DNA from: Chitinophagaceae bacterium
GTDB taxonomy: Bacteria; Bacteroidota; Bacteroidia; Chitinophagales; Chitinophagaceae
Direction of reading: 5' to 3'
Assembly: GCA_019638615.1 (NCBI GenBank)
Contig: JAHBTL010000008.1
Span: 62,001 to 126,000 of the forward strand
DNA length: 64,000 nucleotides
Made by a program: the position numbers and the translations under genes. Below are positions 1 to 64,000 of this stretch, piece after piece. Each line of letters begins with the position of its first letter. Positions within the stretch are counted from its first letter, which is position 1. The notes under the pieces were generated by a model that saw nothing but the letters and a program-made list of their open reading frames with translations, had not been told where the DNA came from and searched no databases.

Positions 1-2
1 TA

Positions 3-725
3 CCGGTATCGAACGGTTGGTGGAATTGCATCCGAGCCTCAGATTTGAATGGCGATGGCGCAGTTGACCTCGTATTGGGAAATCTTGGGCTGAATTCAAA
101 GATCAGGGGCGATGCATCGCACCCGGTTGAATTGTATGTGAAAGATTTCGACGGCAATGGTCAATGCGAATCCATATTGTGCTATTACAAATCCGACAGC
201 GTTTCATATCCGTTGGTTTTAAGAGGCGATATGATCATGCAGATACCGGAGTTAAAAAACAGGTTCCCTAGATATTCCGATTACGCTGGCAAATCCATCC
301 GTCATATTTTCACAGGAAAAGAGCTGCAGGATGCAGTGATCAAAAAGGCAGACCAGTTGCAAACCTGCATAGCGCTTAATGACGGCAAAGGTAATTTCAC
401 GCTTTCCCCTTTGCCGTTGCACGTGCAATTCTCGCCGGTATACGGCATTCTTATCAGCGACCTGGACGGCGACGGCCAAAACGACCTGCTACTGGGCGGA
501 AACTTTTTCGGGCTCAAACCCGAAACAGGACGATACGACGCCAGCTATAGCTGCTTTTTAAAAGGCAACGGACAGGGAAATTTCAGCTTTGTTCCCAATG
601 CTTTAACGGGTATGATCATTAAAGGCGAAATACGCGATATTGTTCAGCTTCCCGGCAGCAGGTCCCCGCGTATTCTTTTTGTAAAAAACAACGACCACCT
701 GCAATTATTTGAAAGAAAGCGCTGA
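3..725 (+). CDS. FG-GAP/VCBS repeat protein, C-terminal part (5' end outside window)
   Basis: The frame is open from the first full codon and no start is visible, so this is the C-terminal 240 residues of a longer protein. Two Ca-binding-type FG-GAP loops are seen, DLNGDGAVDLVLGN near the start and DLDGDGQNDLLLGGN about two thirds along, plus a third weaker DFDGNGQCE. The stretch GNLGLNSK with LYVKDFDGNG resembles the CRTAC1/UnbV-type VCBS proteins that Bacteroidota carry near SusC/SusD loci, which are usually around 1,100 residues and exported. That assignment is from family memory. The TTG at 45 lies inside the first FG-GAP loop and is not the start. A gap of about 80 bases separates it from the next gene, with an operator palindrome inside. 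Confidence 0.8.
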   Translation, partial: PVSNGWWNCIRASDLNGDGAVDLVLGNLGLNSKIRGDASHPVELYVKDFDGNGQCESILCYYKSDSVSYPLVLRGDMIMQIPELKNRFPRYSDYAGKSIRHIFTGKELQDAVIKKADQLQTCIALNDGKGNFTLSPLPLHVQFSPVYGILISDLDGDGQNDLLLGGNFFGLKPETGRYDASYSCFLKGNGQGNFSFVPNALTGMIIKGEIRDIVQLPGSRSPRILFVKNNDHLQLFERKR

Positions 726-745
726 TAGATGACGGAATCAATATC

Positions 746-759
746 GTGATAAATGTCAC
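746..759. promoter_or_regulatory. Crp/Fnr-type operator, copy 1
   Basis: Perfect inverted repeat GTGATAAATGTCAC (GTGA-N6-TCAC), 47 bases before the start of the Crp/Fnr-family gene at 807. It matches two more palindromes at 1484 and 2356 with the wider consensus GTGAT-N4-GTCAC. A -7-like element ends about 28 bases downstream, so the palindrome would be centred near -40, a position typical of activators. Its place suggests autoregulation. Confidence 0.65.
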
Positions 760-806
760 CCGCCACACAAATATTCCGGTTAAATTGCAGCAGCTAAACA
801 TGTTTC

Positions 807-1454
807 ATGGAAAATAATATGCAGCAATTACCCGCGCTCTTTCCTGGTTTTCAGCCTGATCTTATTGAAGAGTTATCCGATACAGGAGAGATCCGCTCGT
901 TTAAAGCAGGCGATATCATTATGAGAACAGGACAAAATATCCGTTTTACCATGCTGGTAGTGAGCGGGCTTATCAAGGTGTACAGGGAAGACGAGGAAGG
1001 GGATGAGTATTTTATATATCACCTGCACCCGGGCGAAGCCTGCGCGGTTTCTATGATATGCGCTACCAGGCAGGAAACCAGCCAGGTAATGGCAAAAGCG
1101 GTTGCCGATACGGAAGTGATCACCATTCCTTTGTCGCTCATGGATGAATGGATGGCAAAATATAAAACATGGTATTATTTTGTACTGGAAACTTACAGGG
1201 GCCGCTTTGAGGAATTGCTCTATACTATTGATCATATTGCCTTTCGTAATATGGACGAACGGCTGTTATTCTATCTGCGCAAACATCAAAAAAGCTTAAA
1301 AACCAATCGCATCGACATCTCTTTTACAGAAATAGCACAGGAACTCAACTCCTCCAGGGAAGTGATCTCCAGGTTAATGAAAAAACTTTCTGATCGCGGG
1401 CTGGTAAAGCTCCATCGTTCTTATGTAGAAATCGTAGCCCTGCCGCTACAATAA
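807..1454 (+). CDS. Crp/Fnr family transcriptional regulator
   Basis: A 215-residue protein with an N-terminal cyclic-nucleotide-binding-type beta barrel (about residues 25-120) and a C-terminal winged helix (about 150-210). The recognition helix is in ELNSSREVISRLMKKL, a typical Crp/Fnr helix-turn-helix. The Fnr N-terminal cysteine cluster is absent and the cAMP phosphate-binding RxS signature is not evident, so the ligand is unknown. A GTGA-N6-TCAC palindrome lies upstream of this gene and of the next two, so it probably controls itself and the sulfur genes. In many Bacteroidota such regulators sit beside rhodanese and TauE genes. Met5 (819) is an alternative start. The family call is firm; the role is inferred from context. 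Confidence 0.88.
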   Translation: MENNMQQLPALFPGFQPDLIEELSDTGEIRSFKAGDIIMRTGQNIRFTMLVVSGLIKVYREDEEGDEYFIYHLHPGEACAVSMICATRQETSQVMAKAVADTEVITIPLSLMDEWMAKYKTWYYFVLETYRGRFEELLYTIDHIAFRNMDERLLFYLRKHQKSLKTNRIDISFTEIAQELNSSREVISRLMKKLSDRGLVKLHRSYVEIVALPLQ

Positions 1455-1483
1455 ATTATACCTGGCAGACATCAGCATCACCG

Positions 1484-1497
1484 GTGATAATAGTCAC
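1484..1497. promoter_or_regulatory. Crp/Fnr-type operator, copy 2
   Basis: Perfect inverted repeat GTGATAATAGTCAC in the 74-base gap before the TauE/SafE gene. It has the same half-sites as the palindromes at 746 and 2356. An AACATTTG element at 1520-1527 resembles the Bacteroidota -7 box and would place the transcription start near 1532 and the palindrome centre near -41. Confidence 0.65.
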
Positions 1498-1543
1498 GAA
1501 ATGATAACTGCATTCCTCCAACATTTGCATGAAATTTTTTTTC

Positions 1544-2353
1544 ATGGAAATGGAAATTGCAGGATATATAACGGCGGCCTTTATTGGTATTTTGCTTGGG
1601 ACAATGGGCGGTGGCGGATCTATACTTACTGTACCCATGCTGGTATATCTTTTCAGAATGCAACCTGCTTATGCTACCTCTTACTCACTCTTTATTGTTG
1701 GATTTACAAGCCTTACCGGGGCTATGGGCAATTACCTGAAAGGCCTGGTGCATATACGCACTGCTATTTTGTTTGGTCTCTCCTCTTTTATAACGGTTTT
1801 TGCCGTACGAAAATGGGTAATGCCTGTTATACCCGAAACTATTGTACAAACTCCTTATTTCGTGTTAACCCAGTCAGCCCTCACCATGATTTTATTTGCA
1901 CTGCTGATGGTGGTGGCTGCGATAAGCATGCTGCAAAACAAAAATAAAGAAAGCAAAAACAGCGATACGGTACATGCTCAATTGCCCGTTGTGAAGCTTT
2001 TATTGTACGGAACAGGTATTGGGATAGTAACAGGATTGCTTGGCGCGGGTGGGGGATTCCTGCTTATTCCGGTACTGGTACTATTATTGCACCTGCCAAT
2101 GAAAGAAGCGGTAGGCACATCACTGTTGATCATTTCCATTAATTCCCTTATCGGATTTGCAGGAGATATAGGACATTACAGCATTGAATGGAGGAGGCTG
2201 CTGCTGATCACTACCATATCGGTAGCCGGAATATTTGCCGGGGTTGCTTTGTCGCAAAAAATTTCAGCGCAAAAGCTCAAAAAAGCATTCGGGTGGTTTG
2301 TATTGCTGATGGGCATTTTCATTCTTGCAAAAGAAATAATGTATCAGTCATAA
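1544..2353 (+). CDS. TauE/SafE family sulfite/sulfur-compound exporter
   Basis: A 269-residue, strongly hydrophobic protein with about eight predicted membrane segments in two homologous halves. Each half has a glycine-rich motif: GTMGGGGSILTVPML near the N-terminus and GLLGAGGGFLLIPVLVLL in the middle. This is the TauE/SafE (DUF81) pattern of exporters for sulfite, sulfoacetate or related anions. The frame opens at ATG 1529, but the likely -7 element at 1520-1527 would put transcription start near 1532, so ATG 1544 (MEMEIAGY) is preferred; 1550 is also possible. It lies between the Crp/Fnr regulator and a persulfide dioxygenase-like gene, each with the same palindrome upstream. Export of sulfite or thiosulfate made from persulfide is inferred from this context. 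Confidence 0.85.
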   Translation: MEMEIAGYITAAFIGILLGTMGGGGSILTVPMLVYLFRMQPAYATSYSLFIVGFTSLTGAMGNYLKGLVHIRTAILFGLSSFITVFAVRKWVMPVIPETIVQTPYFVLTQSALTMILFALLMVVAAISMLQNKNKESKNSDTVHAQLPVVKLLLYGTGIGIVTGLLGAGGGFLLIPVLVLLLHLPMKEAVGTSLLIISINSLIGFAGDIGHYSIEWRRLLLITTISVAGIFAGVALSQKISAQKLKKAFGWFVLLMGIFILAKEIMYQS

Positions 2354-2355
2354 AA

Positions 2356-2369
2356 GTGATGTAAGTCAC
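2356..2369. promoter_or_regulatory. Crp/Fnr-type operator, copy 3
   Basis: Perfect inverted repeat GTGATGTAAGTCAC immediately after the TauE/SafE stop codon and 49 bases before the persulfide dioxygenase-like gene. It has the same half-sites as at 746 and 1484. A CAATTTTA element at 2392-2399 could be the -7 box; the palindrome centre would then fall near -41. Confidence 0.65.
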
Positions 2370-2418
2370 GTTCAGATCAAAAATATTTAACCAATTTTAC
2401 ATCAAATAAAACAGTGTT

Positions 2419-3837
2419 ATGATAATAGAACAAATTTATACAGGATGTCTTGCGCAGGGTGCATATTATATCCAGAGCGGGAATGAAGCCGTTGTAATAG
2501 ATCCGTTGCGTGAAGTAGCGCCTTATATCCGCAAAGCTGAGCGTAACAAGGCGCAAATTAAATATGTTCTTGAAACCCATTTCCACGCCGATTTTGTTTC
2601 TGGTCATCTTGATCTTGCCCAAAAAACCGGTGCAACAATCGTGTATGGGCCCGGCGCGGCCCCTGCCTTTAAAGCTTATATAGCAAAAGATGGGGAGGAA
2701 TTAAAAGTAGGCGATGTTACCATCCAGGTAATTCATACCCCCGGGCATACCATGGAAAGCACCTGTTACCTGCTGAAAGATAAAACCGGCAAGCCGGTTG
2801 GATTGTTCAGCGGTGACACCCTGTTTATAGGAGATGTAGGCAGGCCGGACCTGGCTCAAAAAGTAAAAGCAGAACTCACGCAGGATAAGCTGGCTGCTCA
2901 CCTGTACGATTCGCTGCGTAATAAGATAATGACCCTGCCGGATGATATAATAGTATATCCCGCGCACGGAGCAGGAAGCGCCTGTGGCAAAAATATGAGC
3001 AATGAAACCACAGATACGCTGGGTCACCAAAAACAAACCAATTATGCGTTGCGGGCGGATATGACGAAGGAAGAATTCATCAGCGAAGTAACCAAAGGAC
3101 TTACCACGCCCCCTTCCTACTTTCCACTGAATGTGATGATGAATATACAGGGCTATGAAAGCATAGATAAGGTGCTGGAGCGCGGGCAACATGCATTAAG
3201 CCCGGAGGCTTTTGAAACTGCTGCCAATGAAACAGGAGCGCTCATACTCGATACCCGGGACGCCCAGGTTTTTGCCAAAGGCTTTATCCCTAACTCAATC
3301 AATATAGGCATTGACGGTAATTTTGCGCCCTGGGTAGGAGCCATGATCCCCGATATCCGACAGGAAATTTTGCTCGTTACAGAAAAAGGCAGGGAAGAAG
3401 AAGTAATTACAAGACTTGCGAGAGTAGGATATGACCATACTATCGGTTATCTGAAAGGTGGCTTTGAAGCCTGGAAAGAAGCAGGCAAAGAAGCAGATGA
3501 AGTGCATTCTGTTACGGCAGATGAACTGGCTGATCTTCAACAGAAGCGGGATATCAATATACTGGATGTTCGCAAAAAAAGCGAGTACGACAGCGAACAT
3601 TTGCTGAATGCGGAGAACATGCCGCTTGATAATGTAAACGACGGCATGCCTTTGATTGATAAAAACCAAACCTATTATGTTCATTGTGCGGGAGGGTATC
3701 GCTCCATGATCTTTAACTCAATCCTGAAGGCGCGTGGCTATCATAATCTCGTAGATATAAAAGGAGGATTTAAAGCCATTAAAGAGAACGGTAGTTTTCC
3801 TGTAAGTGAATATGTGTGTCCCACTACTTTATTATAG
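2419..3837 (+). CDS. MBL-fold persulfide dioxygenase-like / rhodanese fusion (CstB-like)
   Basis: A 472-residue three-part protein. Residues 1-240 are a metallo-beta-lactamase fold with THFHADFVSGH (53-63), HTPGH (106-110) and SGDTLFIGDVGRPDL (131-145), the last being typical of the ETHE1/Blh/CstB persulfide dioxygenase group. Residues about 255-360 form a rhodanese-like domain with no cysteine in the active loop. Residues about 370-470 form a second rhodanese with an active loop HCAGGYRS (Cys423). This MBL, inactive rhodanese, active rhodanese order is that of CstB, which oxidises low-molecular-weight persulfide and yields thiosulfate or sulfite. It is cytoplasmic, with no signal peptide. 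Together with the exporter and the small membrane proteins it points to sulfide/persulfide detoxification. Substrate is inferred from architecture. Confidence 0.87.
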   Translation: MIIEQIYTGCLAQGAYYIQSGNEAVVIDPLREVAPYIRKAERNKAQIKYVLETHFHADFVSGHLDLAQKTGATIVYGPGAAPAFKAYIAKDGEELKVGDVTIQVIHTPGHTMESTCYLLKDKTGKPVGLFSGDTLFIGDVGRPDLAQKVKAELTQDKLAAHLYDSLRNKIMTLPDDIIVYPAHGAGSACGKNMSNETTDTLGHQKQTNYALRADMTKEEFISEVTKGLTTPPSYFPLNVMMNIQGYESIDKVLERGQHALSPEAFETAANETGALILDTRDAQVFAKGFIPNSINIGIDGNFAPWVGAMIPDIRQEILLVTEKGREEEVITRLARVGYDHTIGYLKGGFEAWKEAGKEADEVHSVTADELADLQQKRDINILDVRKKSEYDSEHLLNAENMPLDNVNDGMPLIDKNQTYYVHCAGGYRSMIFNSILKARGYHNLVDIKGGFKAIKENGSFPVSEYVCPTTLL

Positions 3838-3948
3838 TTTGACAAGAGAGAGGGAAGCGGCATAACAAGCATGGGGAACAATGCCGCTCTTCCACCCTCT
3901 TCAAACAAAAAATTAACAAAACGGCAATACGCTTAAAAACCCGGAAAT

Positions 3949-4221
3949 ATGTCAAACAATTCAGATCATGCATCATCCGAAAAAAAGGTCATTTGGTTCA
4001 GTCGCATATTACGATGGGTGTTAGGATTATTTTTTATCGGCTCAGGCATTCTGTATTACAGTGAGGGCGCGTGGCCGGCTATTGTTCTCGGCGCCGTATT
4101 TATCATAACAGGATTTTTTAAACCCACCCGTTGCCTGGGCGGCGCCTGTGCAATACCGATGCAATATTCCTCCCAAACTGAAGACCAGCCAGCTTCCACC
4201 CTGCAAAAAGCTGAACAATAA
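3949..4221 (+). CDS. DUF2892-like small membrane protein
   Basis: A 90-residue protein with two hydrophobic segments (about 20-38 and 43-58), a charged start and a polar C-terminal tail. The second helix is followed by TRCLGGACAIP, with two cysteines four residues apart. It resembles the YgaP-type membrane domain (DUF2892), which in other bacteria is fused to rhodaneses or found beside sulfide-oxidising enzymes. It lies 111 bases after the persulfide dioxygenase-like gene and is followed by a second DUF2892 gene. No operator palindrome precedes it, so it may be co-transcribed. The precise role is unknown. Confidence 0.7.
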   Translation: MSNNSDHASSEKKVIWFSRILRWVLGLFFIGSGILYYSEGAWPAIVLGAVFIITGFFKPTRCLGGACAIPMQYSSQTEDQPASTLQKAEQ

Positions 4222-4304
4222 ACCATGATAGCGGATAAAAACCACAAACTTCCCGGAGCAGCGCTATTATATTCATATTTATATTTAAACATAAACATTC
4301 AGTC

Positions 4305-4517
4305 ATGAAAAAGAATATGGGTACGGCAGATCGCATCATCCGCCTATTGCTGGCAATTGTATTGGTGTATTTATATGTTACCAAAGTGGTTACGGGTACT
4401 ATTGGTATAGTTCTTCTGGTTGCCGGTATCGTTCTCGCGGTTACCGCACTGATCAATTTTTGCCCGCTGTACAGGCTGCTGGGCGTCAATACCTGTGCTG
4501 TAAAAAAGCGCGGCTGA
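4305..4517 (+). CDS. DUF2892 (YgaP-like) small membrane protein
   Basis: A 70-residue protein close to the DUF2892 type: N-terminal MGTADRIIRLLLA, two membrane helices (about 12-28 and 32-50), then FCPLYRLLGVNTC. The helices form a hairpin, with cysteines just outside the second helix. E. coli YgaP carries this domain after its rhodanese; here the rhodanese is a separate gene upstream. Last gene of the putative sulfur cluster. How it acts is not known; a membrane anchor or sulfur-transfer partner is a reasonable inference. Confidence 0.8.
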   Translation: MKKNMGTADRIIRLLLAIVLVYLYVTKVVTGTIGIVLLVAGIVLAVTALINFCPLYRLLGVNTCAVKKRG

Positions 4518-4718
4518 TTTTACATATTTAAAAATACGAAACAGCAATAGACCCGGGGGCTCACATATCTTACGGGCTTTCTCCTTTTTTTGACCATTTT
4601 GCCCCTTAACAGGCTCCTTTCATCGAAGGTTTCGGGCTGATCATCGAAATCAGCTTTTACAGATGCAGTTGCATTATAATTTTACAGGCGTTTAGTTTCC
4701 CTAAAACCAATACCTATC

Positions 4719-5663
4719 ATGCAACTCAAAAGAACCCTGGTTGTTATCATAGCATGTTTTTCGATTGCCGTCTTCTGTATTTATACGATCCCGGTGCACA
4801 GAAGCTATCTGGCTGAGATAGAAATCAACGCGGATAATCTTATCACTTACCGGACTTTGCTTGATACAAGCAATTGGAACAGGTGGTATAACCATAACAA
4901 TCAAATGGATGGAGCGGCGCAACATTCCATTTCCATCACCCCCGACCAGCAAAAGAAGCAGTTTGAATATGTGCTGCATGAAAATGAAAACGAAACGCGT
5001 GAAGGCGGTATACAGATCATTAAAAGCAACAAGTGGAACAGTAAAATTAAATGGACCGAAAAGCTCGTTATTGAAAAAGATATTCAGCAAAAAATAAAGC
5101 TGCTTTTCAGTCAGGAAGAGTTCCGTGGGGCTTTCTTGCAGAATGTTATACAATTTAAAAATCACATTGAGCACCCGGACAATATATTTGGGGGGATCAC
5201 TTTTGAACGTCGCGATATTCCGGCAAAAAGACTGGTTATACTATCAGATACAGTGGCAATAAGCGACATTGAAGCCAAAGCCAACGAGTTGTACCAGTTT
5301 ATTATTCATGCTGTTCCGCAAAAAGACATCATACAAAAAGATATATACATCAGTCAGCACGAAATATTAGACGACAGCCTGGCATACGTTCGGGTAGGGG
5401 TAAGCGTTACCGACGATCTGCTTTCGGTAAAAGCCCCGCTGGATGTCCGGGATACCGAAGAGCATCCCGCCATAGTAATGCGTATTGCAAAAGGATATAC
5501 GGAAATCAACGAAGACATTTCCATTATGTACGAATGGCTGAAGAAAAACGATGCAAGACCCTCTACCGGCTTCTGGATCGAACACAGCCCTTCAGTTGCC
5601 ATTGCTCAAAACAATGTAAAGCATCCGCTCACCATCATCCAGGAGTTTTATTCGATAAAATAG
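4719..5663 (+). CDS. SRPBCC-like plus GyrI-like effector-binding protein
   Basis: A 314-residue protein with an N-terminal membrane anchor or signal segment (residues 5-24). The next 130 residues resemble the polyketide cyclase/SRPBCC fold often seen in Bacteroidota (NWNRWYNHNNQMDG, then KWNSKIKWTEK). The C-terminal half, about 165-314, looks like a GyrI/BmrR-type effector-binding domain: RRDIPAKRLVILSDT, then a closing YEWLKKNDARPSTGFW. Such two-domain proteins are common in the phylum and presumably bind a small ligand. It is a single gene with a 200-base gap before it and a repeat-bearing gap behind it. No catalytic function is claimed. Confidence 0.6.
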   Translation: MQLKRTLVVIIACFSIAVFCIYTIPVHRSYLAEIEINADNLITYRTLLDTSNWNRWYNHNNQMDGAAQHSISITPDQQKKQFEYVLHENENETREGGIQIIKSNKWNSKIKWTEKLVIEKDIQQKIKLLFSQEEFRGAFLQNVIQFKNHIEHPDNIFGGITFERRDIPAKRLVILSDTVAISDIEAKANELYQFIIHAVPQKDIIQKDIYISQHEILDDSLAYVRVGVSVTDDLLSVKAPLDVRDTEEHPAIVMRIAKGYTEINEDISIMYEWLKKNDARPSTGFWIEHSPSVAIAQNNVKHPLTIIQEFYSIK

Positions 5664-5694
5664 CAACAGCCCGCATCATAACAATTTTTTTATA

Positions 5695-5725
5695 GGGTTC
5701 CGAACCTTTGAAAGGTTTGGAACCC
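5695..5725. repeat. GGTTCC palindromic repeat, copy 1
   Basis: A 31-base near-perfect palindrome starting GGGTTCCGAACCTTT and ending AAAGGTTTGGAACCC. A close copy lies at 12416-12446, and both are preceded by TATA. It folds as a hairpin in either strand. It lies downstream of a plus-strand gene and could double as a terminator, but there is no strong T run. It looks like a dispersed palindromic (REP-like) unit. Confidence 0.7.
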
Positions 5726-5745
5726 TTGTCAGGAAAAAAATTAAG

Positions 5746-5795
5746 GTCATTGCGATCCCGACCGCCCCGATGTTCGGGGGGGAAGCAATCTCAAC
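5746..5795. repeat. GTCATTGCGA...GAAGCAATCTC repeat element
   Basis: Begins GTCATTGCGATCCCGACC, has a central hairpin CCCCGA-TGT-TCGGGG (5764-5778) and ends GGAAGCAATCTCAAC. From memory, sequences with these two ends are common dispersed repeats in Bacteroidota and other genomes. Only one copy is in this window, so its dispersed nature cannot be shown here. Confidence 0.5.
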
Positions 5796-5869
5796 TATTG
5801 AATTTAGGTTGAGGCCGCTTCTCCCGCCACCCTTTCACACCTTCCCTGGTCATCTTACTCAACTAACCC

Positions 5870-5877
5870 TATCTTTG
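5870..5877 (+). promoter_or_regulatory. Candidate -7 element of trmB promoter
   Basis: TATCTTTG is an exact match to the Bacteroidota sigma-A -7 consensus TAnnTTTG. Only five bases separate it from the trmB ATG at 5883, so the transcript would be leaderless or nearly so. No clear -33 TTG was found. Confidence 0.5.
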
Positions 5878-5882
5878 CCCTT

Positions 5883-6590
5883 ATGGGTCATAAGAAATTA
5901 ATTCGTTTCGAGGCTATTAAAAGTTTCAGGAATGTGCTCCAGTATCCTGAAGGAATGGCCGGCAAATGGAAGGATTTTTTCGGGAATGAAAACGATATTA
6001 CCCTGGAGCTTGCCTGCGGAAAAGGCGAATACACAGTAGGGCTTGCAGGAAAATATCCCGGAAGGAATTTTATTGGAGTTGACCTTAAGGGCAACCGCAT
6101 CTGGGCAGGCGCCAAAAAATGCCTGGATGAAAATTTGGCTAACGCGGCCTTCCTGCGTACTCAAATAGAAAGGATTACTGATTATTTTGCTCCGGGCGAA
6201 GTAAAAGAAATCTGGATTACTTTCCCCGACCCGCAGTTGCGTTTGTCAAGGGCAAAAAAGAGACTTACGCATCCCCGTTTCCTCCGGCTTTATCAAAAAA
6301 TAGTAGTGCCCGGCGGACACATTCATCTCAAAACAGATTCTCCCGATTTATACAGGTTTACCAAAACAGTAACCCAGCTTTACCAATTACCTGTATTGTC
6401 GGATTTGGATGATGTTTATAACAAAGCAACGATCAGCGAAGAACTGCAGATCAAAACATACTATGAAAACCTGGATATAGCAAAAAGCAACCGGGTACAT
6501 TATCTTGAGTTTACTTTAATCAATGAAATTTCGCCTGACAAAGAGGAGCAGCTCAAACAAAGTGAATTATCAGTTGAACGATCATCATAA
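5883..6590 (+). CDS. trmB: tRNA (guanine-46-N7)-methyltransferase
   Basis: A 235-residue class I SAM methyltransferase. It has the TrmB pattern: motif I ELACGKGEYTVGLA (about 40-53), NFIGVDLKGNR for the ribose-binding acidic position, ITFPDPQLRLSRAKKRLTHPRFL (the FPDP motif and basic tRNA-contact stretch) and HLKTDSPDLY near the C-terminal third. It makes m7G46 in tRNA, using SAM, in the cytoplasm. The length is normal. A TATCTTTG element sits five bases before the start. The alkyltransferase-like gene begins one base after its stop, so the two are probably co-transcribed. Confidence 0.93.
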   Translation: MGHKKLIRFEAIKSFRNVLQYPEGMAGKWKDFFGNENDITLELACGKGEYTVGLAGKYPGRNFIGVDLKGNRIWAGAKKCLDENLANAAFLRTQIERITDYFAPGEVKEIWITFPDPQLRLSRAKKRLTHPRFLRLYQKIVVPGGHIHLKTDSPDLYRFTKTVTQLYQLPVLSDLDDVYNKATISEELQIKTYYENLDIAKSNRVHYLEFTLINEISPDKEEQLKQSELSVERSS

Positions 6591-6591
6591 C

Positions 6592-6984
6592 ATGCAAAGA
6601 AAAACCAGACCCAAAGCTTTAAAAAAGAAAGCGGTTGCCGGGAAAAGAACAGCCCGCAAGGATTCTTTCTTTGATTCAGTATACGAAATTGTACGATTGA
6701 TACCCAAAGGGCGCGCTACTTCGTATGGCGCTATTGCCGTGTACCTGGGTACCAAGCTGAGCGCCCGCATGGTGGGCTGGGCCATGAATGCGGCCGGTAA
6801 TGCAACGCCTCCTGTTCCTGCCCACCGCGTGGTAAACCGCAATGGCATGCTCAGCGGCAAACATCATTTCCCGGAACCGGGTTTAATGGAAAAACTGCTG
6901 AAGAAAGAAGGGATCAAAATAAAAAATGATACGATTGTTGATTTTGAAAAAGTATTCTGGGATCCATCGCGTGAATTGCTGTAG
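6592..6984 (+). CDS. Alkyltransferase-like (ATL) protein, MGMT family without the acceptor cysteine
   Basis: A 130-residue protein matching the C-terminal DNA-binding domain of O6-alkylguanine-DNA alkyltransferase: IPKGRATSYGAIA, GWAMNAAGN, then PVPAHRVVNRNGMLSGKH. In true MGMT the motif is PCHRV; here it is PAHRV, so the methyl-acceptor cysteine is missing. ATL proteins bind O6-alkylguanine lesions and flag them for nucleotide excision repair. The first 25 residues are a basic tail (RKTRPKALKKK). The frame runs open from 6523, but ATG 6592, one base after the trmB stop, is the natural start. An SDR gene follows after 46 bases. Confidence 0.85.
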   Translation: MQRKTRPKALKKKAVAGKRTARKDSFFDSVYEIVRLIPKGRATSYGAIAVYLGTKLSARMVGWAMNAAGNATPPVPAHRVVNRNGMLSGKHHFPEPGLMEKLLKKEGIKIKNDTIVDFEKVFWDPSRELL

Positions 6985-7030
6985 CAGCATTCAGCTAATT
7001 GCCTTAGCTTACAGTTAAAATAAAACCACT

Positions 7031-7849
7031 ATGTCATTTAAGGGTAAAACAGTTTTTATTACAGGCGGAAGCAGGGGCATTGGAAAAGCCATTGCGCTCA
7101 GATTAGCAAAAGAAGGAGCGCAGATCGTAATAGCAGCGAAGTCGGTGGAAGAAAATCCCAGGCTTGGAGGCACCATTTTTTCTGCTGCAAAAGAAGTGGT
7201 AGAAGCTGGCGGGGAGGCATTGCCTGTTCAATGCGATATAAGGGACGAAGAGCAGGTGGCGCAGGCTGTAGCCAAAACCATTGAAGTGTTCGGCGGAATA
7301 GATATTTTAATTAATAACGCTTCCGCCATCTCACTCACTCCCGTAGAAAAAACAGAACCCAAACGTTTTGACCTGATGTTCGACATCAATGTAAGAGGAA
7401 CTTTTTTCGTAAGCCGTGCCTGTATACCGCATTTGCGCAAAGGGAACAACCCGCATATCCTGAACCTGTCGCCACCCGTAAATCTTCAGCCTAAATGGCT
7501 GGGCAGCCATGTAGCATATACCATGAGCAAATACAACATGAGCATGATCGCGCTGGGACTGGCGGAAGAGCTGAAGAAAGACAAAATAGCAGCCAATGCG
7601 TTGTGGCCACAAACCACTATAGCTACTGCAGCCGTACAAAACCTGCTGGGCGGAGAGGCGCTGATCAGAATGAGCCGTACCCCCGACATTGTGGCCGATG
7701 CGGCTTATTATATTCTTTCGCGCCCGTCGGACAGTTGTACAGGCAATACCTTTATTGATGAACAGGTGCTGGCCGAAGAAGGCATTACCGACCTAAGCAA
7801 ATACAACGTGGTACCCGGCGCACAGTTATATCCTGACCTGTTTTTGTAG
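7031..7849 (+). CDS. Short-chain dehydrogenase/reductase, HSDL2-like
   Basis: A 272-residue classical-type SDR. The cofactor loop is TGGSRGIG (residues 11-18), the structural motif is NNAS, the catalytic serine is in LNLSPPVNL and the catalytic pair is in YTMSK. The segment IVIAAKSVEENPRLGGTIF and the run NALWPQTTIATAA match the N-terminal domain of the HSDL2 family, whose substrates are uncertain (fatty-acyl or hydroxysteroid-like). The SCP2 domain of animal HSDL2 is absent. It is cytosolic and NADP- or NAD-dependent. It is followed by a 215-base tract of AT-rich repeated words. Confidence 0.88.
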   Translation: MSFKGKTVFITGGSRGIGKAIALRLAKEGAQIVIAAKSVEENPRLGGTIFSAAKEVVEAGGEALPVQCDIRDEEQVAQAVAKTIEVFGGIDILINNASAISLTPVEKTEPKRFDLMFDINVRGTFFVSRACIPHLRKGNNPHILNLSPPVNLQPKWLGSHVAYTMSKYNMSMIALGLAEELKKDKIAANALWPQTTIATAAVQNLLGGEALIRMSRTPDIVADAAYYILSRPSDSCTGNTFIDEQVLAEEGITDLSKYNVVPGAQLYPDLFL

Positions 7850-7855
7850 AAGCTT

Positions 7856-8050
7856 GTAACCTGTGTCAGCTATCAGCGGTCAGGTATCAGCCGTCAGCAA
7901 TGGAAAGTTGACAATTGACAGTGGACAATAAAAAGTTACGGGTTTATCGTTTGAGATTTATGGTCTACAAACTTCAAACAACAAACCTGAAACTATAAAC
8001 CAGAAACCACAAACATCTCAAATTTCAAATCTCGAATCCTCCCTCCTGAA
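7856..8050. repeat. AT-rich degenerate word-repeat tract 1
   Basis: The tract is made of short recurring words: TATCAGC, GACAATTGACAGTGGACAAT, AAACCTGAAACTATAAACC and CTCAAATTTCAAATCTCGAA. The last word with its continuation (8017-8042, 26 bases) recurs at 26272-26297 with one mismatch, and in reverse complement, more diverged, near 13863-13900. No reading frame or simple tandem period explains it. Confidence 0.65.
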
Positions 8051-8064
8051 ACTTGTAACCTGCA

Positions 8065-10161
8065 CTAGCTTACTCCCGCTCCGGGAGCAATTGCATCTTC
8101 CGGCTTAACAAAATGTAATTTGCCCGCTTTATCTTCCGCCATCAGTATCATACCGTTGCTTTCTATTCCCCTCATTTTCCGGGGAGCCAGGTTGGCGACT
8201 ACCACTACCTGTTTTCCCACAATTTCCTCCGGCTTAAAGTGCAGGGCAATACCCGATACAATGGTGCGCTTTTCAAAACCAAGATCTATTTCCAGCTTCA
8301 GCAGCTTATCCGCCTTTTCTACTTTGGAAGCCGCATCAATGGTGCCGACACGTAAATCCAGTTTTGCAAAATCATCATATACGATTTCAGGTTTTAAAAC
8401 AAGGGTGTCAGCTTTATCTTCGGCCGGTGGTGCAGCTACCGTTGCCTTGTCAACAGCGTTGGCTTTCAGCTTTTCAATCTGTGCGGCTATTTCGCTGTCT
8501 TCAATCTTACGGAACAGCAGCTCAGGCGCGCGCAGACTGTACCCAACGCTCAGCAATTTCAGGCTTCCCGCATTTTCCCAGTCCAGCATCTTTTCCACTA
8601 CTTTAAGCATGTGCAATATTTTCTTTGCGGTACCGGGCAAAAACGGATTGATGAGTATAGCCAGGTTAGCAGTTAGCTGCAGGCTCAGATGCAAACAGTT
8701 GTCAATTTCCTTTTGCGCCCGCTCTGCCGCCTCGCCGCCTTCAGCAATTTTTTTAGCTTTGATCCATGGCTCTTTTTCCTGCATATAACGGTTACCCTTA
8801 CGCGACAATTCAATTACTTCAAACAATGCCTCCCTGAACCGGTATTCTTCCAGGTTCCTGGTAACCTTTTCAACCGCCTGCTTTATATCAGCTATCAGTT
8901 GCTGGTCGGTGCTGTCAATGATGTCGTTGTGAAATACCGGCACCTTTCCGCCGCACAGCTTGTGCATTAATACCAGCGCACGGTTTATAAAATTGCCGAA
9001 TATCGCTACCAGCTCACTGTTATTCCTGTCCTGGAAATCCTTCCATGTAAAATCATTGTCTTTGGTTTCCGGCGCGTTGGCGCACAATACATAACGCAGT
9101 ACATCTTCACAACCCGGAAAATCTTTCACATATTCATGTACCCATACCGCCCAGTTACGACTGGTAGATACTTTATCGCCTTCAATATTCAGGAACTCAT
9201 TCGCAGGCACATTATCGGGCAATACAAAATTGCCATGCGCCCTCAGCATGGAAGGAAAGATGATACAGTGAAAAACAATATTATCTTTTCCTATAAAATG
9301 CACCAGCTTGGTATCTTCCTTGCACCAGTAATCTTCCCATTTGTCAGTAAGCTCTTTTGTAGCGCTTATATAGCCTATAGGCGCATCGAACCAAACATAC
9401 AATACTTTTCCTTCCGCATCCGGTAAAGGAACTTTCACTCCCCAGCTACTGTCCCTCGTCATTGCCCTGCTCTGCAGCCCGCTGTCCAGCCAGCTTTTGC
9501 ACTGACCGTACACATTGTTCTTCCACTCTTTGTGATCTTCCAGCACCCATTGCTTTAACCATTCCTCGTAGTTTTGCAAAGGGAAATACCAGTGTTTGGT
9601 CTTCCGCTTTACCGGAACGGCATCACTCAGGGTACTGCGCGGGCTGATCAACTGTTCCGGGCTTAGTGCAGACCCGCATTTCTCGCACTGGTCGCCGTAT
9701 GCATTCGGATTGCCGCAAACCGGGCAGGTACCGGTAATATACCTGTCGGCCAAAAAAACCTTTGCCTGCTCGTCATAATACTGCTCCGTTTCCTTTTCTT
9801 CAAATAAGCCGGCATCATACAGCTTTTTAAAAAAATCAGCCGATGTATGGTGGTGAACAGCATTGCTGGTGCGGGAATAAATATCAAACGATATACCCAT
9901 CTTTTCAAAGCTGTCTTTAATGATCGCATGATATTTATCTACGATCTGCTGCGGGCTCACTCCCTCTTTCATAGCACGGATGGTAATGGGCACCCCATGC
10001 TCATCGCTGCCGCCTACAAATTTTATATCCCGCTTTTGCGCCCGCTGGTAACGCACATAAATATCCGCCGGTAGATAACATCCTGCCAAATGACCAATAT
10101 GCACAGGTCCATTGGCATAGGGCAATGCCGCCGTAACCAGTATTCTCTTATAATGTTTCAT
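8065..10161 (-). CDS. metG: Methionine-tRNA ligase with C-terminal tRNA-binding domain
   Basis: A 698-residue class I aminoacyl-tRNA synthetase. It shows the HIGH motif [10 protein letters not shown] (18-27), a zinc knuckle CPVCG...CEKCG (about 146-163), SDEHG for substrate binding and a KMSKS variant KVSTSRN (about 340). After the helical anticodon domain comes an acidic/alanine-rich linker and then an OB-fold of the Trbp111/EMAP type (about 590-698; [29 protein letters not shown]). This is the usual two-part architecture of Bacteroidota MetRS. The start at 10161 is supported by a TACTTTTG element at 10181-10188. It is divergent from the S46 peptidase. Confidence 0.96.
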
Positions 10162-10180
10162 ATATCTCTAAAAAGGAATG

Positions 10181-10188
10181 CAAAAGTA
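10181..10188 (-). promoter_or_regulatory. Candidate -7 element of metG promoter
   Basis: On the minus strand this reads TACTTTTG, an exact TAnnTTTG match, ending 19 bases before the metG start. It lies in the divergent gap with the S46 peptidase. Confidence 0.45.
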
Positions 10189-10217
10189 ACTCAATGGCGC
10201 GACATAGGGCGATTTCC

Positions 10218-10225
10218 TATCTTCG
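10218..10225 (+). promoter_or_regulatory. Candidate -7 element of the S46 peptidase promoter
   Basis: TATCTTCG, one mismatch from TAnnTTTG, 28 bases before the ATG at 10254. The same TAnnTTCG form occurs before ileS. Confidence 0.35.
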
Positions 10226-10253
10226 TCTTTTATGTTTAGCTAAATCGTTTGTA

Positions 10254-12410
10254 ATGAAAAAAGTTGTTCTCGTTTTACTGTTTGCATTCGCCTGCTGCCT
10301 GCTAAAGCCGGTTGTTGCCAACGAAGGAATGTGGTTGCCCCAACTGCTGGCCAGCCTTAATGAAAAGGAAATGAAGGCGATGGGCATGAAAATAAGCGCG
10401 AAAGATATTTACGATATCAATAAAAGCAGCCTGAAAGATGCCATTGTGAGCCTGGGTGGATTTTGTACGGCAGAGGTGATTTCGGGTGAAGGGCTTTTGC
10501 TTACCAATCATCACTGCGCTTTTGACGCGATACAAAAGCATACTACCCTGCAGAACAATTATATTGACAAAGGCTTTTGGGCAATGAGCCGTAAAGACGA
10601 ACTGCCGAACCCGGGGCTTACTGCTACTTTTATTATACGCATTGAGGAAATAACCCGGCAGGCATTGCAGCATGTAGCGGATGGCATGGAAGAAAGAGAA
10701 CGGCAATCGCAAGTGGACAAAAACCTGAACGCCGTAAGAGCAACTGTGCAAAAAGAAGATTGGCAGGATGTGCTGATCCGTCCTTTTTTTGAAGGCAACC
10801 GGTATTTTTTATTTATTACAGAAACCTATACAGATATCCGACTGGCAGGCGCGCCGCCCTCTTCTATCGGGAAATTCGGCAGCGATACGGATAACTGGAT
10901 GTGGCCGCGCCATACCGGCGACTTTGCCATGTTCCGTATTTATGCAGATAAAAACAACCGGCCAGCCGCTTATTCTGTAAACAATGTGCCCTACAAACCC
11001 AAACGGTTTCTGAATATTTCGCTTGACGGGCTGGAGAAGAACGATTTTACCATGGTATTCGGGTTTCCCGGAAGGACACAGGAATATTTACATTCAGCAG
11101 CTATTGCGCAGGTATTGAACCGTCAGAACCCTGCCAAAATAGCCATCCGTACAAAAGCACTGGATATTACAGACAAGTATATGCGGCAGGATCCGGGTAT
11201 TAAAATACAGTACGCGTCGAAATATGCCTCTACCGCCAATGCGTGGAAAAAATGGATTGGAGAAAGCCAGGGGCTGCAGGCAACGAATGCTGTCGCTAAA
11301 AGACAACTGTATGAAGCCGATTTTCAAAAAAGAGTGAATGCAACCGATTCGCTGGGCAAATACAGGACTTTGCTGGAAGAGCTCAGCGCCACATACGCTT
11401 TCTTTGACGGTCCGGCATTGTACCGCGACATTTTTAACGAAACAGTGCGGAATGTGGAAATGCTTTCTTTTGCCAGCCGTGTCATTCCTTTGATCAATGC
11501 ATCAGCAAAAGGCGAAACATCCTACAACAATTACCGTGATGACCTGAAAGAATACAGTATCGGGTTCTTCAAAAATTTTCAGCCCGGCATTGATAAAGAA
11601 GTAGCCGTTGCCCTGCTTGATCTGTATAAAGAAAAAATGCCGGCATCTTTTATTCCTGCTGCGCTGCAAACCGGTGGCAATACAACAGACCTGGTACAAC
11701 GCATCTTCAGCACCTCCTCACTGGTAAGCGCAACCGCTTTTAATAACGTGTTAAACAAACCGATGGACGAAGCAGTGAACATGTTACGATCAGATCCCCT
11801 GGTCCAGCTTGCTTCGGAAATGGGAAAATTATATGCTAAGAACAACCTGCCGGGCATTAACGACTGGCAGGTTAAAATAAACAGGCTGCAGCAGGTATAT
11901 ATGCAGGCGCAGATGGATGTATTTCGTGAAAAGAAATTTTACCCCGATGCCAACAGTACTTTGCGTGTTACATACGGTAAAGTAAACGGCTACAGCGCCA
12001 AAGATGCGGTGTTGTATGATCATTATACATACCTTGACGGTGTAATGGAAAAGTATGTGCCGGGCGATTATGAATTTGATGTTCCGGCCAAACTGATTGA
12101 GCTGCACGCTAAAAAGGATTATGGCAGGTACGGCATCAACGGGAAGATGCCGGTTTGTTTCATTGCTTCCAATCATACTACCGGCGGCAACTCCGGCAGT
12201 CCCGCGCTCGATGCCTATGGCAACCTGGTAGGATTGAATTTCGACCGCGTATGGGAAGGAACCATGAGCGATATCAACTACGATACCTCTATATGCCGTA
12301 ACATTATGGTGGATGTACGGTATATTTTATTTATTACAGATAAGTTCGCCGGCGCAGGCCATCTGCTGAATGAAATGAAGCTGGTGAACCCGAAGAAGAT
12401 AAAAAAGTGA
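10254..12410 (+). CDS. S46 family dipeptidyl-peptidase, DPP11-like
   Basis: A 718-residue secreted peptidase. A signal peptide (MKKVVLVLLFAFACCLL, cleaved near residue 22) selects ATG 10254 over the frame opening at 10194. Catalytic features of family S46 are LLTNHHCAF (His86/87), DTDNWMWPRHTGDF (Asp) and GGNSGSP (Ser647). Family S46 removes dipeptides from peptide N-termini in the periplasm, which supports amino-acid-based growth. The residue 18 after the catalytic serine, which separates DPP7 (Gly) from DPP11 (Arg/Ser), is Arg665 in GLNFDR, so Asp/Glu at P1 is predicted. Length agrees with the family (about 710-720). A GGTTCC palindrome follows the stop. Confidence 0.9.
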   Translation: MKKVVLVLLFAFACCLLKPVVANEGMWLPQLLASLNEKEMKAMGMKISAKDIYDINKSSLKDAIVSLGGFCTAEVISGEGLLLTNHHCAFDAIQKHTTLQNNYIDKGFWAMSRKDELPNPGLTATFIIRIEEITRQALQHVADGMEERERQSQVDKNLNAVRATVQKEDWQDVLIRPFFEGNRYFLFITETYTDIRLAGAPPSSIGKFGSDTDNWMWPRHTGDFAMFRIYADKNNRPAAYSVNNVPYKPKRFLNISLDGLEKNDFTMVFGFPGRTQEYLHSAAIAQVLNRQNPAKIAIRTKALDITDKYMRQDPGIKIQYASKYASTANAWKKWIGESQGLQATNAVAKRQLYEADFQKRVNATDSLGKYRTLLEELSATYAFFDGPALYRDIFNETVRNVEMLSFASRVIPLINASAKGETSYNNYRDDLKEYSIGFFKNFQPGIDKEVAVALLDLYKEKMPASFIPAALQTGGNTTDLVQRIFSTSSLVSATAFNNVLNKPMDEAVNMLRSDPLVQLASEMGKLYAKNNLPGINDWQVKINRLQQVYMQAQMDVFREKKFYPDANSTLRVTYGKVNGYSAKDAVLYDHYTYLDGVMEKYVPGDYEFDVPAKLIELHAKKDYGRYGINGKMPVCFIASNHTTGGNSGSPALDAYGNLVGLNFDRVWEGTMSDINYDTSICRNIMVDVRYILFITDKFAGAGHLLNEMKLVNPKKIKK

Positions 12411-12415
12411 CTATA

Positions 12416-12446
12416 GGGTTCCGGGCCTTTTGAAAGGTTTGGAACC
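12416..12446. repeat. GGTTCC palindromic repeat, copy 2
   Basis: GGGTTCCGGGCCTTTT...AAAGGTTTGGAACC, a close copy of 5695-5725 with the same TATA lead-in. It lies a few bases after the S46 peptidase stop. Confidence 0.7.
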
Positions 12447-12544
12447 ATTGTTGTCCGGTTAAAATGTTAACCGAAACGACCAAAGCCAGTGCTGTACTGA
12501 ATTTCATTAAAGCTTATGGCATGATCCACTTACCATTGGGTATT

Positions 12545-12585
12545 CCACTTTTTTCTTGATAAAAAAGTGGAGCAAAAAATCAAGG
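12545..12585. repeat. Hairpin repeat CCACTTTTTT-N6-AAAAAAGTGG with conserved flank
   Basis: A perfect 10-base inverted repeat (12545-12554 and 12561-12570), followed by AGCAAAAAATCAAGGC. From memory, similar AT-rich hairpins with the ATCAAGGC flank occur between genes in many Bacteroidota. It is the only copy in this window. Confidence 0.45.
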
Positions 12586-12841
12586 CTTCGGAAAAATAGC
12601 TAAAAATTGTCTTTCCCGGCTAAGAAAAACAAATTCCAGCAGTAGATCAAACCCGGTAGCGGTACGACTTTTGAGCTAATTGCATTTCCTAACTGTGGCA
12701 TATGGTGTTTTTCTTTTAACGCCGTCCAAGTCAATTTTCTTAACGCCATTTTTCCGAGGCCGACCTCTTTTTATATTTTACCGGGCAATACAGGCTCGGA
12801 ACCCTGCTTTTATTTGGCAATTAAGTATTTTTACGGCGGTT

Positions 12842-13855
12842 ATGAATCGCAAACATTTTTTATCATCGGTTTTAACGGCCGGAACCGCTTTACCGGCAAT
12901 AGCAGCTTCCTTGCACGATGCCGATACTCCCAGCCTCGTGCCCCCGGCGCTGAAACCGGGAGATGTGATCGGCATCACTTCTCCGGCAGGTTTTATTACG
13001 ATCAATGACCTGCAGCCGGCCATACAAAAAATAGAGAGCTGGGGATTAAAAGTGAGGCTGGGCAATACCATCGGCAAAAGAGATTTCAGCTTTGGCGGAA
13101 CAGACAATGAAAGAGCAAAGGATTTTCAGCAAATGCTGGACGACCCGGCTGTTAAAGCTATCATGTGCGCGCGGGGAGGCTATGGCGCTGTAAGGATCAT
13201 TGATAACCTGAACTTTTCAAAATTCCAGGACAGGCCCAAATGGATCATCGGGTTCAGCGATATTACCGTGCTGCATTCACACATCAACGGCAATTACAAA
13301 ATAGCTACCATTCATTCCAAAATGTGCAACAGCTTTCCGGAAGACTGGAGCAAAGCGGAACCCGTGCAAATTGATACCATCGCCTCCATAAAAGACGCGC
13401 TGACCGGTGTAAAAATGAAATATACCGCTCCGTCCAATGATAAAAACAGGAACGGCATTGCAGAAGCGGCACTGATCGGCGGCAACCTGAAAACGATAGA
13501 AAACCTTGCCGGGTCAAAATCAGAAATAAAAACCGCCGGTAAGTTTTTATTTTTAGAAGACACCGGAGAATATCTTTACAGTATAGACAGGATGTTCTGG
13601 AACCTGAAACGCACCAATAAATTGTCGCAGTTGAAAGGGCTGATCGTTGGCGGCTTTAAAATAAAACCCGATGAACCGGGCGAAGAGTTCGGGCGCACTT
13701 TGCAGGATATCGTCTGGGAAAAAGTGAAGGAATACAATTATCCTGTTTGCTTTGATTTCCCGGTAGGGCATCAAAAAAATAACTTCGCTCTAAAGTGCGG
13801 CGTCCTGCACCGGTTAAGCGTAACCTCAGCGAAAGTAGAGTTAGTGGAAATATGA
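12842..13855 (+). CDS. LD-carboxypeptidase (peptidase S66), exported
   Basis: A 337-residue member of the LdcA/MccF family. The N-terminal MNRKHFLSSVLTAGTALPA looks like a Sec or Tat-like signal, which selects ATG 12842 inside a frame open from 12680. Family features: KPGDVIGITSPAGF at the start of the mature chain, RGGYGAVRI, the nucleophile elbow GFSDIT (Ser), LEDTGEY (Glu) and FPVGHQKNNFALKCG (His). These enzymes cut the L,D-bond in peptidoglycan tetrapeptides during recycling; some remove microcin-like compounds. A paralogue follows after a 293-base repeat tract. Confidence 0.88.
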   Translation: MNRKHFLSSVLTAGTALPAIAASLHDADTPSLVPPALKPGDVIGITSPAGFITINDLQPAIQKIESWGLKVRLGNTIGKRDFSFGGTDNERAKDFQQMLDDPAVKAIMCARGGYGAVRIIDNLNFSKFQDRPKWIIGFSDITVLHSHINGNYKIATIHSKMCNSFPEDWSKAEPVQIDTIASIKDALTGVKMKYTAPSNDKNRNGIAEAALIGGNLKTIENLAGSKSEIKTAGKFLFLEDTGEYLYSIDRMFWNLKRTNKLSQLKGLIVGGFKIKPDEPGEEFGRTLQDIVWEKVKEYNYPVCFDFPVGHQKNNFALKCGVLHRLSVTSAKVELVEI

Positions 13856-14148
13856 GGAATGGCGGATTCAAAATTTGAGATTCGAGATTTGAAATTCGAG
13901 ATGAATGTTTCAGGTTTATGGTTTGGAGTTTATAGTTGAGAAACAAATAGCTTGCAGCTTTGAGCTATCAGCAGCATAAACCACAACCTTTGTAACTTGC
14001 ACCCACAACCATAAACTATAAACTTCAAACCATAAACCTGGAACCTGCAACTTGTGACAGCTATCAGCAATCCAATTTCAAATTTCTAATATCAAATCTC
14101 AAATAACCTGAAACCTGCATCTTGTAACCTGTAACCTAAAAATATCAA
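13856..14148. repeat. AT-rich degenerate word-repeat tract 2
   Basis: Fills the gap between the two LD-carboxypeptidase genes. It holds words such as GATTCGAGATTTGAAATTCGAG, reverse-complement to words in tract 1, followed by many variants of AACTATAAACTTCAAACC, AACCTGCAACTTGT and CTATCAGC. No coding frame is seen. Confidence 0.65.
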
Positions 14149-15057
14149 ATGTTCAAAATCCCCCCCTACTTAAAAAAAGGAGATACGATTGGGATCGTAT
14201 GCCCCGCGGGATATATGCCGGTTGAAAAAGCGCAGACATGTATCAGCACCTTACAGCAATGGGGCTATAAGGTAAAAATTGGCAGCACCCTGGGCGGTTC
14301 ATCGCTCAATTATTTTTCGGGCACAGATGAAGAAAGACTGAATGATCTGCAGGAAATGCTGGATGACAAAGAGGTACAAGCAATTTTATGCGGACGTGGA
14401 GGATATGGCGTAAGCCGCATTATCGATTATATCGATTTTTCCGGCTTTAAAAAAAAGCCCAAGTGGCTGATCGGCTTCAGCGATATTACCGTTTTGCATA
14501 CGCATATTCATACCCGTTATAAAACAGCCACCCTGCACGCGCCCATGGCAGGCGCTTTTAATGACGGTGGTGCGGGATCGGTATACGTACAATCTTTAAA
14601 AAAAGCGCTCCGGGGTAAAAAGGCCCATTATACCGCCGATGCTCATGCACTTAACAGGAAAGGCGCTGCTGAAGGACTGCTGGTAGGCGGTAATCTTTCC
14701 CTGCTGGCTCATGTAACAGGCAGCGTTTCCGGGCCGGATACCAGAAATAAGATCCTGTTTATAGAAGATGTAGGTGAGTACATTTACAATGTTGACCGCA
14801 TGCTGCGGCAATTGAAGCGGGCGGGTAAACTGGATCGGCTTGCAGGCCTTATTGTGGGCGGATTTACCGATATGAAAGATACCGACCGGCCATTCGGCAA
14901 GACTGTTTATGAAGTGATATATGAAATTGTAAAAGAATACAGCTATCCTGTTTGCTTTGATTTTCCCGTAAGTCATGACAGGGAAAATTATGCGCTCAAA
15001 TGCGGTGTTCAACATACACTCAGCATCGGCAGGAAAGTAACACTTAAGGAATCCTGA
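14149..15057 (+). CDS. LD-carboxypeptidase (peptidase S66), cytoplasmic paralogue
   Basis: A 302-residue paralogue of the gene at 12842, without its signal peptide. It shows YLKKGDTIGIVCPAGYM, GRGGYGVSRII, GFSDITVLHTHIH (Ser), FIEDVGEY (Glu) and FPVSHDRENYALKCG (His), so the Ser-Glu-His triad is intact. It most likely trims the terminal D-Ala from recycled muropeptide tetrapeptides in the cytoplasm. Similarity across the full length suggests a tandem duplication, with the exported and cytoplasmic forms dividing the work. The word-repeat tract runs up to its ATG. Confidence 0.9.
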   Translation: MFKIPPYLKKGDTIGIVCPAGYMPVEKAQTCISTLQQWGYKVKIGSTLGGSSLNYFSGTDEERLNDLQEMLDDKEVQAILCGRGGYGVSRIIDYIDFSGFKKKPKWLIGFSDITVLHTHIHTRYKTATLHAPMAGAFNDGGAGSVYVQSLKKALRGKKAHYTADAHALNRKGAAEGLLVGGNLSLLAHVTGSVSGPDTRNKILFIEDVGEYIYNVDRMLRQLKRAGKLDRLAGLIVGGFTDMKDTDRPFGKTVYEVIYEIVKEYSYPVCFDFPVSHDRENYALKCGVQHTLSIGRKVTLKES

Positions 15058-15133
15058 TCTTTATAAAAAGCGAAAAGGGCCACCGCGCTTTCCAGCCGGC
15101 AGCCCGGGTCAACCGTCCAATATTTTTGTGGAA

Positions 15134-16732
15134 TTATTGCTTAATTATTTTTGACGAAGCGATTACACCATTATCGGCGCTTAGCGATACAATATAAATT
15201 CCTTTTGTAAGGCGGTTGACTTCGGCAATGGCTATCGTATTGCTGCCGCTGTTCACCGCTGCCGTTTTTACTACCTGTACCTGTCCCTCCATATTATAAA
15301 TCTTAATAGTAAGGACCGCTTTTTGATTCGATTTAAAACTGACATTCAACTGGTTGCCGAATGGGTTGGGCCAGGTCTGCAACGACGGGCTGCTCTGGCT
15401 GCCAAATCTAACAGATTTCACACCTGTATATTTGTGAGTTCCGTCCGGTTCGGTTGCCCTGATCCGGTAATATACCACCGAAGGATGTGAAGCAGGTAAA
15501 GCCCTGTCGTTGTAATAATAAGTTGAACTGTTTTGCTCATCTGCCATTCCGGCAACCACCGTAAAATCCAGGCCATTATTGCTACGCTCCACTTCAAAAT
15601 AGGTTCCGGCATTGTATTGGGCCGTCCATTGTAATGCCGGTACGCCGGCAGAAATCGAAACCGAAAAATCGTTCCATGTTACCGGCAAAATAATCACACC
15701 GCTGTATATGGATGAGCAGGAAGAGTAAGGATAGATATTGGTGGTATCAGGAGCAGGAAATTGCGCATATACGGCGCTTGGGTATACCGTGCCCCACTGA
15801 TCGTCAAAAATCTGGTTTGTTTTGGTCCTGTTTACGGTATAAATGCTCAATACATCCGAAGTGGTGCCGCTTGTGCCTACGGTACCACTGGTAGTGCTTT
15901 TTCCCAAAATATACAGGTATCCATTACCGGTTATATTGCCCCAGTTGGTAAACTGAACGGTTTTAATAATACTGTTGCCCGTATTAATAATATTACCGTT
16001 ATTAGTGAACGTTGAATTAGACGCATTACCGGCAGCCCATAATAAGCCGTTATTGTAAAGGGTTCCGCTATTAATGGTAAACCCTTTTTGAGCTATGGTA
16101 CGGCATGTATTCGTGAAAGAAGTACTGCCTCCTATTGTGATGCTTCCCCCGGCAGAAAAAAGTCCTTCATTGGTAATTTGCCCCTTGCCCACGCTAAAAC
16201 TCCCTCCCGTTGTAATGCTTTTTTTGTTAGAGATGGTTGCGTTTCCCCACACGTTAAAGTTAGAAGCTATGCTCACATCTCCATTATTAATAAAGCTGGT
16301 ATTATCCGCATTGATGGCAAAGGAGCTCTTAAAAGTTAAAACAGCGCCTATGTTGTTGATCCACACCTGGTTACCGCTTCCGTTTACCTGCGATGCATTA
16401 TTAATGGTTACAGAACCATAATTATTCAGTCCAAAACCTGCCTCTGTATCAAAAGAAGAAAAAACAGCCGTTCCATATACTATATAGGGACCACGCAAAC
16501 CGTTAACACTGCTAGGCTTAAGGGTTGCTCCGGCAGCTACAGTCACCTTTCCGCCACCACTCCAGTTGGTAATACTACCGGTAAAAGTGCCTTGTTTTAT
16601 ATAAAGACTATCCCCGGTTTGTAATGTATAAGAAGTGGAGGTACCATTGTCTATATAAATAGTTTGACCAAACAACAGCGCCGGAACGAATACCGGCAGG
16701 AGAAAAAGGACAAGGAAATTAATGGGTTTCAT
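15134..16732 (-). CDS. T9SS-secreted protein with low-complexity adhesin-like repeats
   Basis: A 532-residue protein with a signal peptide (MKPINFLVLFLLPVFVPALLFG, residues 1-22). Residues 25-290 are rich in N, T, S, G with many short strands of the type TFTNNGNIINTG and SFTNTC, like a right-handed beta-helix. Then comes the linker LPVTWNDFSVS typical of these proteins, a fibronectin-like stretch (YFEVERSNNGLDF, YYRIRATEPDG) and a C-terminal sorting domain from WPNPFGNQLNVSF to SKIIKQ. The last 80 residues direct secretion by the type IX system. Surface attachment is likely; the ligand is unknown. It is convergent with the LD-carboxypeptidase gene. Confidence 0.85.
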   Translation of the reverse strand: MKPINFLVLFLLPVFVPALLFGQTIYIDNGTSTSYTLQTGDSLYIKQGTFTGSITNWSGGGKVTVAAGATLKPSSVNGLRGPYIVYGTAVFSSFDTEAGFGLNNYGSVTINNASQVNGSGNQVWINNIGAVLTFKSSFAINADNTSFINNGDVSIASNFNVWGNATISNKKSITTGGSFSVGKGQITNEGLFSAGGSITIGGSTSFTNTCRTIAQKGFTINSGTLYNNGLLWAAGNASNSTFTNNGNIINTGNSIIKTVQFTNWGNITGNGYLYILGKSTTSGTVGTSGTTSDVLSIYTVNRTKTNQIFDDQWGTVYPSAVYAQFPAPDTTNIYPYSSCSSIYSGVIILPVTWNDFSVSISAGVPALQWTAQYNAGTYFEVERSNNGLDFTVVAGMADEQNSSTYYYNDRALPASHPSVVYYRIRATEPDGTHKYTGVKSVRFGSQSSPSLQTWPNPFGNQLNVSFKSNQKAVLTIKIYNMEGQVQVVKTAAVNSGSNTIAIAEVNRLTKGIYIVSLSADNGVIASSKIIKQ

Positions 16733-16988
16733 TTGTAAGGCTTTGTGACTATTGACTTTCGTAGTTTGCCTGGTTATTATCTCTACTGAACTAAGTGAAA
16801 AATCAAAAAAACTAAATGTTTACACCTATTAATAACGCAAACTTATAGTAGAAAACACTTACCGGAAATAGTCAAAACCTTAAATTCACTTTAATCAACC
16901 CTGGATGAAAAAAAGAGTTGATATATGTCAATAAAAGCTTTAATACATTGAGAATCAGGGATGTATTTTTACGACGAGCGGGATCATT

Positions 16989-17486
16989 TCATCGATGATT
17001 GCGTGGGGAATCAAAAAAAAGGAAGTTTTTGGAAACTGATCGAAAATCGCTCCAATTGCTGCTATCGGCCTGCACGGCAAACATGCTGCAGGTAGGCATA
17101 TCATCAATTTGTATGGTATTGGTGAGGGTGTTTACAAAATGGGTAATGCCCGGGTTATGGGCAAATATTGCCAGGTGGTGTAAAGCATTGCCGGTTTGTT
17201 CAATTACATTATAAAATACTTCCACTTCAGCCAGGTACAGGCTCTCATTCAAAACAATCTCTTTCGGATCACGTCCAAACTGTTTTGCAAAATAAGCAGC
17301 GGTCTTTCGGGCTCTTTTTGCAGGGCTGGAAATAAAGGAGTCTACAGGTATTTTCCGTTTGTGCATCAGTTCAGCCATTAAGGAAGCCTCATGCTTTCCT
17401 CTTTCATTAAGAGGGCGGTCAAAATCACTTAAAGCTATATCATCCCAGCTACTTTTAGCATGCCGGATCAAAATAACAGATCTCAT
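16989..17486 (-). CDS. SixA-like histidine phosphatase
   Basis: A 165-residue histidine-phosphatase-superfamily protein. It shows the phospho-acceptor motif LIRHAKSSWDD (6-16), SSPAKRARKTA (second arginine) and FAHNPGI (second catalytic His). The length and the RHAKSSW signature fit the SixA branch, which removes phosphate from phosphohistidine in signalling proteins or acts on small phosphoesters. It is cytoplasmic and monocistronic. It could be a general phosphatase rather than a phosphohistidine-specific one. Confidence 0.87.
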   Translation of the reverse strand: MRSVILIRHAKSSWDDIALSDFDRPLNERGKHEASLMAELMHKRKIPVDSFISSPAKRARKTAAYFAKQFGRDPKEIVLNESLYLAEVEVFYNVIEQTGNALHHLAIFAHNPGITHFVNTLTNTIQIDDMPTCSMFAVQADSSNWSDFRSVSKNFLFFDSPRNHR

Positions 17487-17664
17487 TTCTCTTTATTAGG
17501 GAAAAAACAGGTGATTTACAAAGCAATAGCGTGAAATTCAGAAAGAATTTCAAAAGGGTACTTAATTAATTTAAAAAGATAACACACATAGGAAACGCAG
17601 GATCTAAAAACGGGTGCAAAAAAACATTCAGTGTTGCAACAAAAACCAAGCCAATACGGCACTT

Positions 17665-19512
17665 TTAATACCCCCTAACATTTTTTCCCTCCATATAATT
17701 AATGAATGCTTTGTTTACCACCTTATTCCCGCCGGGTGTGGGATAGTTACCGGTAAAATACCAGTCGCCGGTATTGGTGGGACAGGAATCATGTAAGTCC
17801 TCAATGGTTTGGTATATAACATCTATATTGATGTTTACATCAGGCGGAGTAATAAGCCGTGCGATTTTTTGGGAGATGACTTCGGCCGTAAACGGCTTGT
17901 ATACCTGGCGCACGACATTTTCTGTATGCAACTGGTTATTCCGCTCCAGTTCCCTGCAACGATTATAGAGATCCTGGAGCAAATCTTCCATTTTATGCTC
18001 TTTGATCAGCCCTATTGCTGCCTGGAAAGCGATAAAATCTCCCATTTTACTCATATCAATTCCATAACAATCGGGGTACCGTATCTGGGGAGCCGAAGAA
18101 AGAATAATGACCCTTTTGGGCTCCAGCCTTGATAGCATCCGCACAATACTTTCACGCAGGGTAGTTCCCCGCACGATGGAATCGTCAATTACCACGATGG
18201 TATCTTCTTTTCTTTTAACAGAGCCGTATGTAATATCGTATACGTGCTGCACCAGCTCATTACGGCTTACGTCTTCTGTAATAAACGTGCGCATCTTTAC
18301 ATCCTTGTTGGCAATTTTCTCTACCCGTATACGGCGGTTCACCATTTCTGCCAGCTTCTCCTCATCAAAATCCTTACCCCACGACTGTATGCGTTCCACT
18401 TTTACTTTATTCAGGTAGTCTTCCATCCCCTTTAGTAACCCATAAAAAGCTATTTCAGCAGTATTGGGTATAAAGGAAAAAACAGTGTTTTTTAAATCGT
18501 AATTGATTGATTTTAAAACGGCACTGCTCAGGTGATTTCCCAGGGCTATTCTTTCCCTGTATATTTTTTCATCGTTTCCCCGCGAGAAATAGATCCGTTC
18601 AAAACTGCAGGCGCGCCTTTCTTTGGGTTCTATGATCTGCTCCAGTTGGTAGCTGCCGTCTGCCCTTACAATCAATGCATGTCCGGGCATTAATTCCAAC
18701 ACTTCTTTTTCGCTTACATTAAACGTTGTGCGTATCGCCGCCCTTTCGGAGGCAGCCACAATGATGTCATCGCTTATATAATAATAAGAAGGGCGGATGC
18801 CATGGGCATCTCTCATCACAAAACTATCACCATTCCCGATCAACCCGCCTACATGAAAACCTCCGTCGAAAAGCTTTACCGATTTCTTCAGCACATTTAC
18901 AATATCAAGTTTTTCGGGATGCAGTTCATCTTCCTTTACTAAAAAATGATGAACAACCTCCATCATGGCTGCCAGGTCGCTCTGCTTTTGAAAAGCACCA
19001 GGCTCAATATTGACCAACGAAAAAAGCTCTTCGGTATTAACCAGGTTAAAATTACCGGCCAAAGCAAGGTTTAAAGCCGGTATGGTATGGCACTTAATAA
19101 AGGGATGACAAAACTCAACATTGTTTTTTCCCTGGGTTCCGTAACGCAAATGTCCAAGCAAAAGCTCGCCCATAAAACGAAGATTCCCCTTCATTAAGCC
19201 GGGATGCTTTTTTATATCGGGTTGATATTTTTCCAGTTCTCCCAACTCTTCAGATACCTGCCGGAAAAGGTCGGCTATTGCCATGGTTTGGATACTGCGG
19301 ATACGATGCATAAAGGGATAACCCGGTTCGGTATCCAGCTTTACCGCTGCAATACCTGCCCCATCCTGCCCGCGGTTGTGTTGCTTTTCCATTAAGAGGT
19401 ACAGCTTATTAAGTCCGTACATTACCGTACCATACTTCTGAAGGTAATAAGAGAAAGGCTTTCTGAGTCTTATGAATGCTAAGCCGCATTCATGTTGTAT
19501 AGGATCGCTCAT
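17665..19512 (-). CDS. Amidophosphoribosyltransferase-like protein, long form
   Basis: A 615-residue protein: class II glutamine amidotransferase (about 8-290) plus phosphoribosyltransferase (about 310-520). It shows HECGLAF (Cys9 as nucleophile after a short propeptide), KQHNRGQDGAGIA, GNGDSFVMRDAHGIRPSYYY and the PRPP loop VVIDDSIVRGTT. Standard PurF enzymes are about 470-510 residues, so this is a longer variant with extra sequence at the C-terminus (DIYNRCRELERNN... to the end). ATG 19512 is chosen because the frame extending to 19593 adds an unrelated tail before the propeptide. Glutamine-dependent phosphoribosylamine synthesis (first step of purine synthesis) is likely but not certain; a second purF may exist elsewhere. 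Confidence 0.82.
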   Translation of the reverse strand: MSDPIQHECGLAFIRLRKPFSYYLQKYGTVMYGLNKLYLLMEKQHNRGQDGAGIAAVKLDTEPGYPFMHRIRSIQTMAIADLFRQVSEELGELEKYQPDIKKHPGLMKGNLRFMGELLLGHLRYGTQGKNNVEFCHPFIKCHTIPALNLALAGNFNLVNTEELFSLVNIEPGAFQKQSDLAAMMEVVHHFLVKEDELHPEKLDIVNVLKKSVKLFDGGFHVGGLIGNGDSFVMRDAHGIRPSYYYISDDIIVAASERAAIRTTFNVSEKEVLELMPGHALIVRADGSYQLEQIIEPKERRACSFERIYFSRGNDEKIYRERIALGNHLSSAVLKSINYDLKNTVFSFIPNTAEIAFYGLLKGMEDYLNKVKVERIQSWGKDFDEEKLAEMVNRRIRVEKIANKDVKMRTFITEDVSRNELVQHVYDITYGSVKRKEDTIVVIDDSIVRGTTLRESIVRMLSRLEPKRVIILSSAPQIRYPDCYGIDMSKMGDFIAFQAAIGLIKEHKMEDLLQDLYNRCRELERNNQLHTENVVRQVYKPFTAEVISQKIARLITPPDVNINIDVIYQTIEDLHDSCPTNTGDWYFTGNYPTPGGNKVVNKAFINYMEGKNVRGY

Positions 19513-19565
19513 GAAGAGTTTTAAAGAAGCCGCAAAGTTACGATGTTTACGATTAGAAAAGGCAA

Positions 19566-19600
19566 TAAAAAAGGCCTGTTGTATTAAATTCAACAGACCT
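19566..19600 (-). terminator. Rho-independent terminator of the coiled-coil protein gene
   Basis: On the minus strand the stem AGGTCTGTTG pairs with CAACAGGCCT (one G-U pair) and is followed by TTTTTTAT. It lies between the 19646 gene and the long PurF-like gene. Confidence 0.7.
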
Positions 19601-19645
19601 GGGGTTACTTTTCATAGGGTGCCCTGGGCGCCAGGTATATGCAGG

Positions 19646-20284
19646 TTAACTATTTCTCTTAGATTTTAGCTGTTCAAGCATTTTTCTTTGGTTTTCAACC
19701 TCCCGGCTCTGGCTTTGCTGTTTTTGCTTATTCGATTCCAGGTCGTCCTGCAGCCCTTTGATTTTCTTTTCCAGCGAAGCCTGCTCTTTTACCAGGTCAT
19801 CATACTTTTTTTCCGCTTTTTTAGCCGCTTCTTCCTGCTCTGCAATATCCTTTTCCAGCTTACTGGCTACCGACTCAGCACTAACCTGCTCATAAAAACC
19901 ATCTGAGGTTAACATAGAACCTGCCAGAGGAACAGGTGTGGCATGATCATTGGGTTTACTTGTAAAAAAATAAACCACGCTTACTTCTTTTTCTTTCCTG
20001 CTTTTCCTTTCAACTTTTACATACAAATCGGAACGTTCATCACTCACTTCCCTGTCGTCTACGTCTTTAAATATCAGCCAGCCCTTACTTTCTTTAGGTT
20101 TATAACCGCTTTTTGCCATCCTGTTCTTTATGGATTGCTCAACAATATCAGGTTCATTGTTGATTTCCATTCTCTTCACCGTTCTTTTTATACCATTGAA
20201 CTCAACTTCTCCCTCACCCACCTGCGCATGTAAAAAAGTGGAATGTGCCAGGAATGCAAAAAGGAGTAAAAAAAAACCTTTCAT
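19646..20284 (-). CDS. Secreted coiled-coil protein of unknown function
   Basis: A 212-residue protein with a signal peptide (MKGFFLLLFAFLAHSTFLHAQ, cleaved after HAQ). The first half is a beta-rich domain of unknown family (VEFNGIKRTVKRMEIN, RSDLYVKVERKSRKEKEVSVVYFF). The last 80 residues, from SKLEKDIAEQEEAAKK onward, form a long Lys/Glu/Gln-rich coiled coil. It is probably periplasmic. I do not recognise a named family. The ATG at 20284 is preferred over TTG 20290. It is transcribed alone and ends at a strong terminator. Confidence 0.7.
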   Translation of the reverse strand: MKGFFLLLFAFLAHSTFLHAQVGEGEVEFNGIKRTVKRMEINNEPDIVEQSIKNRMAKSGYKPKESKGWLIFKDVDDREVSDERSDLYVKVERKSRKEKEVSVVYFFTSKPNDHATPVPLAGSMLTSDGFYEQVSAESVASKLEKDIAEQEEAAKKAEKKYDDLVKEQASLEKKIKGLQDDLESNKQKQQSQSREVENQRKMLEQLKSKRNS

Positions 20285-20391
20285 ATACAATAGTTTTTGA
20301 TTCAGACGATAAGATAGTTAAAAACGGTTGCATAAATCAAAAAAATATTCAAAAAGGGTTTCGGCACAGTACATTACCTTTATTCCCGACT

Positions 20392-20399
20392 TAACTTTA
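20392..20399 (+). promoter_or_regulatory. Candidate -7 element for flippase/hemJ operon
   Basis: TAACTTTA, one mismatch from TAnnTTTG, 20 bases before the TTG start of the flippase gene at 20420. Weak evidence from a single motif. Confidence 0.3.
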
Positions 20400-20419
20400 C
20401 CGCTTAAACATTTTGTTTT

Positions 20420-21922
20420 TTGGCAGGCATCAAGCAATTAGCAGGACAAACCCTTTGGTATGGAGTAAGCAGCATAGTGCCCAGATTACTCAATTATTTA
20501 CTCACTCCCTATCTTACCCTGAAGCTGTCGGGCGCCAGTTATGGCGATATGACTTTGGTATATGCGTTGATCTCATTTTTGTTCATCATTTATACCTACG
20601 GGCTGGAAACCGCTTATTTCAGGTTCAGTCAAAAAGAAGAATATGCGGCAGACCTGTACAATACCACCAGCGTTTCCATCATTACATCTACCATCCTTTT
20701 AACGTTGATATTATGGCTATTTGTAGAGCCGCTTGCAAGGATCACAAATGTGCCCGAACACCCGGAGTATATTAAAATAGCGCTTTTGGTTGTGGCATTC
20801 GACACCCTGGCTGTTATACCTTTTGCAAAGCTCAGGCAGGTGGGGCGGCCGGTTAAATACGCGGTAGTGCGCATTTCGGCTGTGCTGCTTAATATAGGCG
20901 CATTGTATTTCTTCCTGTCTGTCAGTCCCAGGCTTGCAAAATCAAACCCCAACAGCATTTTTGCCGTTATTAGCAATGGTAATTTCGAAACCGCTTTTGT
21001 AATTATAGCCAATGCGTTAATGTCGCTGTTCACGCTGCTGCTGCTGTGGAAAGAATTCAAAGCCTTCCGCTGGCAGTTTAATACAAAGCTCTGGAAAGAG
21101 ATTATGATCTATTCTTCGCCTATGCTTATTGTTGGCTTTGGTGGAATGGTGAATGAAACGCTGGACCGTATGATGCTGGGCTGGTGGGGGGTGCCTGTTT
21201 CGGGAGGCAGCATTAAAGATGATATAGGCACTTACGGGGCATGCTATAAATTGTCTATTTTAATTTCTTTGTCCATACAGGCTTTCCGGCTGGGCGCAGA
21301 GCCTTTCTTTTTCAAACAGGCTTCCGGCGAAAACCCGCAACGTGTATATGCACGGGTTATGAAATTTTTTGTGATTGCTTTATGCCTGATGTTCCTGTTT
21401 GTATCACTTTACCTGGACGTTTGGAAACATTTCATACAGAATAAGTCCATGTGGGCCGGCTTAAAAGTAGTGCCGGTTTTATTGCTTGCCAATATGTTCC
21501 TGGGTATTTATTACAATCTTTCCGTTTGGTACAAAGTAACCAACAAAATAAGTTCGGGCGCATGGATCACCATTGCGGGAACAGTTGTCACCATCCTTAT
21601 TAATTACCTGTTTATTCCTGCATACAGCTATGTAGCAAGCGCCTGGGCTACGTTTTTCTGTTACCTTACCATGATGGTAAGCTGTTATATATGGGGGCAG
21701 AAAGAATACCCGGTGCCGTATGCATGGAAGAAATTGCTGGCATATATCATTATAGTAGTGCTGTTGTTCTTCTTACACAAATGGCTCACCATTTTGTGGA
21801 CCAACCAAATATTCAGCTACACGCTGGCTACCATGCTGCTGTTGGCATTTGGCTTATTTATTCTTAAAATTGAAAAAAAAGAATTTCAAAAAATGCCGGT
21901 TATTGGTAAATACATCAGGTAA
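20420..21922 (+). CDS. Polysaccharide/lipid-linked oligosaccharide flippase (MOP superfamily)
   Basis: A 500-residue polytopic protein with about 14 membrane helices and the MATE/Wzx-like start GQTLWYGVSSIVPRLLNYLLTPYLT. It also has GFGGMVNETLDRMMLGWWG in the middle, which is typical of the polysaccharide-biosynthesis exporter group. It would move lipid-linked sugars across the inner membrane for surface glycan or O-antigen. The TTG start at 20420 is used because the frame is closed by a stop at 20405 and no ATG lies before the first helix. hemJ begins two bases after its stop. No glycosyltransferases are adjacent, so its substrate cannot be guessed. Confidence 0.87.
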   Translation: MAGIKQLAGQTLWYGVSSIVPRLLNYLLTPYLTLKLSGASYGDMTLVYALISFLFIIYTYGLETAYFRFSQKEEYAADLYNTTSVSIITSTILLTLILWLFVEPLARITNVPEHPEYIKIALLVVAFDTLAVIPFAKLRQVGRPVKYAVVRISAVLLNIGALYFFLSVSPRLAKSNPNSIFAVISNGNFETAFVIIANALMSLFTLLLLWKEFKAFRWQFNTKLWKEIMIYSSPMLIVGFGGMVNETLDRMMLGWWGVPVSGGSIKDDIGTYGACYKLSILISLSIQAFRLGAEPFFFKQASGENPQRVYARVMKFFVIALCLMFLFVSLYLDVWKHFIQNKSMWAGLKVVPVLLLANMFLGIYYNLSVWYKVTNKISSGAWITIAGTVVTILINYLFIPAYSYVASAWATFFCYLTMMVSCYIWGQKEYPVPYAWKKLLAYIIIVVLLFFLHKWLTILWTNQIFSYTLATMLLLAFGLFILKIEKKEFQKMPVIGKYIR

Positions 21923-21924
21923 AT

Positions 21925-22470
21925 ATGTCTTATATCAAAGCCCTCCATATCATTTTTGTTGTTACCTGGTTTGCAGGATTGTTTTACATGCCCCGCTTAT
22001 TGGTATACAACCGCGAGGCGCAGGACAAACCCGAGCCAGCCCGGAGCATATTACAGGAACAGTTCATCGTGATGATGAAGCGGCTCTGGTACGGCATTAC
22101 TGTACCTTCAGCGATACTGACTTTAATTTTTGGACTGACTACAATGGTAATAAGCGGATACCATAAACTATTGTTCCGGCCCGAAGGCAGCTGGCTGCTG
22201 CTGAAGCTGGTGTTTGTGCTCTTCCTGTATATTTATTTTATTATAGAGCACCGCATGTTCCGGCAGCAGGCAAAAGGAATATTTAGGCAAACTTCCCAGC
22301 AGCTCAGAATCTGGAATGAAATAGCAACCATTTTTTTAGTAGCCATTGTAATGCTGGTAGTGGTAAAACAAAACATGAGCGCCGTATGGGGACTGGCAGG
22401 TTTGATATTGTTCATCGTTATATTAATGAGCAGCATTAAAATATACAAAATCATCAGAAAATCAAAGTAA
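21925..22470 (+). CDS. hemJ: HemJ-type protoporphyrinogen IX oxidase (CopD-like)
   Basis: A 181-residue integral membrane protein with four to five helices. The start YIKALHIIFVVTWFAGLFYMPRLLVY is the HemJ signature, including the conserved His in the first helix, and YHKLLFRPEGSWLLLK with IIEHRMFRQQ gives the further conserved histidine and lysine/arginine positions. HemJ oxidises protoporphyrinogen IX to protoporphyrin IX in haem synthesis. It is two bases downstream of the flippase gene, so the two are likely co-transcribed. A haem-uptake locus begins 260 bases further, so haem-related genes cluster here. Confidence 0.8.
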   Translation: MSYIKALHIIFVVTWFAGLFYMPRLLVYNREAQDKPEPARSILQEQFIVMMKRLWYGITVPSAILTLIFGLTTMVISGYHKLLFRPEGSWLLLKLVFVLFLYIYFIIEHRMFRQQAKGIFRQTSQQLRIWNEIATIFLVAIVMLVVVKQNMSAVWGLAGLILFIVILMSSIKIYKIIRKSK

Positions 22471-22534
22471 TACACTTTAATTATAAATACATTTACCCAT
22501 ATTCCAGCCCTCACCTCCGCAGGCAGATATACAG

Positions 22535-22604
22535 ATTAAATCTGCGCATCTGCGGCTAAATTAAACCTGCGCACCTGCCTTCGGCAGACAGGTCTGCGGC
22601 TAAA
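22535..22604. repeat. Direct duplication with a 19-base hairpin inserted in one copy
   Basis: Unit 1 (22535-22560) reads ATTAAATCTGCGCATCTGCGGC then TAAA. Unit 2 (22560-22604) has the same ends, but the palindromic CCTGCCTTCGGCAGACAGG (22574-22592) sits between GCGCA and TCTGCGGC. The insert has the look of a mobile mini-hairpin. Confidence 0.6.
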
Positions 22605-22669
22605 AAACAGTATTCCGCTTTTCGAAAACGAATTTCCCGATTACAAAAAAGAAGCTGGATAAGCCGGGA

Positions 22670-22677
22670 TACCTTTG
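22670..22677 (+). promoter_or_regulatory. Candidate -7 element of the haem receptor promoter
   Basis: TACCTTTG is an exact TAnnTTTG match, followed by CACC. It lies 52 bases before the ATG at 22730. No clear Fur box was found around it. Confidence 0.45.
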
Positions 22678-22729
22678 CACCCTACCTATTGTGCCCCGGG
22701 CTTTTCCACAGCAACAGGTAGCTTACAGT

Positions 22730-25000
22730 ATGGCGTGCAGGTATTCATATATCTTATTTTTTATATTACTGGGAAATATCTCCGCATATGCCCAGCAAAC
22801 GGGTGAAATTACCGGGAAAGTATTTACCAGCGACGGGCAGCCAGTTCCCGGCATGAATGTAACACTAAAAGACACCCGGTTTTCGGGCATTACCAACGAA
22901 ACAGGCAGTTTTCGCATCAAAGCTCCCGGAGGATCATATACTCTTGTTATAGAATCGGCAGTCAATCAACACGAAACAATTGCGGTATCGGTAAAAAGCG
23001 GGTTGGTTACCGATATTCCTGCTATTACCCTCAGGCAAAACTCAAAGCAATTACCGGAAGTGGTTGTAACGGGACAGTATGCTGTGCAGTCTTTAAAAAA
23101 CTCCGTGCATAAAGTGCGGGTAATTGACCAGGAACGGATACGCATGCGCAATGCCACAGATATAAGCGGAGTACTGAATACCGAATTAGGGATACGCTTT
23201 TCTACCGATTATGCACTTACGGAAACCGATGTACAAATAATGGGTATAGGAGGGCAAAGGGTAAAAATCCTCCTCGACGGCATACCCATTAACGACAGGG
23301 ATGACATCCGCCAAAGCCTGGGCCAGATTGATATCAACACGATCGAGCGGATTGAAATTGTGGAAGGCCCCATGAGTGTTATTTACGGCACAGACGGACT
23401 GGGCGGCATCATCAATATCATCACCCACAAAGCCAAAACCCACAAAGCGTTTGGTATATCAGCCCGCATTCAGGAAGAGTCTATAGGCAATACCTATTCT
23501 CCCTTCAAAAAAAGTGGTATCCACAACGAAAACCTTACGATTCACTGGTCTAACCTTCACTGGAATGCATCGGCTTATGGTACCAGGAATAATTTTGGAG
23601 GATATACAGATACAGCCGCTTATCCTGCAAAAGTAAGTAAGCCCAAAGACCAGTGGCTGGCGGGTGGTACCCTGGGATATGGCACAAACAATCAAAATAT
23701 TTTATACAGACTCGACTATCTGAACGAATCCATTTTTGCTGCCGGCGTTATGAACATTAATTCCGGAAGAGGGCAGGATAAATATTATATAACCCATCGC
23801 CTTAATCACCAGTTGCAGCACAACTGGCAAATGTCTTCTGCACTAAAGTTAAATACCGCCCTGTCGTACCAGGCATACAAACGCAATACAGAAACTTATA
23901 CTGTTGATTATGTACAACACACTAAAACACCTTCAACCGCTGAAGCCGGCAGTTGGGATATAACGAAGTTCAATACTTTTTTCTTCAGGTCTACCCTGCA
24001 ATGGTACATATCGCCATTGCTTTCTGTTCAGCCTGGCATAGATATTAAATACGATGAAACTACCGGGGAAAGAATACTGGATCAAAAGCAATCCATAACA
24101 GATTACTCGGCTTTCGCATCAGCCGAAATAAAACCTGTTAGCTGGTTAAATATAAAGCCCGGTATACGCTTCAGCAAAAATACGGTATATGATGCGCCAC
24201 CGCTTATTCCATCCCTTAACACTAAAATTGCATTAAACAAGCAATGGGATATACGGGCATCGTATGGCCGGGGGTTCAGAGCGCCGATGCTGCGTGAATT
24301 ATATTTTCACTATTTCGATGCTAACCACCAGATTGAAGGAAACCCTGAACTGAAAGCGGAATATTCCAATAGCTATATGGCATCCATTAACTGGAACAAC
24401 AGCGATGCCACTGCTTCATCTGCCCGCTTTTCATCTTCTTTAACCGGCTTTTATAATAATTATTTTGACTTTATCACCACCGCCATGCGTGATAACAGCA
24501 ATGTATTTTCTTATTTTAATATTGATAAATATAAAACCGCAGGGGTTATACTGGACAATAAAATCACCTATAAAAATATCACTGCTACCCTCGGATATGC
24601 TTATATAGCAAGATACAATCAGTACCAAACAGAAGACAAGTATACTCCTGAATTTACCTGGGCATCTGAATTGAATAGTAATATCACTTACAATATTTCG
24701 AAGCTGGGAGCATCTATAGGTCTTTATTACAAATTCACCGGTGCCCTGCCCTCTTACAGGCTCAACAGCAGCAACCAGGTATACATGGCAAAAACCAATT
24801 CTTATCATTGGGCAGATATCACCGCGTCTAAAAAGTTGCTCAAATACATCACACTGGGTGCAGGTATTAAAAACCTGTTTGGTGTAAAATGGGTAGGCAG
24901 TACCGTTGAAAGCGGTGGCGCACATAGCGTGGGCGGTAATATACTTACCGGTTATGGCAGATCCTATTTCGCCTCAATCGGTGTTAACTGGTCAAAATAA
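22730..25000 (+). CDS. TonB-dependent haem receptor (HmuR-like)
   Basis: A 756-residue outer-membrane receptor. The signal peptide ends at AYAQ (about residue 22). Then come a carboxypeptidase-regulatory-like domain (GEITGKVFTSDGQPVPGMNVTLKD), the plug (about 110-240; LLDGIPINDRDD, IERIEIVEGPMSVIYGTDGLGGIINIIT) and a C-terminal beta barrel ending SYFASIGVNWSK. ATG 22730 is chosen over an upstream GTG because the signal peptide starts there. The gene for a HmuY-like lipoprotein follows after 26 bases, and the rest of a haem-uptake system follows it. The substrate haem is inferred from these neighbours; the barrel alone does not settle it. Confidence 0.88.
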   Translation: MACRYSYILFFILLGNISAYAQQTGEITGKVFTSDGQPVPGMNVTLKDTRFSGITNETGSFRIKAPGGSYTLVIESAVNQHETIAVSVKSGLVTDIPAITLRQNSKQLPEVVVTGQYAVQSLKNSVHKVRVIDQERIRMRNATDISGVLNTELGIRFSTDYALTETDVQIMGIGGQRVKILLDGIPINDRDDIRQSLGQIDINTIERIEIVEGPMSVIYGTDGLGGIINIITHKAKTHKAFGISARIQEESIGNTYSPFKKSGIHNENLTIHWSNLHWNASAYGTRNNFGGYTDTAAYPAKVSKPKDQWLAGGTLGYGTNNQNILYRLDYLNESIFAAGVMNINSGRGQDKYYITHRLNHQLQHNWQMSSALKLNTALSYQAYKRNTETYTVDYVQHTKTPSTAEAGSWDITKFNTFFFRSTLQWYISPLLSVQPGIDIKYDETTGERILDQKQSITDYSAFASAEIKPVSWLNIKPGIRFSKNTVYDAPPLIPSLNTKIALNKQWDIRASYGRGFRAPMLRELYFHYFDANHQIEGNPELKAEYSNSYMASINWNNSDATASSARFSSSLTGFYNNYFDFITTAMRDNSNVFSYFNIDKYKTAGVILDNKITYKNITATLGYAYIARYNQYQTEDKYTPEFTWASELNSNITYNISKLGASIGLYYKFTGALPSYRLNSSNQVYMAKTNSYHWADITASKKLLKYITLGAGIKNLFGVKWVGSTVESGGAHSVGGNILTGYGRSYFASIGVNWSK

Positions 25001-25026
25001 TATCATCATAAAAAATAAAACAAACA

Positions 25027-26091
25027 ATGAGAAACAGATTTCTTTCGTGTTTATTGATAGCAGCCTGTATAGGTACCCTGGTTTCGTGCGACAAAGATGA
25101 AACTCCTGTACCTGTTATTCCCCCATCTGAAGGGCAAACTTCCACTATTAATGCAGACTTAAGTGAAGAAGTTGCTGCAAAAGCGCTTAATTCAGTTTTT
25201 ATTGACCTAAGTACCGATAAAGCAACCGCCGTTGCCCGTGAATCTTGGGATCTGAAGTTTTACAATGGTGACCAATTCCGGGTAAAGATCAACAATACAA
25301 ACGGCGCTTCTGCAATTGCGGTGGATGCAACAGATATTAACAGTGTATCTCTTGAAGACCTGGCTGAAGCTGATACACTCTCTATTGATCTTGGCGAAGC
25401 TTCAGATTTTGTATTAATAGATAACCCTGTTTCTTATAACGTCTCCGAAACCGTGATCAGCGAAGTATCGGCAACAGACGCTTCTAATAAAGTGTATATC
25501 ATTAATCCTGCAGGTGGTTCTCACACAATTCCTTTTGATGAAACCAAATTGTGGAAGATACGGGTATTGAGAAAATCTAATGGTTACACACTTCAATATG
25601 CCAAGATAAGCGAAACAACTTTTAAAACACTTGAAGTTACCAAAGACGCAAACTTCAACTACCAGTTTGTATCGCTTACTACAGGTGCTTTAGTAAATGT
25701 GGAACCAGCAAAAGCCGAGTGGGATATCCAGTGGACCTGGAGTATGTATTATGCCAATTTCGGGGAAAATGTACCTTACAGCTTCGCTGACCTGATTTTC
25801 ATCAATTCTCTTGGTGGTGTGCAGGCAGCGGAAGTCTTGACTTCCGCTGTCACTTACGATGCCTATACTGAGACTAATATTGCCAGTACTGCTTTCTCAT
25901 CTTCATACGATGCTATTGGATCTAAATGGAGAGCTACTACAGGAACAATCGGCGTAAAAACCGATCGCTTTTATGTGGTTAAAGATGGTTCCGGCAATGT
26001 ATACAAAGTGAAATTCGTAAGTTTTCACGCCAATGATGGGGGAGTAAGAGGCAAACCGGTTATTGAATACAAGCTGGTAAAACAGGGTTAA
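25027..26091 (+). CDS. hmuY: HmuY family haem-binding lipoprotein
   Basis: A 354-residue lipoprotein with the lipobox LVSC at residues 18-21. The body carries the HmuY features VFIDLSTDKATAVARESWDLKFYNG near the N-terminus and EWDIQWTWSMYY in the middle. In Porphyromonas HmuY binds haem on the surface and passes it to the TonB receptor HmuR. At 354 residues it is longer than the roughly 216-residue Porphyromonas HmuY; the extra part is unexplained. It is co-directional with the receptor and ends at a terminator (26115-26141). The Porphyromonas haem-ligand histidines were not mapped here. Confidence 0.82.
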   Translation: MRNRFLSCLLIAACIGTLVSCDKDETPVPVIPPSEGQTSTINADLSEEVAAKALNSVFIDLSTDKATAVARESWDLKFYNGDQFRVKINNTNGASAIAVDATDINSVSLEDLAEADTLSIDLGEASDFVLIDNPVSYNVSETVISEVSATDASNKVYIINPAGGSHTIPFDETKLWKIRVLRKSNGYTLQYAKISETTFKTLEVTKDANFNYQFVSLTTGALVNVEPAKAEWDIQWTWSMYYANFGENVPYSFADLIFINSLGGVQAAEVLTSAVTYDAYTETNIASTAFSSSYDAIGSKWRATTGTIGVKTDRFYVVKDGSGNVYKVKFVSFHANDGGVRGKPVIEYKLVKQG

Positions 26092-26114
26092 TTCATTCTT
26101 TAATACGAACAAGG

Positions 26115-26141
26115 ATACCGGCTGTACTGGCCGGTATTTTT
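26115..26141 (+). terminator. Rho-independent terminator after hmuY
   Basis: Stem ATACCGGC / GCCGGTAT with a 7-base loop, followed by TTTTT. It separates receptor-hmuY from the transport genes. Confidence 0.8.
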
Positions 26142-26144
26142 GTT

Positions 26145-26310
26145 GATAGCTGATGGCTATCAGCTTTCAGCCATCAGCTATCAGAGTAATAAACAATGGA
26201 TTATGGACAATGAAAATTCCTGTCAACCATCCATTGTCAATCGCCAATTAAACCCGCAACCGCCATCAAATCTCAAATTTCAAATCTTGAATCCTCCATT
26301 CTCCTTCCCT
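26145..26310. repeat. AT-rich degenerate word-repeat tract 3
   Basis: Lies between hmuY and hmuT. Words include GGCTATCAGC, AACAATGGATTATGGACAATG and CTCAAATTTCAAATCTTGAA. The 26 bases at 26272-26297 match 8017-8042 except for one base. With the terminator and a candidate promoter this accounts for the 300-base gap. Confidence 0.6.
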
Positions 26311-26361
26311 ATTGCGTAAACATTTTTCCTGATTTTATAAATCAATTACGTCGTTTTAAGT

Positions 26362-26369
26362 GATTTTTG
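26362..26369 (+). promoter_or_regulatory. Candidate -7 element for hmuTUVS
   Basis: GATTTTTG, one mismatch from TAnnTTTG, 22 bases before the hmuT ATG. A separate promoter is expected here because a terminator follows hmuY. Confidence 0.3.
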
Positions 26370-26391
26370 TACCCTTAAATTTTCCACGTCG

Positions 26392-27243
26392 ATGAATCCT
26401 TTAAAAAGAATACGGTTCTGCCTGTATGGCATTGCATTGATATATGCCTCCTGTACTTCCGAAGTAAAGAAATCAGTCATTCATGCTGAAAGGATTGTTT
26501 CCCTCGACGGCTCTCTCACAGAAATTATTGCAGAAATCGGTTTGGAAAACAATATTGTAGGCGTAGATGTCACCAGTACCTACCCGGCTTCGGTAAATGC
26601 TTTGCCCAAAGCCAGTCATACCCGTACTGTAAACCCGGAAGCGGTTATAGCCATGAAACCGAGTGTAATATTTGCGCTTGAAAAGGGCATGAAACCGGAA
26701 GTAGAACAACAATTTCATTCTGCTGGCATACCGCTGATCATCCTGAAAAAAGACTACAGCATACAGGGTACCAAAGATCTGATAAAACAGGTAGCCGATA
26801 CATTGGGCCGGGGAGACCGGGTGGAAGCATTGTGGAAGCAGATTGACGACGACATCGCAACCGTAAAAACCTATAATACCCAGCCCAAAGTGCTTTTTAT
26901 ATATGCCCGTGGTGTAGGCGCCATGAGTGTAGCTGGTAAAAAAACCGCACTCAATAAAATAATCGAGCTGGCCGGAGGCGTCAATGCCGCTTCGGAAATC
27001 GAAGATTTTAAACCCTTCACGCAGGAAGCCCTGGTAGAAGAGAATCCTGATGTGATCTTGTTTTTCGATAGCGGGCTCGAAAGCCTGGGCGGCATAGACG
27101 GCTTGTTGAAAATACCCGGTATAGCGGCTACCAATGCCGGGAAAAACAAAAAGATCGTAACAATGGATGGGCAATTGCTGGCAGGCTTTACGCCCAGGGT
27201 AGGAAAAGCGGTGGCTCAATTATCGGAGCTGATTCATCAATAA
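26392..27243 (+). CDS. hmuT: Haem ABC transporter substrate-binding lipoprotein
   Basis: A 283-residue class III periplasmic binding protein. The lipobox is IYASC, with Cys at residue 21. The mature part starts with RIVSLDGSLTEIIAEIGLENNIVGVDVTS, the pattern of BtuF/HmuT proteins, and ends with MDGQLLAGFTPRVGKAVAQL. It should bind haem in the periplasm and deliver it to HmuU. The gene is first in hmuTUVS, with 27 bases to the permease. The haem ligand residue was not identified by eye. Confidence 0.87.
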   Translation: MNPLKRIRFCLYGIALIYASCTSEVKKSVIHAERIVSLDGSLTEIIAEIGLENNIVGVDVTSTYPASVNALPKASHTRTVNPEAVIAMKPSVIFALEKGMKPEVEQQFHSAGIPLIILKKDYSIQGTKDLIKQVADTLGRGDRVEALWKQIDDDIATVKTYNTQPKVLFIYARGVGAMSVAGKKTALNKIIELAGGVNAASEIEDFKPFTQEALVEENPDVILFFDSGLESLGGIDGLLKIPGIAATNAGKNKKIVTMDGQLLAGFTPRVGKAVAQLSELIHQ

Positions 27244-27270
27244 AAATGAGCCTGTAACCCCGGGGAAATT

Positions 27271-28314
27271 ATGAAAGCTGGCATACTGGTAACAACTCTG
27301 ATCGGCATTTTACTTTTAGCGGTCATTCTTTCGGCCGGAATGGGTGCATTGCATGTATCGCCGGCACAAAGCATCGCCATTTTATTAAAACAGGCGGGCA
27401 TACAATGGGATGTACCGTACAGCGACCAGCAGGAAGTAGTGATCACCGTTATCCGGCTGCCCAGGGTATTGTTCGGGGTTTTTATCGGGGCTACGCTGGC
27501 CATGTGCGGAACCGCCATCCAGGGTTTGTTCAGGAACCCGCTGGCCGACCCCGTGCTGATCGGCATCAGCAGCGGAGCCGCTCTTTTTACGGTAATTATG
27601 ATAGTTTTGGGATTGCAACTGTTCGCAGGCCTGTTTAATATGATTGGAGCATATGCCTTAAGCCTGGCAGCTTTTGCGGGCGCCTTTATTACGGCTATTG
27701 TAGTATACCGCATTTCGCAGGCGGGCGGCAAAACCATTGTCAGCACCATGTTGCTGGCGGGTATTGCCATCAGTGCGCTGGCTGCCGCCGGTACCGGTAT
27801 CATGACATTGATGGCCAATGATGCCCAGTTGCGCACGATCACTTTCTGGAACCTTGGAAGCCTGGGCGGCGCTAACTGGCAGAGCTTAGGTGTGCTGATA
27901 CCCGTTTGCCTGATTTGCCTGATTGGATTGCCAACCCTTTCCAAACCATTGAATGCACTGGTATTGGGCGAAACCAATGCGGCGCATATAGGCATTAATG
28001 TAGAAAGCCTGAAGACAAAAGTAATTGTACTGACTGCGCTCGGAGTAGGAGTATGCGTTAGCGTTAGCGGCATTATCGGATTTGTTGGATTGGTAACGCC
28101 GCATATTATACGCAAGCTGATCGGCCCCGAGCACAAAAATGTTTTTATCGCATCGGGGCTGCTGGGCGCTTCCATCGTGGTGATCGCCGACCTGGTTTGC
28201 CGTACCATTATTGCTCCTATCGAAATTCCGATAGGAATCGTAACGGCTTTGCTGGGCGCACCCTTCTTTTTATACCTGTTATTAAAAGAGAAACAAACAC
28301 AGATCGTTTTTTAA
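27271..28314 (+). CDS. hmuU: Haem/iron ABC transporter permease (FecCD family)
   Basis: A 347-residue integral membrane protein with about ten helices and the FecCD/BtuC pattern: RLPRVLFGVFIGATLAMCGTAIQGLFRNPLADPVLIGISSGAAL, then GIIGFVGLVTPHIIRKLIGPEHK, and ITIAPIEIPIGIVTALLGAPFFLYLL near the end. It forms the transmembrane dimer of the haem importer. Its TAA overlaps the ATG of the ATPase gene by one base, so the two are translationally coupled. Confidence 0.92.
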   Translation: MKAGILVTTLIGILLLAVILSAGMGALHVSPAQSIAILLKQAGIQWDVPYSDQQEVVITVIRLPRVLFGVFIGATLAMCGTAIQGLFRNPLADPVLIGISSGAALFTVIMIVLGLQLFAGLFNMIGAYALSLAAFAGAFITAIVVYRISQAGGKTIVSTMLLAGIAISALAAAGTGIMTLMANDAQLRTITFWNLGSLGGANWQSLGVLIPVCLICLIGLPTLSKPLNALVLGETNAAHIGINVESLKTKVIVLTALGVGVCVSVSGIIGFVGLVTPHIIRKLIGPEHKNVFIASGLLGASIVVIADLVCRTIIAPIEIPIGIVTALLGAPFFLYLLLKEKQTQIVF

Positions 28315-29090
28315 TGCTAAAGGCTACAGACATATGGTTTAAAAACAGCAACCGCTATTTACTGCAAAGCATCAATTTTGAAGTGAAGTCCGGCGAAGTG
28401 CTTTCAGTGCTGGGCGCCAATGGCGCAGGTAAAAGTACGTTGCTGAAAAACATCAGCGGGGAGCTGCACCCGCACAAAGGATCCATCCTTTTTAAAAACA
28501 AACCATTGAGTGCCTGGAAAAATCACGAGCTGGCCAGGCAAAGAGGTGTATTAAGCCAGCACTACCAGGTATCCCTTCCCTTTACATCGTTCCAGATCGC
28601 CATGATGGGCAGATATCCGCATTTTAAAAATCATCCCCTGCCCATTGATCACGATATTGTTAAACAATGCCTTCACTTTAGCGGTATTGAACACCTGGCA
28701 GACCGCAATTACCTTACCCTGAGCGGAGGTGAACAGCAACGTGTACAAATTGCCAGGGTACTGGCTCAATTGTGGGACGATGCTTCAACCGACAAGTTAT
28801 TATTATTAGACGAACCGGTAAGCGCGCTGGACATACAGTACCAGCATCATATTATGCAGCTGGTGCGCAAGCTGGCAGCAAGAGGATTTGCAGTAATAAG
28901 CGTCGTGCACGACCTGAACCTGGCGCTTCAATACAGCAACAGGATTTTATTGCTAAAAAACGGGAAGCAGGTAGCTTTTGGCGATACCGGCTTGCTTAAT
29001 AAACAGCATATTAAGGAAGTATACGGGGTGGCATCAGAGCTGGTAGCGCACCCGGTTGAAAACAGGAAGTATATCATCATAACAGAATAA
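28314..29090 (+). CDS. hmuV: Haem ABC transporter ATP-binding protein
   Basis: A 258-residue ABC ATPase. Walker A is GANGAGKST, the signature is LSGGEQQRVQ, Walker B is LLLLDEPVSALD and the switch histidine is in VVHDLN. It resembles HmuV/BtuD. The frame is open from 28197, but the real start is ATG 28314, which overlaps the permease stop in TAATG. It powers haem import with the HmuU dimer. hmuS follows after 25 bases. Confidence 0.92.
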   Translation: MLKATDIWFKNSNRYLLQSINFEVKSGEVLSVLGANGAGKSTLLKNISGELHPHKGSILFKNKPLSAWKNHELARQRGVLSQHYQVSLPFTSFQIAMMGRYPHFKNHPLPIDHDIVKQCLHFSGIEHLADRNYLTLSGGEQQRVQIARVLAQLWDDASTDKLLLLDEPVSALDIQYQHHIMQLVRKLAARGFAVISVVHDLNLALQYSNRILLLKNGKQVAFGDTGLLNKQHIKEVYGVASELVAHPVENRKYIIITE

Positions 29091-29115
29091 TTTTACACCT
29101 AAAAATCTTATAAGC

Positions 29116-30147
29116 ATGACAGCAACTACCGCCACATTGTTGGAAAAGTATGAAGAAGCAAAAAAGCAAAACCCCAAGATGCGCATCAGGGATATCGCAA
29201 AACAATTGCAATCGAGCGAAGCTGAATTACTGGCTACCGGCATTGGTAACCATGTAACCCTGCTGGAAGGCGATTTCGAAAATTTCCTGAAGGAAGTGAA
29301 CAGTATGGGAAGGGTGATGGCGCTTACGCGCAACGACAATTGCGTACACGAAAGAAAAGGAGTGTACAACAACGTATCTTTTGAAAATCATGTCGGACTG
29401 GTGCTGGATTCGGATATTGACCTCCGGTTGTTTATGATGCACTGGAAATTTGGTTTCGCGGTAAAAGAAAATGACCGGTTCAGCTTCCAGTTCTTTGATA
29501 AGAGCGGGGAAGCCGTACATAAAATTTATATGATTGAACAAAGCGACATGTCGGCATACGAACGCATCAAAGCCGCTTACACAGCGCCGGATCAGTCAAA
29601 AGCTATTATAACCGAAGCATACAAGCCTGCACCTGCTGAAAAGCCAGACAGTGAAATTGACGTGGAAGCATTCAGGAATGAATGGAAAAATATGACCGAT
29701 ACACACCAGTTCTTTGGCATAACCCGGAAGTTTGGAATAAGCCGTGTGCAGGCGTTGCGCCTGGCGCCGGAGGGTTTTGTACAGGAGGTAAGCAATGATG
29801 CTACAGAAAAGCTGCTGGAATACAGCGCTGAAAAGCAGGTGCCTATTATGATATTTGTAGGCAGCAGGGGCTGCATTCAAATACACACCGGCGAGATCAA
29901 CAAGCTCATGCGCACCGGCCCCTGGTACAATATCCTGGATCCGGAGCTCAACCTGCATTTGCGTACCGATGCCATCGCACAAAGCTTTATAGTGAAGAAA
30001 CCAAGCGAAGCCGGCATTGTAACCGCACTGGAGGTTTTTGATAAAGAAGGAAACCTGATCGTTCAGTTCTTTGGAAAGCGCAAGCCCGGCATACCCGAGC
30101 TGGAAAGCTGGAGAGAGGCGGTAGAAGTAGTTGTTAGTGGTAAGTAG
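29116..30147 (+). CDS. hmuS: Haemin-degrading / haem-handling factor (HemS/HmuS family)
   Basis: A 343-residue cytoplasmic protein of two similar halves (about 15-160 and 195-340), each of the ChuX/HemS type. Marks are VMALTRNDNCVHERKGVYNNV and LMMHWKFGFAV-like sequence in the first half, and FVGSRGCIQIHTGEINKL with LDPELNLHLRTDAIAQSFIVKKP in the second. Members bind haem after import and can release iron from it. It is last in hmuTUVS and lies 29 bases before a nitroreductase gene. Confidence 0.9.
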   Translation: MTATTATLLEKYEEAKKQNPKMRIRDIAKQLQSSEAELLATGIGNHVTLLEGDFENFLKEVNSMGRVMALTRNDNCVHERKGVYNNVSFENHVGLVLDSDIDLRLFMMHWKFGFAVKENDRFSFQFFDKSGEAVHKIYMIEQSDMSAYERIKAAYTAPDQSKAIITEAYKPAPAEKPDSEIDVEAFRNEWKNMTDTHQFFGITRKFGISRVQALRLAPEGFVQEVSNDATEKLLEYSAEKQVPIMIFVGSRGCIQIHTGEINKLMRTGPWYNILDPELNLHLRTDAIAQSFIVKKPSEAGIVTALEVFDKEGNLIVQFFGKRKPGIPELESWREAVEVVVSGK

Positions 30148-30176
30148 TAAGTGCAAGATAATTAAAATCATAAGGC

Positions 30177-30761
30177 ATGCAATACGATGTGGGGGTCATC
30201 AATCATCTGATCCGCAACAGGAGATCCGTATTTCCCGACCAGTTTGAAACAGGCAGGCAAGTACCCGATGAAACGATAGAAGAAATACTCATCAATGCAA
30301 CCTGGGCGCCTAATCACGGGCGCAATGAACCCTGGTTGTTTACCGTATTTACGGGTGAGGGACTCCAAAAGCTGGCCGACTTTCAATCGTCGCTCTACAA
30401 AGCCGAAGCAGGAGATGGCTTCAACGATGCCGCTTTTACCAAGCTGCAAAAGCAACCGTTAAAAGCATCGCACATTATTGCGATCGGGATGAAAAGAGGA
30501 ATGAATCGGCGCATACCTGAAATAGAAGACATAGAAGCGGTTGCCTGCGCGGTACAAAATATTTACCTGTCTGTAACCGCTTATGGATTGGGCGGGTACT
30601 GGACAACCGGTGGCATTACTTATAAAGATTCCGCTAAATCATTTTTCGGTTTGGGTGAAGAAGACAAGCTGCTTGGATTCTTTTATATCGGCTATGTAGC
30701 GGTGCCTTCTGCAAACGGTCAAAGAAATATTGCAGGAAAAATACAATGGGTAAAGGAATAA
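30177..30761 (+). CDS. Nitroreductase family protein
   Basis: A 194-residue FMN-dependent nitroreductase-like protein. Marks are NHLIRNRRSVFP (phosphate-binding arginines), INATWAPNHGRNEPW, and LSVTAYGLGGYWTTGG at the re-face of the flavin. The physiological substrate is unknown; in this position a role in haem or iron reduction is possible but untested. It lies 29 bases after hmuS and 46 bases before a DUF4920 gene, all on the same strand, and so probably belongs to the haem operon. Confidence 0.85.
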   Translation: MQYDVGVINHLIRNRRSVFPDQFETGRQVPDETIEEILINATWAPNHGRNEPWLFTVFTGEGLQKLADFQSSLYKAEAGDGFNDAAFTKLQKQPLKASHIIAIGMKRGMNRRIPEIEDIEAVACAVQNIYLSVTAYGLGGYWTTGGITYKDSAKSFFGLGEEDKLLGFFYIGYVAVPSANGQRNIAGKIQWVKE

Positions 30762-30807
30762 ATCACCTTTATGGCATAATACCGTTAATTTTTTTAAAAA
30801 CATTTTT

Positions 30808-31278
30808 ATGAAAATACTTTTGGCTGTTTTATGCTTTTTTGCATTTTCATTTACAAAAGCGCAACCACCGGCAGGCGAAGCCAATCCGGGAGATCAATAC
30901 GGCTCCAGTATTGATGAAGCCAAAGCAATACCCGTTTCACAACTTCCTGCGTTGTTACAAAACAAAAAAAGCATCAGCACAAAAATTAAAGCAAAAGTGC
31001 TGGATGTTTGCCCTAAAAAAGGTTGCTGGTTAAAGCTGGAAGTAAACGACAGCACAACAGCTTTTGTAAAAATGAAAGACTACGCATTTTTTCTGCCTGC
31101 AGCAATTAAGGGGAAATATATAGTGATGGACGGGGAAGCCAGTATAAAAACAATTTCGGTAAATGAGTTAAGGCATTATGCAGAAGATGCGAAAAAAACA
31201 AAAGAAGAAATCAACGCGATTATTCGGCCGGAGCAGGAAATACGGCTTATCGCCAACGGTATAGTAGTTGCTAAATAA
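30808..31278 (+). CDS. DUF4920 domain secreted protein
   Basis: A 156-residue protein with a signal peptide (MKILLAVLCFFAFSFTKAQ). The mature part contains GSSIDEAKAIPVSQLPAL, the motif VLDVCPKKGCWLKLEV with a CxxxxC pair, and FVKMKDYAFFLPAAI. This matches DUF4920, a family of small Bacteroidota periplasmic proteins with an OB-fold-like look and no known function. The paired cysteines suggest metal binding or redox activity. It closes the haem operon and is followed by a terminator at 31300. Confidence 0.8.
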   Translation: MKILLAVLCFFAFSFTKAQPPAGEANPGDQYGSSIDEAKAIPVSQLPALLQNKKSISTKIKAKVLDVCPKKGCWLKLEVNDSTTAFVKMKDYAFFLPAAIKGKYIVMDGEASIKTISVNELRHYAEDAKKTKEEINAIIRPEQEIRLIANGIVVAK

Positions 31279-31299
31279 AGCAATTGTTAATGAAAACTA

Positions 31300-31327
31300 A
31301 AGGATATCAGAAGTGATATCCTTTTTT
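31300..31327 (+). terminator. Rho-independent terminator of the haem operon
   Basis: Perfect stem AAGGATATCA / TGATATCCTT with loop GAAG, followed by a T run. It ends the hmuTUVS-nitroreductase-DUF4920 unit. Confidence 0.88.
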
Positions 31328-31611
31328 GTTTTTTTGATAATGATTTAATCTTTTTTATAAAAGTTCCTGGGGCAAATAAGAAGGGAGCACGACTGCTCCC
31401 CTCGATCCCTAATCCCTAAACCCTGGAAAAATTTATCTAATCAAAAAGTTGTATTCTTTATTATCGTTTCCCTGTATCAACTCACAAAAAGCTATTCATA
31501 AGTATGTAACACACTTTTCAGAAATTGTGCCAAACATCCATATTCAACTATAATTTTTTTTCCACTCAAAAAAAATATCTCAATGTATTTGGGGCGCACT
31601 TCGAATTTCCG

Positions 31612-31672
31612 CAGGCGGGTGGTGACACCCGCCTGTAAGAGCCACTTCCGGTCGGTGTCTCACCGACCGGAA
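31612..31672. repeat. Two adjacent perfect hairpins
   Basis: Hairpin 1 is CAGGCGGGT-N6-ACCCGCCTG (31612-31635). Hairpin 2 is TTCCGGTCGGTG-TCT-CACCGACCGGAA (31646-31672), a 12-base perfect stem. Both share the GGTG/CACC core, which suggests related REP-like units. No T run follows either. Confidence 0.65.
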
Positions 31673-31694
31673 ATATTTGTATAGTGATGTGCCC

Positions 31695-31874
31695 ATGCAT
31701 TTGCTCATCCCGCATAATTTCATTCTTACTGTGCAAAGCGATACACAACAGATAAATGTTCCCGGGAAATTGTTACCTCACCAGCAGAAATATTATTTGA
31801 AAAAATGGTTGACTGATTATCCGCACAATGATCTGCACCTTTATATAAGAACTTGTATCAACCCTGACAATTAA
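31695..31874 (+). CDS. Possible small ORF or gene remnant, unknown
   Basis: A 59-residue frame starting MHLLIPHNFILTVQ and ending CINPDN. Composition looks protein-like (many Leu, His, Asn; balanced charge), but no family is recognised and no signal peptide or motif is seen. The frame opens six codons earlier at a TTG. It follows the double hairpin and may be a remnant of a larger gene. Confidence 0.25.
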   Translation: MHLLIPHNFILTVQSDTQQINVPGKLLPHQQKYYLKKWLTDYPHNDLHLYIRTCINPDN

Positions 31875-31950
31875 CCTGGCTGAAACGTGGCATGCAGTGG
31901 AAATCTGCTTTTCACCTTATCATGCGAGCGCCGGATAGCCTTTATTTCTG

Positions 31951-31958
31951 TAACTTCG
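31951..31958 (+). promoter_or_regulatory. Candidate -7 element of ileS promoter
   Basis: TAACTTCG, one mismatch from TAnnTTTG, 20 bases before the ileS ATG at 31979. Confidence 0.35.
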
Positions 31959-31978
31959 CCAACATTTTTCTGGCATAT

Positions 31979-34900
31979 ATGGCAACGAAATATAAGGAAT
32001 ATACCGGGCTGAGCTTACCGTCGATAGAACAAGAAATACTTTCAAAATGGATTGAAAATCAAACATTTAAGAAAAGTATTTCGATACGCGACGGGGCACC
32101 ACCGTTTGTTTTCTACGAGGGTCCCCCAAGCGCTAACGGCATGCCCGGCATTCACCATGTGATATCCCGCACTTTAAAAGACCTGGTTTGCCGCTACAAG
32201 ACTATGCAGGGTTTCCAGGTAAAAAGAAAAGCGGGTTGGGATACACATGGTTTACCGGTGGAACTGGGTGTAGAGAAAATGCTTGGCATTACCAAGGAAG
32301 ATATCGGTAAGAAGATATCAATAGAAGAATACAATGCCACCTGCCGGAAAGAAGTATTAAAGTTTAAACATAAATGGGATGAGCTCACCCAGAAAATGGG
32401 ATACTGGGTGGATCTCTCCGATCCTTATATCACTTTCGACAACAACTACATTGAAACCCTGTGGTGGTGCCTCAGTGAATTGTATAAAAAAGGGCTGCTG
32501 TATGAAAGCGTAAGCATACAACCTTATTCCCCTGCCGCAGGAACCGGCTTAAGCTCCCATGAGCTGAACCAGCCGGGCACCTATAAGATGGTAAAAGATA
32601 CATCGGCTGTGGCAATGTTTAAAGCAGTTGACGATGGAAAAAGCAGGTTTCTTTTTGAAGCCGCAGGCAACGGAGAAGTTTTCTTCCTCGCATGGACTAC
32701 CACACCGTGGACGCTGCCATCGAATCTTGCGCTTACAGTAGGTGGTAACATTGAGTATGTATTGGTAAAAACACTTAATCCATATACACATTTACCTGTA
32801 AATGTAGTATTGGCAAAAAACCTTGTAAGCAGGTATTTTAAACCGGAAGACGAAAACGGCGATTTTGAGAATTATATTCCCGCCGCCGCCAGGCATCTTC
32901 CCTGGCAAATACTTACAAGCTTCCATGGACGCGATATTGAAGGATTACAATACGAACAACTGCTGCCCTTTGAGGCAAACACCCCTGCAGCTATAGAAAA
33001 AGAAACCCCGGGTGCAAAACCTTTTAGAATACTGGCGGGCGATTTTGTTACTACAGAAGATGGTACGGGCATAGTGCATACCGCACCTGCATTTGGAGCT
33101 GATGACTTCAGGGTAGGACAAAAAAACAATATCGGCATTGTAACGCTGGTGGATCGTGAGGGTAAATTTATTGATGGGGTAGGTGAATTCAGTGGACGTT
33201 ATGTAAAAAACTATAAAGATGAAAAGGATTATGTGGATGTGAACGTAGACATCTGCGTAAAGCTGAAAAAAGAGAACCGTGCTTTTAAAATAGAAAAATA
33301 CGAACACAACTACCCGCATTGCTGGCGTACCGATAAACCGGTATTGTATTACCCGCTCGATGCATGGTTCATTAAAACCACTGCCTTAAAAGACAGGATG
33401 GTTGAACTGAATAAAACCATCAACTGGAAACCCAAATCTACCGGCGAAGGAAGATTTGGCAACTGGCTGGAAAATATGGTTGACTGGAACCTGAGCCGCA
33501 GCCGTTACTGGGGCACACCTTTGCCGGTTTGGAGAACGGAAGACGGAGAAGAAGAAGTTTGTATTGGCTCCATAGACGAATTAAATACCGCCATCAAAAA
33601 AGCGAACGAAGTATTGGGTGGAGAGGTAAACAGGCATTATCTGCACGATGGTATCTTAGATCTTCATAAGCCATATGTGGATGAGGTGATATTAGTGAGT
33701 AAATCAGGTAAACCCATGAAACGGGTGCCCGATCTGGTGGATGTTTGGTTTGACAGTGGCGCGATGCCCTATGCGCAATGGCATTTCCCTTTTGAAAACA
33801 AAGAAATATTTGCCCAAAACTACCCGGCAGATTTCATTGCTGAAGGCGTAGACCAAACCCGTGGCTGGTTTTATACATTGCATGCTTTGGGCAGCCTGCT
33901 CAGGGAGTCTGTTCAGGAAGAACTTAAAAAGGCAGGTTTTGAGGTAAGCGATGAAAAATATCCGGGGCTGGCATATAAAACCTGTATTTCTAACGGGCTT
34001 GTGCTCGACAGGAACGGCAACAAAATGAGTAAGCGCCTGGGCAATGTGGTAGATCCGTTTAAAACCATTGAGCAGTTTGGCGCGGATGCCACCCGCTGGT
34101 ATCTGATCACCAATGCCTCTCCCTGGGATAGCCTGAAGTTTGACCTGGAAGGTATAAAGGAAGCACAGCGCAAATTCTTTGGCACACTGTATAATACTTA
34201 CCAGTTTTTAGCGCTGTATGCGAATGTGGATGGCTTTGCTTTTAAGGAAGATTATATTCCCCTGGCAGACCGCCCGGAAATAGACAGGTGGATCCTCTCA
34301 TCGCTTAACAGCCTTATTAAAAAGGTGACCGCTTATATGAACGACTATGAGCCCACCCACGCAGGAAGGGCAATAGAGGATTTTGTGGATGAACACCTGA
34401 GTAACTGGTACGTACGGCTATGCCGCCGACGTTTCTGGAAACCTGCCCGGCAAGGGCATTCAGACGGGGGAGAATATGAACATGATAAGATCTGCGCTTA
34501 TCAGACATTGTTTGAATGTCTTGAAACGGTAGTACGCCTAATGGCTCCGATTTCGCCTTTTTTCAGCGATGCGATCTTCTGTAACCTCAATGCGGTTTCA
34601 GGCAGGCACCGGGCGGAATCTATACACCATACTTTATTCCCGGTGGCAGATGCCGGTGTAATAGATGAGGGACTGGAAGAACGCATGCAACTGGCGCAGG
34701 ATATTTCTTCTTTAATATTATCGCTGCGCAAAAAAGTGAATATTAAAGTGCGGCAACCCCTGCAAAAAGTGCTGATACCGATTTTAAATCCTGTCATGAA
34801 AACACAGATCGAGAAGGTGGAAACGCTTATCAAAACAGAGGTTAATATTAAAGAAATAGAATATATTACAGAAAATAACGGTTTCATCAGCAAGAAGATA

Positions 34901-35413
34901 AAACCCAACTTTGTAGCGCTCGGTAAAAAGCTGGGGCCTAAAATGAAGCTGGTTACCAGTGCTTTAGCTACTTTTAGCCAGGAAGACATCAGCATCATTG
35001 AACGCGAAGGAGTATATAATCTCCGGTTAAACGATGAAGTAATCCCGCTTCAGCTGAGCGAGGTTGAAATACAAAGCGAAGACGTGCCCGGTTGGATTGT
35101 AGCCAATAAAGGAGCTTTAACGGCTGCGCTGGATGTTACCATCACTCCCGTACTGGAAAACGAGGGAAATGCCCGCGAGCTTGTCAACCGTATTCAAAAA
35201 ATCCGGAAAGACAGCGGGTACGAATTAACAGATCGTATTTTGGTGAAACTGTCTGAAAATCCGGAGCTCAAACCATCGATCAGTGAATTTAATACATATA
35301 TTTGCGCCGAAATTTTGGCAGATAAATTAGAATGGGTAGCAGATATTACGGATGGTATTGAAATTGAAGTAAATGACATAACTTTAAAAATCTTAGTGAC
35401 CAAAAAAGCATAA
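31979..35413 (+). CDS. ileS: Isoleucine-tRNA ligase, eukaryote-like class (IleRS2), with inverted HIGH motif
   Basis: A 1,144-residue class I synthetase, longer than the roughly 940 residues of E. coli IleRS. Catalytic features are GPPSANGMPGIHH (48-60), WDTHGLPVE, the editing-domain stretch FLAWTTTPWTLPSN, SRSRYWGTPLPVW and the KMSKS loop GNKMSKRLGN. The C-terminal region lacks the zinc-cysteine cluster of bacterial IleRS1, which, with the length, points to IleRS2. The usual HxGH signature is here GIHH (57-60), so its first and third positions are swapped. IleRS2 enzymes resist mupirocin, and GxHH forms are reported as hyper-resistant. The start ATG 31979 replaces an open frame from 31892. 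The DksA-like gene follows after three bases. Confidence 0.95.
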   Translation: MATKYKEYTGLSLPSIEQEILSKWIENQTFKKSISIRDGAPPFVFYEGPPSANGMPGIHHVISRTLKDLVCRYKTMQGFQVKRKAGWDTHGLPVELGVEKMLGITKEDIGKKISIEEYNATCRKEVLKFKHKWDELTQKMGYWVDLSDPYITFDNNYIETLWWCLSELYKKGLLYESVSIQPYSPAAGTGLSSHELNQPGTYKMVKDTSAVAMFKAVDDGKSRFLFEAAGNGEVFFLAWTTTPWTLPSNLALTVGGNIEYVLVKTLNPYTHLPVNVVLAKNLVSRYFKPEDENGDFENYIPAAARHLPWQILTSFHGRDIEGLQYEQLLPFEANTPAAIEKETPGAKPFRILAGDFVTTEDGTGIVHTAPAFGADDFRVGQKNNIGIVTLVDREGKFIDGVGEFSGRYVKNYKDEKDYVDVNVDICVKLKKENRAFKIEKYEHNYPHCWRTDKPVLYYPLDAWFIKTTALKDRMVELNKTINWKPKSTGEGRFGNWLENMVDWNLSRSRYWGTPLPVWRTEDGEEEVCIGSIDELNTAIKKANEVLGGEVNRHYLHDGILDLHKPYVDEVILVSKSGKPMKRVPDLVDVWFDSGAMPYAQWHFPFENKEIFAQNYPADFIAEGVDQTRGWFYTLHALGSLLRESVQEELKKAGFEVSDEKYPGLAYKTCISNGLVLDRNGNKMSKRLGNVVDPFKTIEQFGADATRWYLITNASPWDSLKFDLEGIKEAQRKFFGTLYNTYQFLALYANVDGFAFKEDYIPLADRPEIDRWILSSLNSLIKKVTAYMNDYEPTHAGRAIEDFVDEHLSNWYVRLCRRRFWKPARQGHSDGGEYEHDKICAYQTLFECLETVVRLMAPISPFFSDAIFCNLNAVSGRHRAESIHHTLFPVADAGVIDEGLEERMQLAQDISSLILSLRKKVNIKVRQPLQKVLIPILNPVMKTQIEKVETLIKTEVNIKEIEYITENNGFISKKIKPNFVALGKKLGPKMKLVTSALATFSQEDISIIEREGVYNLRLNDEVIPLQLSEVEIQSEDVPGWIVANKGALTAALDVTITPVLENEGNARELVNRIQKIRKDSGYELTDRILVKLSENPELKPSISEFNTYICAEILADKLEWVADITDGIEIEVNDITLKILVTKKA

Positions 35414-35416
35414 TGC

Positions 35417-36262
35417 ATGGCGACTAACAAAAAAGTAGCAAAAAAAGCTGCACCAGCGAAAGCGGCCAAATCTGTAAAACAAGCTTCCAAAAAAGTTGCA
35501 AAGCCTTCGAAACCAGCGCCGAAGAAAGCTGCCAAACCTGTTAAACAGGCAAAGACGGCTAAACCGGTAGCCAAGAAACCGGCGGCTAAACCTGCCAAAA
35601 AGGCGGAAGCTAAAAAAACAACGCCTGCACCAGTTAAAAAACCAGTTGCACCGGTAAAGGAAACTCCTGTAAAAAAGGCAGTACACCAGGCGCCGGTTGC
35701 TCAGGTAAAACCATCTGTGGCCACCAAACCGGCTAAAGTTGCCGCAAAAGCAGAAGAAAGCAAGCCGGCAAAACCCGTTGTTATTCCTAAGCTGAGCACC
35801 AATACGGCAAGGAAATATGAACCGGAATTTACGCAATCTGTGCTGGATAAGCCGGCAACACAACAAAATGGACCCATAATGAGATATAGTGATGCAGAAT
35901 TAACTGAATTCAGAGACCTGATACAACGTAAACTGGAGGCAGCAAAAAAGGAATTGAACTACCTGCAGGGTTTAATTACCCGTAAAGACGATATGGGAGG
36001 AGATGAAAGCGAAAACAGGTATATGACTATGGAAGATGGCAGCATAAGCATGGAAAGAGAGCAATTAAGCCAGATGGCCAGCCGCCAGATCCAATATATT
36101 GATCACCTGGAAAAGGCGATGATGCGCATAGAGAATAAAACATATGGTATTTGCAGGATAACAGGCAAACTCATAGACAAAGCCCGCTTGCGCGCTGTAC
36201 CTCATGCTACTTTAAGCATCGAAGCAAAAATGGGTTACGCTAAAAATCCCAATGTTCAATAG
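35417..36262 (+). CDS. DksA/TraR-like protein with histone H1-like N-terminal tail
   Basis: A 281-residue two-part protein. Residues 1-150 are Lys/Ala/Pro-rich, with repeats such as KKVAKPSKPAPKKAAKP and AKPVAKKPAAKPAKKAE, like the tail of histone H1 or bacterial H1 homologues. Residues 155-281 form a DksA/TraR-like domain: MRYSDAELTEFRDLI, a coiled coil, then YGICRITGKLIDKARLRAVPHA. The DksA zinc finger is reduced to one Cys, as in other Bacteroidota members. The domain begins at Met155 (ATG 35879), the usual start of short family members, so an internal start could give a 127-residue product. It lies three bases after ileS. It is likely to bind DNA through the tail and RNA polymerase through the domain; both are inferred. 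Confidence 0.85.
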   Translation: MATNKKVAKKAAPAKAAKSVKQASKKVAKPSKPAPKKAAKPVKQAKTAKPVAKKPAAKPAKKAEAKKTTPAPVKKPVAPVKETPVKKAVHQAPVAQVKPSVATKPAKVAAKAEESKPAKPVVIPKLSTNTARKYEPEFTQSVLDKPATQQNGPIMRYSDAELTEFRDLIQRKLEAAKKELNYLQGLITRKDDMGGDESENRYMTMEDGSISMEREQLSQMASRQIQYIDHLEKAMMRIENKTYGICRITGKLIDKARLRAVPHATLSIEAKMGYAKNPNVQ

Positions 36263-36281
36263 CATTTATTTCCATTTCTTC

Positions 36282-36316
36282 AACCGGATGCATTCAACAC
36301 AGCATCCGGTTTTTTA
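36282..36316 (+). terminator. Rho-independent terminator of ileS-dksA-like unit
   Basis: Stem AACCGGATGC / GCATCCGGTT with a 10-base loop, followed by a TTTTTT run. Confidence 0.88.
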
Positions 36317-36350
36317 TTGCAGACCGGCTTATGATTTGCATGATCACGGA

Positions 36351-36833
36351 TCATTTTGAGGGAATTTTCGCTTTCAGCAATACCCGCGCTTCATGTAATT
36401 CATCGCTGTTGTGAAATACATTTTTGGGAAGTAAAAAAAAGCTGCGCGGGCTGAAATACAAATGAAAGAAATGAGGGGTTTCCATCATTTCGCTGAACTC
36501 TCTCCACGCCCAGGTTTTGGTACTGCCCCGGCCGCTATCTATAAAAAAATGATTTTCTTCAAGGCTTACGTTAAAAGTATCTTTGAAAGTATTCGACTTT
36601 TTATAAATAGCAGCCGGAAGCCACCAGAAAAAGGCCAGCATGCTGAGTATCCACAAAAAAGAACTGATGAGGAAAGCCAGGGGAGTTACTTTTTTATAAA
36701 AAAAGAGCGCGGCGGCAAAAAGCGCGAATACGTTCACCAAAATGATCATCAGCTTAATTTCCCTTTTACTGATGAAATGATATCTTAAGGCCTGTAATAC
36801 CTGCGATTTTTGATAGCTTACTTTTACCTGCAT
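36351..36833 (-). CDS. YcxB-like membrane protein
   Basis: A 160-residue protein with two adjacent membrane helices (about 28-45 and 50-70; LMIILVNVFALFAAALFF, LAFLISSFLWILSMLAFFWWLP). A C-terminal beta-rich part includes HFFIDSGRGSTKTWAWREFSEMMETPHFFHLYFS and ends FHNSDELHEARVLLKAKI. This is the layout of the YcxB-like C-terminal domain family of unknown function. ATG 36833 (MQVKVSYQKSQ) is preferred to the longer frame from 36971, whose first 46 residues overlap a separate small lipoprotein gene. Confidence 0.72.
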   Translation of the reverse strand: MQVKVSYQKSQVLQALRYHFISKREIKLMIILVNVFALFAAALFFYKKVTPLAFLISSFLWILSMLAFFWWLPAAIYKKSNTFKDTFNVSLEENHFFIDSGRGSTKTWAWREFSEMMETPHFFHLYFSPRSFFLLPKNVFHNSDELHEARVLLKAKIPSK

Positions 36834-36952
36834 AACGATATGAAGATATAAAAAGAAAAGTTTAAACAAGAAGCACACAATTAATTCTTGTTTAAACTGT
36901 CGGCTCCGATACCGGAGTTCAGAATACATTGATAAAATAACCCGCTTTTCAA

Positions 36953-37075
36953 TTAGCGGATGCTCCTGCATTTCTTTTTGCTACCATTCCAATGAGCTGC
37001 CTGGTAAGGTGTAATAGATTGAGCACAGGATGAAACAAAAATTACAACCAATAAGAAAACAATCAATCTTTTCAT
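36953..37075 (-). CDS. Tiny lipoprotein, 40 residues
   Basis: ATG at 37075 opens a 40-codon frame: a hydrophobic start MKRLIVFLLVVIFVSSC with the lipobox VSSC (Cys17), then AQSITPYQAAHW and a basic Cys-containing end KKKCRSIR, stop at 36953. A charged start, hydrophobic core and lipobox make it a convincing exported lipoprotein. From memory, tiny lipoproteins with a TPYQAA-like stretch recur in Bacteroidota, so this could be a real family. It lies 120 bases upstream of the YcxB-like gene on the same strand. Confidence 0.65.
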   Translation of the reverse strand: MKRLIVFLLVVIFVSSCAQSITPYQAAHWNGSKKKCRSIR

Positions 37076-37504
37076 TTTTGCGATTTAAGTGAACAGAAGC
37101 ATTGTGGCGCTTCATCAGGCTGCGTCCGGATTAAAAAGACCAGTATGTGATCCTTTCTATTCTCCGTTTATTGAATACAAAGAAACTACCGGGATTGCAC
37201 CTGTACAAGGCATGCATGTTGATATTCTATGGTATATGCCAATACTTCTGCAAAATGCTAAAATCGCCTAAAACAATCCTTTTGGCGATAAACAACATCT
37301 GATCCTATGCAATAACTCCATTATGCGATTGATATTTCATAACAGCATAAAAAAACCATCCCGCTTCCCGGTTCAGGTTTTGGCGCATATTTCAATTCAT
37401 GCTTGTGTAAAACTTACAGCTCTGCTGGTTTTGTAACCAATACGTTTGGTCAAAAAAGCTGCATCATTTGTTCCTTACTTTGAGACCGTGATCCGTGGGT
37501 ATTC
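37076..37504. other. About 430 bases with no recognised feature
   Basis: A 60-codon frame starting with GTG (37089-37271) is present but has no protein-like pattern. No repeat, promoter or RNA gene is seen. The minus-strand terminator of the DUF4397 gene borders it on the right. Confidence 0.5.
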
Positions 37505-37545
37505 AAAAAAAACCTGTAGCTGTGCATTTTGCATAACTACAGGTT
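37505..37545 (-). terminator. Rho-independent terminator of the DUF4397 gene
   Basis: On the minus strand AACCTGTAG pairs with CTACAGGTT across a 17-base loop and runs into TTTTTTTT. Confidence 0.7.
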
Positions 37546-37611
37546 ACCGTTTTGCCGGGAGTGTACCGGCTACCTATGCAGTATGTAATTCATCCACATT
37601 GTTCCGGGAAT

Positions 37612-38388
37612 TTATTTAATTACGATGTTACCGGGAACTGCCCTTGAAACTCCATTTGAGTTTGCATCTTCAGTGAGTGTTCCATTTTCTATATAACGTA
37701 TCTGAACATTTTGATCCGTTTCCGTTGACCCCGGCACGCCAATTAACAATACCGTATATACCTTTTTATCTTCAACTGTAATGGAACGATTGGTCTGGAT
37801 AGCGGAACCATCATTCACATCAATTGTAATACTCCCCGGGGCTACCGCAGTAAATCCGGAAACATTGGTGAATTGCGCGTTTTCATCTATTACATCGCCC
37901 GTATTGTCTGTCACCACTACCTTAGGCTGGCTTACAGAGTCTGCAATCGCGTTTATGTAACGAATGTAAGCCTTACCCGATGTTGCTGAAAGCGTATCAA
38001 GGGGATCGTTTACTATGATATTTTTATACGCATCTCCATATCCTGTCAGGAACAACGAATAATATTTATCCTGGTCGAATGTATGATCAAGGTTCGTAAT
38101 AGTGTTGCCGGTAGAAGCGTCAAAAGCTGTGACGGTCCGGGAACCCGTGTATATGCCAAGATAACCACCTGTATAATTAGGATAAGTCAATGGAGCATTG
38201 GTGAGATTATTCCCCGAAAGGGTAAAACCAATTCCTTCTTTTTCTGGCGCCAGATTAAAAGCCATTAACCCGGCTACCGGTATATCAGGATTTTCATTAT
38301 CCGATTTCTTACATGACGCAAAGATCAATAACAATGCCGCTACACCAGCTACAGCAAGCAGGGCGTGGATACTAAAAAACTTTTTCAT
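37612..38388 (-). CDS. DUF4397 domain lipoprotein
   Basis: A 258-residue lipoprotein with an N-terminal helix and lipobox FASC (Cys26). The mature part has the DUF4397 pattern of surface Bacteroidota proteins: YTGGYLGIYTGSRTVTAFDA, KYYSLFLTGYGDAYKN, KAYIRYINAIADSVSQPKVVV and GSITIDVNDGSAIQTNRSITVEDKKVYTVLLIG. It is probably a beta-sandwich protein on the outer membrane. Function is unknown. It is monocistronic, followed by a hairpin terminator. Confidence 0.8.
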   Translation of the reverse strand: MKKFFSIHALLAVAGVAALLLIFASCKKSDNENPDIPVAGLMAFNLAPEKEGIGFTLSGNNLTNAPLTYPNYTGGYLGIYTGSRTVTAFDASTGNTITNLDHTFDQDKYYSLFLTGYGDAYKNIIVNDPLDTLSATSGKAYIRYINAIADSVSQPKVVVTDNTGDVIDENAQFTNVSGFTAVAPGSITIDVNDGSAIQTNRSITVEDKKVYTVLLIGVPGSTETDQNVQIRYIENGTLTEDANSNGVSRAVPGNIVIK

Positions 38389-39058
38389 ACACTTTTCTCC
38401 TCCTGTTTAATGTTAAATAATAAAGGGCTTAATCATTATTTTATATTTTAAGCCACTCTTACAGTTAGGAAAAAATAATGCCAAAGGAGCTTTTACTGTT
38501 TGGTTTTGGTATATGTTAACAGTTATCGCCTGCAACGAAAACAGTGAAAAAATATTTCAGTAAATAATTGTTTTTAACAAAATAAAAACACAACTATACT
38601 GCCATACACAGGTATACCTGTTTCCCGCATGCATTGGTTTTTACACCGTAGCTACGGTCCGCTTTTGTACACAAGGATAGCACCTATGGTGCATAGGCTT
38701 ATTGCTATTATTTCTAAAAGCAGGTAGCCCTCTATGAAGCATAATAACAGCTCGTTATTGCGCCATAGGTGCAACCCGTTTGTAACCACCTGATCTTTAC
38801 TTCTCCCTGCGCCGCAGGTGCAGCCCTCTTTATCCAGGTATGAAGAATCTCCGCAAAGCGCCTGAAAAAACCGGAACTTTTTTTTCCGGAGGCAAATAAC
38901 TCTTTTTACAATTGTTATATGATGACATTAACAAGACTCGCCCGGTTGTTTTTCATTACATGTGAGGAATCCGTTCCTTAAATTATCCCAAGGTGTAAAC
39001 GCAGAAAGTTGTAGATTAGCGGCGTTCACCTATCAGCCGGCAAATAACAATCTCTTAT
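38389..39058. other. 670-base gap, largely occupied by one repeat element
   Basis: Holds the palindrome-rich element 38645-38825. The rest is AT-rich with no recognised gene. Divergent promoters for the DUF4397 and hydrolase genes should lie at its ends but no clear TAnnTTTG was found. Confidence 0.5.
38645..38825. repeat. Palindrome-rich noncoding repeat element
   Basis: In order: ACCGTAGCTACGGT (38645-38658), GCACCTATGGTGC (38680-38692), AATAAC-N5-GTTATT (38743-38759), GCCATAGGTGCA (38762-38773) and GCCGCAGGTGCAG (38811-38823). The last two are variants of one word and relate to the second palindrome. From memory, similar sequences recur between genes in Bacteroidota, but only this copy is in the window. 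Confidence 0.5.
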
Positions 39059-40126
39059 ATGTTCCGTAAAACAGGATTTCGCATAATGGTTGCCGTCGCG
39101 GCAATATTGTTTATAGTATACCTGCTGGGCCCACATCCTGAAAAGCCTGTATATACCAATGCCATGCCTGAAGTTCCGGGAGATGCAGCAGCGCTTGAAA
39201 ACTATATACGCAGCAATGAAGCGAAACATGCACTAAAACCAAACAATGAAGCCAGGATCGTTTGGTTCAATGATTCGCTTAAAAATAAAACCGACTACGC
39301 TATTGTATACCTTCATGGATTTTCCGCCAGCCAGGAAGAAGGCAGACCCATTCATACAAATATTGCAAAAGAGTTCGGGTGTAACCTTTATCTTGCAAGG
39401 CTGGCCGAACACGGGTTGGATACAGCAGAGCCTATGAAGAATCTTACCGCTACTGCATACTGGGAAAGCAGCAAAGAAGCATTGGCTATAGGAAAACAAC
39501 TGGGCAACAAAGTAATTCTCATGGGCACTTCAACCGGCGGCACCAATGTGCTTCAACTGGCAGCCGCCTACCCCAACGACATAAGCGCTCTCGTATTATT
39601 AAGTCCGAACATTGCCATCTTTAACGACAAATCGTGGTTGCTGAACAATCACTGGGGCTTGCAGCTTGCTGAATGGATCACGGGGGACCCGTATGTTACA
39701 TCGGCAGACACTCGCCCAATTTATAGGCAATACTGGTATTACCGCTATCCGTTGGTTGCTGCTACTCAATTGCAGGAATATCTTGAAACGACTATGACTG
39801 ACGAAACTTTCGAAAAAGTAAAACAACCGGTATTAATGCTCTATTATTACAAGGACGATGTGCACCAGGATAGTGTGGTAAGCGTTCCGGCTATGCTGAA
39901 AATGTTTGACGCGCTTGGCACACCCGTATCACAAAAGGTAAAGGCAGCAATGCCCAATGCCCAAAACCATGTATTAGGCAGCTATATCAGGTCAAAAGAT
40001 TTGCTGGGCGTTCAAAAAGAGATTGAAAAATTTTTAGAGAACCAGCTTCATCTTACCAAAACAGATCAATCCATTACAAACGAAGGAGCTTCAGCTACCA
40101 TCAGCATTACCGGTAATGACAGGTAG
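39059..40126 (+). CDS. Alpha/beta hydrolase, membrane-anchored or exported
   Basis: A 355-residue alpha/beta hydrolase. An N-terminal hydrophobic segment (about 8-24) acts as an anchor or signal. The oxyanion region is IVYLHGFSASQEEG, the nucleophile elbow is MGTSTGG (Ser about 163), and the acid lies in LMLYYYKDD with the catalytic histidine in NAQNHVLG. It resembles the serine aminopeptidase/monoacylglycerol-lipase-type hydrolases. Substrate is unknown. The last 30 residues are a polar tail. It stands alone between the repeat gap and the T9SS pseudogene. Confidence 0.82.
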   Translation: MFRKTGFRIMVAVAAILFIVYLLGPHPEKPVYTNAMPEVPGDAAALENYIRSNEAKHALKPNNEARIVWFNDSLKNKTDYAIVYLHGFSASQEEGRPIHTNIAKEFGCNLYLARLAEHGLDTAEPMKNLTATAYWESSKEALAIGKQLGNKVILMGTSTGGTNVLQLAAAYPNDISALVLLSPNIAIFNDKSWLLNNHWGLQLAEWITGDPYVTSADTRPIYRQYWYYRYPLVAATQLQEYLETTMTDETFEKVKQPVLMLYYYKDDVHQDSVVSVPAMLKMFDALGTPVSQKVKAAMPNAQNHVLGSYIRSKDLLGVQKEIEKFLENQLHLTKTDQSITNEGASATISITGNDR

Positions 40127-40248
40127 CAATAATACTTTCACAATTACCCAAAGACTCTGTTTTTATACATTTTGATTTCTTGAGAATATCCTTTTGTTGG
40201 TTGTTTTGAGTAACTATTTTTTACAAAGGATTGATTCCGGTTATCTCA

Positions 40249-42033
40249 TCAATTTTTTATGACCTTTATTATTGTATTATTTCCTTGAATGTTTAAATTC
40301 ATAAGGTACATACCTTTTGCCATCCGGGAAAATGGTATCGTGATATTATTAATACCTTTTGTTATGTCTCCTTTATTGCTTGCAACTATTCTGCCATTCA
40401 AATCAGTTACATATAATTGATATTGTGTTGCGGCATGCGACACCACGTATAATGTCGCCGTCTCCCTAACAGGATTTTCTGCCAAAGTAACTTTAAATAC
40501 CGGATAAATTTTATAGGAGAGTGTTTTTGTGTAAATATATTTACCATCTAAATCCGTCTGTTTGATTCGATAGTAAACAACCTGGCTTTTCAGCACATCA
40601 AGACTGGCATCTGTATACTCATAACTTTGCTCAATTGAACTATTGCCCGCAGCAGCTACTTTTCCAATTCCAATGAAGTTTACGCCATCCATACTTCTTT
40701 CAATTCCAAAATATGAACTATTCGTTTCTTGTGCTGTTATCCATTTTAGTAAAGGATAGCCATTGTTTCCCTTCTTAATGGAAAAATCAGTAAACTCAAC
40801 CGGAAGTGTAGAATTAAGGCTTAACATGTTTGCATACACATAGCCGTCTCTATTGTCTGGGTAAGCCACACCTCCCAGCCAGGTCACAATAATTCCAGAC
40901 GCACCATTATTTGCAACAGAGAAAGAGCAAGGCATAATGCCTGCATGCTCTGAAAACTCAAACTCATCTGCAAGTCGTATACCGGAACCATCACCCAATC
41001 CTGCAATGCTATTTCCGCTTCCGATATCGATGTTATCCACTCTAAAAACAAATTTTTCAGGGAGTTCTTTTACCCATGCTACTAGCAAGTTATCTCCATT
41101 GGCGCCGGGGATAGCTCTGAAATAAGAATCCCGTGTTAAATTATCATCAGAAACCATCTCATCCGTTAATATTTTATCTTCGTCATAAATTAAATCTCCT
41201 GTACTATTAACTCTTTGAGTATAAATTATCCCATTTAATTTATCATCCCATAAAAAGACGGCGCCCCCGCTATTATCATCATAAATATTAATTGCAGGAT
41301 CTCCATTTGCTTCATGCTTAACTGCATTCGATATTTTTATACCACTTGTATTCCACAAAACATCTCCGTTTGCATCAATACGCTGCGCATAAATTTCCGG
41401 GTATATGAACTCTTCTCCCAGCCCGTTTTCAGGATCATTCCGATAGTCATTCCATGAAACAATGGCTCCGCCTTGTCCATCAGAAATAAGGCTACCTTTG
41501 CAATAGTTGGTAACGGGCATGCCCGGAAGCTGCAAAGATGGGTAGTTTAAACCGGCTTGCCTGCATTACCCCACGGCTTTAGGCCGGAAGCAGTAATTTT
41601 TTGAACTCCCACATCAGCATCTTGTGTACCCATGTATGCATAGCTGACAAATACATTTCCGCTACCATCACTGCAAATCCCGCCGGGTATGCTAATTGAT
41701 CCATTGCCTAATATTTCCAACGGGTTGCCTCCTGATCCCCACATCTTCGAGCCAGAATTACTTATATATTGAGCTTGTCCTACAGACTGATCATACCAGA
41801 CAAAAAAACAGCCGCCGGCCCCATCCGGTTCAATGAACATTATATCAATATTTGCATTTCCCAGTTCCACTCCCTCTCCCCAGTGAGGAGCGCCATTTGC
41901 ATCGATTCTCTGGGCCATCCATTTTTGCGATTTATTTTTCCAGGCAATTACTGCTCCTCCCATTTCATCTTCTCTTATCAGCCAAAGAGAGCGTTGATCA
42001 ACACAGCAATAATTGGAGTGTAAAAAATTTCAT
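40249..42033 (-). pseudogene. T9SS sorting-domain protein, broken by two frameshifts
   Basis: Reading from 42033, MKFFTLQLLLC is a truncated signal-like start that hits a stop. A shifted frame continues as DQRSLWLIREDEMGGAVIAW into the 41547-41963 frame, which ends KPWGNAGKPV and stop. The next frame, one base shifted, continues with LNYPSLQLPGMPVT to 40249. The body is made of repeats of the type GGAVIAWKN...MAQRIDANGAPHWGEG, which resume as GGAIVSWND...AQRIDANGDVLW after the break. It ends with the linker LPVEFTDFS, a fibronectin-like part and a type A sorting domain (NPVRETATLYVVS to IIKVIKN). Frames fit together too well for coincidence, so this is a decayed gene or carries sequencing errors. 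Confidence 0.8.
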
Positions 42034-42300
42034 AAGCAACGATAAATTAAATTCAAAATTATTGGGGGAAACTCAATGGCTTTTCTCAAAAATGAGTTAT
42101 CTCAGTAAAGAATATGCCAGGAAGGATATTGTATATGATGCAAGATAAATAATAACTATCAAAAATGATAAAAAATGACGCTACTCTCTCCTTTTAAAAA
42201 ACTCTTAGCAATTGAGTAAACGATTAGCGCAGTCAAAACTCTTTGAGAATAACAAGGAATGGTTGTAATACCCGTAAAAATTGATTGGCGTTATGTATAC

Positions 42301-42975
42301 CTATTTCTCAAACACTATCGCTTCAGCATCAGCGCCCAGCTTTTCTACAACACCGGCTATATCACTGATCATAGCATCCGGCCCACAGATGTAAAATTTT
42401 TTGCTGAAATCTTTCACATGCTCTTTGAGGAATGCCTCGTTGATATAACTTTTAATATAACCCGGTTTTGCTTCTTTTGTCAATACAAATACGGCATTCT
42501 CTCCAAGCATATTTTTTAATTCTGTTTCATCAATAATATCTGCCTGGGTTTTATTGGAAAAGAAAAGCGCATTGCCGTCCAGGTTACGCTGTTGGTATAA
42601 CTGCCGGAGTATAGCTAAAAAAGGAGTAATACCCGCTCCGCCCGCGATGAAATATCCTGCACCTTTGTATGCTATAGCGCCCCACACATCCCGTATGATC
42701 AATTCGTCGCCTTTTTTCAGGGTATGCAAAGCATCGGTTACGCCCTGATGACCCGGGTAGCGTTTAATGGTAAATTCGAGGAAAGGATCATCCGGTAATG
42801 AAGTAAAGGTAAAAGGACGTTTTTCCTCCTTCAGAGCCGGCGTATTAATGGAAACCTCGGTAGCCTGCCCCGGAACGAAAGTATAACCTGGCGGTTTTTC
42901 AAGACGGAAGCTTTTTACATCATGTGTAACCTGCCGGATAGACAGGATTTTCACTATATGCTCAGTTGTGTTCAT
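42301..42975 (-). CDS. Flavodoxin/ferredoxin reductase-like FAD/NAD(P)-binding protein
   Basis: A 224-residue oxidoreductase of the ferredoxin-NADP+ reductase fold. The FAD domain has RPFTFTSLP and the isoalloxazine-binding start FVPGQATEV. The NAD(P) domain has GGAGITPFLAILRQL, the substrate loop KEAKPGYI and the end YICGPDAMISDI. It lacks a ferredoxin domain and is close to the minimum size for the fold. It should move electrons between NAD(P)H and an unknown acceptor. It is monocistronic, close to an ABC transporter gene. Confidence 0.85.
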   Translation of the reverse strand: MNTTEHIVKILSIRQVTHDVKSFRLEKPPGYTFVPGQATEVSINTPALKEEKRPFTFTSLPDDPFLEFTIKRYPGHQGVTDALHTLKKGDELIIRDVWGAIAYKGAGYFIAGGAGITPFLAILRQLYQQRNLDGNALFFSNKTQADIIDETELKNMLGENAVFVLTKEAKPGYIKSYINEAFLKEHVKDFSKKFYICGPDAMISDIAGVVEKLGADAEAIVFEK

Positions 42976-43038
42976 CTCTTTATATTTATATTATATCTGA
43001 TAATCCGCAATAATTTAAACAAAGCTATGCAAAACCTG

Positions 43039-44847
43039 CTACTTCACTTCCTGCATTTCAACCAGTCGTTTGTATATGCCGTTCAAAGCCATTAATTCAT
43101 CGTGTGTTCCCCGTTCGGCAATTTTTCCTTTTTGCAATACCAGTATTTCATTGGCATGCCGCACCGTAGACAGCCTGTGTGCAATAACAATGGATGTACG
43201 ATCGGCCATAAGATGGTGTATGGCATCCTGCACCAGCTTCTCACTTTCCGTATCAAGCGATGAGGTTGCTTCGTCGAGGATCAGTATCGGAGGGTTTTTC
43301 AACACAGCCCTTGCAATGGTGAGCCTCTGGCGTTCACCGCCACTCAGTTTCGATCCCCTGTCACCAATATTTGTATCATATCCATTTTCTTTTTTAACAA
43401 TGAATTCATGTGCATTGGCGATGCGAGCAGCCCTTTCTATTTCTTCCATGGTTGCCGCAGGATTACCCAATGCAATATTGTTCGCAATGGTATCATTGAA
43501 TAAAATAGGCTCCTGGGTAACAATGCTCATTAATGTACGTACCGATTGTAAAGAATAGTCCTTGATATTTATTCCATCAATCAATACTTCGCCACCGGTT
43601 ACATCATGAAACCTCGGTACAAGGTCGGCCAAAGTAGACTTGCCTGCTCCTGAAGATCCTACAAGGGCAATGGTTTTGCCTTTAGATATAGTCAGATTGA
43701 TATCATCCAGTATAACCGCATCTTCATAAGCAAACTGTACATTTCTGAACTGAATGCTGCTGTTGAAGCTGGCAAGTGTCGTTCCATTGATATTTTCATC
43801 AACCACTATGGGCGCATTCAGTATTTCTTCAACACGCACCAGTGCAGCAGCCCCCCGCTGAATATTAAAAAATGCCGTAGAAATGTTTTTTGCCGGGTTG
43901 ATCAGCATAGCAAACGAAGCAATATAGGCCATCAGTTCCTCTCCCTTCAGCGCATTGCTGTCCAGCACCAGCCTGCCGCCAAAATAAAGTATAGTACACA
44001 ATACCATTACGCCCAGTACCTCTGTCAAAGGCGAAGCAAGATCTCTGCGGGCTCCCATCTTTTTTCTAACGTCAAAGAGATCGTTGTTTACCGTATGGAA
44101 TTTATCACTCAGCAGCTTTTCTGCAAGGAACGCTTTAATCACCCGTATGCCGGTCAATGTTTCATCCAGTATGGAAAGCCCCTCACCGAGCTTGAGGGCT
44201 GCATCCTGCGATTGCCGTTTCAGGCGGCGGCTTACCCGCCCTATTAAAATGCCTGTTACAGGCAGCAGCACCAACAGAAAAAGCGATAGCTGAGGGGATA
44301 TGATTACCAGGAAAATCAAGTATCCCAAAACCGTTAACGGGTCTTTGATCAACCCGTCAAACGTTCCCACTACCGATGCTTCTATTTCAGCAATATCATT
44401 GGTCATCCTTGAAATAATATCTCCTTTCCTTTTTTGTGTAAAATAACCAATAGGAAGCCGCAGCACCTTGTCATACATATCTCCCCGTAACTGTGTTATG
44501 ATAGCGCTGCGCACCGGCACTGAAATCCTGTTGGAGAGATACAGGAAAAGGTTTTTTAATACCGTGGCGGTAATAATAAATATGCAAATCACTGTAAGTC
44601 CTGCTATTTTACCCTGCTCATTGATAATATGTACCAGGTAATCGGTTATATAGGAACCCAGCACATTGCTTTTAATGATTTCGCTGCCTGTTGCCTGCCC
44701 TGTTTCAAAAATAAGCCCGAAAAAAGGGATAAGCATCCCGATGGATATGACGCCAAACAGCGTGGCAAGAATGGTACAAAGAAAATAAAGAACCAGCTTG
44801 CCGGTATGATTTTTAAGGTAACCAAAGATCCTGGAATATTTCTTCAT
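43039..44847 (-). CDS. MsbA-type ABC transporter, fused permease and ATPase
   Basis: A 602-residue half-transporter: six membrane helices (about 15-310) followed by an ATP-binding domain (about 360-600). Walker A is LVGSSGAGKSTLADL, the signature is LSGGERQRL, Walker B is ILILDEATSSLD and the switch is IAHRLS. It would act as a homodimer that flips lipids such as lipid A precursors or exports drugs. The first 40 residues with GIAGLTVICIFII-like helices fit the MsbA group. Divergent from rbfA; a similar gene lies at 46686. Confidence 0.9.
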   Translation of the reverse strand: MKKYSRIFGYLKNHTGKLVLYFLCTILATLFGVISIGMLIPFFGLIFETGQATGSEIIKSNVLGSYITDYLVHIINEQGKIAGLTVICIFIITATVLKNLFLYLSNRISVPVRSAIITQLRGDMYDKVLRLPIGYFTQKRKGDIISRMTNDIAEIEASVVGTFDGLIKDPLTVLGYLIFLVIISPQLSLFLLVLLPVTGILIGRVSRRLKRQSQDAALKLGEGLSILDETLTGIRVIKAFLAEKLLSDKFHTVNNDLFDVRKKMGARRDLASPLTEVLGVMVLCTILYFGGRLVLDSNALKGEELMAYIASFAMLINPAKNISTAFFNIQRGAAALVRVEEILNAPIVVDENINGTTLASFNSSIQFRNVQFAYEDAVILDDINLTISKGKTIALVGSSGAGKSTLADLVPRFHDVTGGEVLIDGINIKDYSLQSVRTLMSIVTQEPILFNDTIANNIALGNPAATMEEIERAARIANAHEFIVKKENGYDTNIGDRGSKLSGGERQRLTIARAVLKNPPILILDEATSSLDTESEKLVQDAIHHLMADRTSIVIAHRLSTVRHANEILVLQKGKIAERGTHDELMALNGIYKRLVEMQEVK

Positions 44848-44881
44848 TATAGTTTATAAGCGAATTAAACGGCAAAGTAAC

Positions 44882-44889
44882 TAAATTTA
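44882..44889 (+). promoter_or_regulatory. Candidate -7 element for rbfA
   Basis: TAAATTTA, one mismatch from TAnnTTTG and itself palindromic, 21 bases before the rbfA ATG. Confidence 0.3.
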
Positions 44890-44910
44890 CAGCCACTAAA
44901 CTTGAAGTGT

Positions 44911-45288
44911 ATGCAGGAAGGAAAACGACAGAAACAGGTTGCCGGCTTATTGTATGAAGAATTTAACGAAATCTTTCAACGATTAGGCCTGAGTATGATG
45001 GATGGTGGTATGGTATCTATATCCAGCGTAAAAGTGACCCCCGATTTACTGGAAGCAAGGATATACCTGAGCTTTTTTAAAGTGAACGACCCTGCCGCTG
45101 TACTTAAAAAAATTGAAGACAAAGCATGGGAAATCAAGAGGGAATTAACCGCACGTGTTAAGCACCAGTTAAGGAGAATGCCGGAATTGAAGTTTTTTGC
45201 CGACGACACGCTGGAACATGTTTTTAAGATGGAAGAGCTCTTCAAGAAAATCAACGAGGAAAGAAGCAACAAGGAAGAACAACAATAA
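44911..45288 (+). CDS. rbfA: Ribosome-binding factor A
   Basis: A 125-residue single-domain KH-type protein. Marks are the start KRQKQVAGLLYEEFNEIF, the central VSISSVKVTPDLLEARIYLSFF (the RbfA strand pair) and RVKHQLRRMPELKFFADDTLEH near the end. RbfA binds the 30S subunit and helps 16S 5'-end maturation, especially in the cold. ATG 44911 is the start; a TTG three codons earlier is less likely. An FtsX-like gene begins 11 bases after its stop, so an operon is likely. Confidence 0.92.
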   Translation: MQEGKRQKQVAGLLYEEFNEIFQRLGLSMMDGGMVSISSVKVTPDLLEARIYLSFFKVNDPAAVLKKIEDKAWEIKRELTARVKHQLRRMPELKFFADDTLEHVFKMEELFKKINEERSNKEEQQ

Positions 45289-45299
45289 TACCTGACATC

Positions 45300-46523
45300 T
45301 TGTATTTTTTATTTGCCTGGAGATATTTCAAAGCTAAAAAATCGACCAACGCCATTAATATTATTGCGTGGGTAAGCGTGGTGGCTATTGCGTTTGCCAC
45401 GGCGGCATTACTGGTATTGTGGAGCGCCTTTAATGGTTTTGAGGACCTGGTGAAATCATTGTATTCTACCTTTTATACCAATGCCAAAATTGCGCCCGCT
45501 TCAGGTAAAACACTCGTACTCACTCCCTCACAGATTGAAGCACTAAAAAAAATACCGGGTGTAAAAAGCATCTCTCTCATTGCCGAAGAAAAGGCATTGC
45601 TACAAAACGGGAGCGACTTTCAGGCCATTGTAACGCTGAAAGGAGTTGACTCCAGCTATACCTATGTCACTACAGTACAGCACAGCATTATCAGGGGGAA
45701 ATTTGACCTGGGCACTGCGGAATCGCCAAGAGCCGTTTTAGGTGTAGGTATTGAAAACGTGCTGGCCGTTTTAAGCGACAGGAGTGTCGGCAGTCTTGCC
45801 GTATATCTTCCTAAAAAAGGAAATATAGATGTTAATAATCCATTATCTGCCTTCGCGGAAGCGCAAATTACCCCCGCAGGCACGTTTGCCATTCAACAGG
45901 ATTTTGACAATAATTATGTACTTACCAATATTGATTTTGTAAAGCAATATATGGATTTCAGGCCCGAAGAATACTCTTCGGCAGAGATCGCTGCACTCCC
46001 GGGCACAGATGACAACGCCATCAAGCAGTCCATTGTAAAGCTATTGGGGGATTCATACAATGTTCAAACCCGGTACGAACAAAACAGCAGCCTGTATAAT
46101 GTGATGCGCCTTGAAAAATATGCTATTTACGGCATTTTCATACTCGTTTTGATCGTTGCGTCTTTTAATATGATCGGGGCGCTGAGCATGCTGGTGCTGG
46201 AAAAGCAGAAAGATATACAGATACTTCAATCAATGGGCGCCGGAAAAAATTGGATCCAAAAAGTATTCCTGGCCGAAGGACTGGTGTTGGCAGCCATAGG
46301 CATAAGCGCCGGTATGATACTGGCAATTACGATATGCTTTCTTCAGCTTCAGTTCAAGCTCATTCCTTTACAGGGCGCATCGTTCGTTATTGACTACTAT
46401 CCTGTCAAAATGATTTTTGCAGATTTTGTGGTGGTGGCCCTTACCGTTTTTGTGATTGCTCTTATGGCTTCCTGGTTCCCTGCCAGGCGGGCTGCAAACC
46501 AGTTGTTTGAACTGAGGAACTAA
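45300..46523 (+). CDS. FtsX-like ABC permease (LolC/E-type)
   Basis: A 407-residue permease with one N-terminal helix (about 20-40), a large periplasmic domain (about 45-270) and three C-terminal helices. The start FAWRYFKAKKSTNAINIIAWVSVVAIAFATAALLVLW and the ending MVLEKQKDIQILQSMGAGKNWIQKVFLAEGLVL are typical of the MacB/LolC/E permeases. The partner ATPase is not adjacent. A lipoprotein-release role is possible. The TTG start at 45300 lies 11 bases after rbfA; no better start is present. Confidence 0.85.
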   Translation: MYFLFAWRYFKAKKSTNAINIIAWVSVVAIAFATAALLVLWSAFNGFEDLVKSLYSTFYTNAKIAPASGKTLVLTPSQIEALKKIPGVKSISLIAEEKALLQNGSDFQAIVTLKGVDSSYTYVTTVQHSIIRGKFDLGTAESPRAVLGVGIENVLAVLSDRSVGSLAVYLPKKGNIDVNNPLSAFAEAQITPAGTFAIQQDFDNNYVLTNIDFVKQYMDFRPEEYSSAEIAALPGTDDNAIKQSIVKLLGDSYNVQTRYEQNSSLYNVMRLEKYAIYGIFILVLIVASFNMIGALSMLVLEKQKDIQILQSMGAGKNWIQKVFLAEGLVLAAIGISAGMILAITICFLQLQFKLIPLQGASFVIDYYPVKMIFADFVVVALTVFVIALMASWFPARRAANQLFELRN

Positions 46524-46617
46524 AGGAACTACTCACAGTTTTTAAAATTTTCTTTTACGAACGGAGGCAGGTTTACACGCGCCGTACGCTATCTGCCAGC
46601 CATACTGTCACAACACC

Positions 46618-46625
46618 TAAATTTG
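46618..46625 (+). promoter_or_regulatory. Candidate -7 element for the second ABC exporter
   Basis: TAAATTTG, an exact TAnnTTTG match followed by TAC, 60 bases before the ATG at 46686. Confidence 0.45.
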
Positions 46626-46685
46626 TACGCAATTTGATGTAAAACGGTCTTTTGACTGTTTTCCACTGTTTATCCTGATTGGAAT

Positions 46686-48503
46686 ATGAAGATACTTTTT
46701 ACTTATCTGAAGCCATTTAAATGGCTGGTATTGCTGGTACTGCTGCTGGCGGCCATGAATATAGGTTTTTCGCTCTTTGACCCTATCATTTTTGGTAAAC
46801 TTGTAAATCTCGCCAACAATTACGCAAAAAACCCCGATGCCTATACCTGGTCTGCATTCTTTTCCCAACCATACACCGGCGTGCTCTGGCTTTTGCTGGC
46901 TTCTGTTGCGGTAGCCATGCTCAGCAGGATTGCCAAAAATTTCCAGGACTATTTCCTGAATGTTGTAATACAAAAATTCGGCGCTAAAGTATTTACAGAC
47001 GGGCTGCAACATGCCATGAAGCTCCCCTACCAGGAATTTGAAGATCAGCGCAGTGGGGAAACACTGAGTGTGCTACAAAAAGTAAGAACCGATACCGAAC
47101 GCTTTATGTCGTACTTCGTGAATGTGCTTTTTACCGTTATAGTAGGGATTGTTTTTGTTGGAACATTTGCATTCAGCATCCACTGGTCGCTGCCACCCAT
47201 TTATTTCGGAGGGATATTTTTATTGATCGTTATTACCAACCTGCTCAGCAAAAAAGTAAAAATCATTCAAAAAAACATTGTATCGCAAACCAATTCACTG
47301 GCCGGGGCCACTACCGAATCTTTAAGGAATATTGAGCTTGTAAAAAGCCTCGGCTTAACACAACAGGAGGTAGACAGGCTGAATAAAAATACGTACAGGA
47401 TCCTTGGACTTGAGATTACCAAAGTTAAACGCATACGCAGCATCAGCTTTATACAGGGAACATTTGTAAATACACTGAGGCAGGTCATTCTTTTTATGTT
47501 GCTCTGGTTAATATACGGGGGCAGAATGAACGCCGGGGAATTGGTTACCATGCAAATATTTTCCTTTTTTATTTTTGGCCCCCTGCAAGAGGTAGGCAAT
47601 ATCATACTTTCTTATCGCGAGGCTGAAGCATCACTCAATAACTTCAAAAACCTGATGCAAAAACAGCCCGAGCCGAAGCCTGACAATCCATTGCACCTGG
47701 GTGAAATAAAATCGCTTGACTTTAAAAATGTAGCCTTCAGGCATCAAACAGCCCAGCAAAAGGCAATAGACAATATCAGCTTTAGTGTAAAAACAGGCGA
47801 AACCATCGCGTTTGTAGGACCTTCCGGTTCGGGCAAATCAACTTTAATGAAACTACTGGTAGGGTTATACCGCGCGCAGGAAGGAAAGATACTCTACAAC
47901 GGAATAGACGAACTTTCTATAAATTACGATGATCTCAGGAACCAGATAGGATTTGTTACGCAGGATACTCAGTTATTTGCCGGGAGCATTAAAGAAAACC
48001 TGCTGTTCGTACGCCCATCCGCTACCGACGCGGAAGTGCTGGATGCTTTGCAGAAAGCCGCCTGCACCCATCTTTTACAACGCGCCGAAAAAGGAATAGA
48101 CACCGTGATTGGCGAAGGCGGGTTAAAGCTATCCGGCGGAGAAAAACAACGGCTTTCCATTGCCAGGGCGCTGTTAAGGAACCCGAGGCTATTGATTTTT
48201 GACGAAGCTACTTCCGCGCTGGATTCCCTCACAGAGGAAGAAGTGACGAACACCATTAAGCAGGTATCCTCACAACGCAACCAGATCACCATCCTCATCG
48301 CGCACCGGTTGTCTACCATTATGCATGCGGATCGCATTTACGTATTGGAACGTGGCGAAATAGTAGAAACGGGAACCCACGAATCGTTGATTGGTGAAAA
48401 AGGGCTTTATTATGCTATGTGGCGGCAACAAATAGGGGAGCGCAAAAAGCCAGTGGAATCAACGAATGGCAACCCACTGTCTATCTTATCAGAACAGCCT
48501 TAG
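46686..48503 (+). CDS. ABC transporter, fused permease and ATPase
   Basis: A 605-residue half-transporter with six helices (about 10-305) and an ATPase domain (about 345-580). Walker A is FVGPSGSGKSTLMKL, the signature is LSGGEKQRL, Walker B is LLIFDEATSALD and the switch is IAHRLS. It is probably a homodimer exporting a lipid or drug. Resembles the gene at 43039 in layout. It ends six bases before the convergent stop of the histidine kinase gene, so there is no room for a terminator between them. Confidence 0.9.
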   Translation: MKILFTYLKPFKWLVLLVLLLAAMNIGFSLFDPIIFGKLVNLANNYAKNPDAYTWSAFFSQPYTGVLWLLLASVAVAMLSRIAKNFQDYFLNVVIQKFGAKVFTDGLQHAMKLPYQEFEDQRSGETLSVLQKVRTDTERFMSYFVNVLFTVIVGIVFVGTFAFSIHWSLPPIYFGGIFLLIVITNLLSKKVKIIQKNIVSQTNSLAGATTESLRNIELVKSLGLTQQEVDRLNKNTYRILGLEITKVKRIRSISFIQGTFVNTLRQVILFMLLWLIYGGRMNAGELVTMQIFSFFIFGPLQEVGNIILSYREAEASLNNFKNLMQKQPEPKPDNPLHLGEIKSLDFKNVAFRHQTAQQKAIDNISFSVKTGETIAFVGPSGSGKSTLMKLLVGLYRAQEGKILYNGIDELSINYDDLRNQIGFVTQDTQLFAGSIKENLLFVRPSATDAEVLDALQKAACTHLLQRAEKGIDTVIGEGGLKLSGGEKQRLSIARALLRNPRLLIFDEATSALDSLTEEEVTNTIKQVSSQRNQITILIAHRLSTIMHADRIYVLERGEIVETGTHESLIGEKGLYYAMWRQQIGERKKPVESTNGNPLSILSEQP

Positions 48504-48508
48504 CAGCT

Positions 48509-50395
48509 CTATTTCCTGAGTTGAATGCTGAAAACGGTTCCTTCGTTCTGCCCACTCTCGCAGGTTATTTTACCATTCAGCTCGTCCACCAGCCTCTTTA
48601 CAATCGACAAGCCAAGCCCGGTTGAGTACTCTCCCTCCGTAGGCATTGAAGAAATTTTCCTGTATCTCGAAAATAAATAAGGAATATCTTCGGCGGCGAT
48701 GCCCACTCCCTCATCTTTAATTTTAACAGTTACATCATTTGCATCTTCCGTTAAAACTAACCAAACGCTTTTATCCCTGTGGGTAAATTTAAGGGCATTG
48801 CTCAAAAGATTTTCCAGTATCCTGTTCAGCATATACCTGTCACTCATGATAAATACCGGCTTACCCATTCCTTCATAATATATGGTAATGTCTTTTTGCT
48901 TTGCCTGCTGGTAATATATTTGTATCACGTCTTCCAGGAACGCATTCATGTCAAGCTGCTCAAGCTTAAGTGTATGGCTGTTGATCTCTTCCTTTTCGAT
49001 ATACAATATGTTCCTGATCAGCATTTCACCGTTGTCTGCCGACGACTGGATACGATACAATGCTTTTTTTTGATCGCTGCTGAAATTAGAAATGTCTGAT
49101 TGCTGTAATATCTGGCTCCACATTTTTATACTGGTAAAAGGTCCGCTTAAATCGTGCGATACAACACTGATCAGCGAGTTCTTGTCCACATTCAACTGGG
49201 CCAGCTTATCATTTTGCTGTTGTATTAATTTATTTTGCTTCCAGAGTTGTTTGTTTTTATTGCGTATCAGCAAAAGCATTACCACAGCCGAAATTGCAAA
49301 CAACCCCACTACCGACATAAGTAAAATAAGATTTCTTTTATGAAGCTTCTGCCTGTCAATTTCAAGTTCCAGCTCCTTGTTTTCCAGCTCTTTTTGCTTT
49401 ACATGGTATTTTTCCTGTAGCTCCGTTACAGAGTGTATTGTATGCGTGCTGAGCAATGCAGTGTCAATTTGATACCATCTTTTGAAATACTCGTAAGCAG
49501 GCTTATATTCTGCACGCCTGGCATGATATTTAGAATACAAAGAATATACATCCGCCATTTTACGTTCCGATCCAAGATCGGAAGCAATCTGTTGCGCCAT
49601 TGCAAGAAATTTTGCTGCGGAATCAAACCGGCTCATTTCCGTATACACGTCAGCCATATTCAGGCAATCATACCATAACATTTCCCGGTTGTTCTTCTGA
49701 ACGTCATTTACATAGTTTATTTTAAAGAAAGACAGCGCCTTATTCCAGTCTTTTTTATAAAACCACGCATTGCCTGTATTATTATGTAACGATCCCAGGT
49801 CAAATTTGCCTGGAAATTTTTCTGCTATTTCTTCTGCCTGCTTCAAATAAACCAGCGCGGTGTCTGGCATTCCAAGCTTGGTATATATTGAACCTAAGTT
49901 CGTATTATGGGTAAATATCGATGATTGTTCCTTACGCAGCACTGCGAGCTGAAGCGCCTGCTTGTAGAGATCTCTTGTTTTTTCCGGCTGGTTAATTGTA
50001 TTGTAAACAATGGCAAGGTCGCCCAGGGCCGCGGCTTCATAATCCTGCCTTTTTAACCTGTGGGCTTCATCCAGGCATTGATAATAATAATCAATGGCTG
50101 AATAATAATCATTCTTAAATTCTTTATAAATACCCCTTAATCTTAATGATAAAATTTTACCACGTGCAAAATGAATATCTTTTGAATGCGACTCAATAAA
50201 ATCAGCATAGTAAATAACGGAATCCTGTTTGGTTTCGTCAAAATCTAAAACCCGGTCGTACAAATTCGCCAGCGCAGTTGTATCGGTTTGTGTTAAACCA
50301 TGTTGCACGACAGCTATACACAATAAAATTAACAAGCTGATTTTTCGTTTCAACATATTAAGACCAACGACCTGTACTTTTCTGTCATTCAACAT
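48509..50395 (-). CDS. TPR-containing sensor histidine kinase
   Basis: A 628-residue kinase. After a signal-like segment the N-terminal half holds TPR repeats (about 80-320), for example YYSAIDYYYQCLDEAHRL and YTKLGMPDTALVYLKQAEEIA. Then come a membrane helix (about 350-370; LILLMSVVGLFAISAVVMLLLI), a coiled linker and a HisKA/HATPase core: H-box VSHDLSGPFTSIKMW, N-box MLNRILENLLSNALKFTHRD, G1 DEGVGIAAEDI and G2 STGLGLSIV. Thus the TPR part is outside the inner membrane. The start codon at 50395 overlaps the regulator stop in a one-base junction; Met14 (50356) would better fit the signal sequence. The TPR domain probably binds a protein or peptide. Confidence 0.88.
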   Translation of the reverse strand: MLNDRKVQVVGLNMLKRKISLLILLCIAVVQHGLTQTDTTALANLYDRVLDFDETKQDSVIYYADFIESHSKDIHFARGKILSLRLRGIYKEFKNDYYSAIDYYYQCLDEAHRLKRQDYEAAALGDLAIVYNTINQPEKTRDLYKQALQLAVLRKEQSSIFTHNTNLGSIYTKLGMPDTALVYLKQAEEIAEKFPGKFDLGSLHNNTGNAWFYKKDWNKALSFFKINYVNDVQKNNREMLWYDCLNMADVYTEMSRFDSAAKFLAMAQQIASDLGSERKMADVYSLYSKYHARRAEYKPAYEYFKRWYQIDTALLSTHTIHSVTELQEKYHVKQKELENKELELEIDRQKLHKRNLILLMSVVGLFAISAVVMLLLIRNKNKQLWKQNKLIQQQNDKLAQLNVDKNSLISVVSHDLSGPFTSIKMWSQILQQSDISNFSSDQKKALYRIQSSADNGEMLIRNILYIEKEEINSHTLKLEQLDMNAFLEDVIQIYYQQAKQKDITIYYEGMGKPVFIMSDRYMLNRILENLLSNALKFTHRDKSVWLVLTEDANDVTVKIKDEGVGIAAEDIPYLFSRYRKISSMPTEGEYSTGLGLSIVKRLVDELNGKITCESGQNEGTVFSIQLRK

Positions 50396-51033
50396 TACAA
50401 TAAATCGTTCTTAATAGCAAATTTTACCAGCCCAATGGTGTTATTTACCCCCAGTTTGGATATTAATTTCTTTCGGTGCGTCTCCACTGTACCAATGCTC
50501 AGATAAAGTTTTTCGGCTATTTCCGCATTGCTGTATTCCTTACAAACAAGTTGCAGCACTTCAACTTCACGCTTCGTTAGTAAGTCACGGATTTTATTAT
50601 CCGCTAAAGAAATTGTATACTTTGCATCGAAAACATCCGCTATATTAATGTCACTGCTAAAATACTGCCCTCCTGCCGCTATGGTCCTTAATCCGTACAC
50701 CAGTTCATTCAGCTCGGCATTTTTAAGTATGTACCCCTGTATATTGTGCTTAACAAGCTTGTGCACAAGCCTTGTTCCGCGCATGATGGTGAGAAACGCA
50801 ATTTTTATTTCGCCCCTTTCCAGGCGAATCCTTTTTACGAGCGCTTCCGGCTCCCAATCGGGAAGATAGGCGTCCAACAGAAGGATGTCTGCATTGAGTG
50901 ATGATAAAGATTGCAATAATTGCGTTCCGTTTCTGCAGGTGCCGGTAACCTGTAAGTCCGCTTGCTTATTGAGGAGCAGTGTCAAGCCTTCAAGATACAG
51001 TTCATGGTCTTCAGTAATGAATATTTTTATCAT
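50395..51033 (-). CDS. NarL/LuxR-family response regulator
   Basis: A 212-residue regulator. The receiver domain (1-120) has acidic residues ED8-9, the phospho-acceptor Asp54 in LLLDAYLPD and the lysine in GYILKNA. The LuxR-type DNA-binding domain (about 150-205) has LTKREVEVLQLVCKEYSNAEIAEKLYLSIGTVETHRKKLISKLG. It lies just upstream of the histidine kinase on the same strand, with one overlapping base, so they form a two-component system. The target genes are unknown. Confidence 0.92.
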   Translation of the reverse strand: MIKIFITEDHELYLEGLTLLLNKQADLQVTGTCRNGTQLLQSLSSLNADILLLDAYLPDWEPEALVKRIRLERGEIKIAFLTIMRGTRLVHKLVKHNIQGYILKNAELNELVYGLRTIAAGGQYFSSDINIADVFDAKYTISLADNKIRDLLTKREVEVLQLVCKEYSNAEIAEKLYLSIGTVETHRKKLISKLGVNNTIGLVKFAIKNDLL

Positions 51034-51114
51034 TTACCGGCTAATATAGTGGTGTGCCGGTAAAGATACTAAAAGTAGCTACATAAATTACACAACCATA
51101 AAACATAGCTGTGG

Positions 51115-52692
51115 TTATTTTACTTTAAGCGCGGGGCGTACCTGCTGTAAAGGGCCATTTTGTAACCGGAGATAATATATTCCCGGTGCAAGCCCTGTAC
51201 TGTCAAACGGAATCATATAGGTATTCCCATCCTGCTCTTTATCTACCAGGCGCCTTACTACCCGGCCCATACAATCAATTACCTGCACCAAAGTGTGCCC
51301 CCCCTGTGTAATATATTTCACGTTGGTAGACACAGTAAACGGATTAGGATAGTTAGATATCAGGTTAATACCTACATTTTTATTGTTATTATTGCTACCG
51401 GTACATGAACCATCCTGTATAAGAGGCAATGACTGAAAGTTTTTTAATAATACGGTTTGCAAAGCAGTATTATCTGCACAAAACCAACTCTCGAGTATTG
51501 AGGCATATACACTCCTGTAGTCGTACTGATGGGGAATATTTACATTCGAAGAAACGCCTCCCGGAATGTGGGGGTTCTCTCCCAAAACACCCGATTGTAC
51601 TTTGCCGCCAAACACCAGCATCGGAGCGGCGGCGCCATGGTCGGTTCCTATACTGAAATTAGATTTAACGCGCCTGCCGAACTCGGAAAAGGTAAAGGAT
51701 AGTACCCTGTCTTCTATACCAAGAAAGGCCAGATCATCCTGGAATGCTTTAACCGCATCCGATAGTTCTTTTAATAATACCGCATGAGCGCCTACAGTAG
51801 TATCAGCAACATCTGTTTGCATGGAGTGCGTGTCAAATCCCCTAAGTGAAACCATGTACACTCTTGTCTTCAATCCCCCTTTAACCAACCGGGCTACAAT
51901 CTTCAACTGGTCTGCAAGCTCATTGTTTTCAGGATAAGGTAACTGCTGGGAAGTATTAGTAGCCGCCCGTTTAATAGCATCGGAAAATACTTCTGTTTGC
52001 CGGGCAATTTCGCGGATATAAGTTAACTCTTTGCCCGCACGCGTTGCCGGGGCGGGATCTTGTATATCATCGACTATTTTGTAGAAAGAAGTAGGGCTGG
52101 TTATGCTCATTGCCATGCCCATGCTGGGTCCATGAAAAGTAAGTGAGGATACCGCGCCGATTTGTATGGCCAATGGATCCGGCATGCTGGCATTGGGGTA
52201 GCCCACCGGGAAATTCGGGAACTCATAATTCAGGTACCTGCCTACCCACCCTGTGTCAAGTATATGATCGCTGTCTGCCGCACTCATCCATATATCCGTT
52301 GACCGGAAATGAGATAAATTAGGATCGGGATAGCCAACTGACTGTACGATGGCTGCCTTGCCATTGTTAAATAATTGCTGAACCCCTGTCATTACAGGAT
52401 GCAAACCCGTTTTATCGTTCCCCTGCAAAGCCAGTATTTTTGATTCGGGGATCGCTATATTGCTTCGTGCATTGAAATATGCACCATAATTATCCCGGGG
52501 TATCACCATATTTAACCCGTCGTTACCGCCATTCATTTGAATGATTACAAGCACATGATCTGTTTCGGTAGCAAAATTGGTTACCGTACTTAAAAAAGGA
52601 GTAGGAGCCAAAGCGGTAACGGTATGCCCGTTTACAAAGGAAGGCAGAATAGCTGCCGGAATTGTATTGCGTAAAAAATCTCTTCTTTTCAT
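51115..52692 (-). CDS. DUF1501 protein with T9SS sorting domain
   Basis: A 525-residue exported protein. The N-terminus MKRRDFLRNTIPAAILPSF carries a twin-arginine-like signal. The body has the DUF1501 features VLVIIQMNGGNDGLNMVIP, LSHFRSTDIWMSA, and TFSEFGRRVKSN followed by GTDHGAAAPMLVFGG. This group belongs to the alkaline-phosphatase/sulfatase-like superfamily. The end is a type A sorting domain (NLISNYPNPFTVSTN to RPALKVK), so it leaves via the type IX system. A DUF1800 gene lies 18 bases upstream. The pair is known in many bacteria, but its function is not established. Confidence 0.87.
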   Translation of the reverse strand: MKRRDFLRNTIPAAILPSFVNGHTVTALAPTPFLSTVTNFATETDHVLVIIQMNGGNDGLNMVIPRDNYGAYFNARSNIAIPESKILALQGNDKTGLHPVMTGVQQLFNNGKAAIVQSVGYPDPNLSHFRSTDIWMSAADSDHILDTGWVGRYLNYEFPNFPVGYPNASMPDPLAIQIGAVSSLTFHGPSMGMAMSITSPTSFYKIVDDIQDPAPATRAGKELTYIREIARQTEVFSDAIKRAATNTSQQLPYPENNELADQLKIVARLVKGGLKTRVYMVSLRGFDTHSMQTDVADTTVGAHAVLLKELSDAVKAFQDDLAFLGIEDRVLSFTFSEFGRRVKSNFSIGTDHGAAAPMLVFGGKVQSGVLGENPHIPGGVSSNVNIPHQYDYRSVYASILESWFCADNTALQTVLLKNFQSLPLIQDGSCTGSNNNNKNVGINLISNYPNPFTVSTNVKYITQGGHTLVQVIDCMGRVVRRLVDKEQDGNTYMIPFDSTGLAPGIYYLRLQNGPLQQVRPALKVK

Positions 52693-52710
52693 AGCATGGA
52701 TTTAACAGGA

Positions 52711-54387
52711 TTATGACAAGTGATACTCAGGTAATGCAAGCAAATATTTGTATAGCTCATTTAGCCGCGACAATATGGTTTGATACGCTGCCATATCCGA
52801 CGGATTTGCTATATAAGCATTCCATGCGTTGGTCCAGTAATAGTCATTGGTTTGCCCGGTTAGTAAAATATCTTTTTTAAGCTGTTGTTTTGTAGTTTCC
52901 AACAACTGTATACGGTATAAAACCTCCAACGAATCGTTCAGTAACGCATTTGGGTCGCCGGGGTTGCTCAATGATTTTGCAAAAGCGATGCTGTCTATTC
53001 GCAGATCAAATCCGCTACGGGTAAAACTGCTGAACACCATCGTATCCGTAAACTGTGTACGCTTGGGATAAGTATCATTGTTGATCCATATTTCATGGAA
53101 CAGCGGGATCTGGTAATAAGCCGGCCAACCTGAAACGCTTGGCGGATCCCCAAGGGTTTGCTGCATATACCGAAGCTGTGTAGAAATTGCTTCGTATATA
53201 GCATACTGGGTAGTATAGTCTGCACCATCCGGTAATTGAACGTTAAACTCCCTGCACAGTCCTATAACAAAATCTGCGGGGCTTTTGATCATGCATCCCT
53301 GGTTCAATACATCAAAGAAATGCTCGCTCTTTAACAACGTTTCCACTACCGGTTTGATGTCCCAGTTGTGATTCACCAGCATTTGTGCCAGTGGGGCTAT
53401 TACATTCGCATCTGCTGCTGCATCTACCTCATAATACACAAACCACCTGTATAGCTCTTTTACTATATACCTGGACGCTTCCTGGCTTTTACTAAAAATC
53501 ATATTGATCAGGTCATCCAGTTCATCCTCACCGGCAGTTTCGCCGCTTCGTCCGCGTATCACAGTATTATTATAAAAAGAGGAGAATGTTTTATCATCCG
53601 TATCATGCCTGCTGGCATCAAAATAGGAATCATTCAATTCCGGATTGTTTCTCCACCCGGTTAATACCCTTGCCGCTGCTTTTACATCTTCCTCTGTATA
53701 ATTGGGGTTATTTTCCTTGCCCAATGTAAACAACTCCTGCAGCTCCCGGGCATAGTTTTCGTCGGGAATCCCCTTCCTGTTCAGCTCTCCATTCTGATAA
53801 ACAAGCATCAACGGATCAACAGAGATAGCTTTTGCCAGTGTTTTAAAGTTGCCTAATGCATTTTCGCGCAAAAGTGTATGATGCTTATAAGCGTATCTGG
53901 CCCGCTTGGTAAGCACCATTTCAGTAGCAAAATGGTTATGCCAGAAAAGCGCCATTTTTTCCCTGATACTACGATCCTGGTTCAATATAACGCCAACCCA
54001 CCAACGTCTCATCGACTCTTTTCTGCGAGTTCCTATCGTATCATCCATATTATGGTCATATATCCATGTAGTGCCAGCCGTTACATTATTATCGGGCTCG
54101 GTAGCTTCGGTAACATCATAGTCTTTAACAGGAGGAGCCGGAAGCGGGGCAGTAATAGTAAGCAATTCATTTACCGCATCATCCATTGTCAGCCCGGAAA
54201 AATATTGTATATCAGGAAGCGTAGCGCCAAACATGGTACGCTTAAGCAGATGTATTACTTCATTTTTTGTCCACGGACCTGTGTAAGGTGCGATACCTGA
54301 ATTGGTACGACCTGAAACGAAATCTTTTTTGACTGAAGCAACTTTCTTTTTAGTACGAGCAGCAGAAAAAAATCCACGTCTGTCCAT
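52711..54387 (-). CDS. DUF1800 domain protein
   Basis: A 558-residue protein with the DUF1800 pattern: LLKRTMFGATLPDIQYFSGLT near the start, WVGVILNQDRSIREKMALFWHNHFAT, then ENYARELQELFTLGKENN and TGWRN in the middle. ATG 54387 (MDRRGFFSA) is preferred to the longer frame from 54423. It has a double arginine but no strong hydrophobic core in the first 30 residues, so export is uncertain. It lies upstream of the DUF1501 gene in the same orientation; such pairs are a conserved arrangement of unknown role. Confidence 0.85.
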   Translation of the reverse strand: MDRRGFFSAARTKKKVASVKKDFVSGRTNSGIAPYTGPWTKNEVIHLLKRTMFGATLPDIQYFSGLTMDDAVNELLTITAPLPAPPVKDYDVTEATEPDNNVTAGTTWIYDHNMDDTIGTRRKESMRRWWVGVILNQDRSIREKMALFWHNHFATEMVLTKRARYAYKHHTLLRENALGNFKTLAKAISVDPLMLVYQNGELNRKGIPDENYARELQELFTLGKENNPNYTEEDVKAAARVLTGWRNNPELNDSYFDASRHDTDDKTFSSFYNNTVIRGRSGETAGEDELDDLINMIFSKSQEASRYIVKELYRWFVYYEVDAAADANVIAPLAQMLVNHNWDIKPVVETLLKSEHFFDVLNQGCMIKSPADFVIGLCREFNVQLPDGADYTTQYAIYEAISTQLRYMQQTLGDPPSVSGWPAYYQIPLFHEIWINNDTYPKRTQFTDTMVFSSFTRSGFDLRIDSIAFAKSLSNPGDPNALLNDSLEVLYRIQLLETTKQQLKKDILLTGQTNDYYWTNAWNAYIANPSDMAAYQTILSRLNELYKYLLALPEYHLS

Positions 54388-54530
54388 AGGATATAAATAT
54401 TGGATTATTAAAAGAGTAAACAACAGGATCTACTCCACTTATCAACGCATGTTTTGAGCAAAAATGCTGCCATCGATTCATTCATCTTCGACAATTACCA
54501 AATATCAACCCATATGCGTTATTATATATT

Positions 54531-54554
54531 AAAAAAGCCCGGTTTACCGGGCTT
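54531..54554 (-). terminator. Rho-independent terminator of the thiolase gene
   Basis: On the minus strand the perfect stem AAGCCCGG / CCGGGCTT with loop TAAA is followed by a T run. It lies about 30 bases after the thiolase stop. Confidence 0.88.
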
Positions 54555-54582
54555 CAATAAAAAAGTATTCCTATTGAAAAAG

Positions 54583-55761
54583 CTAAGCGATATTTTCTAT
54601 AATGCCGGCAATGCCCTGGCCTCCTCCTACACAGGCCGTAACAATGCCATATTTTTTATGAAGTCTTTTCAGGTCGTGCGTTATCTGTACGGTAAGCTTA
54701 CAGCCTGTACAACCCAGGGGATGTCCCAGGGCGATGGCACCTCCATTGATGTTTACAATATCCGGGTTCATCTCTAACTTGCGGATCACAGCCAGGGCTT
54801 GCGAAGCAAATGCCTCGTTCAATTCAACGAGATCAATGTCTCCCAACTTCAATCCGGCCTGCTTTAATGCTTTAGGAACCGCTTCTACCGGGCCGATACC
54901 CATAATGCGCGGAGGTACGCCTGCCGAAGCACATGCTACAAGACGCGCTAAAGGTTGCAGTCCAAGCTCTTTCATCATACGCTCACTCATTACAATTACA
55001 AAAGCCGCCCCATCGCTTGTTTGCGAAGAATTCCCTGCGGTTACAGATCCTCCTGCAGCAAATACAGGCTTTAATTTAGAAAGCACTTCTATTGAAGTAT
55101 CTGCACGTGGGCCTTCGTCTGTATCTACAACCGAGCTCTTCGTTTGTCTTTTGCCGTTAGCATCCACATAAATCCCTTCAACCGTTATGGGCAGAATGCC
55201 ATTTTTAAAATAACCGTTCTTTATGGCATGGATAGCCTTCTGGTGCGACTGAAAGGCGAAGAGATCCTGGTCTTCACGGTTTACGTTATACTCCCTGGCA
55301 ACAGCTTCCGCAGTAAGCCCCATGCTCAGGTAATAATCCGGATCGTCTTTTGCTATTGCGTATGAAGGCGCTACTTTCCATCCTGCGGTAGGTACAAGGC
55401 TCATGCTTTCCGTACCCCCGGCAACAATGCATTCGGCCTGTCCGCTTCTTATTTTTGCAGTCGCTATGGCTATTGTTTCAAGTCCCGAAGCGCAATAACG
55501 GTTCACAGTCATGCCCGGCACATCAAACCCCAGTGCACGTGCCGCTATGATGCGCCCCACCTGCAAGCCCTGCTCCGCTTCAGGTACCGCATTCCCCACG
55601 ATCACATCGTCAATTCTTTTTGCCTCTAATTGAGGTACACCGGCAAGTACTCCTTTGATTACCTCCACCGCCAGATCATCGGATCTTGTGAATCGAAACC
55701 CTCCCTTTTTGGACTTTCCTACGGCTGTCCGGTATCCAGCAACAATATAAGCTTCCTGCAT
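54583..55761 (-). CDS. Acetyl-CoA C-acyltransferase (thiolase)
   Basis: A 392-residue thiolase. The active Cys is in NRYCASGLETIAIA (about residue 88-92), the second motif is NGGAIALGHPLGCTGCK (His, and Cys near the end) and the closing GGGQGIAGIIE is complete. The stretch MGIGPVEAVPKALKQAGL and DLVELNEAFASQALAVI fit the FadA or degradative thiolases. It catalyses cleavage or condensation of acyl-CoA in fatty-acid breakdown. It has no adjacent fadB. The start lies six bases from a TAAATTTA element on the minus strand, so the mRNA may be leaderless. Confidence 0.93.
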   Translation of the reverse strand: MQEAYIVAGYRTAVGKSKKGGFRFTRSDDLAVEVIKGVLAGVPQLEAKRIDDVIVGNAVPEAEQGLQVGRIIAARALGFDVPGMTVNRYCASGLETIAIATAKIRSGQAECIVAGGTESMSLVPTAGWKVAPSYAIAKDDPDYYLSMGLTAEAVAREYNVNREDQDLFAFQSHQKAIHAIKNGYFKNGILPITVEGIYVDANGKRQTKSSVVDTDEGPRADTSIEVLSKLKPVFAAGGSVTAGNSSQTSDGAAFVIVMSERMMKELGLQPLARLVACASAGVPPRIMGIGPVEAVPKALKQAGLKLGDIDLVELNEAFASQALAVIRKLEMNPDIVNINGGAIALGHPLGCTGCKLTVQITHDLKRLHKKYGIVTACVGGGQGIAGIIENIA

Positions 55762-55766
55762 GGCTT

Positions 55767-55774
55767 TAAATTTA
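55767..55774 (-). promoter_or_regulatory. Candidate -7 element of the thiolase promoter
   Basis: TAAATTTA (palindromic), one mismatch from TAnnTTTG, 5 bases before the thiolase ATG. The spacing suggests a leaderless mRNA. Confidence 0.3.
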
Positions 55775-55867
55775 GTTGTTTATGCAACTTTAGTCATCAA
55801 AGGTAATTATTCCACTTATGTGTTCCAAACTCCCTAACTGGGTTATCATTTGTTAACTTGCGGCCTT

Positions 55868-56920
55868 ATGTATATACTACTCCGAAGCTTTTTGTTTCTT
55901 TTTTCCCCGGAATGGGTACATTATTTTTCAATGAATACCCTGCGGGCTTTATGCGCTGTTGGTTTTATCCGCAACACGATCTGCAGCTTTTTTAAGCCAG
56001 CACTTCACAGCACTTTATTCCGCACATCACATGGCACACTTGAATTTAAAAACCCTGTGGGATTGGGAGCCGGCTTCGACAAAAATGCGCGCTACCTCCG
56101 GGAACTGGAGTGCCTGGGCTTTGGGTTTGTAGAAATTGGCACGGTTACACCAAAACCACAGTCCGGCAATGAAAAGCCAAGATTGTTCCGGCTTCCTGCA
56201 GATAAAGCATTGATAAACCGGATGGGATTTAACAACGATGGGGCCGATGCTATTGCGCAGCGGTTACATGCATGGCAGATACAACAAGCCCGCCATAAAA
56301 CAAACAGGCTCATCATTGGTGGAAATATTGGCAAGAACAAATCCACTCCTAATGAAGAGGCATGGAAAGACTATGAAATATGCTTTAAAAAGCTTTTTGA
56401 TTATGTAGACTATTTTGTGGTGAATGTAAGCTCACCCAACACGCCGGGACTTCGCGCTTTACAGGATAAAGATTCGCTCAGGCAAATTTTATCCAATCTC
56501 CAAAACATCAATGCCTCTTATAAACAATCTAAACCAATATTGCTGAAAATAGCTCCGGATCTTACAACAGGGCAGGTAGAAGATGTGATTGAACTGGCAA
56601 TGGAAATAAAATTAGATGGCATTGTAGCCACTAACACTACCATCAGCCGGGAAAAGCTAAAAACCCCTGCTCATATCCTTGAAAAAATTGGCGCCGGAGG
56701 ATTGAGCGGAAAGCCTGTGAAAGAGCGGTCAACAGAAGTATTACGTCAAATAGTATCAAAAACAAACGGCACTGTACCTGTTATAGCCAGTGGTGGAATA
56801 TTTACAGGCATCGATGCGATGGAAAAAATGCAGGCAGGCGCTGTGCTGGTGCAGGTATGGACCAGCTTTATTTACGAAGGTCCGGGAATTGTAAAAAAAA
56901 TCTGTAAGTCGCTGGGCTAA
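55868..56920 (+). CDS. pyrD: Dihydroorotate dehydrogenase (quinone), class 2
   Basis: A 350-residue membrane-associated enzyme. The N-terminal helix MYILLRSFLFLFSPEWVHYFSM is the class 2 quinone-site extension. Marks are NPVGLGAGFDKNA, GFVEIGTVTPKPQSGNEKPRLFR, INRMGFNNDGAD, VNVSSPNTPGLR (catalytic Ser), and VIASGGIFTGIDAMEKMQAGA (FMN phosphate). It makes orotate in pyrimidine synthesis. ATG 55868 is used; the frame before it starts with TTG. Its stop overlaps the end of a small convergent gene by four bases. Confidence 0.95.
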   Translation: MYILLRSFLFLFSPEWVHYFSMNTLRALCAVGFIRNTICSFFKPALHSTLFRTSHGTLEFKNPVGLGAGFDKNARYLRELECLGFGFVEIGTVTPKPQSGNEKPRLFRLPADKALINRMGFNNDGADAIAQRLHAWQIQQARHKTNRLIIGGNIGKNKSTPNEEAWKDYEICFKKLFDYVDYFVVNVSSPNTPGLRALQDKDSLRQILSNLQNINASYKQSKPILLKIAPDLTTGQVEDVIELAMEIKLDGIVATNTTISREKLKTPAHILEKIGAGGLSGKPVKERSTEVLRQIVSKTNGTVPVIASGGIFTGIDAMEKMQAGAVLVQVWTSFIYEGPGIVKKICKSLG

Positions 56921-57069
56921 TTTGCAAACAACCCACGTGCAGTCACCGATTCATTAGTACCTTTTACCTGGCTTCCTTTGTGAATGCTTTGCAGGGTATG
57001 CAACACTATTATGGCAAAAATTACAAGGAGTAAAGTGATAAGGCTTTTGTGAATAACTAAACGTTTCAT
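56917..57069 (-). CDS. Small single-helix membrane protein, 50 residues
   Basis: ATG 57069 opens a 50-codon frame to a TAG at 56917. It begins with a basic MKRLVIHKS, has a single hydrophobic helix (LITLLLVIFAIIVLH, about residues 10-24) and ends with a polar tail QSIHKGSQVKGTN. No family is recognised. The basic-then-hydrophobic pattern fits a real membrane protein. It converges on pyrD with four shared bases. Confidence 0.5.
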   Translation of the reverse strand: MKRLVIHKSLITLLLVIFAIIVLHTLQSIHKGSQVKGTNESVTARGLFAN

Positions 57070-57237
57070 GCAGTTGAATTAAATACTTATGGTGTTTTTA
57101 TATTGCTTGCCGCACAAATATCGGAGTTGTAATCAAGAATAAAAATTTATATTATTTAATCAGAAGTTACCCTTATCCGCTTATACTTGTTACTACTTAA
57201 AATCCATGCCGGTTTTCAATTTTAAAGCAAGAGGTAT

Positions 57238-57759
57238 TTAATTTCCTTTATATATATCCAGGAGCCCTTCCGGTAAAAAAACGAAGACCTGCCTGTTTTT
57301 ATTATCAACTTCCTTTAATGTTTCCTGGTTAAGGGGTATAAGCGCTTCTTTTCCTTCAATTATCACTTTACAAAGCACCTGGAAAGGCTGCTCAATTACT
57401 TCCACAATTTCTCCGATATCCTCACTGTCATTTATCAACCGGTAGCCCAGTAATGCAATAGGGGCTGATTTTGAAGCTAATTTATTAAAATGCTCCCCGG
57501 TAACCCATACCTCCTTTTGAAGCAGCCTGGCTGCCATTTCCCTTGTCGTAACGTCTTCCAACTGCAGGTATAGCTCGTTATCGCTTTTAACCCGGCAGGT
57601 GCTGATGAAATAAGGGAGAAAGCTTTCTTTCCTGTTCTCAATAAATATCGCTTCCACGCCTTTCAGCGAAGTTTTTTTACCAAGGCTGTGCACTACTATC
57701 ACTTCTCCGTTCAACCCAAAGGCTGATACTATTTTACCTATTTTAAAATATTCAGGCAC
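57238..57759 (-). CDS. rimM: Ribosome maturation factor RimM
   Basis: A 173-residue two-domain protein: an N-terminal beta barrel (KIGKIVSAFGLNGEVIVVHSLG) and a C-terminal PRC-barrel (GYRLINDSEDIGEIVEVIEQPF, ALIPLNQETLKEVD). RimM binds S19 and assists assembly of the 30S head and 16S processing. It lies 105 bases downstream of rpsP, the usual order, but trmD and rplS do not follow. A terminator-like hairpin lies between rpsP and rimM. Confidence 0.92.
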   Translation of the reverse strand: MPEYFKIGKIVSAFGLNGEVIVVHSLGKKTSLKGVEAIFIENRKESFLPYFISTCRVKSDNELYLQLEDVTTREMAARLLQKEVWVTGEHFNKLASKSAPIALLGYRLINDSEDIGEIVEVIEQPFQVLCKVIIEGKEALIPLNQETLKEVDNKNRQVFVFLPEGLLDIYKGN

Positions 57760-57797
57760 CTTTATATTTTAGCTGATTGAAAAATAAAGCAGTCAAT

Positions 57798-57827
57798 AAA
57801 AAAGCCCTGCAGCAAAAACTGCAAGGC
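57798..57827 (-). terminator. Rho-independent terminator between rpsP and rimM
   Basis: On the minus strand GCCTTGCAG pairs with CTGCAGGGC (one G-U pair) over a 6-base loop, followed by TTTTTTA. It could uncouple rpsP from rimM. Confidence 0.7.
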
Positions 57828-57863
57828 AAATTTTTTCAGAGTAATCGAAGAAACCTTTTATGA

Positions 57864-58295
57864 TCAGTTCTCTTCTTCTTTTTGTTCCGCTCTGCGGGGA
57901 GCAATAGGTCTTCTCGGCCTTCTTGACTTAGCAGCTTCCTCCTGTTTCTTTTTGATGCTGCCTTCATGTTCTTCGTGCCATTTCTGGAACTTGGACATGG
58001 CGGTAGCTTCATCAAACAAACCCAGGCTTACACCACGCAATAAATGCTTAAGGTATAAAACGCCCTTGTAAGATAAAATTCTGCGAACCGTGTCAGTTGG
58101 CTGAGCTCCTTTTTGCAACCAGTCTAATGCTTTTTGTCTGTCTAATTGTACAGCAGCAGGTTGTCCCAATGGATTGTAGGTTCCGATCTTCTGGATGAAT
58201 TTTCCATCCCTTGGCGCACGGGCATCGGCTACCACTATAAAGTAGAAGGGTCTCTTCTTGCTCCCGTGACGTTGCAGTCTGATTTTAACAGCCAT
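57864..58295 (-). CDS. rpsP: 30S ribosomal protein S16, with extended C-terminus
   Basis: A 143-residue protein. The first 85 residues are S16: [40 protein letters not shown] and [13 protein letters not shown]. Most S16 proteins have about 80-90 residues; the remaining 55 here are a charged tail ([27 protein letters not shown]) seen in Bacteroidota S16. It is essential in 30S assembly. The gene follows ffh on the same strand. Confidence 0.96.
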
Positions 58296-58400
58296 AAAAA
58301 ATAAACATTTTAAATGGGTGATTAATTGTGTTTTCTTTCTAAAAGGCTTGCGAAGATATTGCCTTGCAAACTATTTCCCAAAATTAAAAGTACAAAAATA

Positions 58401-59720
58401 TCAACGTTTCCCAAAACCCATTCTGCCCATAGGCATCTTATTCATCATTTTCATCATTTGTTTCATCTGCTCAAATTGCTTCATAAACTGGTTTACGTCA
58501 GCCAGCTCTTTGCCCGCGCCTTTGGCTATCCGCGTTTTACGGCTGGGATTTATACTATCCGGGTTGGCTCTTTCATAAGGCGTCATGGAATTAATCATGG
58601 CTTCTATCCCTTTAAATGCATCGTCATTAATGTCTACATCCTTAATGGCCTTCCCTACCCCGGGGATCATCCCCATCAGGTCTTTCAGGTTACCCATTTT
58701 TTTAATTTGTTGCAGTTGATCCAAAAAATCCTGGAAATCAAACTGGTTCTTCCGCATTTTCTTCTGCAGCCTGGCAGCCTGGGCTTCATCAAACTGAGCC
58801 TGGGCTTTTTCAACCAGCGTGGTGATATCTCCCATCCCCAGTATACGCTGGGCCATCCTTTCCGGGTAAAACACGTCCAGCGTATCCAGCTTTTCGCCAC
58901 TGCTGATAAATTTAATCGGCTTCTGAACAGTGTATTTGATAGAAAGCGCTGCGCCGCCTCTTGTATCGCCATCCAGCTTGGTTAATACAACGCCGCTGAA
59001 ATCAAGCCGGTCGTTGAATGTCTTTGCGGTATTTACGGCATCCTGCCCGGTCATGGAATCCACCACAAAAAGGATTTCCTGCGGCTTCACAGCGTTTTTA
59101 ATGTTCTCCACCTCGGCCATCATCGCTTCATCTACCGCCAAACGGCCGGCAGTATCTATTATAACGACATTTTTGTTTTTGCTCCTCGCTTCTTTAATAG
59201 CATTTTGGGCTATAGAAACCGCGTTTTTATTTTCGGGCTCACTATATACGTCCACCTCAATTTGCCCGCCCAGCACTTTCAACTGGTCAATTGCCGCGGG
59301 GCGGTAAATATCGGCAGCCACCAATAAAGGCGATTTGCCTTTTTTTGCTTTAAGATAATTAGCCAGCTTACCGCTAAAGGTTGTTTTACCGCTACCCTGC
59401 AGCCCGGCAATTAAAATGACGGCCGGATTGCCATTTATATTGAACTCGCTTTCCGAACCGCCCATCAGCGCTGCCAGCTCATCCTTAACGATCTTTACCA
59501 TTAACTGGCCGGGACTGATGGCAGTAAGCACTTTTTCCCCCAGTGCTTTTGTTTTTACCGTATCTGTAAACTCTTTTGCTATTTTATAGTTCACATCGGC
59601 ATCTACCAGCGCACGCCGGATATCCTTTACCGTATTGGCAATATTCAATTCGTTAATTCGCCCTTCGCCCTTTATCTGCTTCAGGGCCGAATCCAGCCGC
59701 TCCGACAATGATTCAAACAT
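58401..59720 (-). CDS. ffh: Signal recognition particle GTPase
   Basis: A 439-residue SRP54. The N domain precedes the GTPase with P-loop GLQGSGKTTFSGKLA, DTAGRLAVDE, TKLDGDTRGGAALS and GSGEKLD-like elements (SSGEKLDTL). The methionine-rich M domain (about 320-435; FLDQLQQIKKMGNLKDLMGMIPG, MKQFEQMKQMMKMMNKMPMG) binds 4.5S RNA and signal peptides. It targets proteins to SecYEG. A TAACTTTG element and a hairpin lie in the gap after the sigma gene, before its start. Confidence 0.97.
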   Translation of the reverse strand: MFESLSERLDSALKQIKGEGRINELNIANTVKDIRRALVDADVNYKIAKEFTDTVKTKALGEKVLTAISPGQLMVKIVKDELAALMGGSESEFNINGNPAVILIAGLQGSGKTTFSGKLANYLKAKKGKSPLLVAADIYRPAAIDQLKVLGGQIEVDVYSEPENKNAVSIAQNAIKEARSKNKNVVIIDTAGRLAVDEAMMAEVENIKNAVKPQEILFVVDSMTGQDAVNTAKTFNDRLDFSGVVLTKLDGDTRGGAALSIKYTVQKPIKFISSGEKLDTLDVFYPERMAQRILGMGDITTLVEKAQAQFDEAQAARLQKKMRKNQFDFQDFLDQLQQIKKMGNLKDLMGMIPGVGKAIKDVDINDDAFKGIEAMINSMTPYERANPDSINPSRKTRIAKGAGKELADVNQFMKQFEQMKQMMKMMNKMPMGRMGFGKR

Positions 59721-59773
59721 AGAATTGCTTTATTTCATCTTTTGAATAAAACAGCGGTTGTATTCCGCGTGCA

Positions 59774-59805
59774 TAAAAAAAGCGAACAAAATCAGATTGT
59801 TCACT
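59774..59805 (-). terminator. Terminator-like hairpin between the sigma factor gene and ffh
   Basis: On the minus strand AGTGAACAA pairs with TTGTTCGCT (one G-U pair) over a 7-base loop, followed by a T run. It could end the sigma factor transcript, or act in a leader of ffh, because a TAACTTTG element lies upstream of it. Confidence 0.65.
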
Positions 59806-59820
59806 TTTAAAAATGCGTTG

Positions 59821-59828
59821 CAAAGTTA
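59821..59828 (-). promoter_or_regulatory. Candidate -7 element upstream of ffh
   Basis: On the minus strand TAACTTTG, an exact TAnnTTTG match, just after the sigma factor gene stop. Transcription from it would cross the hairpin at 59774-59805 before ffh. Confidence 0.3.
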
Positions 59829-59845
59829 CGTAAAGATGGCTAGAA

Positions 59846-60715
59846 TTATGTACCCAGGTAAGTTTTTAAAAGTTTGCACCGGGAGGTGGTTCTAAGCTTG
59901 GTGATAGCCTTGTCTTTGATCTGCCTCACCCGTTCACGGGTAAGGTTAAACCGTTCGCCAATGTCTTCCAGGCTCATTGCGTTTTCTATGCCTATACCAA
60001 AAAAGAAACGGATCACATCCTGCTGACGGTCGGTAAGCGCATGAAGCGATCGCTCTATTTCCTTTTTTAAAGACTCGTGGTGCGTAATTTTATTATCTAC
60101 ACTGTCAGCATTCGGGTTTTCCATTACATCCACCAGGGTGCTGTCTTCTCCTTCCGACAGGGGGGTATCCATACTTACATGGCGGGCTGCCACTCCCAAT
60201 GTGGCGGCAATTTCATCAATATCTATTTCCAGTATTTCAGCCAGCTCTTCGGGGGAAGGCTCTCTTTCGTATTCCTGCTCCAGTTGCTGGAATGCCTTAT
60301 TGATGCGGTTGGTAAGTCCTACTTTATTCAGCGGCAGTCTTACAATACGAGACTGTTCGGCCAGTGCCTGCAGAACGCTTTGCCTGATCCACCAAACCGC
60401 ATAGGAGATGAATTTGAATCCCCTGGTTTCATCAAAGCGCTGGGCGGCTTTAATAAGCCCCAGGTTACCTTCATTAATAAGATCCGGTAACGACAATCCC
60501 TGGTTTTGATACTGCTTTGCCACGGATACAACAAAGCGGAGATTGGCTTTTGTAAGCCTGTCCAGGGCTTTCTGATCTCCCTGTTTAATACGCTCTGCAA
60601 GTTTTACTTCTTCTTCGGGACCTATCAGTTCGACTTTTCCTATTTCCTGCAGGTATTTTTCAAGGCTTTGAGACTCACGATTGGTTATTGATTTCGTGAT
60701 TTTGAGTTGACGCAT
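59846..60715 (-). CDS. rpoD: Primary RNA polymerase sigma factor (RpoD/SigA type)
   Basis: A 289-residue sigma-70 with regions 1.2 to 4 and no region 1.1, the short form typical of Bacteroidota. It starts [26 protein letters not shown], and contains [59 protein letters not shown] (region 2) and [23 protein letters not shown] (region 4.2). It directs initiation at TAnnTTTG promoters. The frame opens at ATG 60721, two codons earlier, but ATG 60715 matches the conserved start of the family. Upstream is a 280-base gap with no recognised feature. Confidence 0.95.
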
Positions 60716-61001
60716 GCTCATAAGCCTTCATTTTTAAGAGGTTTAACGGAAATCATTTTACATAGGGATTTGCTATAAAACGCTGGCTACCATAAGATAT
60801 TGTACCTACAGCAATTTAGGCAAAATGAATGTATAAGAAAAAAATATTATTATTACGTCGCTCATTCTTCTTGAAAAAATAACAGAAGCCGCTCTTTTGT
60901 TACCCCCTTTTAAGAAAAATATTATTCAAAAAACTTTGAGGCTTCCATTATTTTTATATTATTGCAGGCTATCTCTATATATGACCAACAGATTTTGACA
61001 A

Positions 61002-61382
61002 ATGAGTAAAAAACAACTATATACATTAGAATACCCGGTTCGATGCTCGCCTACGATCCTTTATGAGTTTTTATCAACGCCGGCAGGGCTGCAGGAGTGG
61101 TTTGCTGACAGGGTGGATGAGAGGGATATGATTTTTAGCTTTACCTGGAAGGACTCTACGGATAAAGCCGAAGTGCTGGAAGGAGAGGAAGACAGGTTTA
61201 TCCGTTTTCACTGGCTGCATGCTCCTAAAGATGAATTTTTTGAATTTGCAATAGAAAAATCGGAGGTTACCAACCAGACAATCCTGGTTATTAAAGACTT
61301 TGCGGAAAAAAGAGACATTGCCGATCAAAGCCGGTTGTGGGACTACCAGGTAAAAGAACTCTTTCACCGGCTGGGCAACTGA
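61002..61382 (+). CDS. START-like domain protein (SRPBCC superfamily)
   Basis: A 126-residue single-domain protein. It starts YTLEYPVRCSPTILYEFLSTPAGLQEWFADRV, typical of AHSA1/SRPBCC proteins, with SFTWKDSTDKAEVLEGEEDRFIRFHWL and a closing helix RLWDYQVKELFHRLGN. From memory this is a common Bacteroidota START-like protein of unknown ligand. Cytoplasmic. Its last 19 bases overlap the end of the convergent 61364 gene. Confidence 0.78.
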   Translation: MSKKQLYTLEYPVRCSPTILYEFLSTPAGLQEWFADRVDERDMIFSFTWKDSTDKAEVLEGEEDRFIRFHWLHAPKDEFFEFAIEKSEVTNQTILVIKDFAEKRDIADQSRLWDYQVKELFHRLGN

Positions 61383-61972
61383 TCTTTCATCGCATTTACC
61401 AATTGCCTGAATTTTTCGGAAAATACGTCTTCCGACCCGTTCCATCTTTTGAGAGGCAAAAAGCTGCTAAGCTTGACAAATGGCATTCCATGATCGCTTA
61501 CAAGTTGCCTGTTCGTTTCGTTTAAGGGTATGTGTGTGGCATTAGAAAAATGATGTAGCCATTCATCGTCATGCGCCTGAAAGTACCAGTCGTTACCGCC
61601 GCCTGCCAACGCTTCAGTAACAGCCAAAGCAAATTTTTCTTTGTATTTTCCTTTGAGATGTAACGTGATGCTCATATCATTTCCCCACCAAAACATCGTG
61701 CGCACAGCCAGTATATCAGTCTGCGTAAAATGCCTCGGATAATCAAGCATTACATAAGGAAGTCCGTTATAGTGCTCGCCCTTGGCAATTTTGGGTGACT
61801 GCATAACCGGTAAAAACGAGAAAACATCTCCGGAATATTGCCGGTAACAGTTTGCCAGATCGCCAAAATACCGACATATTTTTTCAACAATGCGATTCTT
61901 TGTTAAAATCCAGCCGGCATTTAACGCCAGGTGCAGTTCCTCTTCTGAAAGCTGTATTTTTGCATCATTCAT
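61364..61972 (-). CDS. Conserved hypothetical protein
   Basis: A 202-residue protein with no family I can name. It begins MNDAKIQLSEEELHLALNAGWILTKNRIVEKI, has a Trp-rich middle (TMFWWGNDMSITLHLKGKYKEKF, NDWYFQAHDDEWLHHF) and ends LPLKRWNGSEDVFSEKFRQLVNAM. It has no signal peptide or membrane helix, so it is probably cytoplasmic. Convergent with the START-like gene with a 19-base overlap. Confidence 0.7.
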   Translation of the reverse strand: MNDAKIQLSEEELHLALNAGWILTKNRIVEKICRYFGDLANCYRQYSGDVFSFLPVMQSPKIAKGEHYNGLPYVMLDYPRHFTQTDILAVRTMFWWGNDMSITLHLKGKYKEKFALAVTEALAGGGNDWYFQAHDDEWLHHFSNATHIPLNETNRQLVSDHGMPFVKLSSFLPLKRWNGSEDVFSEKFRQLVNAMKDQLPSR

Positions 61973-62011
61973 CCAATAAAGGTATTGCAGTAACCAACAG
62001 AAGCATTCAAC

Positions 62012-63559
62012 GTGATAAAAAAACTAGACAAGCTCATTCTTAAAGCCTTTATTGGTCCTTTTATTGTCACTTTTTTTATTACGCTGTTCATCCTGATACT
62101 CCAGTTTTTCTGGAAATACATAGATGATCTCGTAGGCAAGGGGCTCGACGCACTGACTATTATCCGGCTAACCGGCTATGTAAGCGCTACCGCCGTACCG
62201 TTGGCTTTGCCCCTGGCTGTACTTATTTCGTCGATCATGACATTTGGAAAGCTGGGAGAAAGCTTTGAAACGGTGGCCGTTAAGTCGGCAGGCATTCCTC
62301 TTTTGCGATTTATGCGTCCTCTTTTCCTCGTGTCTGTTTTAATATCAGTGGTGGCCTTCCTGTTTTCAAATTATGTGATCCCGGTGGCGCAGCTAAAATT
62401 TCAAACCCTTTTATACGATATAACGGTAGCCAAACCGGCATTCAACCTGAAGGAAGGCGTTTTTTTCCGGGAGTTTGAGGGGTATACCATTAAAGTGGGG
62501 AAGAAAGAGAAGGATAATACAACCATACATAACATTATCATCTTTGAAAAAAATTACAGCTTACAGGATAACATCATTGTGGCCGAACATGGAAAGATGA
62601 ACATAAGTGCCGATAAGAAATTCCTTGAGTTTTATCTTGAAAATGGCTGGCGCAATGAAGAACGGGGTCCATCCTACAGCATTAATACCGACTATATAAG
62701 GCTGGGCTTTAAAAATTATAAAAAAGTATTCGACCTGAGCTCATTTAAAATGATGCGCACGCCCGACAGCCTTTTTAAGGATAACTTCAGGATGCTGAAC
62801 GTAAAGCAGCTAAATAAATCAATTGACTCATTAAAGCGGACTGCCTTAAAAGAGATGGAGAAAAAAACAGATCGCGAAATAGGGATCAATTATGATTTTG
62901 TCCGCAAAGAGATCAACCCGCCTAAAACCCCGGTTGCAACCGTTACAATACCCGAATCTGCCATTGCTATTAAGGAAGGCGTTAAACCCCTGGCTCCCAA
63001 AAACCTGAAATACGATTCCCGCCGCAAACCTTCAATGGAAATATGGGAATGGCCAAAGCCTGTTGGATACGAACAGCTACTTCCGGATTCGGTACGAAAG
63101 CCAATACTTTCAAGGGCCATAGATAAAGTAAGCACGGCAAAAAACAACCTGGATGCCATTGCGGAAGAAGGAAAGATAAAGCGAAAAGAACTGCGCTTTC
63201 ATCTTATAGAATGGCACAGGAAATTCAGCCTGTCGTTTGCCTGTATTGTACTCTTTCTCATCGGGGCCCCTCTTGGGTCTATTATCAGGAAAGGAGGAAT
63301 GGGCATGCCACTGGTGATTGCAGTTATCTTCTTCCTTATTTTTCACCTGTTAAATATGTTTGGTGAGAAATTTGTACGTGAAGACATCACCGGAGCTTTT
63401 ACAGGCATGTGGATGTCGACACTGGTATTGTTGCCTATAGGTTTTTTTCTAACCTATAAAGCCATGCACGATTCCCAGCTCTTTAACAAGGAGTTTTATT
63501 ACCGGCTCTTCAAAAAGATCCGGATATTTCTCAATCAATTAAAAATATCCAAAGCCTGA
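62012..63559 (+). CDS. LptF/LptG family permease (YjgP/YjgQ)
   Basis: A 515-residue membrane protein of the LptF/G family, part of the lipopolysaccharide export ABC system LptBFG. Helices lie at both ends: KLDKLILKAFIGPFIVTFFITLFILILQFFW and the pair up to about residue 125, then helices around 410-500. A large periplasmic domain (about 130-400) lies between. The long soluble part and the extra Pro-rich segment after residue 300 (KEINPPKTPVATVTIPE) are longer than in E. coli LptF/G. The start is GTG 62012. A gene for a membrane protein follows 19 bases later. Confidence 0.9.
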   Translation: MIKKLDKLILKAFIGPFIVTFFITLFILILQFFWKYIDDLVGKGLDALTIIRLTGYVSATAVPLALPLAVLISSIMTFGKLGESFETVAVKSAGIPLLRFMRPLFLVSVLISVVAFLFSNYVIPVAQLKFQTLLYDITVAKPAFNLKEGVFFREFEGYTIKVGKKEKDNTTIHNIIIFEKNYSLQDNIIVAEHGKMNISADKKFLEFYLENGWRNEERGPSYSINTDYIRLGFKNYKKVFDLSSFKMMRTPDSLFKDNFRMLNVKQLNKSIDSLKRTALKEMEKKTDREIGINYDFVRKEINPPKTPVATVTIPESAIAIKEGVKPLAPKNLKYDSRRKPSMEIWEWPKPVGYEQLLPDSVRKPILSRAIDKVSTAKNNLDAIAEEGKIKRKELRFHLIEWHRKFSLSFACIVLFLIGAPLGSIIRKGGMGMPLVIAVIFFLIFHLLNMFGEKFVREDITGAFTGMWMSTLVLLPIGFFLTYKAMHDSQLFNKEFYYRLFKKIRIFLNQLKISKA

Positions 63560-63578
63560 ACGGCCATTTTACATACAT

Positions 63579-64000
63579 ATGACCAACTGGAAGATCATTG
63601 GCTTTTTCTTTGCCGGGACACTTATTTTACTGTTGCTCCTCAGGTGGCAGGGAAGAACCCTGTATACCCCTGCTGCACCAAAAGGGATCGTATCTCTTGA
63701 GCTCAGCAGCAACCCCGGCGCTGCAAACGCCATCGCCCATGAGTGGCGGCCAACCTTAATAAATGCATTCCGATGGAATATGCTGCTTGATTTTTTTGTT
63801 ATTCCGTTTTACGGGCTGTTCCTGTATTCCCTGTGCGGCTACTTTTCGGTTCTTTATAAGCAGGGTATCTTCCAGCGGGCCGGGGTATTAATGGCATTTG
63901 GCAGTTTAATGGCAATGTTATTTGATGCCGGTGAAAACATACTTATGATTATCTCCATTCATTGGGTCATTACCCCTGTAACTACCCTGCTTACCAGTGT
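63579..64000 (+). CDS. Membrane protein of unknown function, 3' truncated by window
   Basis: ATG 63579 opens 140 codons that run off the window. It starts with a helix (WKIIGFFFAGTLILLLLL, about 4-22), then a loop GRTLYTPAAPKGIVSLELS, then further helices (LLDFFVIPFYGLFLYSLCG, VLMAFGSLMAMLFDAGENILMI). It is 19 bases after the LptF/G gene on the same strand, so co-transcribed. No family is recognised. Confidence 0.7.
   Translation, partial: MTNWKIIGFFFAGTLILLLLLRWQGRTLYTPAAPKGIVSLELSSNPGAANAIAHEWRPTLINAFRWNMLLDFFVIPFYGLFLYSLCGYFSVLYKQGIFQRAGVLMAFGSLMAMLFDAGENILMIISIHWVITPVTTLLTS

Follow-up and report, generated by a model that had tools for sequence, protein, structure and literature searches.

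The three CRP-like palindromes at the start of the window (by which we mean the whole 64,000-nucleotide stretch analyzed here) lie in front of a Crp/Fnr-family gene, a TauE/SafE exporter gene and a CstB-like gene, in that order and as the original prediction had placed them. This arrangement raises the question of whether the regulator acts at these sites, in which direction, and in response to what. We consider it very probable that the Crp/Fnr protein of the window is a class II activator of a sulfide/persulfide oxidation regulon. The prediction that it controls itself and both sulfur genes is supported for the two sulfur genes; autoregulation is its weakest part, and the regulon extends past the window. 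The features discussed are collected in Table 1.

Table 1. Predicted genes, operators, promoter elements and protein motifs of the locus (positions within the window)
Feature	Position	Strand	Remarks
Operator S1, GTGATAAATGTCAC	746..759	+	Centre about -40.5; upstream of the regulator gene
S1 -7 element, TAAATTGC	781..788	+	TAnnTTGY type; predicted start near 793
Crp/Fnr-family regulator, 215 aa	807..1454	+	Pfam cNMP_binding and HTH_Crp_2, above cut-off
Codons of C79 (1041-1043) and C85 (1059-1061)	1041..1061	+	Only two cysteines; candidate sensor pair
Recognition helix R184-E185-V-I-S-R189	1356..1373	+	From profile alignment to CRP
Operator S2, GTGATAATAGTCAC	1484..1497	+	Centre -41.5; upstream of TauE/SafE
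S2 -7 element, AACATTTG	1520..1527	+	Predicted start 1532; 26-nt spacing as in relatives
TauE/SafE exporter gene	1544..2353	+	Pfam TauE, 2.3e-41; start moved from 1529
Operator S3, GTGATGTAAGTCAC	2356..2369	+	Centre -41.5; upstream of the CstB-like gene
S3 -7 element, CAATTTTA	2392..2399	+	Predicted start 2404; 26-nt spacing as in relatives
CstB-like gene	2419..3837	+	Metallo-beta-lactamase (persulfide dioxygenase-like) and two rhodanese domains (Pfam)
YgaP-like small membrane protein a	3949..4221	+	24.7 bits, just below the Pfam cut-off of 25.3
YgaP-like membrane protein b	4305..4517	+	Pfam

There are 4 copies of GTGA-N6-TCAC in the window, where shuffling (100 rounds) predicts 0.30 and never gave as many as 4. 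The fourth copy, at 12965-12978, lies inside a 391-aa open reading frame; the other three match GTGATNNNNGTCAC exactly, as had been claimed. They had also been described as perfect palindromes, but pairing is perfect only in the 4-bp GTGA/TCAC arms, and the fifth pair (T vs G) does not match. When operator centres are computed with the published position of the -7 element (-12 to -5), all three fall in the range of -40 to -42 that had been foreseen, and S2 and S3 are centred exactly at the classical class II activator position. At these two sites TTTG or TTTA begins exactly 26 nt past the operator, and at S1 the element is 1 base nearer. The TauE/SafE start is probably the second of the two candidates in Table 1, since the predicted transcription start lies downstream of the first. 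The CstB-like protein is a putative enzyme known from sequence; Pfam recognizes Lactamase_B together with two rhodanese stretches (loop CAGGYRS in the second), and its best solved relatives are 3tp9 and 3r2u (residues 1-455 of 472 align with the latter at 1.9e-67).

Across the 7.18 Mb genome there are six exact GTGAT-N4-GTCAC sites (four for the reversed-pattern control). Two of those outside the window lie on another contig, one before a rhodanese-YeeE-YeeE operon and one before a gene for sulfide:quinone oxidoreductase (SQR), whose product matches human mitochondrial SQR over its full length (6oi5, 2.7e-103, residues 4-414 of 416). Thus five of the six precede sulfide-oxidation genes or the regulator, and the motif is not just as frequent in other parts of the genome. 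The sixth (C1:286032) falls between genes, some 306 bp upstream of one for a 652-aa protein that we take to be a GH127-like enzyme, and was set aside as chance. The looser GTGA-N6-TCAC occurs at least 56 times (control 33), so membership of the regulon cannot be read from the palindrome by itself. The signal resides in the exact sites plus their context: the operator combined with the -7 pattern is found exactly four times in the genome, each time before a gene of the rhodanese-YeeE-YeeE, SQR, TauE or CstB type (control 0).

The motif is also conserved in relatives, as the original prediction required. In 80 related loci, the best 80 of 499 relatives, there are 154 GTGA-N6-TCAC sites, of which 123 closely precede a sulfur gene or the regulator, compared with 0-2 such sites for each of 11 control patterns of the same composition. 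GTGA ranks first among the 256 half-sites in this set, and other gap lengths give 0-4. At least one such site is present in 63 of the 80 loci, and in the other 17 no reference gene is preceded by an exact site. The sites share the consensus GTGAY-N4-RTCAC, and in the commonest arrangement TTTG begins 26 nt further on (72 of 126 distinct rows); C or T invariably occupies operator base 5, which the search pattern had left free. Eight of the 31 sites away from reference genes violate this C/T-A/G rule, and all eight are within open reading frames. One comparison took in the window and 43 of the 80 loci, with L112, L119, L122, L124 (which has a stop in the range), L133 and L140 left out. Over 137 loci, tailed sites with one mismatch number 72 (1-20 in seven controls), and those with two mismatches are not enriched (77 vs 46-186).

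The three window operators are not equally conserved. S2 and S3 are both present in L063 and L064, but S1 is kept only in the nearest relative L063, as GTGATAAATATCAC, and is absent from L064, though TAAATTGC is present in both. Since an autoregulatory site occurs in 12 of the 80 related loci, self-control would be the least conserved part of the regulon. In a class-wide sample the exact motif was found in only 7 of 28 loci; the first impression of motif loss was set aside, being partly accounted for by GTAAC variants. Seven of the 28 (L180, L182, L186, L188, L189, L196 and L198) have no tailed version with up to two mismatches, and the tailed versions in L193 and L195 are not convincing. Among SQR genes, 20 of 22 have an upstream GTNAY-N4-RTNAC, with a tail in the direction of the gene in 11 of the 20 and none in nine; the SQR genes of G080 and G081 have no upstream site.

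The regulator is a member of the Crp/Fnr superfamily by its matches to PF00027 (1e-12) and PF13545 (4.6e-09), both above cut-off. It shares the domain architecture of E. coli CRP and keeps R180, E181 and R185 of that protein, with which R184, E185 and R189 align in a profile alignment; CRP binds GTGA half-sites separated by a 6-base gap and acts from the class II position at -41.5. It differs from CRP in having T91 in place of R82, the arginine that contacts the cAMP phosphate, in its two cysteines in the pocket region, in its sulfur-oxidation targets and in the use of a Bacteroidetes -7 element, and it reaches 46.5 bits against the NCBIfam CRP model, whose cut-off is 266. It resembles FNR-type proteins in superfamily membership and in a Ser at a helix position that FNR presumably also uses. 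FNR has four cysteines for its Fe-S cluster, whereas the window protein has C79 and C85 only and is without an N-terminal cysteine cluster.

Several observations tie this protein to the operators. The operator-promoter pattern tracks close orthologues of the regulator, being present in 47 of the 58 genomes that have one (missing in 11) and in 22 of the 89 others, among which G095, with an orthologue fragment only, was counted. Residue 185 (Glu or Val) covaries with operator base 3 (G or A). GTGA operators (G half-site) adjoin 72 of 74 regulators in which Glu takes the place of CRP E181, and GTAAC-type operators (no G half-site) adjoin 23 of 25 with Val, with two exceptions on each side. The same relation is seen at SQR genes (Glu 15 of 16, Val 3 of 4; exceptions G084 and G123), where the second regulator of G022 was left out and G045 has both types. 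For the near-regulator sample, the 135 of 218 loci with a tailed site and either Glu or Val were thinned to 99 at 85% identity. Because their source sets overlap in species, the 218 loci do not count as independent. One earlier regulator comparison covered 20 of 30 loci. No tailed site lies within 250 bp of the regulator gene in 64 of 171 Glu-type and 15 of 43 Val-type loci, and Glu-type regulators have A in 36 of 240 half-sites. On a quick tree with long branches (L264, L245, L249 and L273) there are four to six independent Glu/Val switches, so few that the phylogenetic test is underpowered (sign test, median p 0.25, not significant). The covariation of regulator residue with operator base is the strongest new evidence for the regulon. 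The Glu/Val-to-G/A rule resembles that of the CAP E181 mutants reportedly described by Ebright in 1984.

From all this we infer that the regulator would bind GTGAY-N4-RTCAC in dimeric form, as other members of the superfamily do, and that from -41.5 it would give class II activation, rather than repression, at promoters whose -7 element is weak (nAnnTTTRC). Its predicted targets are TauE/SafE, the CstB-like persulfide dioxygenase-sulfurtransferase, SQR, the rhodanese-YeeE-YeeE operon and, in this genome, probably its own gene.

The signal may be persulfide or polysulfide, sensed by C79 and C85, which would sit in the beta-roll close to the place that cAMP takes in CRP; we hold this evenly balanced. 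It is a real possibility, if not one we favor, that the regulon is as described and the cue is another one that accompanies sulfide, such as redox state, NO, heme or disulfide stress. In Porphyromonas gingivalis, of the same phylum, the Crp/Fnr regulators PgRsp and HcpR are connected by their descriptions with redox or nitrosative stress and are reported to bind heme (text quoted from PMC12040651), which would suit such a cue and, by description, sets them apart from the window regulator. In PMC12040651 we found neither sulfide nor persulfide named, and in the PgRsp paper neither sulfide nor rhodanese. Several other of the 31 sites away from reference genes are tailed and lie upstream of outer-membrane efflux, OsmC, thioredoxin or DUF302 genes, and the first three gene types would fit a broader thiol stress. 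C79 is found in all 218 regulator loci, and C85 in 202, so that the pair is incomplete in 16. Against a different cue, the core targets are sulfide/persulfide oxidation enzymes and not those of NO or oxygen metabolism, and among Glu-type proteins C79 occurs in 171 of 171 and C85 in 167 of 171, with exactly two cysteines in 104 of 171. This conservation suggests a thiol or persulfide sensor.

The closest known parallel is the CstR/cst system of Staphylococcus aureus (tauE, cstA, cstB, sqr), which by the portions of PMC5480029 and PMC9774590 considered here has an overlapping gene set (TauE, CstB, SQR) and a dedicated regulator with a cysteine pair. The regulon described here differs in that its SQR best matches the human mitochondrial type and in including rhodanese and YeeE genes. 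By the same portion of PMC9774590, CstR is a CsoR-type repressor with an all-helical fold; Pfam found no CsoR-type domain in the window regulator, which has Crp/Fnr domains and activator geometry instead. In function, the window regulator would thus occupy the place of CstR over the cst genes, but as a putative activator. That the same protein at the same sites is instead a repressor released by persulfide, as CstR is, with the operator covering the -33 region, we regard as unlikely. CstR sets the precedent over an overlapping group of genes, BigR is termed a repressor in an abstract, and the operator overlaps the expected location of the -33 element; however, a repressor would have no need of the fixed 26-nt spacing to TTTG or of a centre at -41.5. 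The -7 element is, moreover, weak: only 13% of 126 rows have T at the first position of TAnnTTTG, a base that is nearly invariant in the Flavobacterium johnsoniae promoter set in the part of PMC6847099 that reports it. These features point to activation.

It is very improbable that the neighboring gene is a passenger and that the sites serve another Crp/Fnr protein, such as a global regulator responding to cAMP, oxygen or NO. GTGA-N6-TCAC is the generic CRP half-site pair, and the genome holds two other Crp/Fnr matches at E <= 0.001 (L032 and L033), but these are about 20% identical to the window regulator, are without C79 and R184, and have different recognition helices (RVETVIR and TYETVYK vs SREVISR), and the sites follow the presence of the window regulator and its residue 185. 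As for the palindromes being chance or structural elements (terminators, repeats), a negligible prospect in our estimate, one-mismatch versions are no commoner genome-wide than the control (179 vs 233) and a sulfur gene is lacking beside one of the six exact sites, but three in 1624 bp have a Poisson probability of about 1e-10 to 3e-9, in line with the improbability first claimed for them, and position, spacing and covariation recur in relatives.

Activation by the window Crp/Fnr protein would set this locus apart from the systems compared here. SqrR, BigR and FisR belong to protein families other than Crp/Fnr. Control of sulfide-oxidation genes by these three upon persulfides has been reported in the excerpts considered, and persulfide control of such genes by other families is described in the relevant section of a review (PMC9774590) and in abstracts. 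A Crp-like regulator of Acinetobacter baumannii, compared with ours by description and 50% identical to E. coli Crp, is reported to be persulfidated in sulfide-exposed cells; the consulted text of PMC7315123 does not link it with any regulon for sulfide oxidation. Among the matches listed from the open-licence literature, none describes a Crp/Fnr activator in a persulfide-control role, or this regulon. We advance only tentatively, at a little below an even chance, the wider statement that in Bacteroidia a Crp/Fnr protein with two persulfide-reading cysteines, located roughly at the cAMP site of CRP, activates sulfide and persulfide oxidation from -41.5 and that several lineages have exchanged Glu and Val together with GTGA and GTAA. 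If true, it would give a testable sulfide switch for a large group of bacteria and a meaning to many 'Crp/Fnr family' annotations adjoining TauE and CstB-like genes. It would also show, in nature, a regulator that has changed in step with its operators, the Glu/Val exchange being a regulon-wide repeat of the classical change in specificity at CAP E181.

Finally, YgaP-like protein a may be a read-through member. Of the 128 promoter rows in relatives, 5 belong to homologues of YgaP-like protein b, but no such operator-promoter site lies upstream of b in the window. We also note that a homologue of YgaP-like protein a is found downstream of CstB in L063.

The exact motif GTGATNNNNGTCAC had been claimed at three places in the window, before the genes for a Crp/Fnr-family regulator, a TauE/SafE exporter and a CstB-like (dioxygenase-like) protein, and pattern matching confirmed all three. 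The dioxygenase-like protein has near full-length matches to 3tp9 and 3r2u.

Predicted operators, promoter elements and genes in the window, elsewhere in its genome and in related loci
Feature	Position	Basis or remark
First operator	746-759	Centre -40.5; predicted start near 793
Second operator	1484-1497	Centre -41.5; predicted start near 1532
Third operator	2356-2369	Centre -41.5; predicted start near 2404
Regulator promoter element	781-788	TAAATTGC
Crp/Fnr regulator	807-1454	Pfam
TauE/SafE exporter	ORF called from 1529	Pfam
Metallo-beta-lactamase with two rhodanese stretches		Pfam
Two YgaP-like small membrane proteins		Pfam, one just below cut-off
Tll0287-like protein, CxxCH motif	L007:7911-8513	C21 operon
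DUF2490 protein	L007:7132-7866	C21 operon
Outer-membrane efflux (OEP) genes	L068:2373-3731, L074:3748-5112, L088:10701-12038	Operator upstream
OsmC-like, thioredoxin, DUF302 genes	L071:8666-9172, L135:8703-9167, L117:10280-11230	Operators near gene starts

The exact pattern occurs six times in the whole genome (7.18 Mb, 87 contigs; the window is G000:C78:62001-126000), and its reversed control four times. Outside the window, the fourth site is centered about 58 bp upstream of a rhodanese gene that is followed by two YeeE/YedE-type genes, and the fifth is likewise centered about 54 bp upstream of a sulfide:quinone oxidoreductase (SQR) gene whose product matches human mitochondrial SQR at 2.7e-103; the sixth adjoins no sulfur gene. 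A stricter pattern, GTGAY-N4-RTCAC followed after 25-26 nt by TTTRC, is found exactly four times (control 0), at the second and third window sites and the rhodanese and SQR sites; the first window site fails it because its -7 element is TAAATTGC. Two counts speak against this: the bare GTGA-N6-TCAC is present 56 times (control 33), and the one-mismatch form is not enriched genome-wide (179 vs. control 233). The rhodanese-YeeE-YeeE operon (contig C21) continues with genes for Tll0287-like and DUF2490 proteins.

Relatives were collected by a profile search of genome contigs from 20 aligned orthologues, and the best 80 of 499 were used (Chitinophagaceae genera, unplaced Bacteroidetes assemblies, five Flavobacterium records and a few others). 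One or more exact GTGA-N6-TCAC sites occur in 66 of these best 80 loci, and in 63 such a site stands before the regulator or a sulfur gene. There are 154 such sites in 1,138,423 bases, 123 of them no more than 250 bp upstream of a sulfur-gene or regulator homolog, against 0-2 such placements for 11 other half-sites of the same composition and 0-4 for other gap lengths; GTGA ranks first among all 256 half-sites. The expected conservation in relatives is thus borne out. The second and third operators form distinct conserved blocks in L063 (the nearest relative) and L064; the first is kept in L063 and not in L064.

The motif also follows the regulator. With a close ortholog defined as a regulator match of at least 208 bits, the operator-promoter pattern is present in 47 of 58 family genomes that have one (98 sites, control 9) vs. 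22 of the 89 remaining genomes (29 sites, control 11; p about 1e-11 by Fisher's test, relatedness of genomes ignored). SQR genes occur in 22 of 147 genomes, and 20 of the 22 have GTNAY-N4-RTNAC upstream, 11 of these with the -7-type tail in gene direction. In the wider class, 113 of 395 genomes have a regulator match (E <= 1e-45), and 7 of 28 class-wide loci read carry the exact motif. A count across 137 loci gives 72 tailed one-mismatch sites vs. 1-20 in seven controls, most commonly with GTAA left arms or TCAT right arms, and two-mismatch sites show no enrichment (77 vs. 46-186).

The best evidence that this regulator reads these sites is covariation of residue 185, which aligns with CRP E181, and operator base 3. 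Of 218 regulator loci, 171 have Glu at residue 185, 43 have Val and 4 have Ala. In 107, 28 and 1 of these, respectively, a tailed GTNAY-N4-RTNAC with base 3 left free is present no more than 250 bp from the regulator; base 3 of the half-sites is G 204 and A 36 times at Glu loci, A 44, T 8, C 4 and G 2 times at Val loci, and G twice at Ala loci. After dereplication to 99 rows, at least one G half-site is present in 72 of 74 Glu loci, and none in 23 of 25 Val loci. A tree made without the recognition-helix columns requires six Glu/Val and six operator changes; on its starred branches four independent pairs, too few for a sign test to reach significance, show operator change in the same direction 3.4 times on average and in the opposite direction 0.1 times. 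The SQR operators agree (p 0.013): a G half-site occurs in 15 of 16 genomes with Glu-type regulators (exception G084) and is missing in three of four whose regulators read have Val (exception G123), and the operator is mixed in G045, which has regulators of both types. Mutants of CAP E181 reportedly change specificity, and the Glu/Val-to-G/A covariation matches this. Control of the sulfur gene set by the local regulator through the predicted operators is supported, and would extend beyond the window to the rhodanese-YeeE-YeeE and SQR operators. We recognized no Crp/Fnr regulator of this gene set in the open-licence literature searched, and the regulon may have been described elsewhere, in subscription papers or regulon databases.

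Two Flavobacterium papers place the -7 element TAnnTTTG at -12 to -5 (PMC6847099, PMC9723704), and the operator centers in the table follow from this; both outside sites are likewise at -41.5. Predicted leaders are 12-15 nt with TauE translated from 1544, or 12-17 nt counting the two outside operons; that ATG is the likelier TauE start, since the called start precedes the predicted transcription start. Of 126 distinct promoters, a set that includes those of the window and L007, 72 have TTTG starting at offset 26, and in all of them base 5 is C/T and base 10 A/G, neither imposed by the search. Just 13% have a T at the first position of TAnnTTTG, which would fit activator-dependent promoters. 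By downstream gene, 128 promoter rows divide into TauE 45, CstB 44, regulator 14, YeeE 8, rhodanese 6, YgaP-b 5, SQR 5 and DUF6132 1. The regulator's own promoter resembles the SM5 box (TAnnTTGY) reported from F. psychrophilum (PMC9723704), and so may be served by a different sigma factor.

The regulator's two cysteines, C79 and C85, both fall in a stretch of the beta-roll that corresponds by alignment to the CRP cAMP pocket region; CRP R82 aligns with T91. C79 is kept in 218/218 regulator loci and C85 in 202/218; the genome's two other Crp/Fnr matches (E <= 0.001) lack C79. The nearest solved relative, 3dv8, presumably from Firmicutes, shares this C-x5-C spacing, and the pair may therefore extend beyond this phylum. 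Since the predicted targets are SQR, a persulfide dioxygenase, a sulfurtransferase and transporters of sulfur compounds, persulfide or polysulfide would be the likeliest signal; persulfidation of a Crp-like protein of Acinetobacter baumannii, reported in PMC7315123, makes such sensing more plausible and less unprecedented.

In a paralog group (L202, L204-L212) the pocket is GESCIMSFLGG-like and lacks the second cysteine, and the helix carries Val or Ala. At most of these loci the paralog likewise adjoins genes for TauE, CstB, YeeE, rhodanese or YgaP, and it may represent the same switch in a one-cysteine form. In three relatives the operator precedes OEP genes, which may place an efflux system in their regulon, and operators near OsmC-like, thioredoxin and DUF302 genes suggest a wider thiol-stress regulon in relatives.
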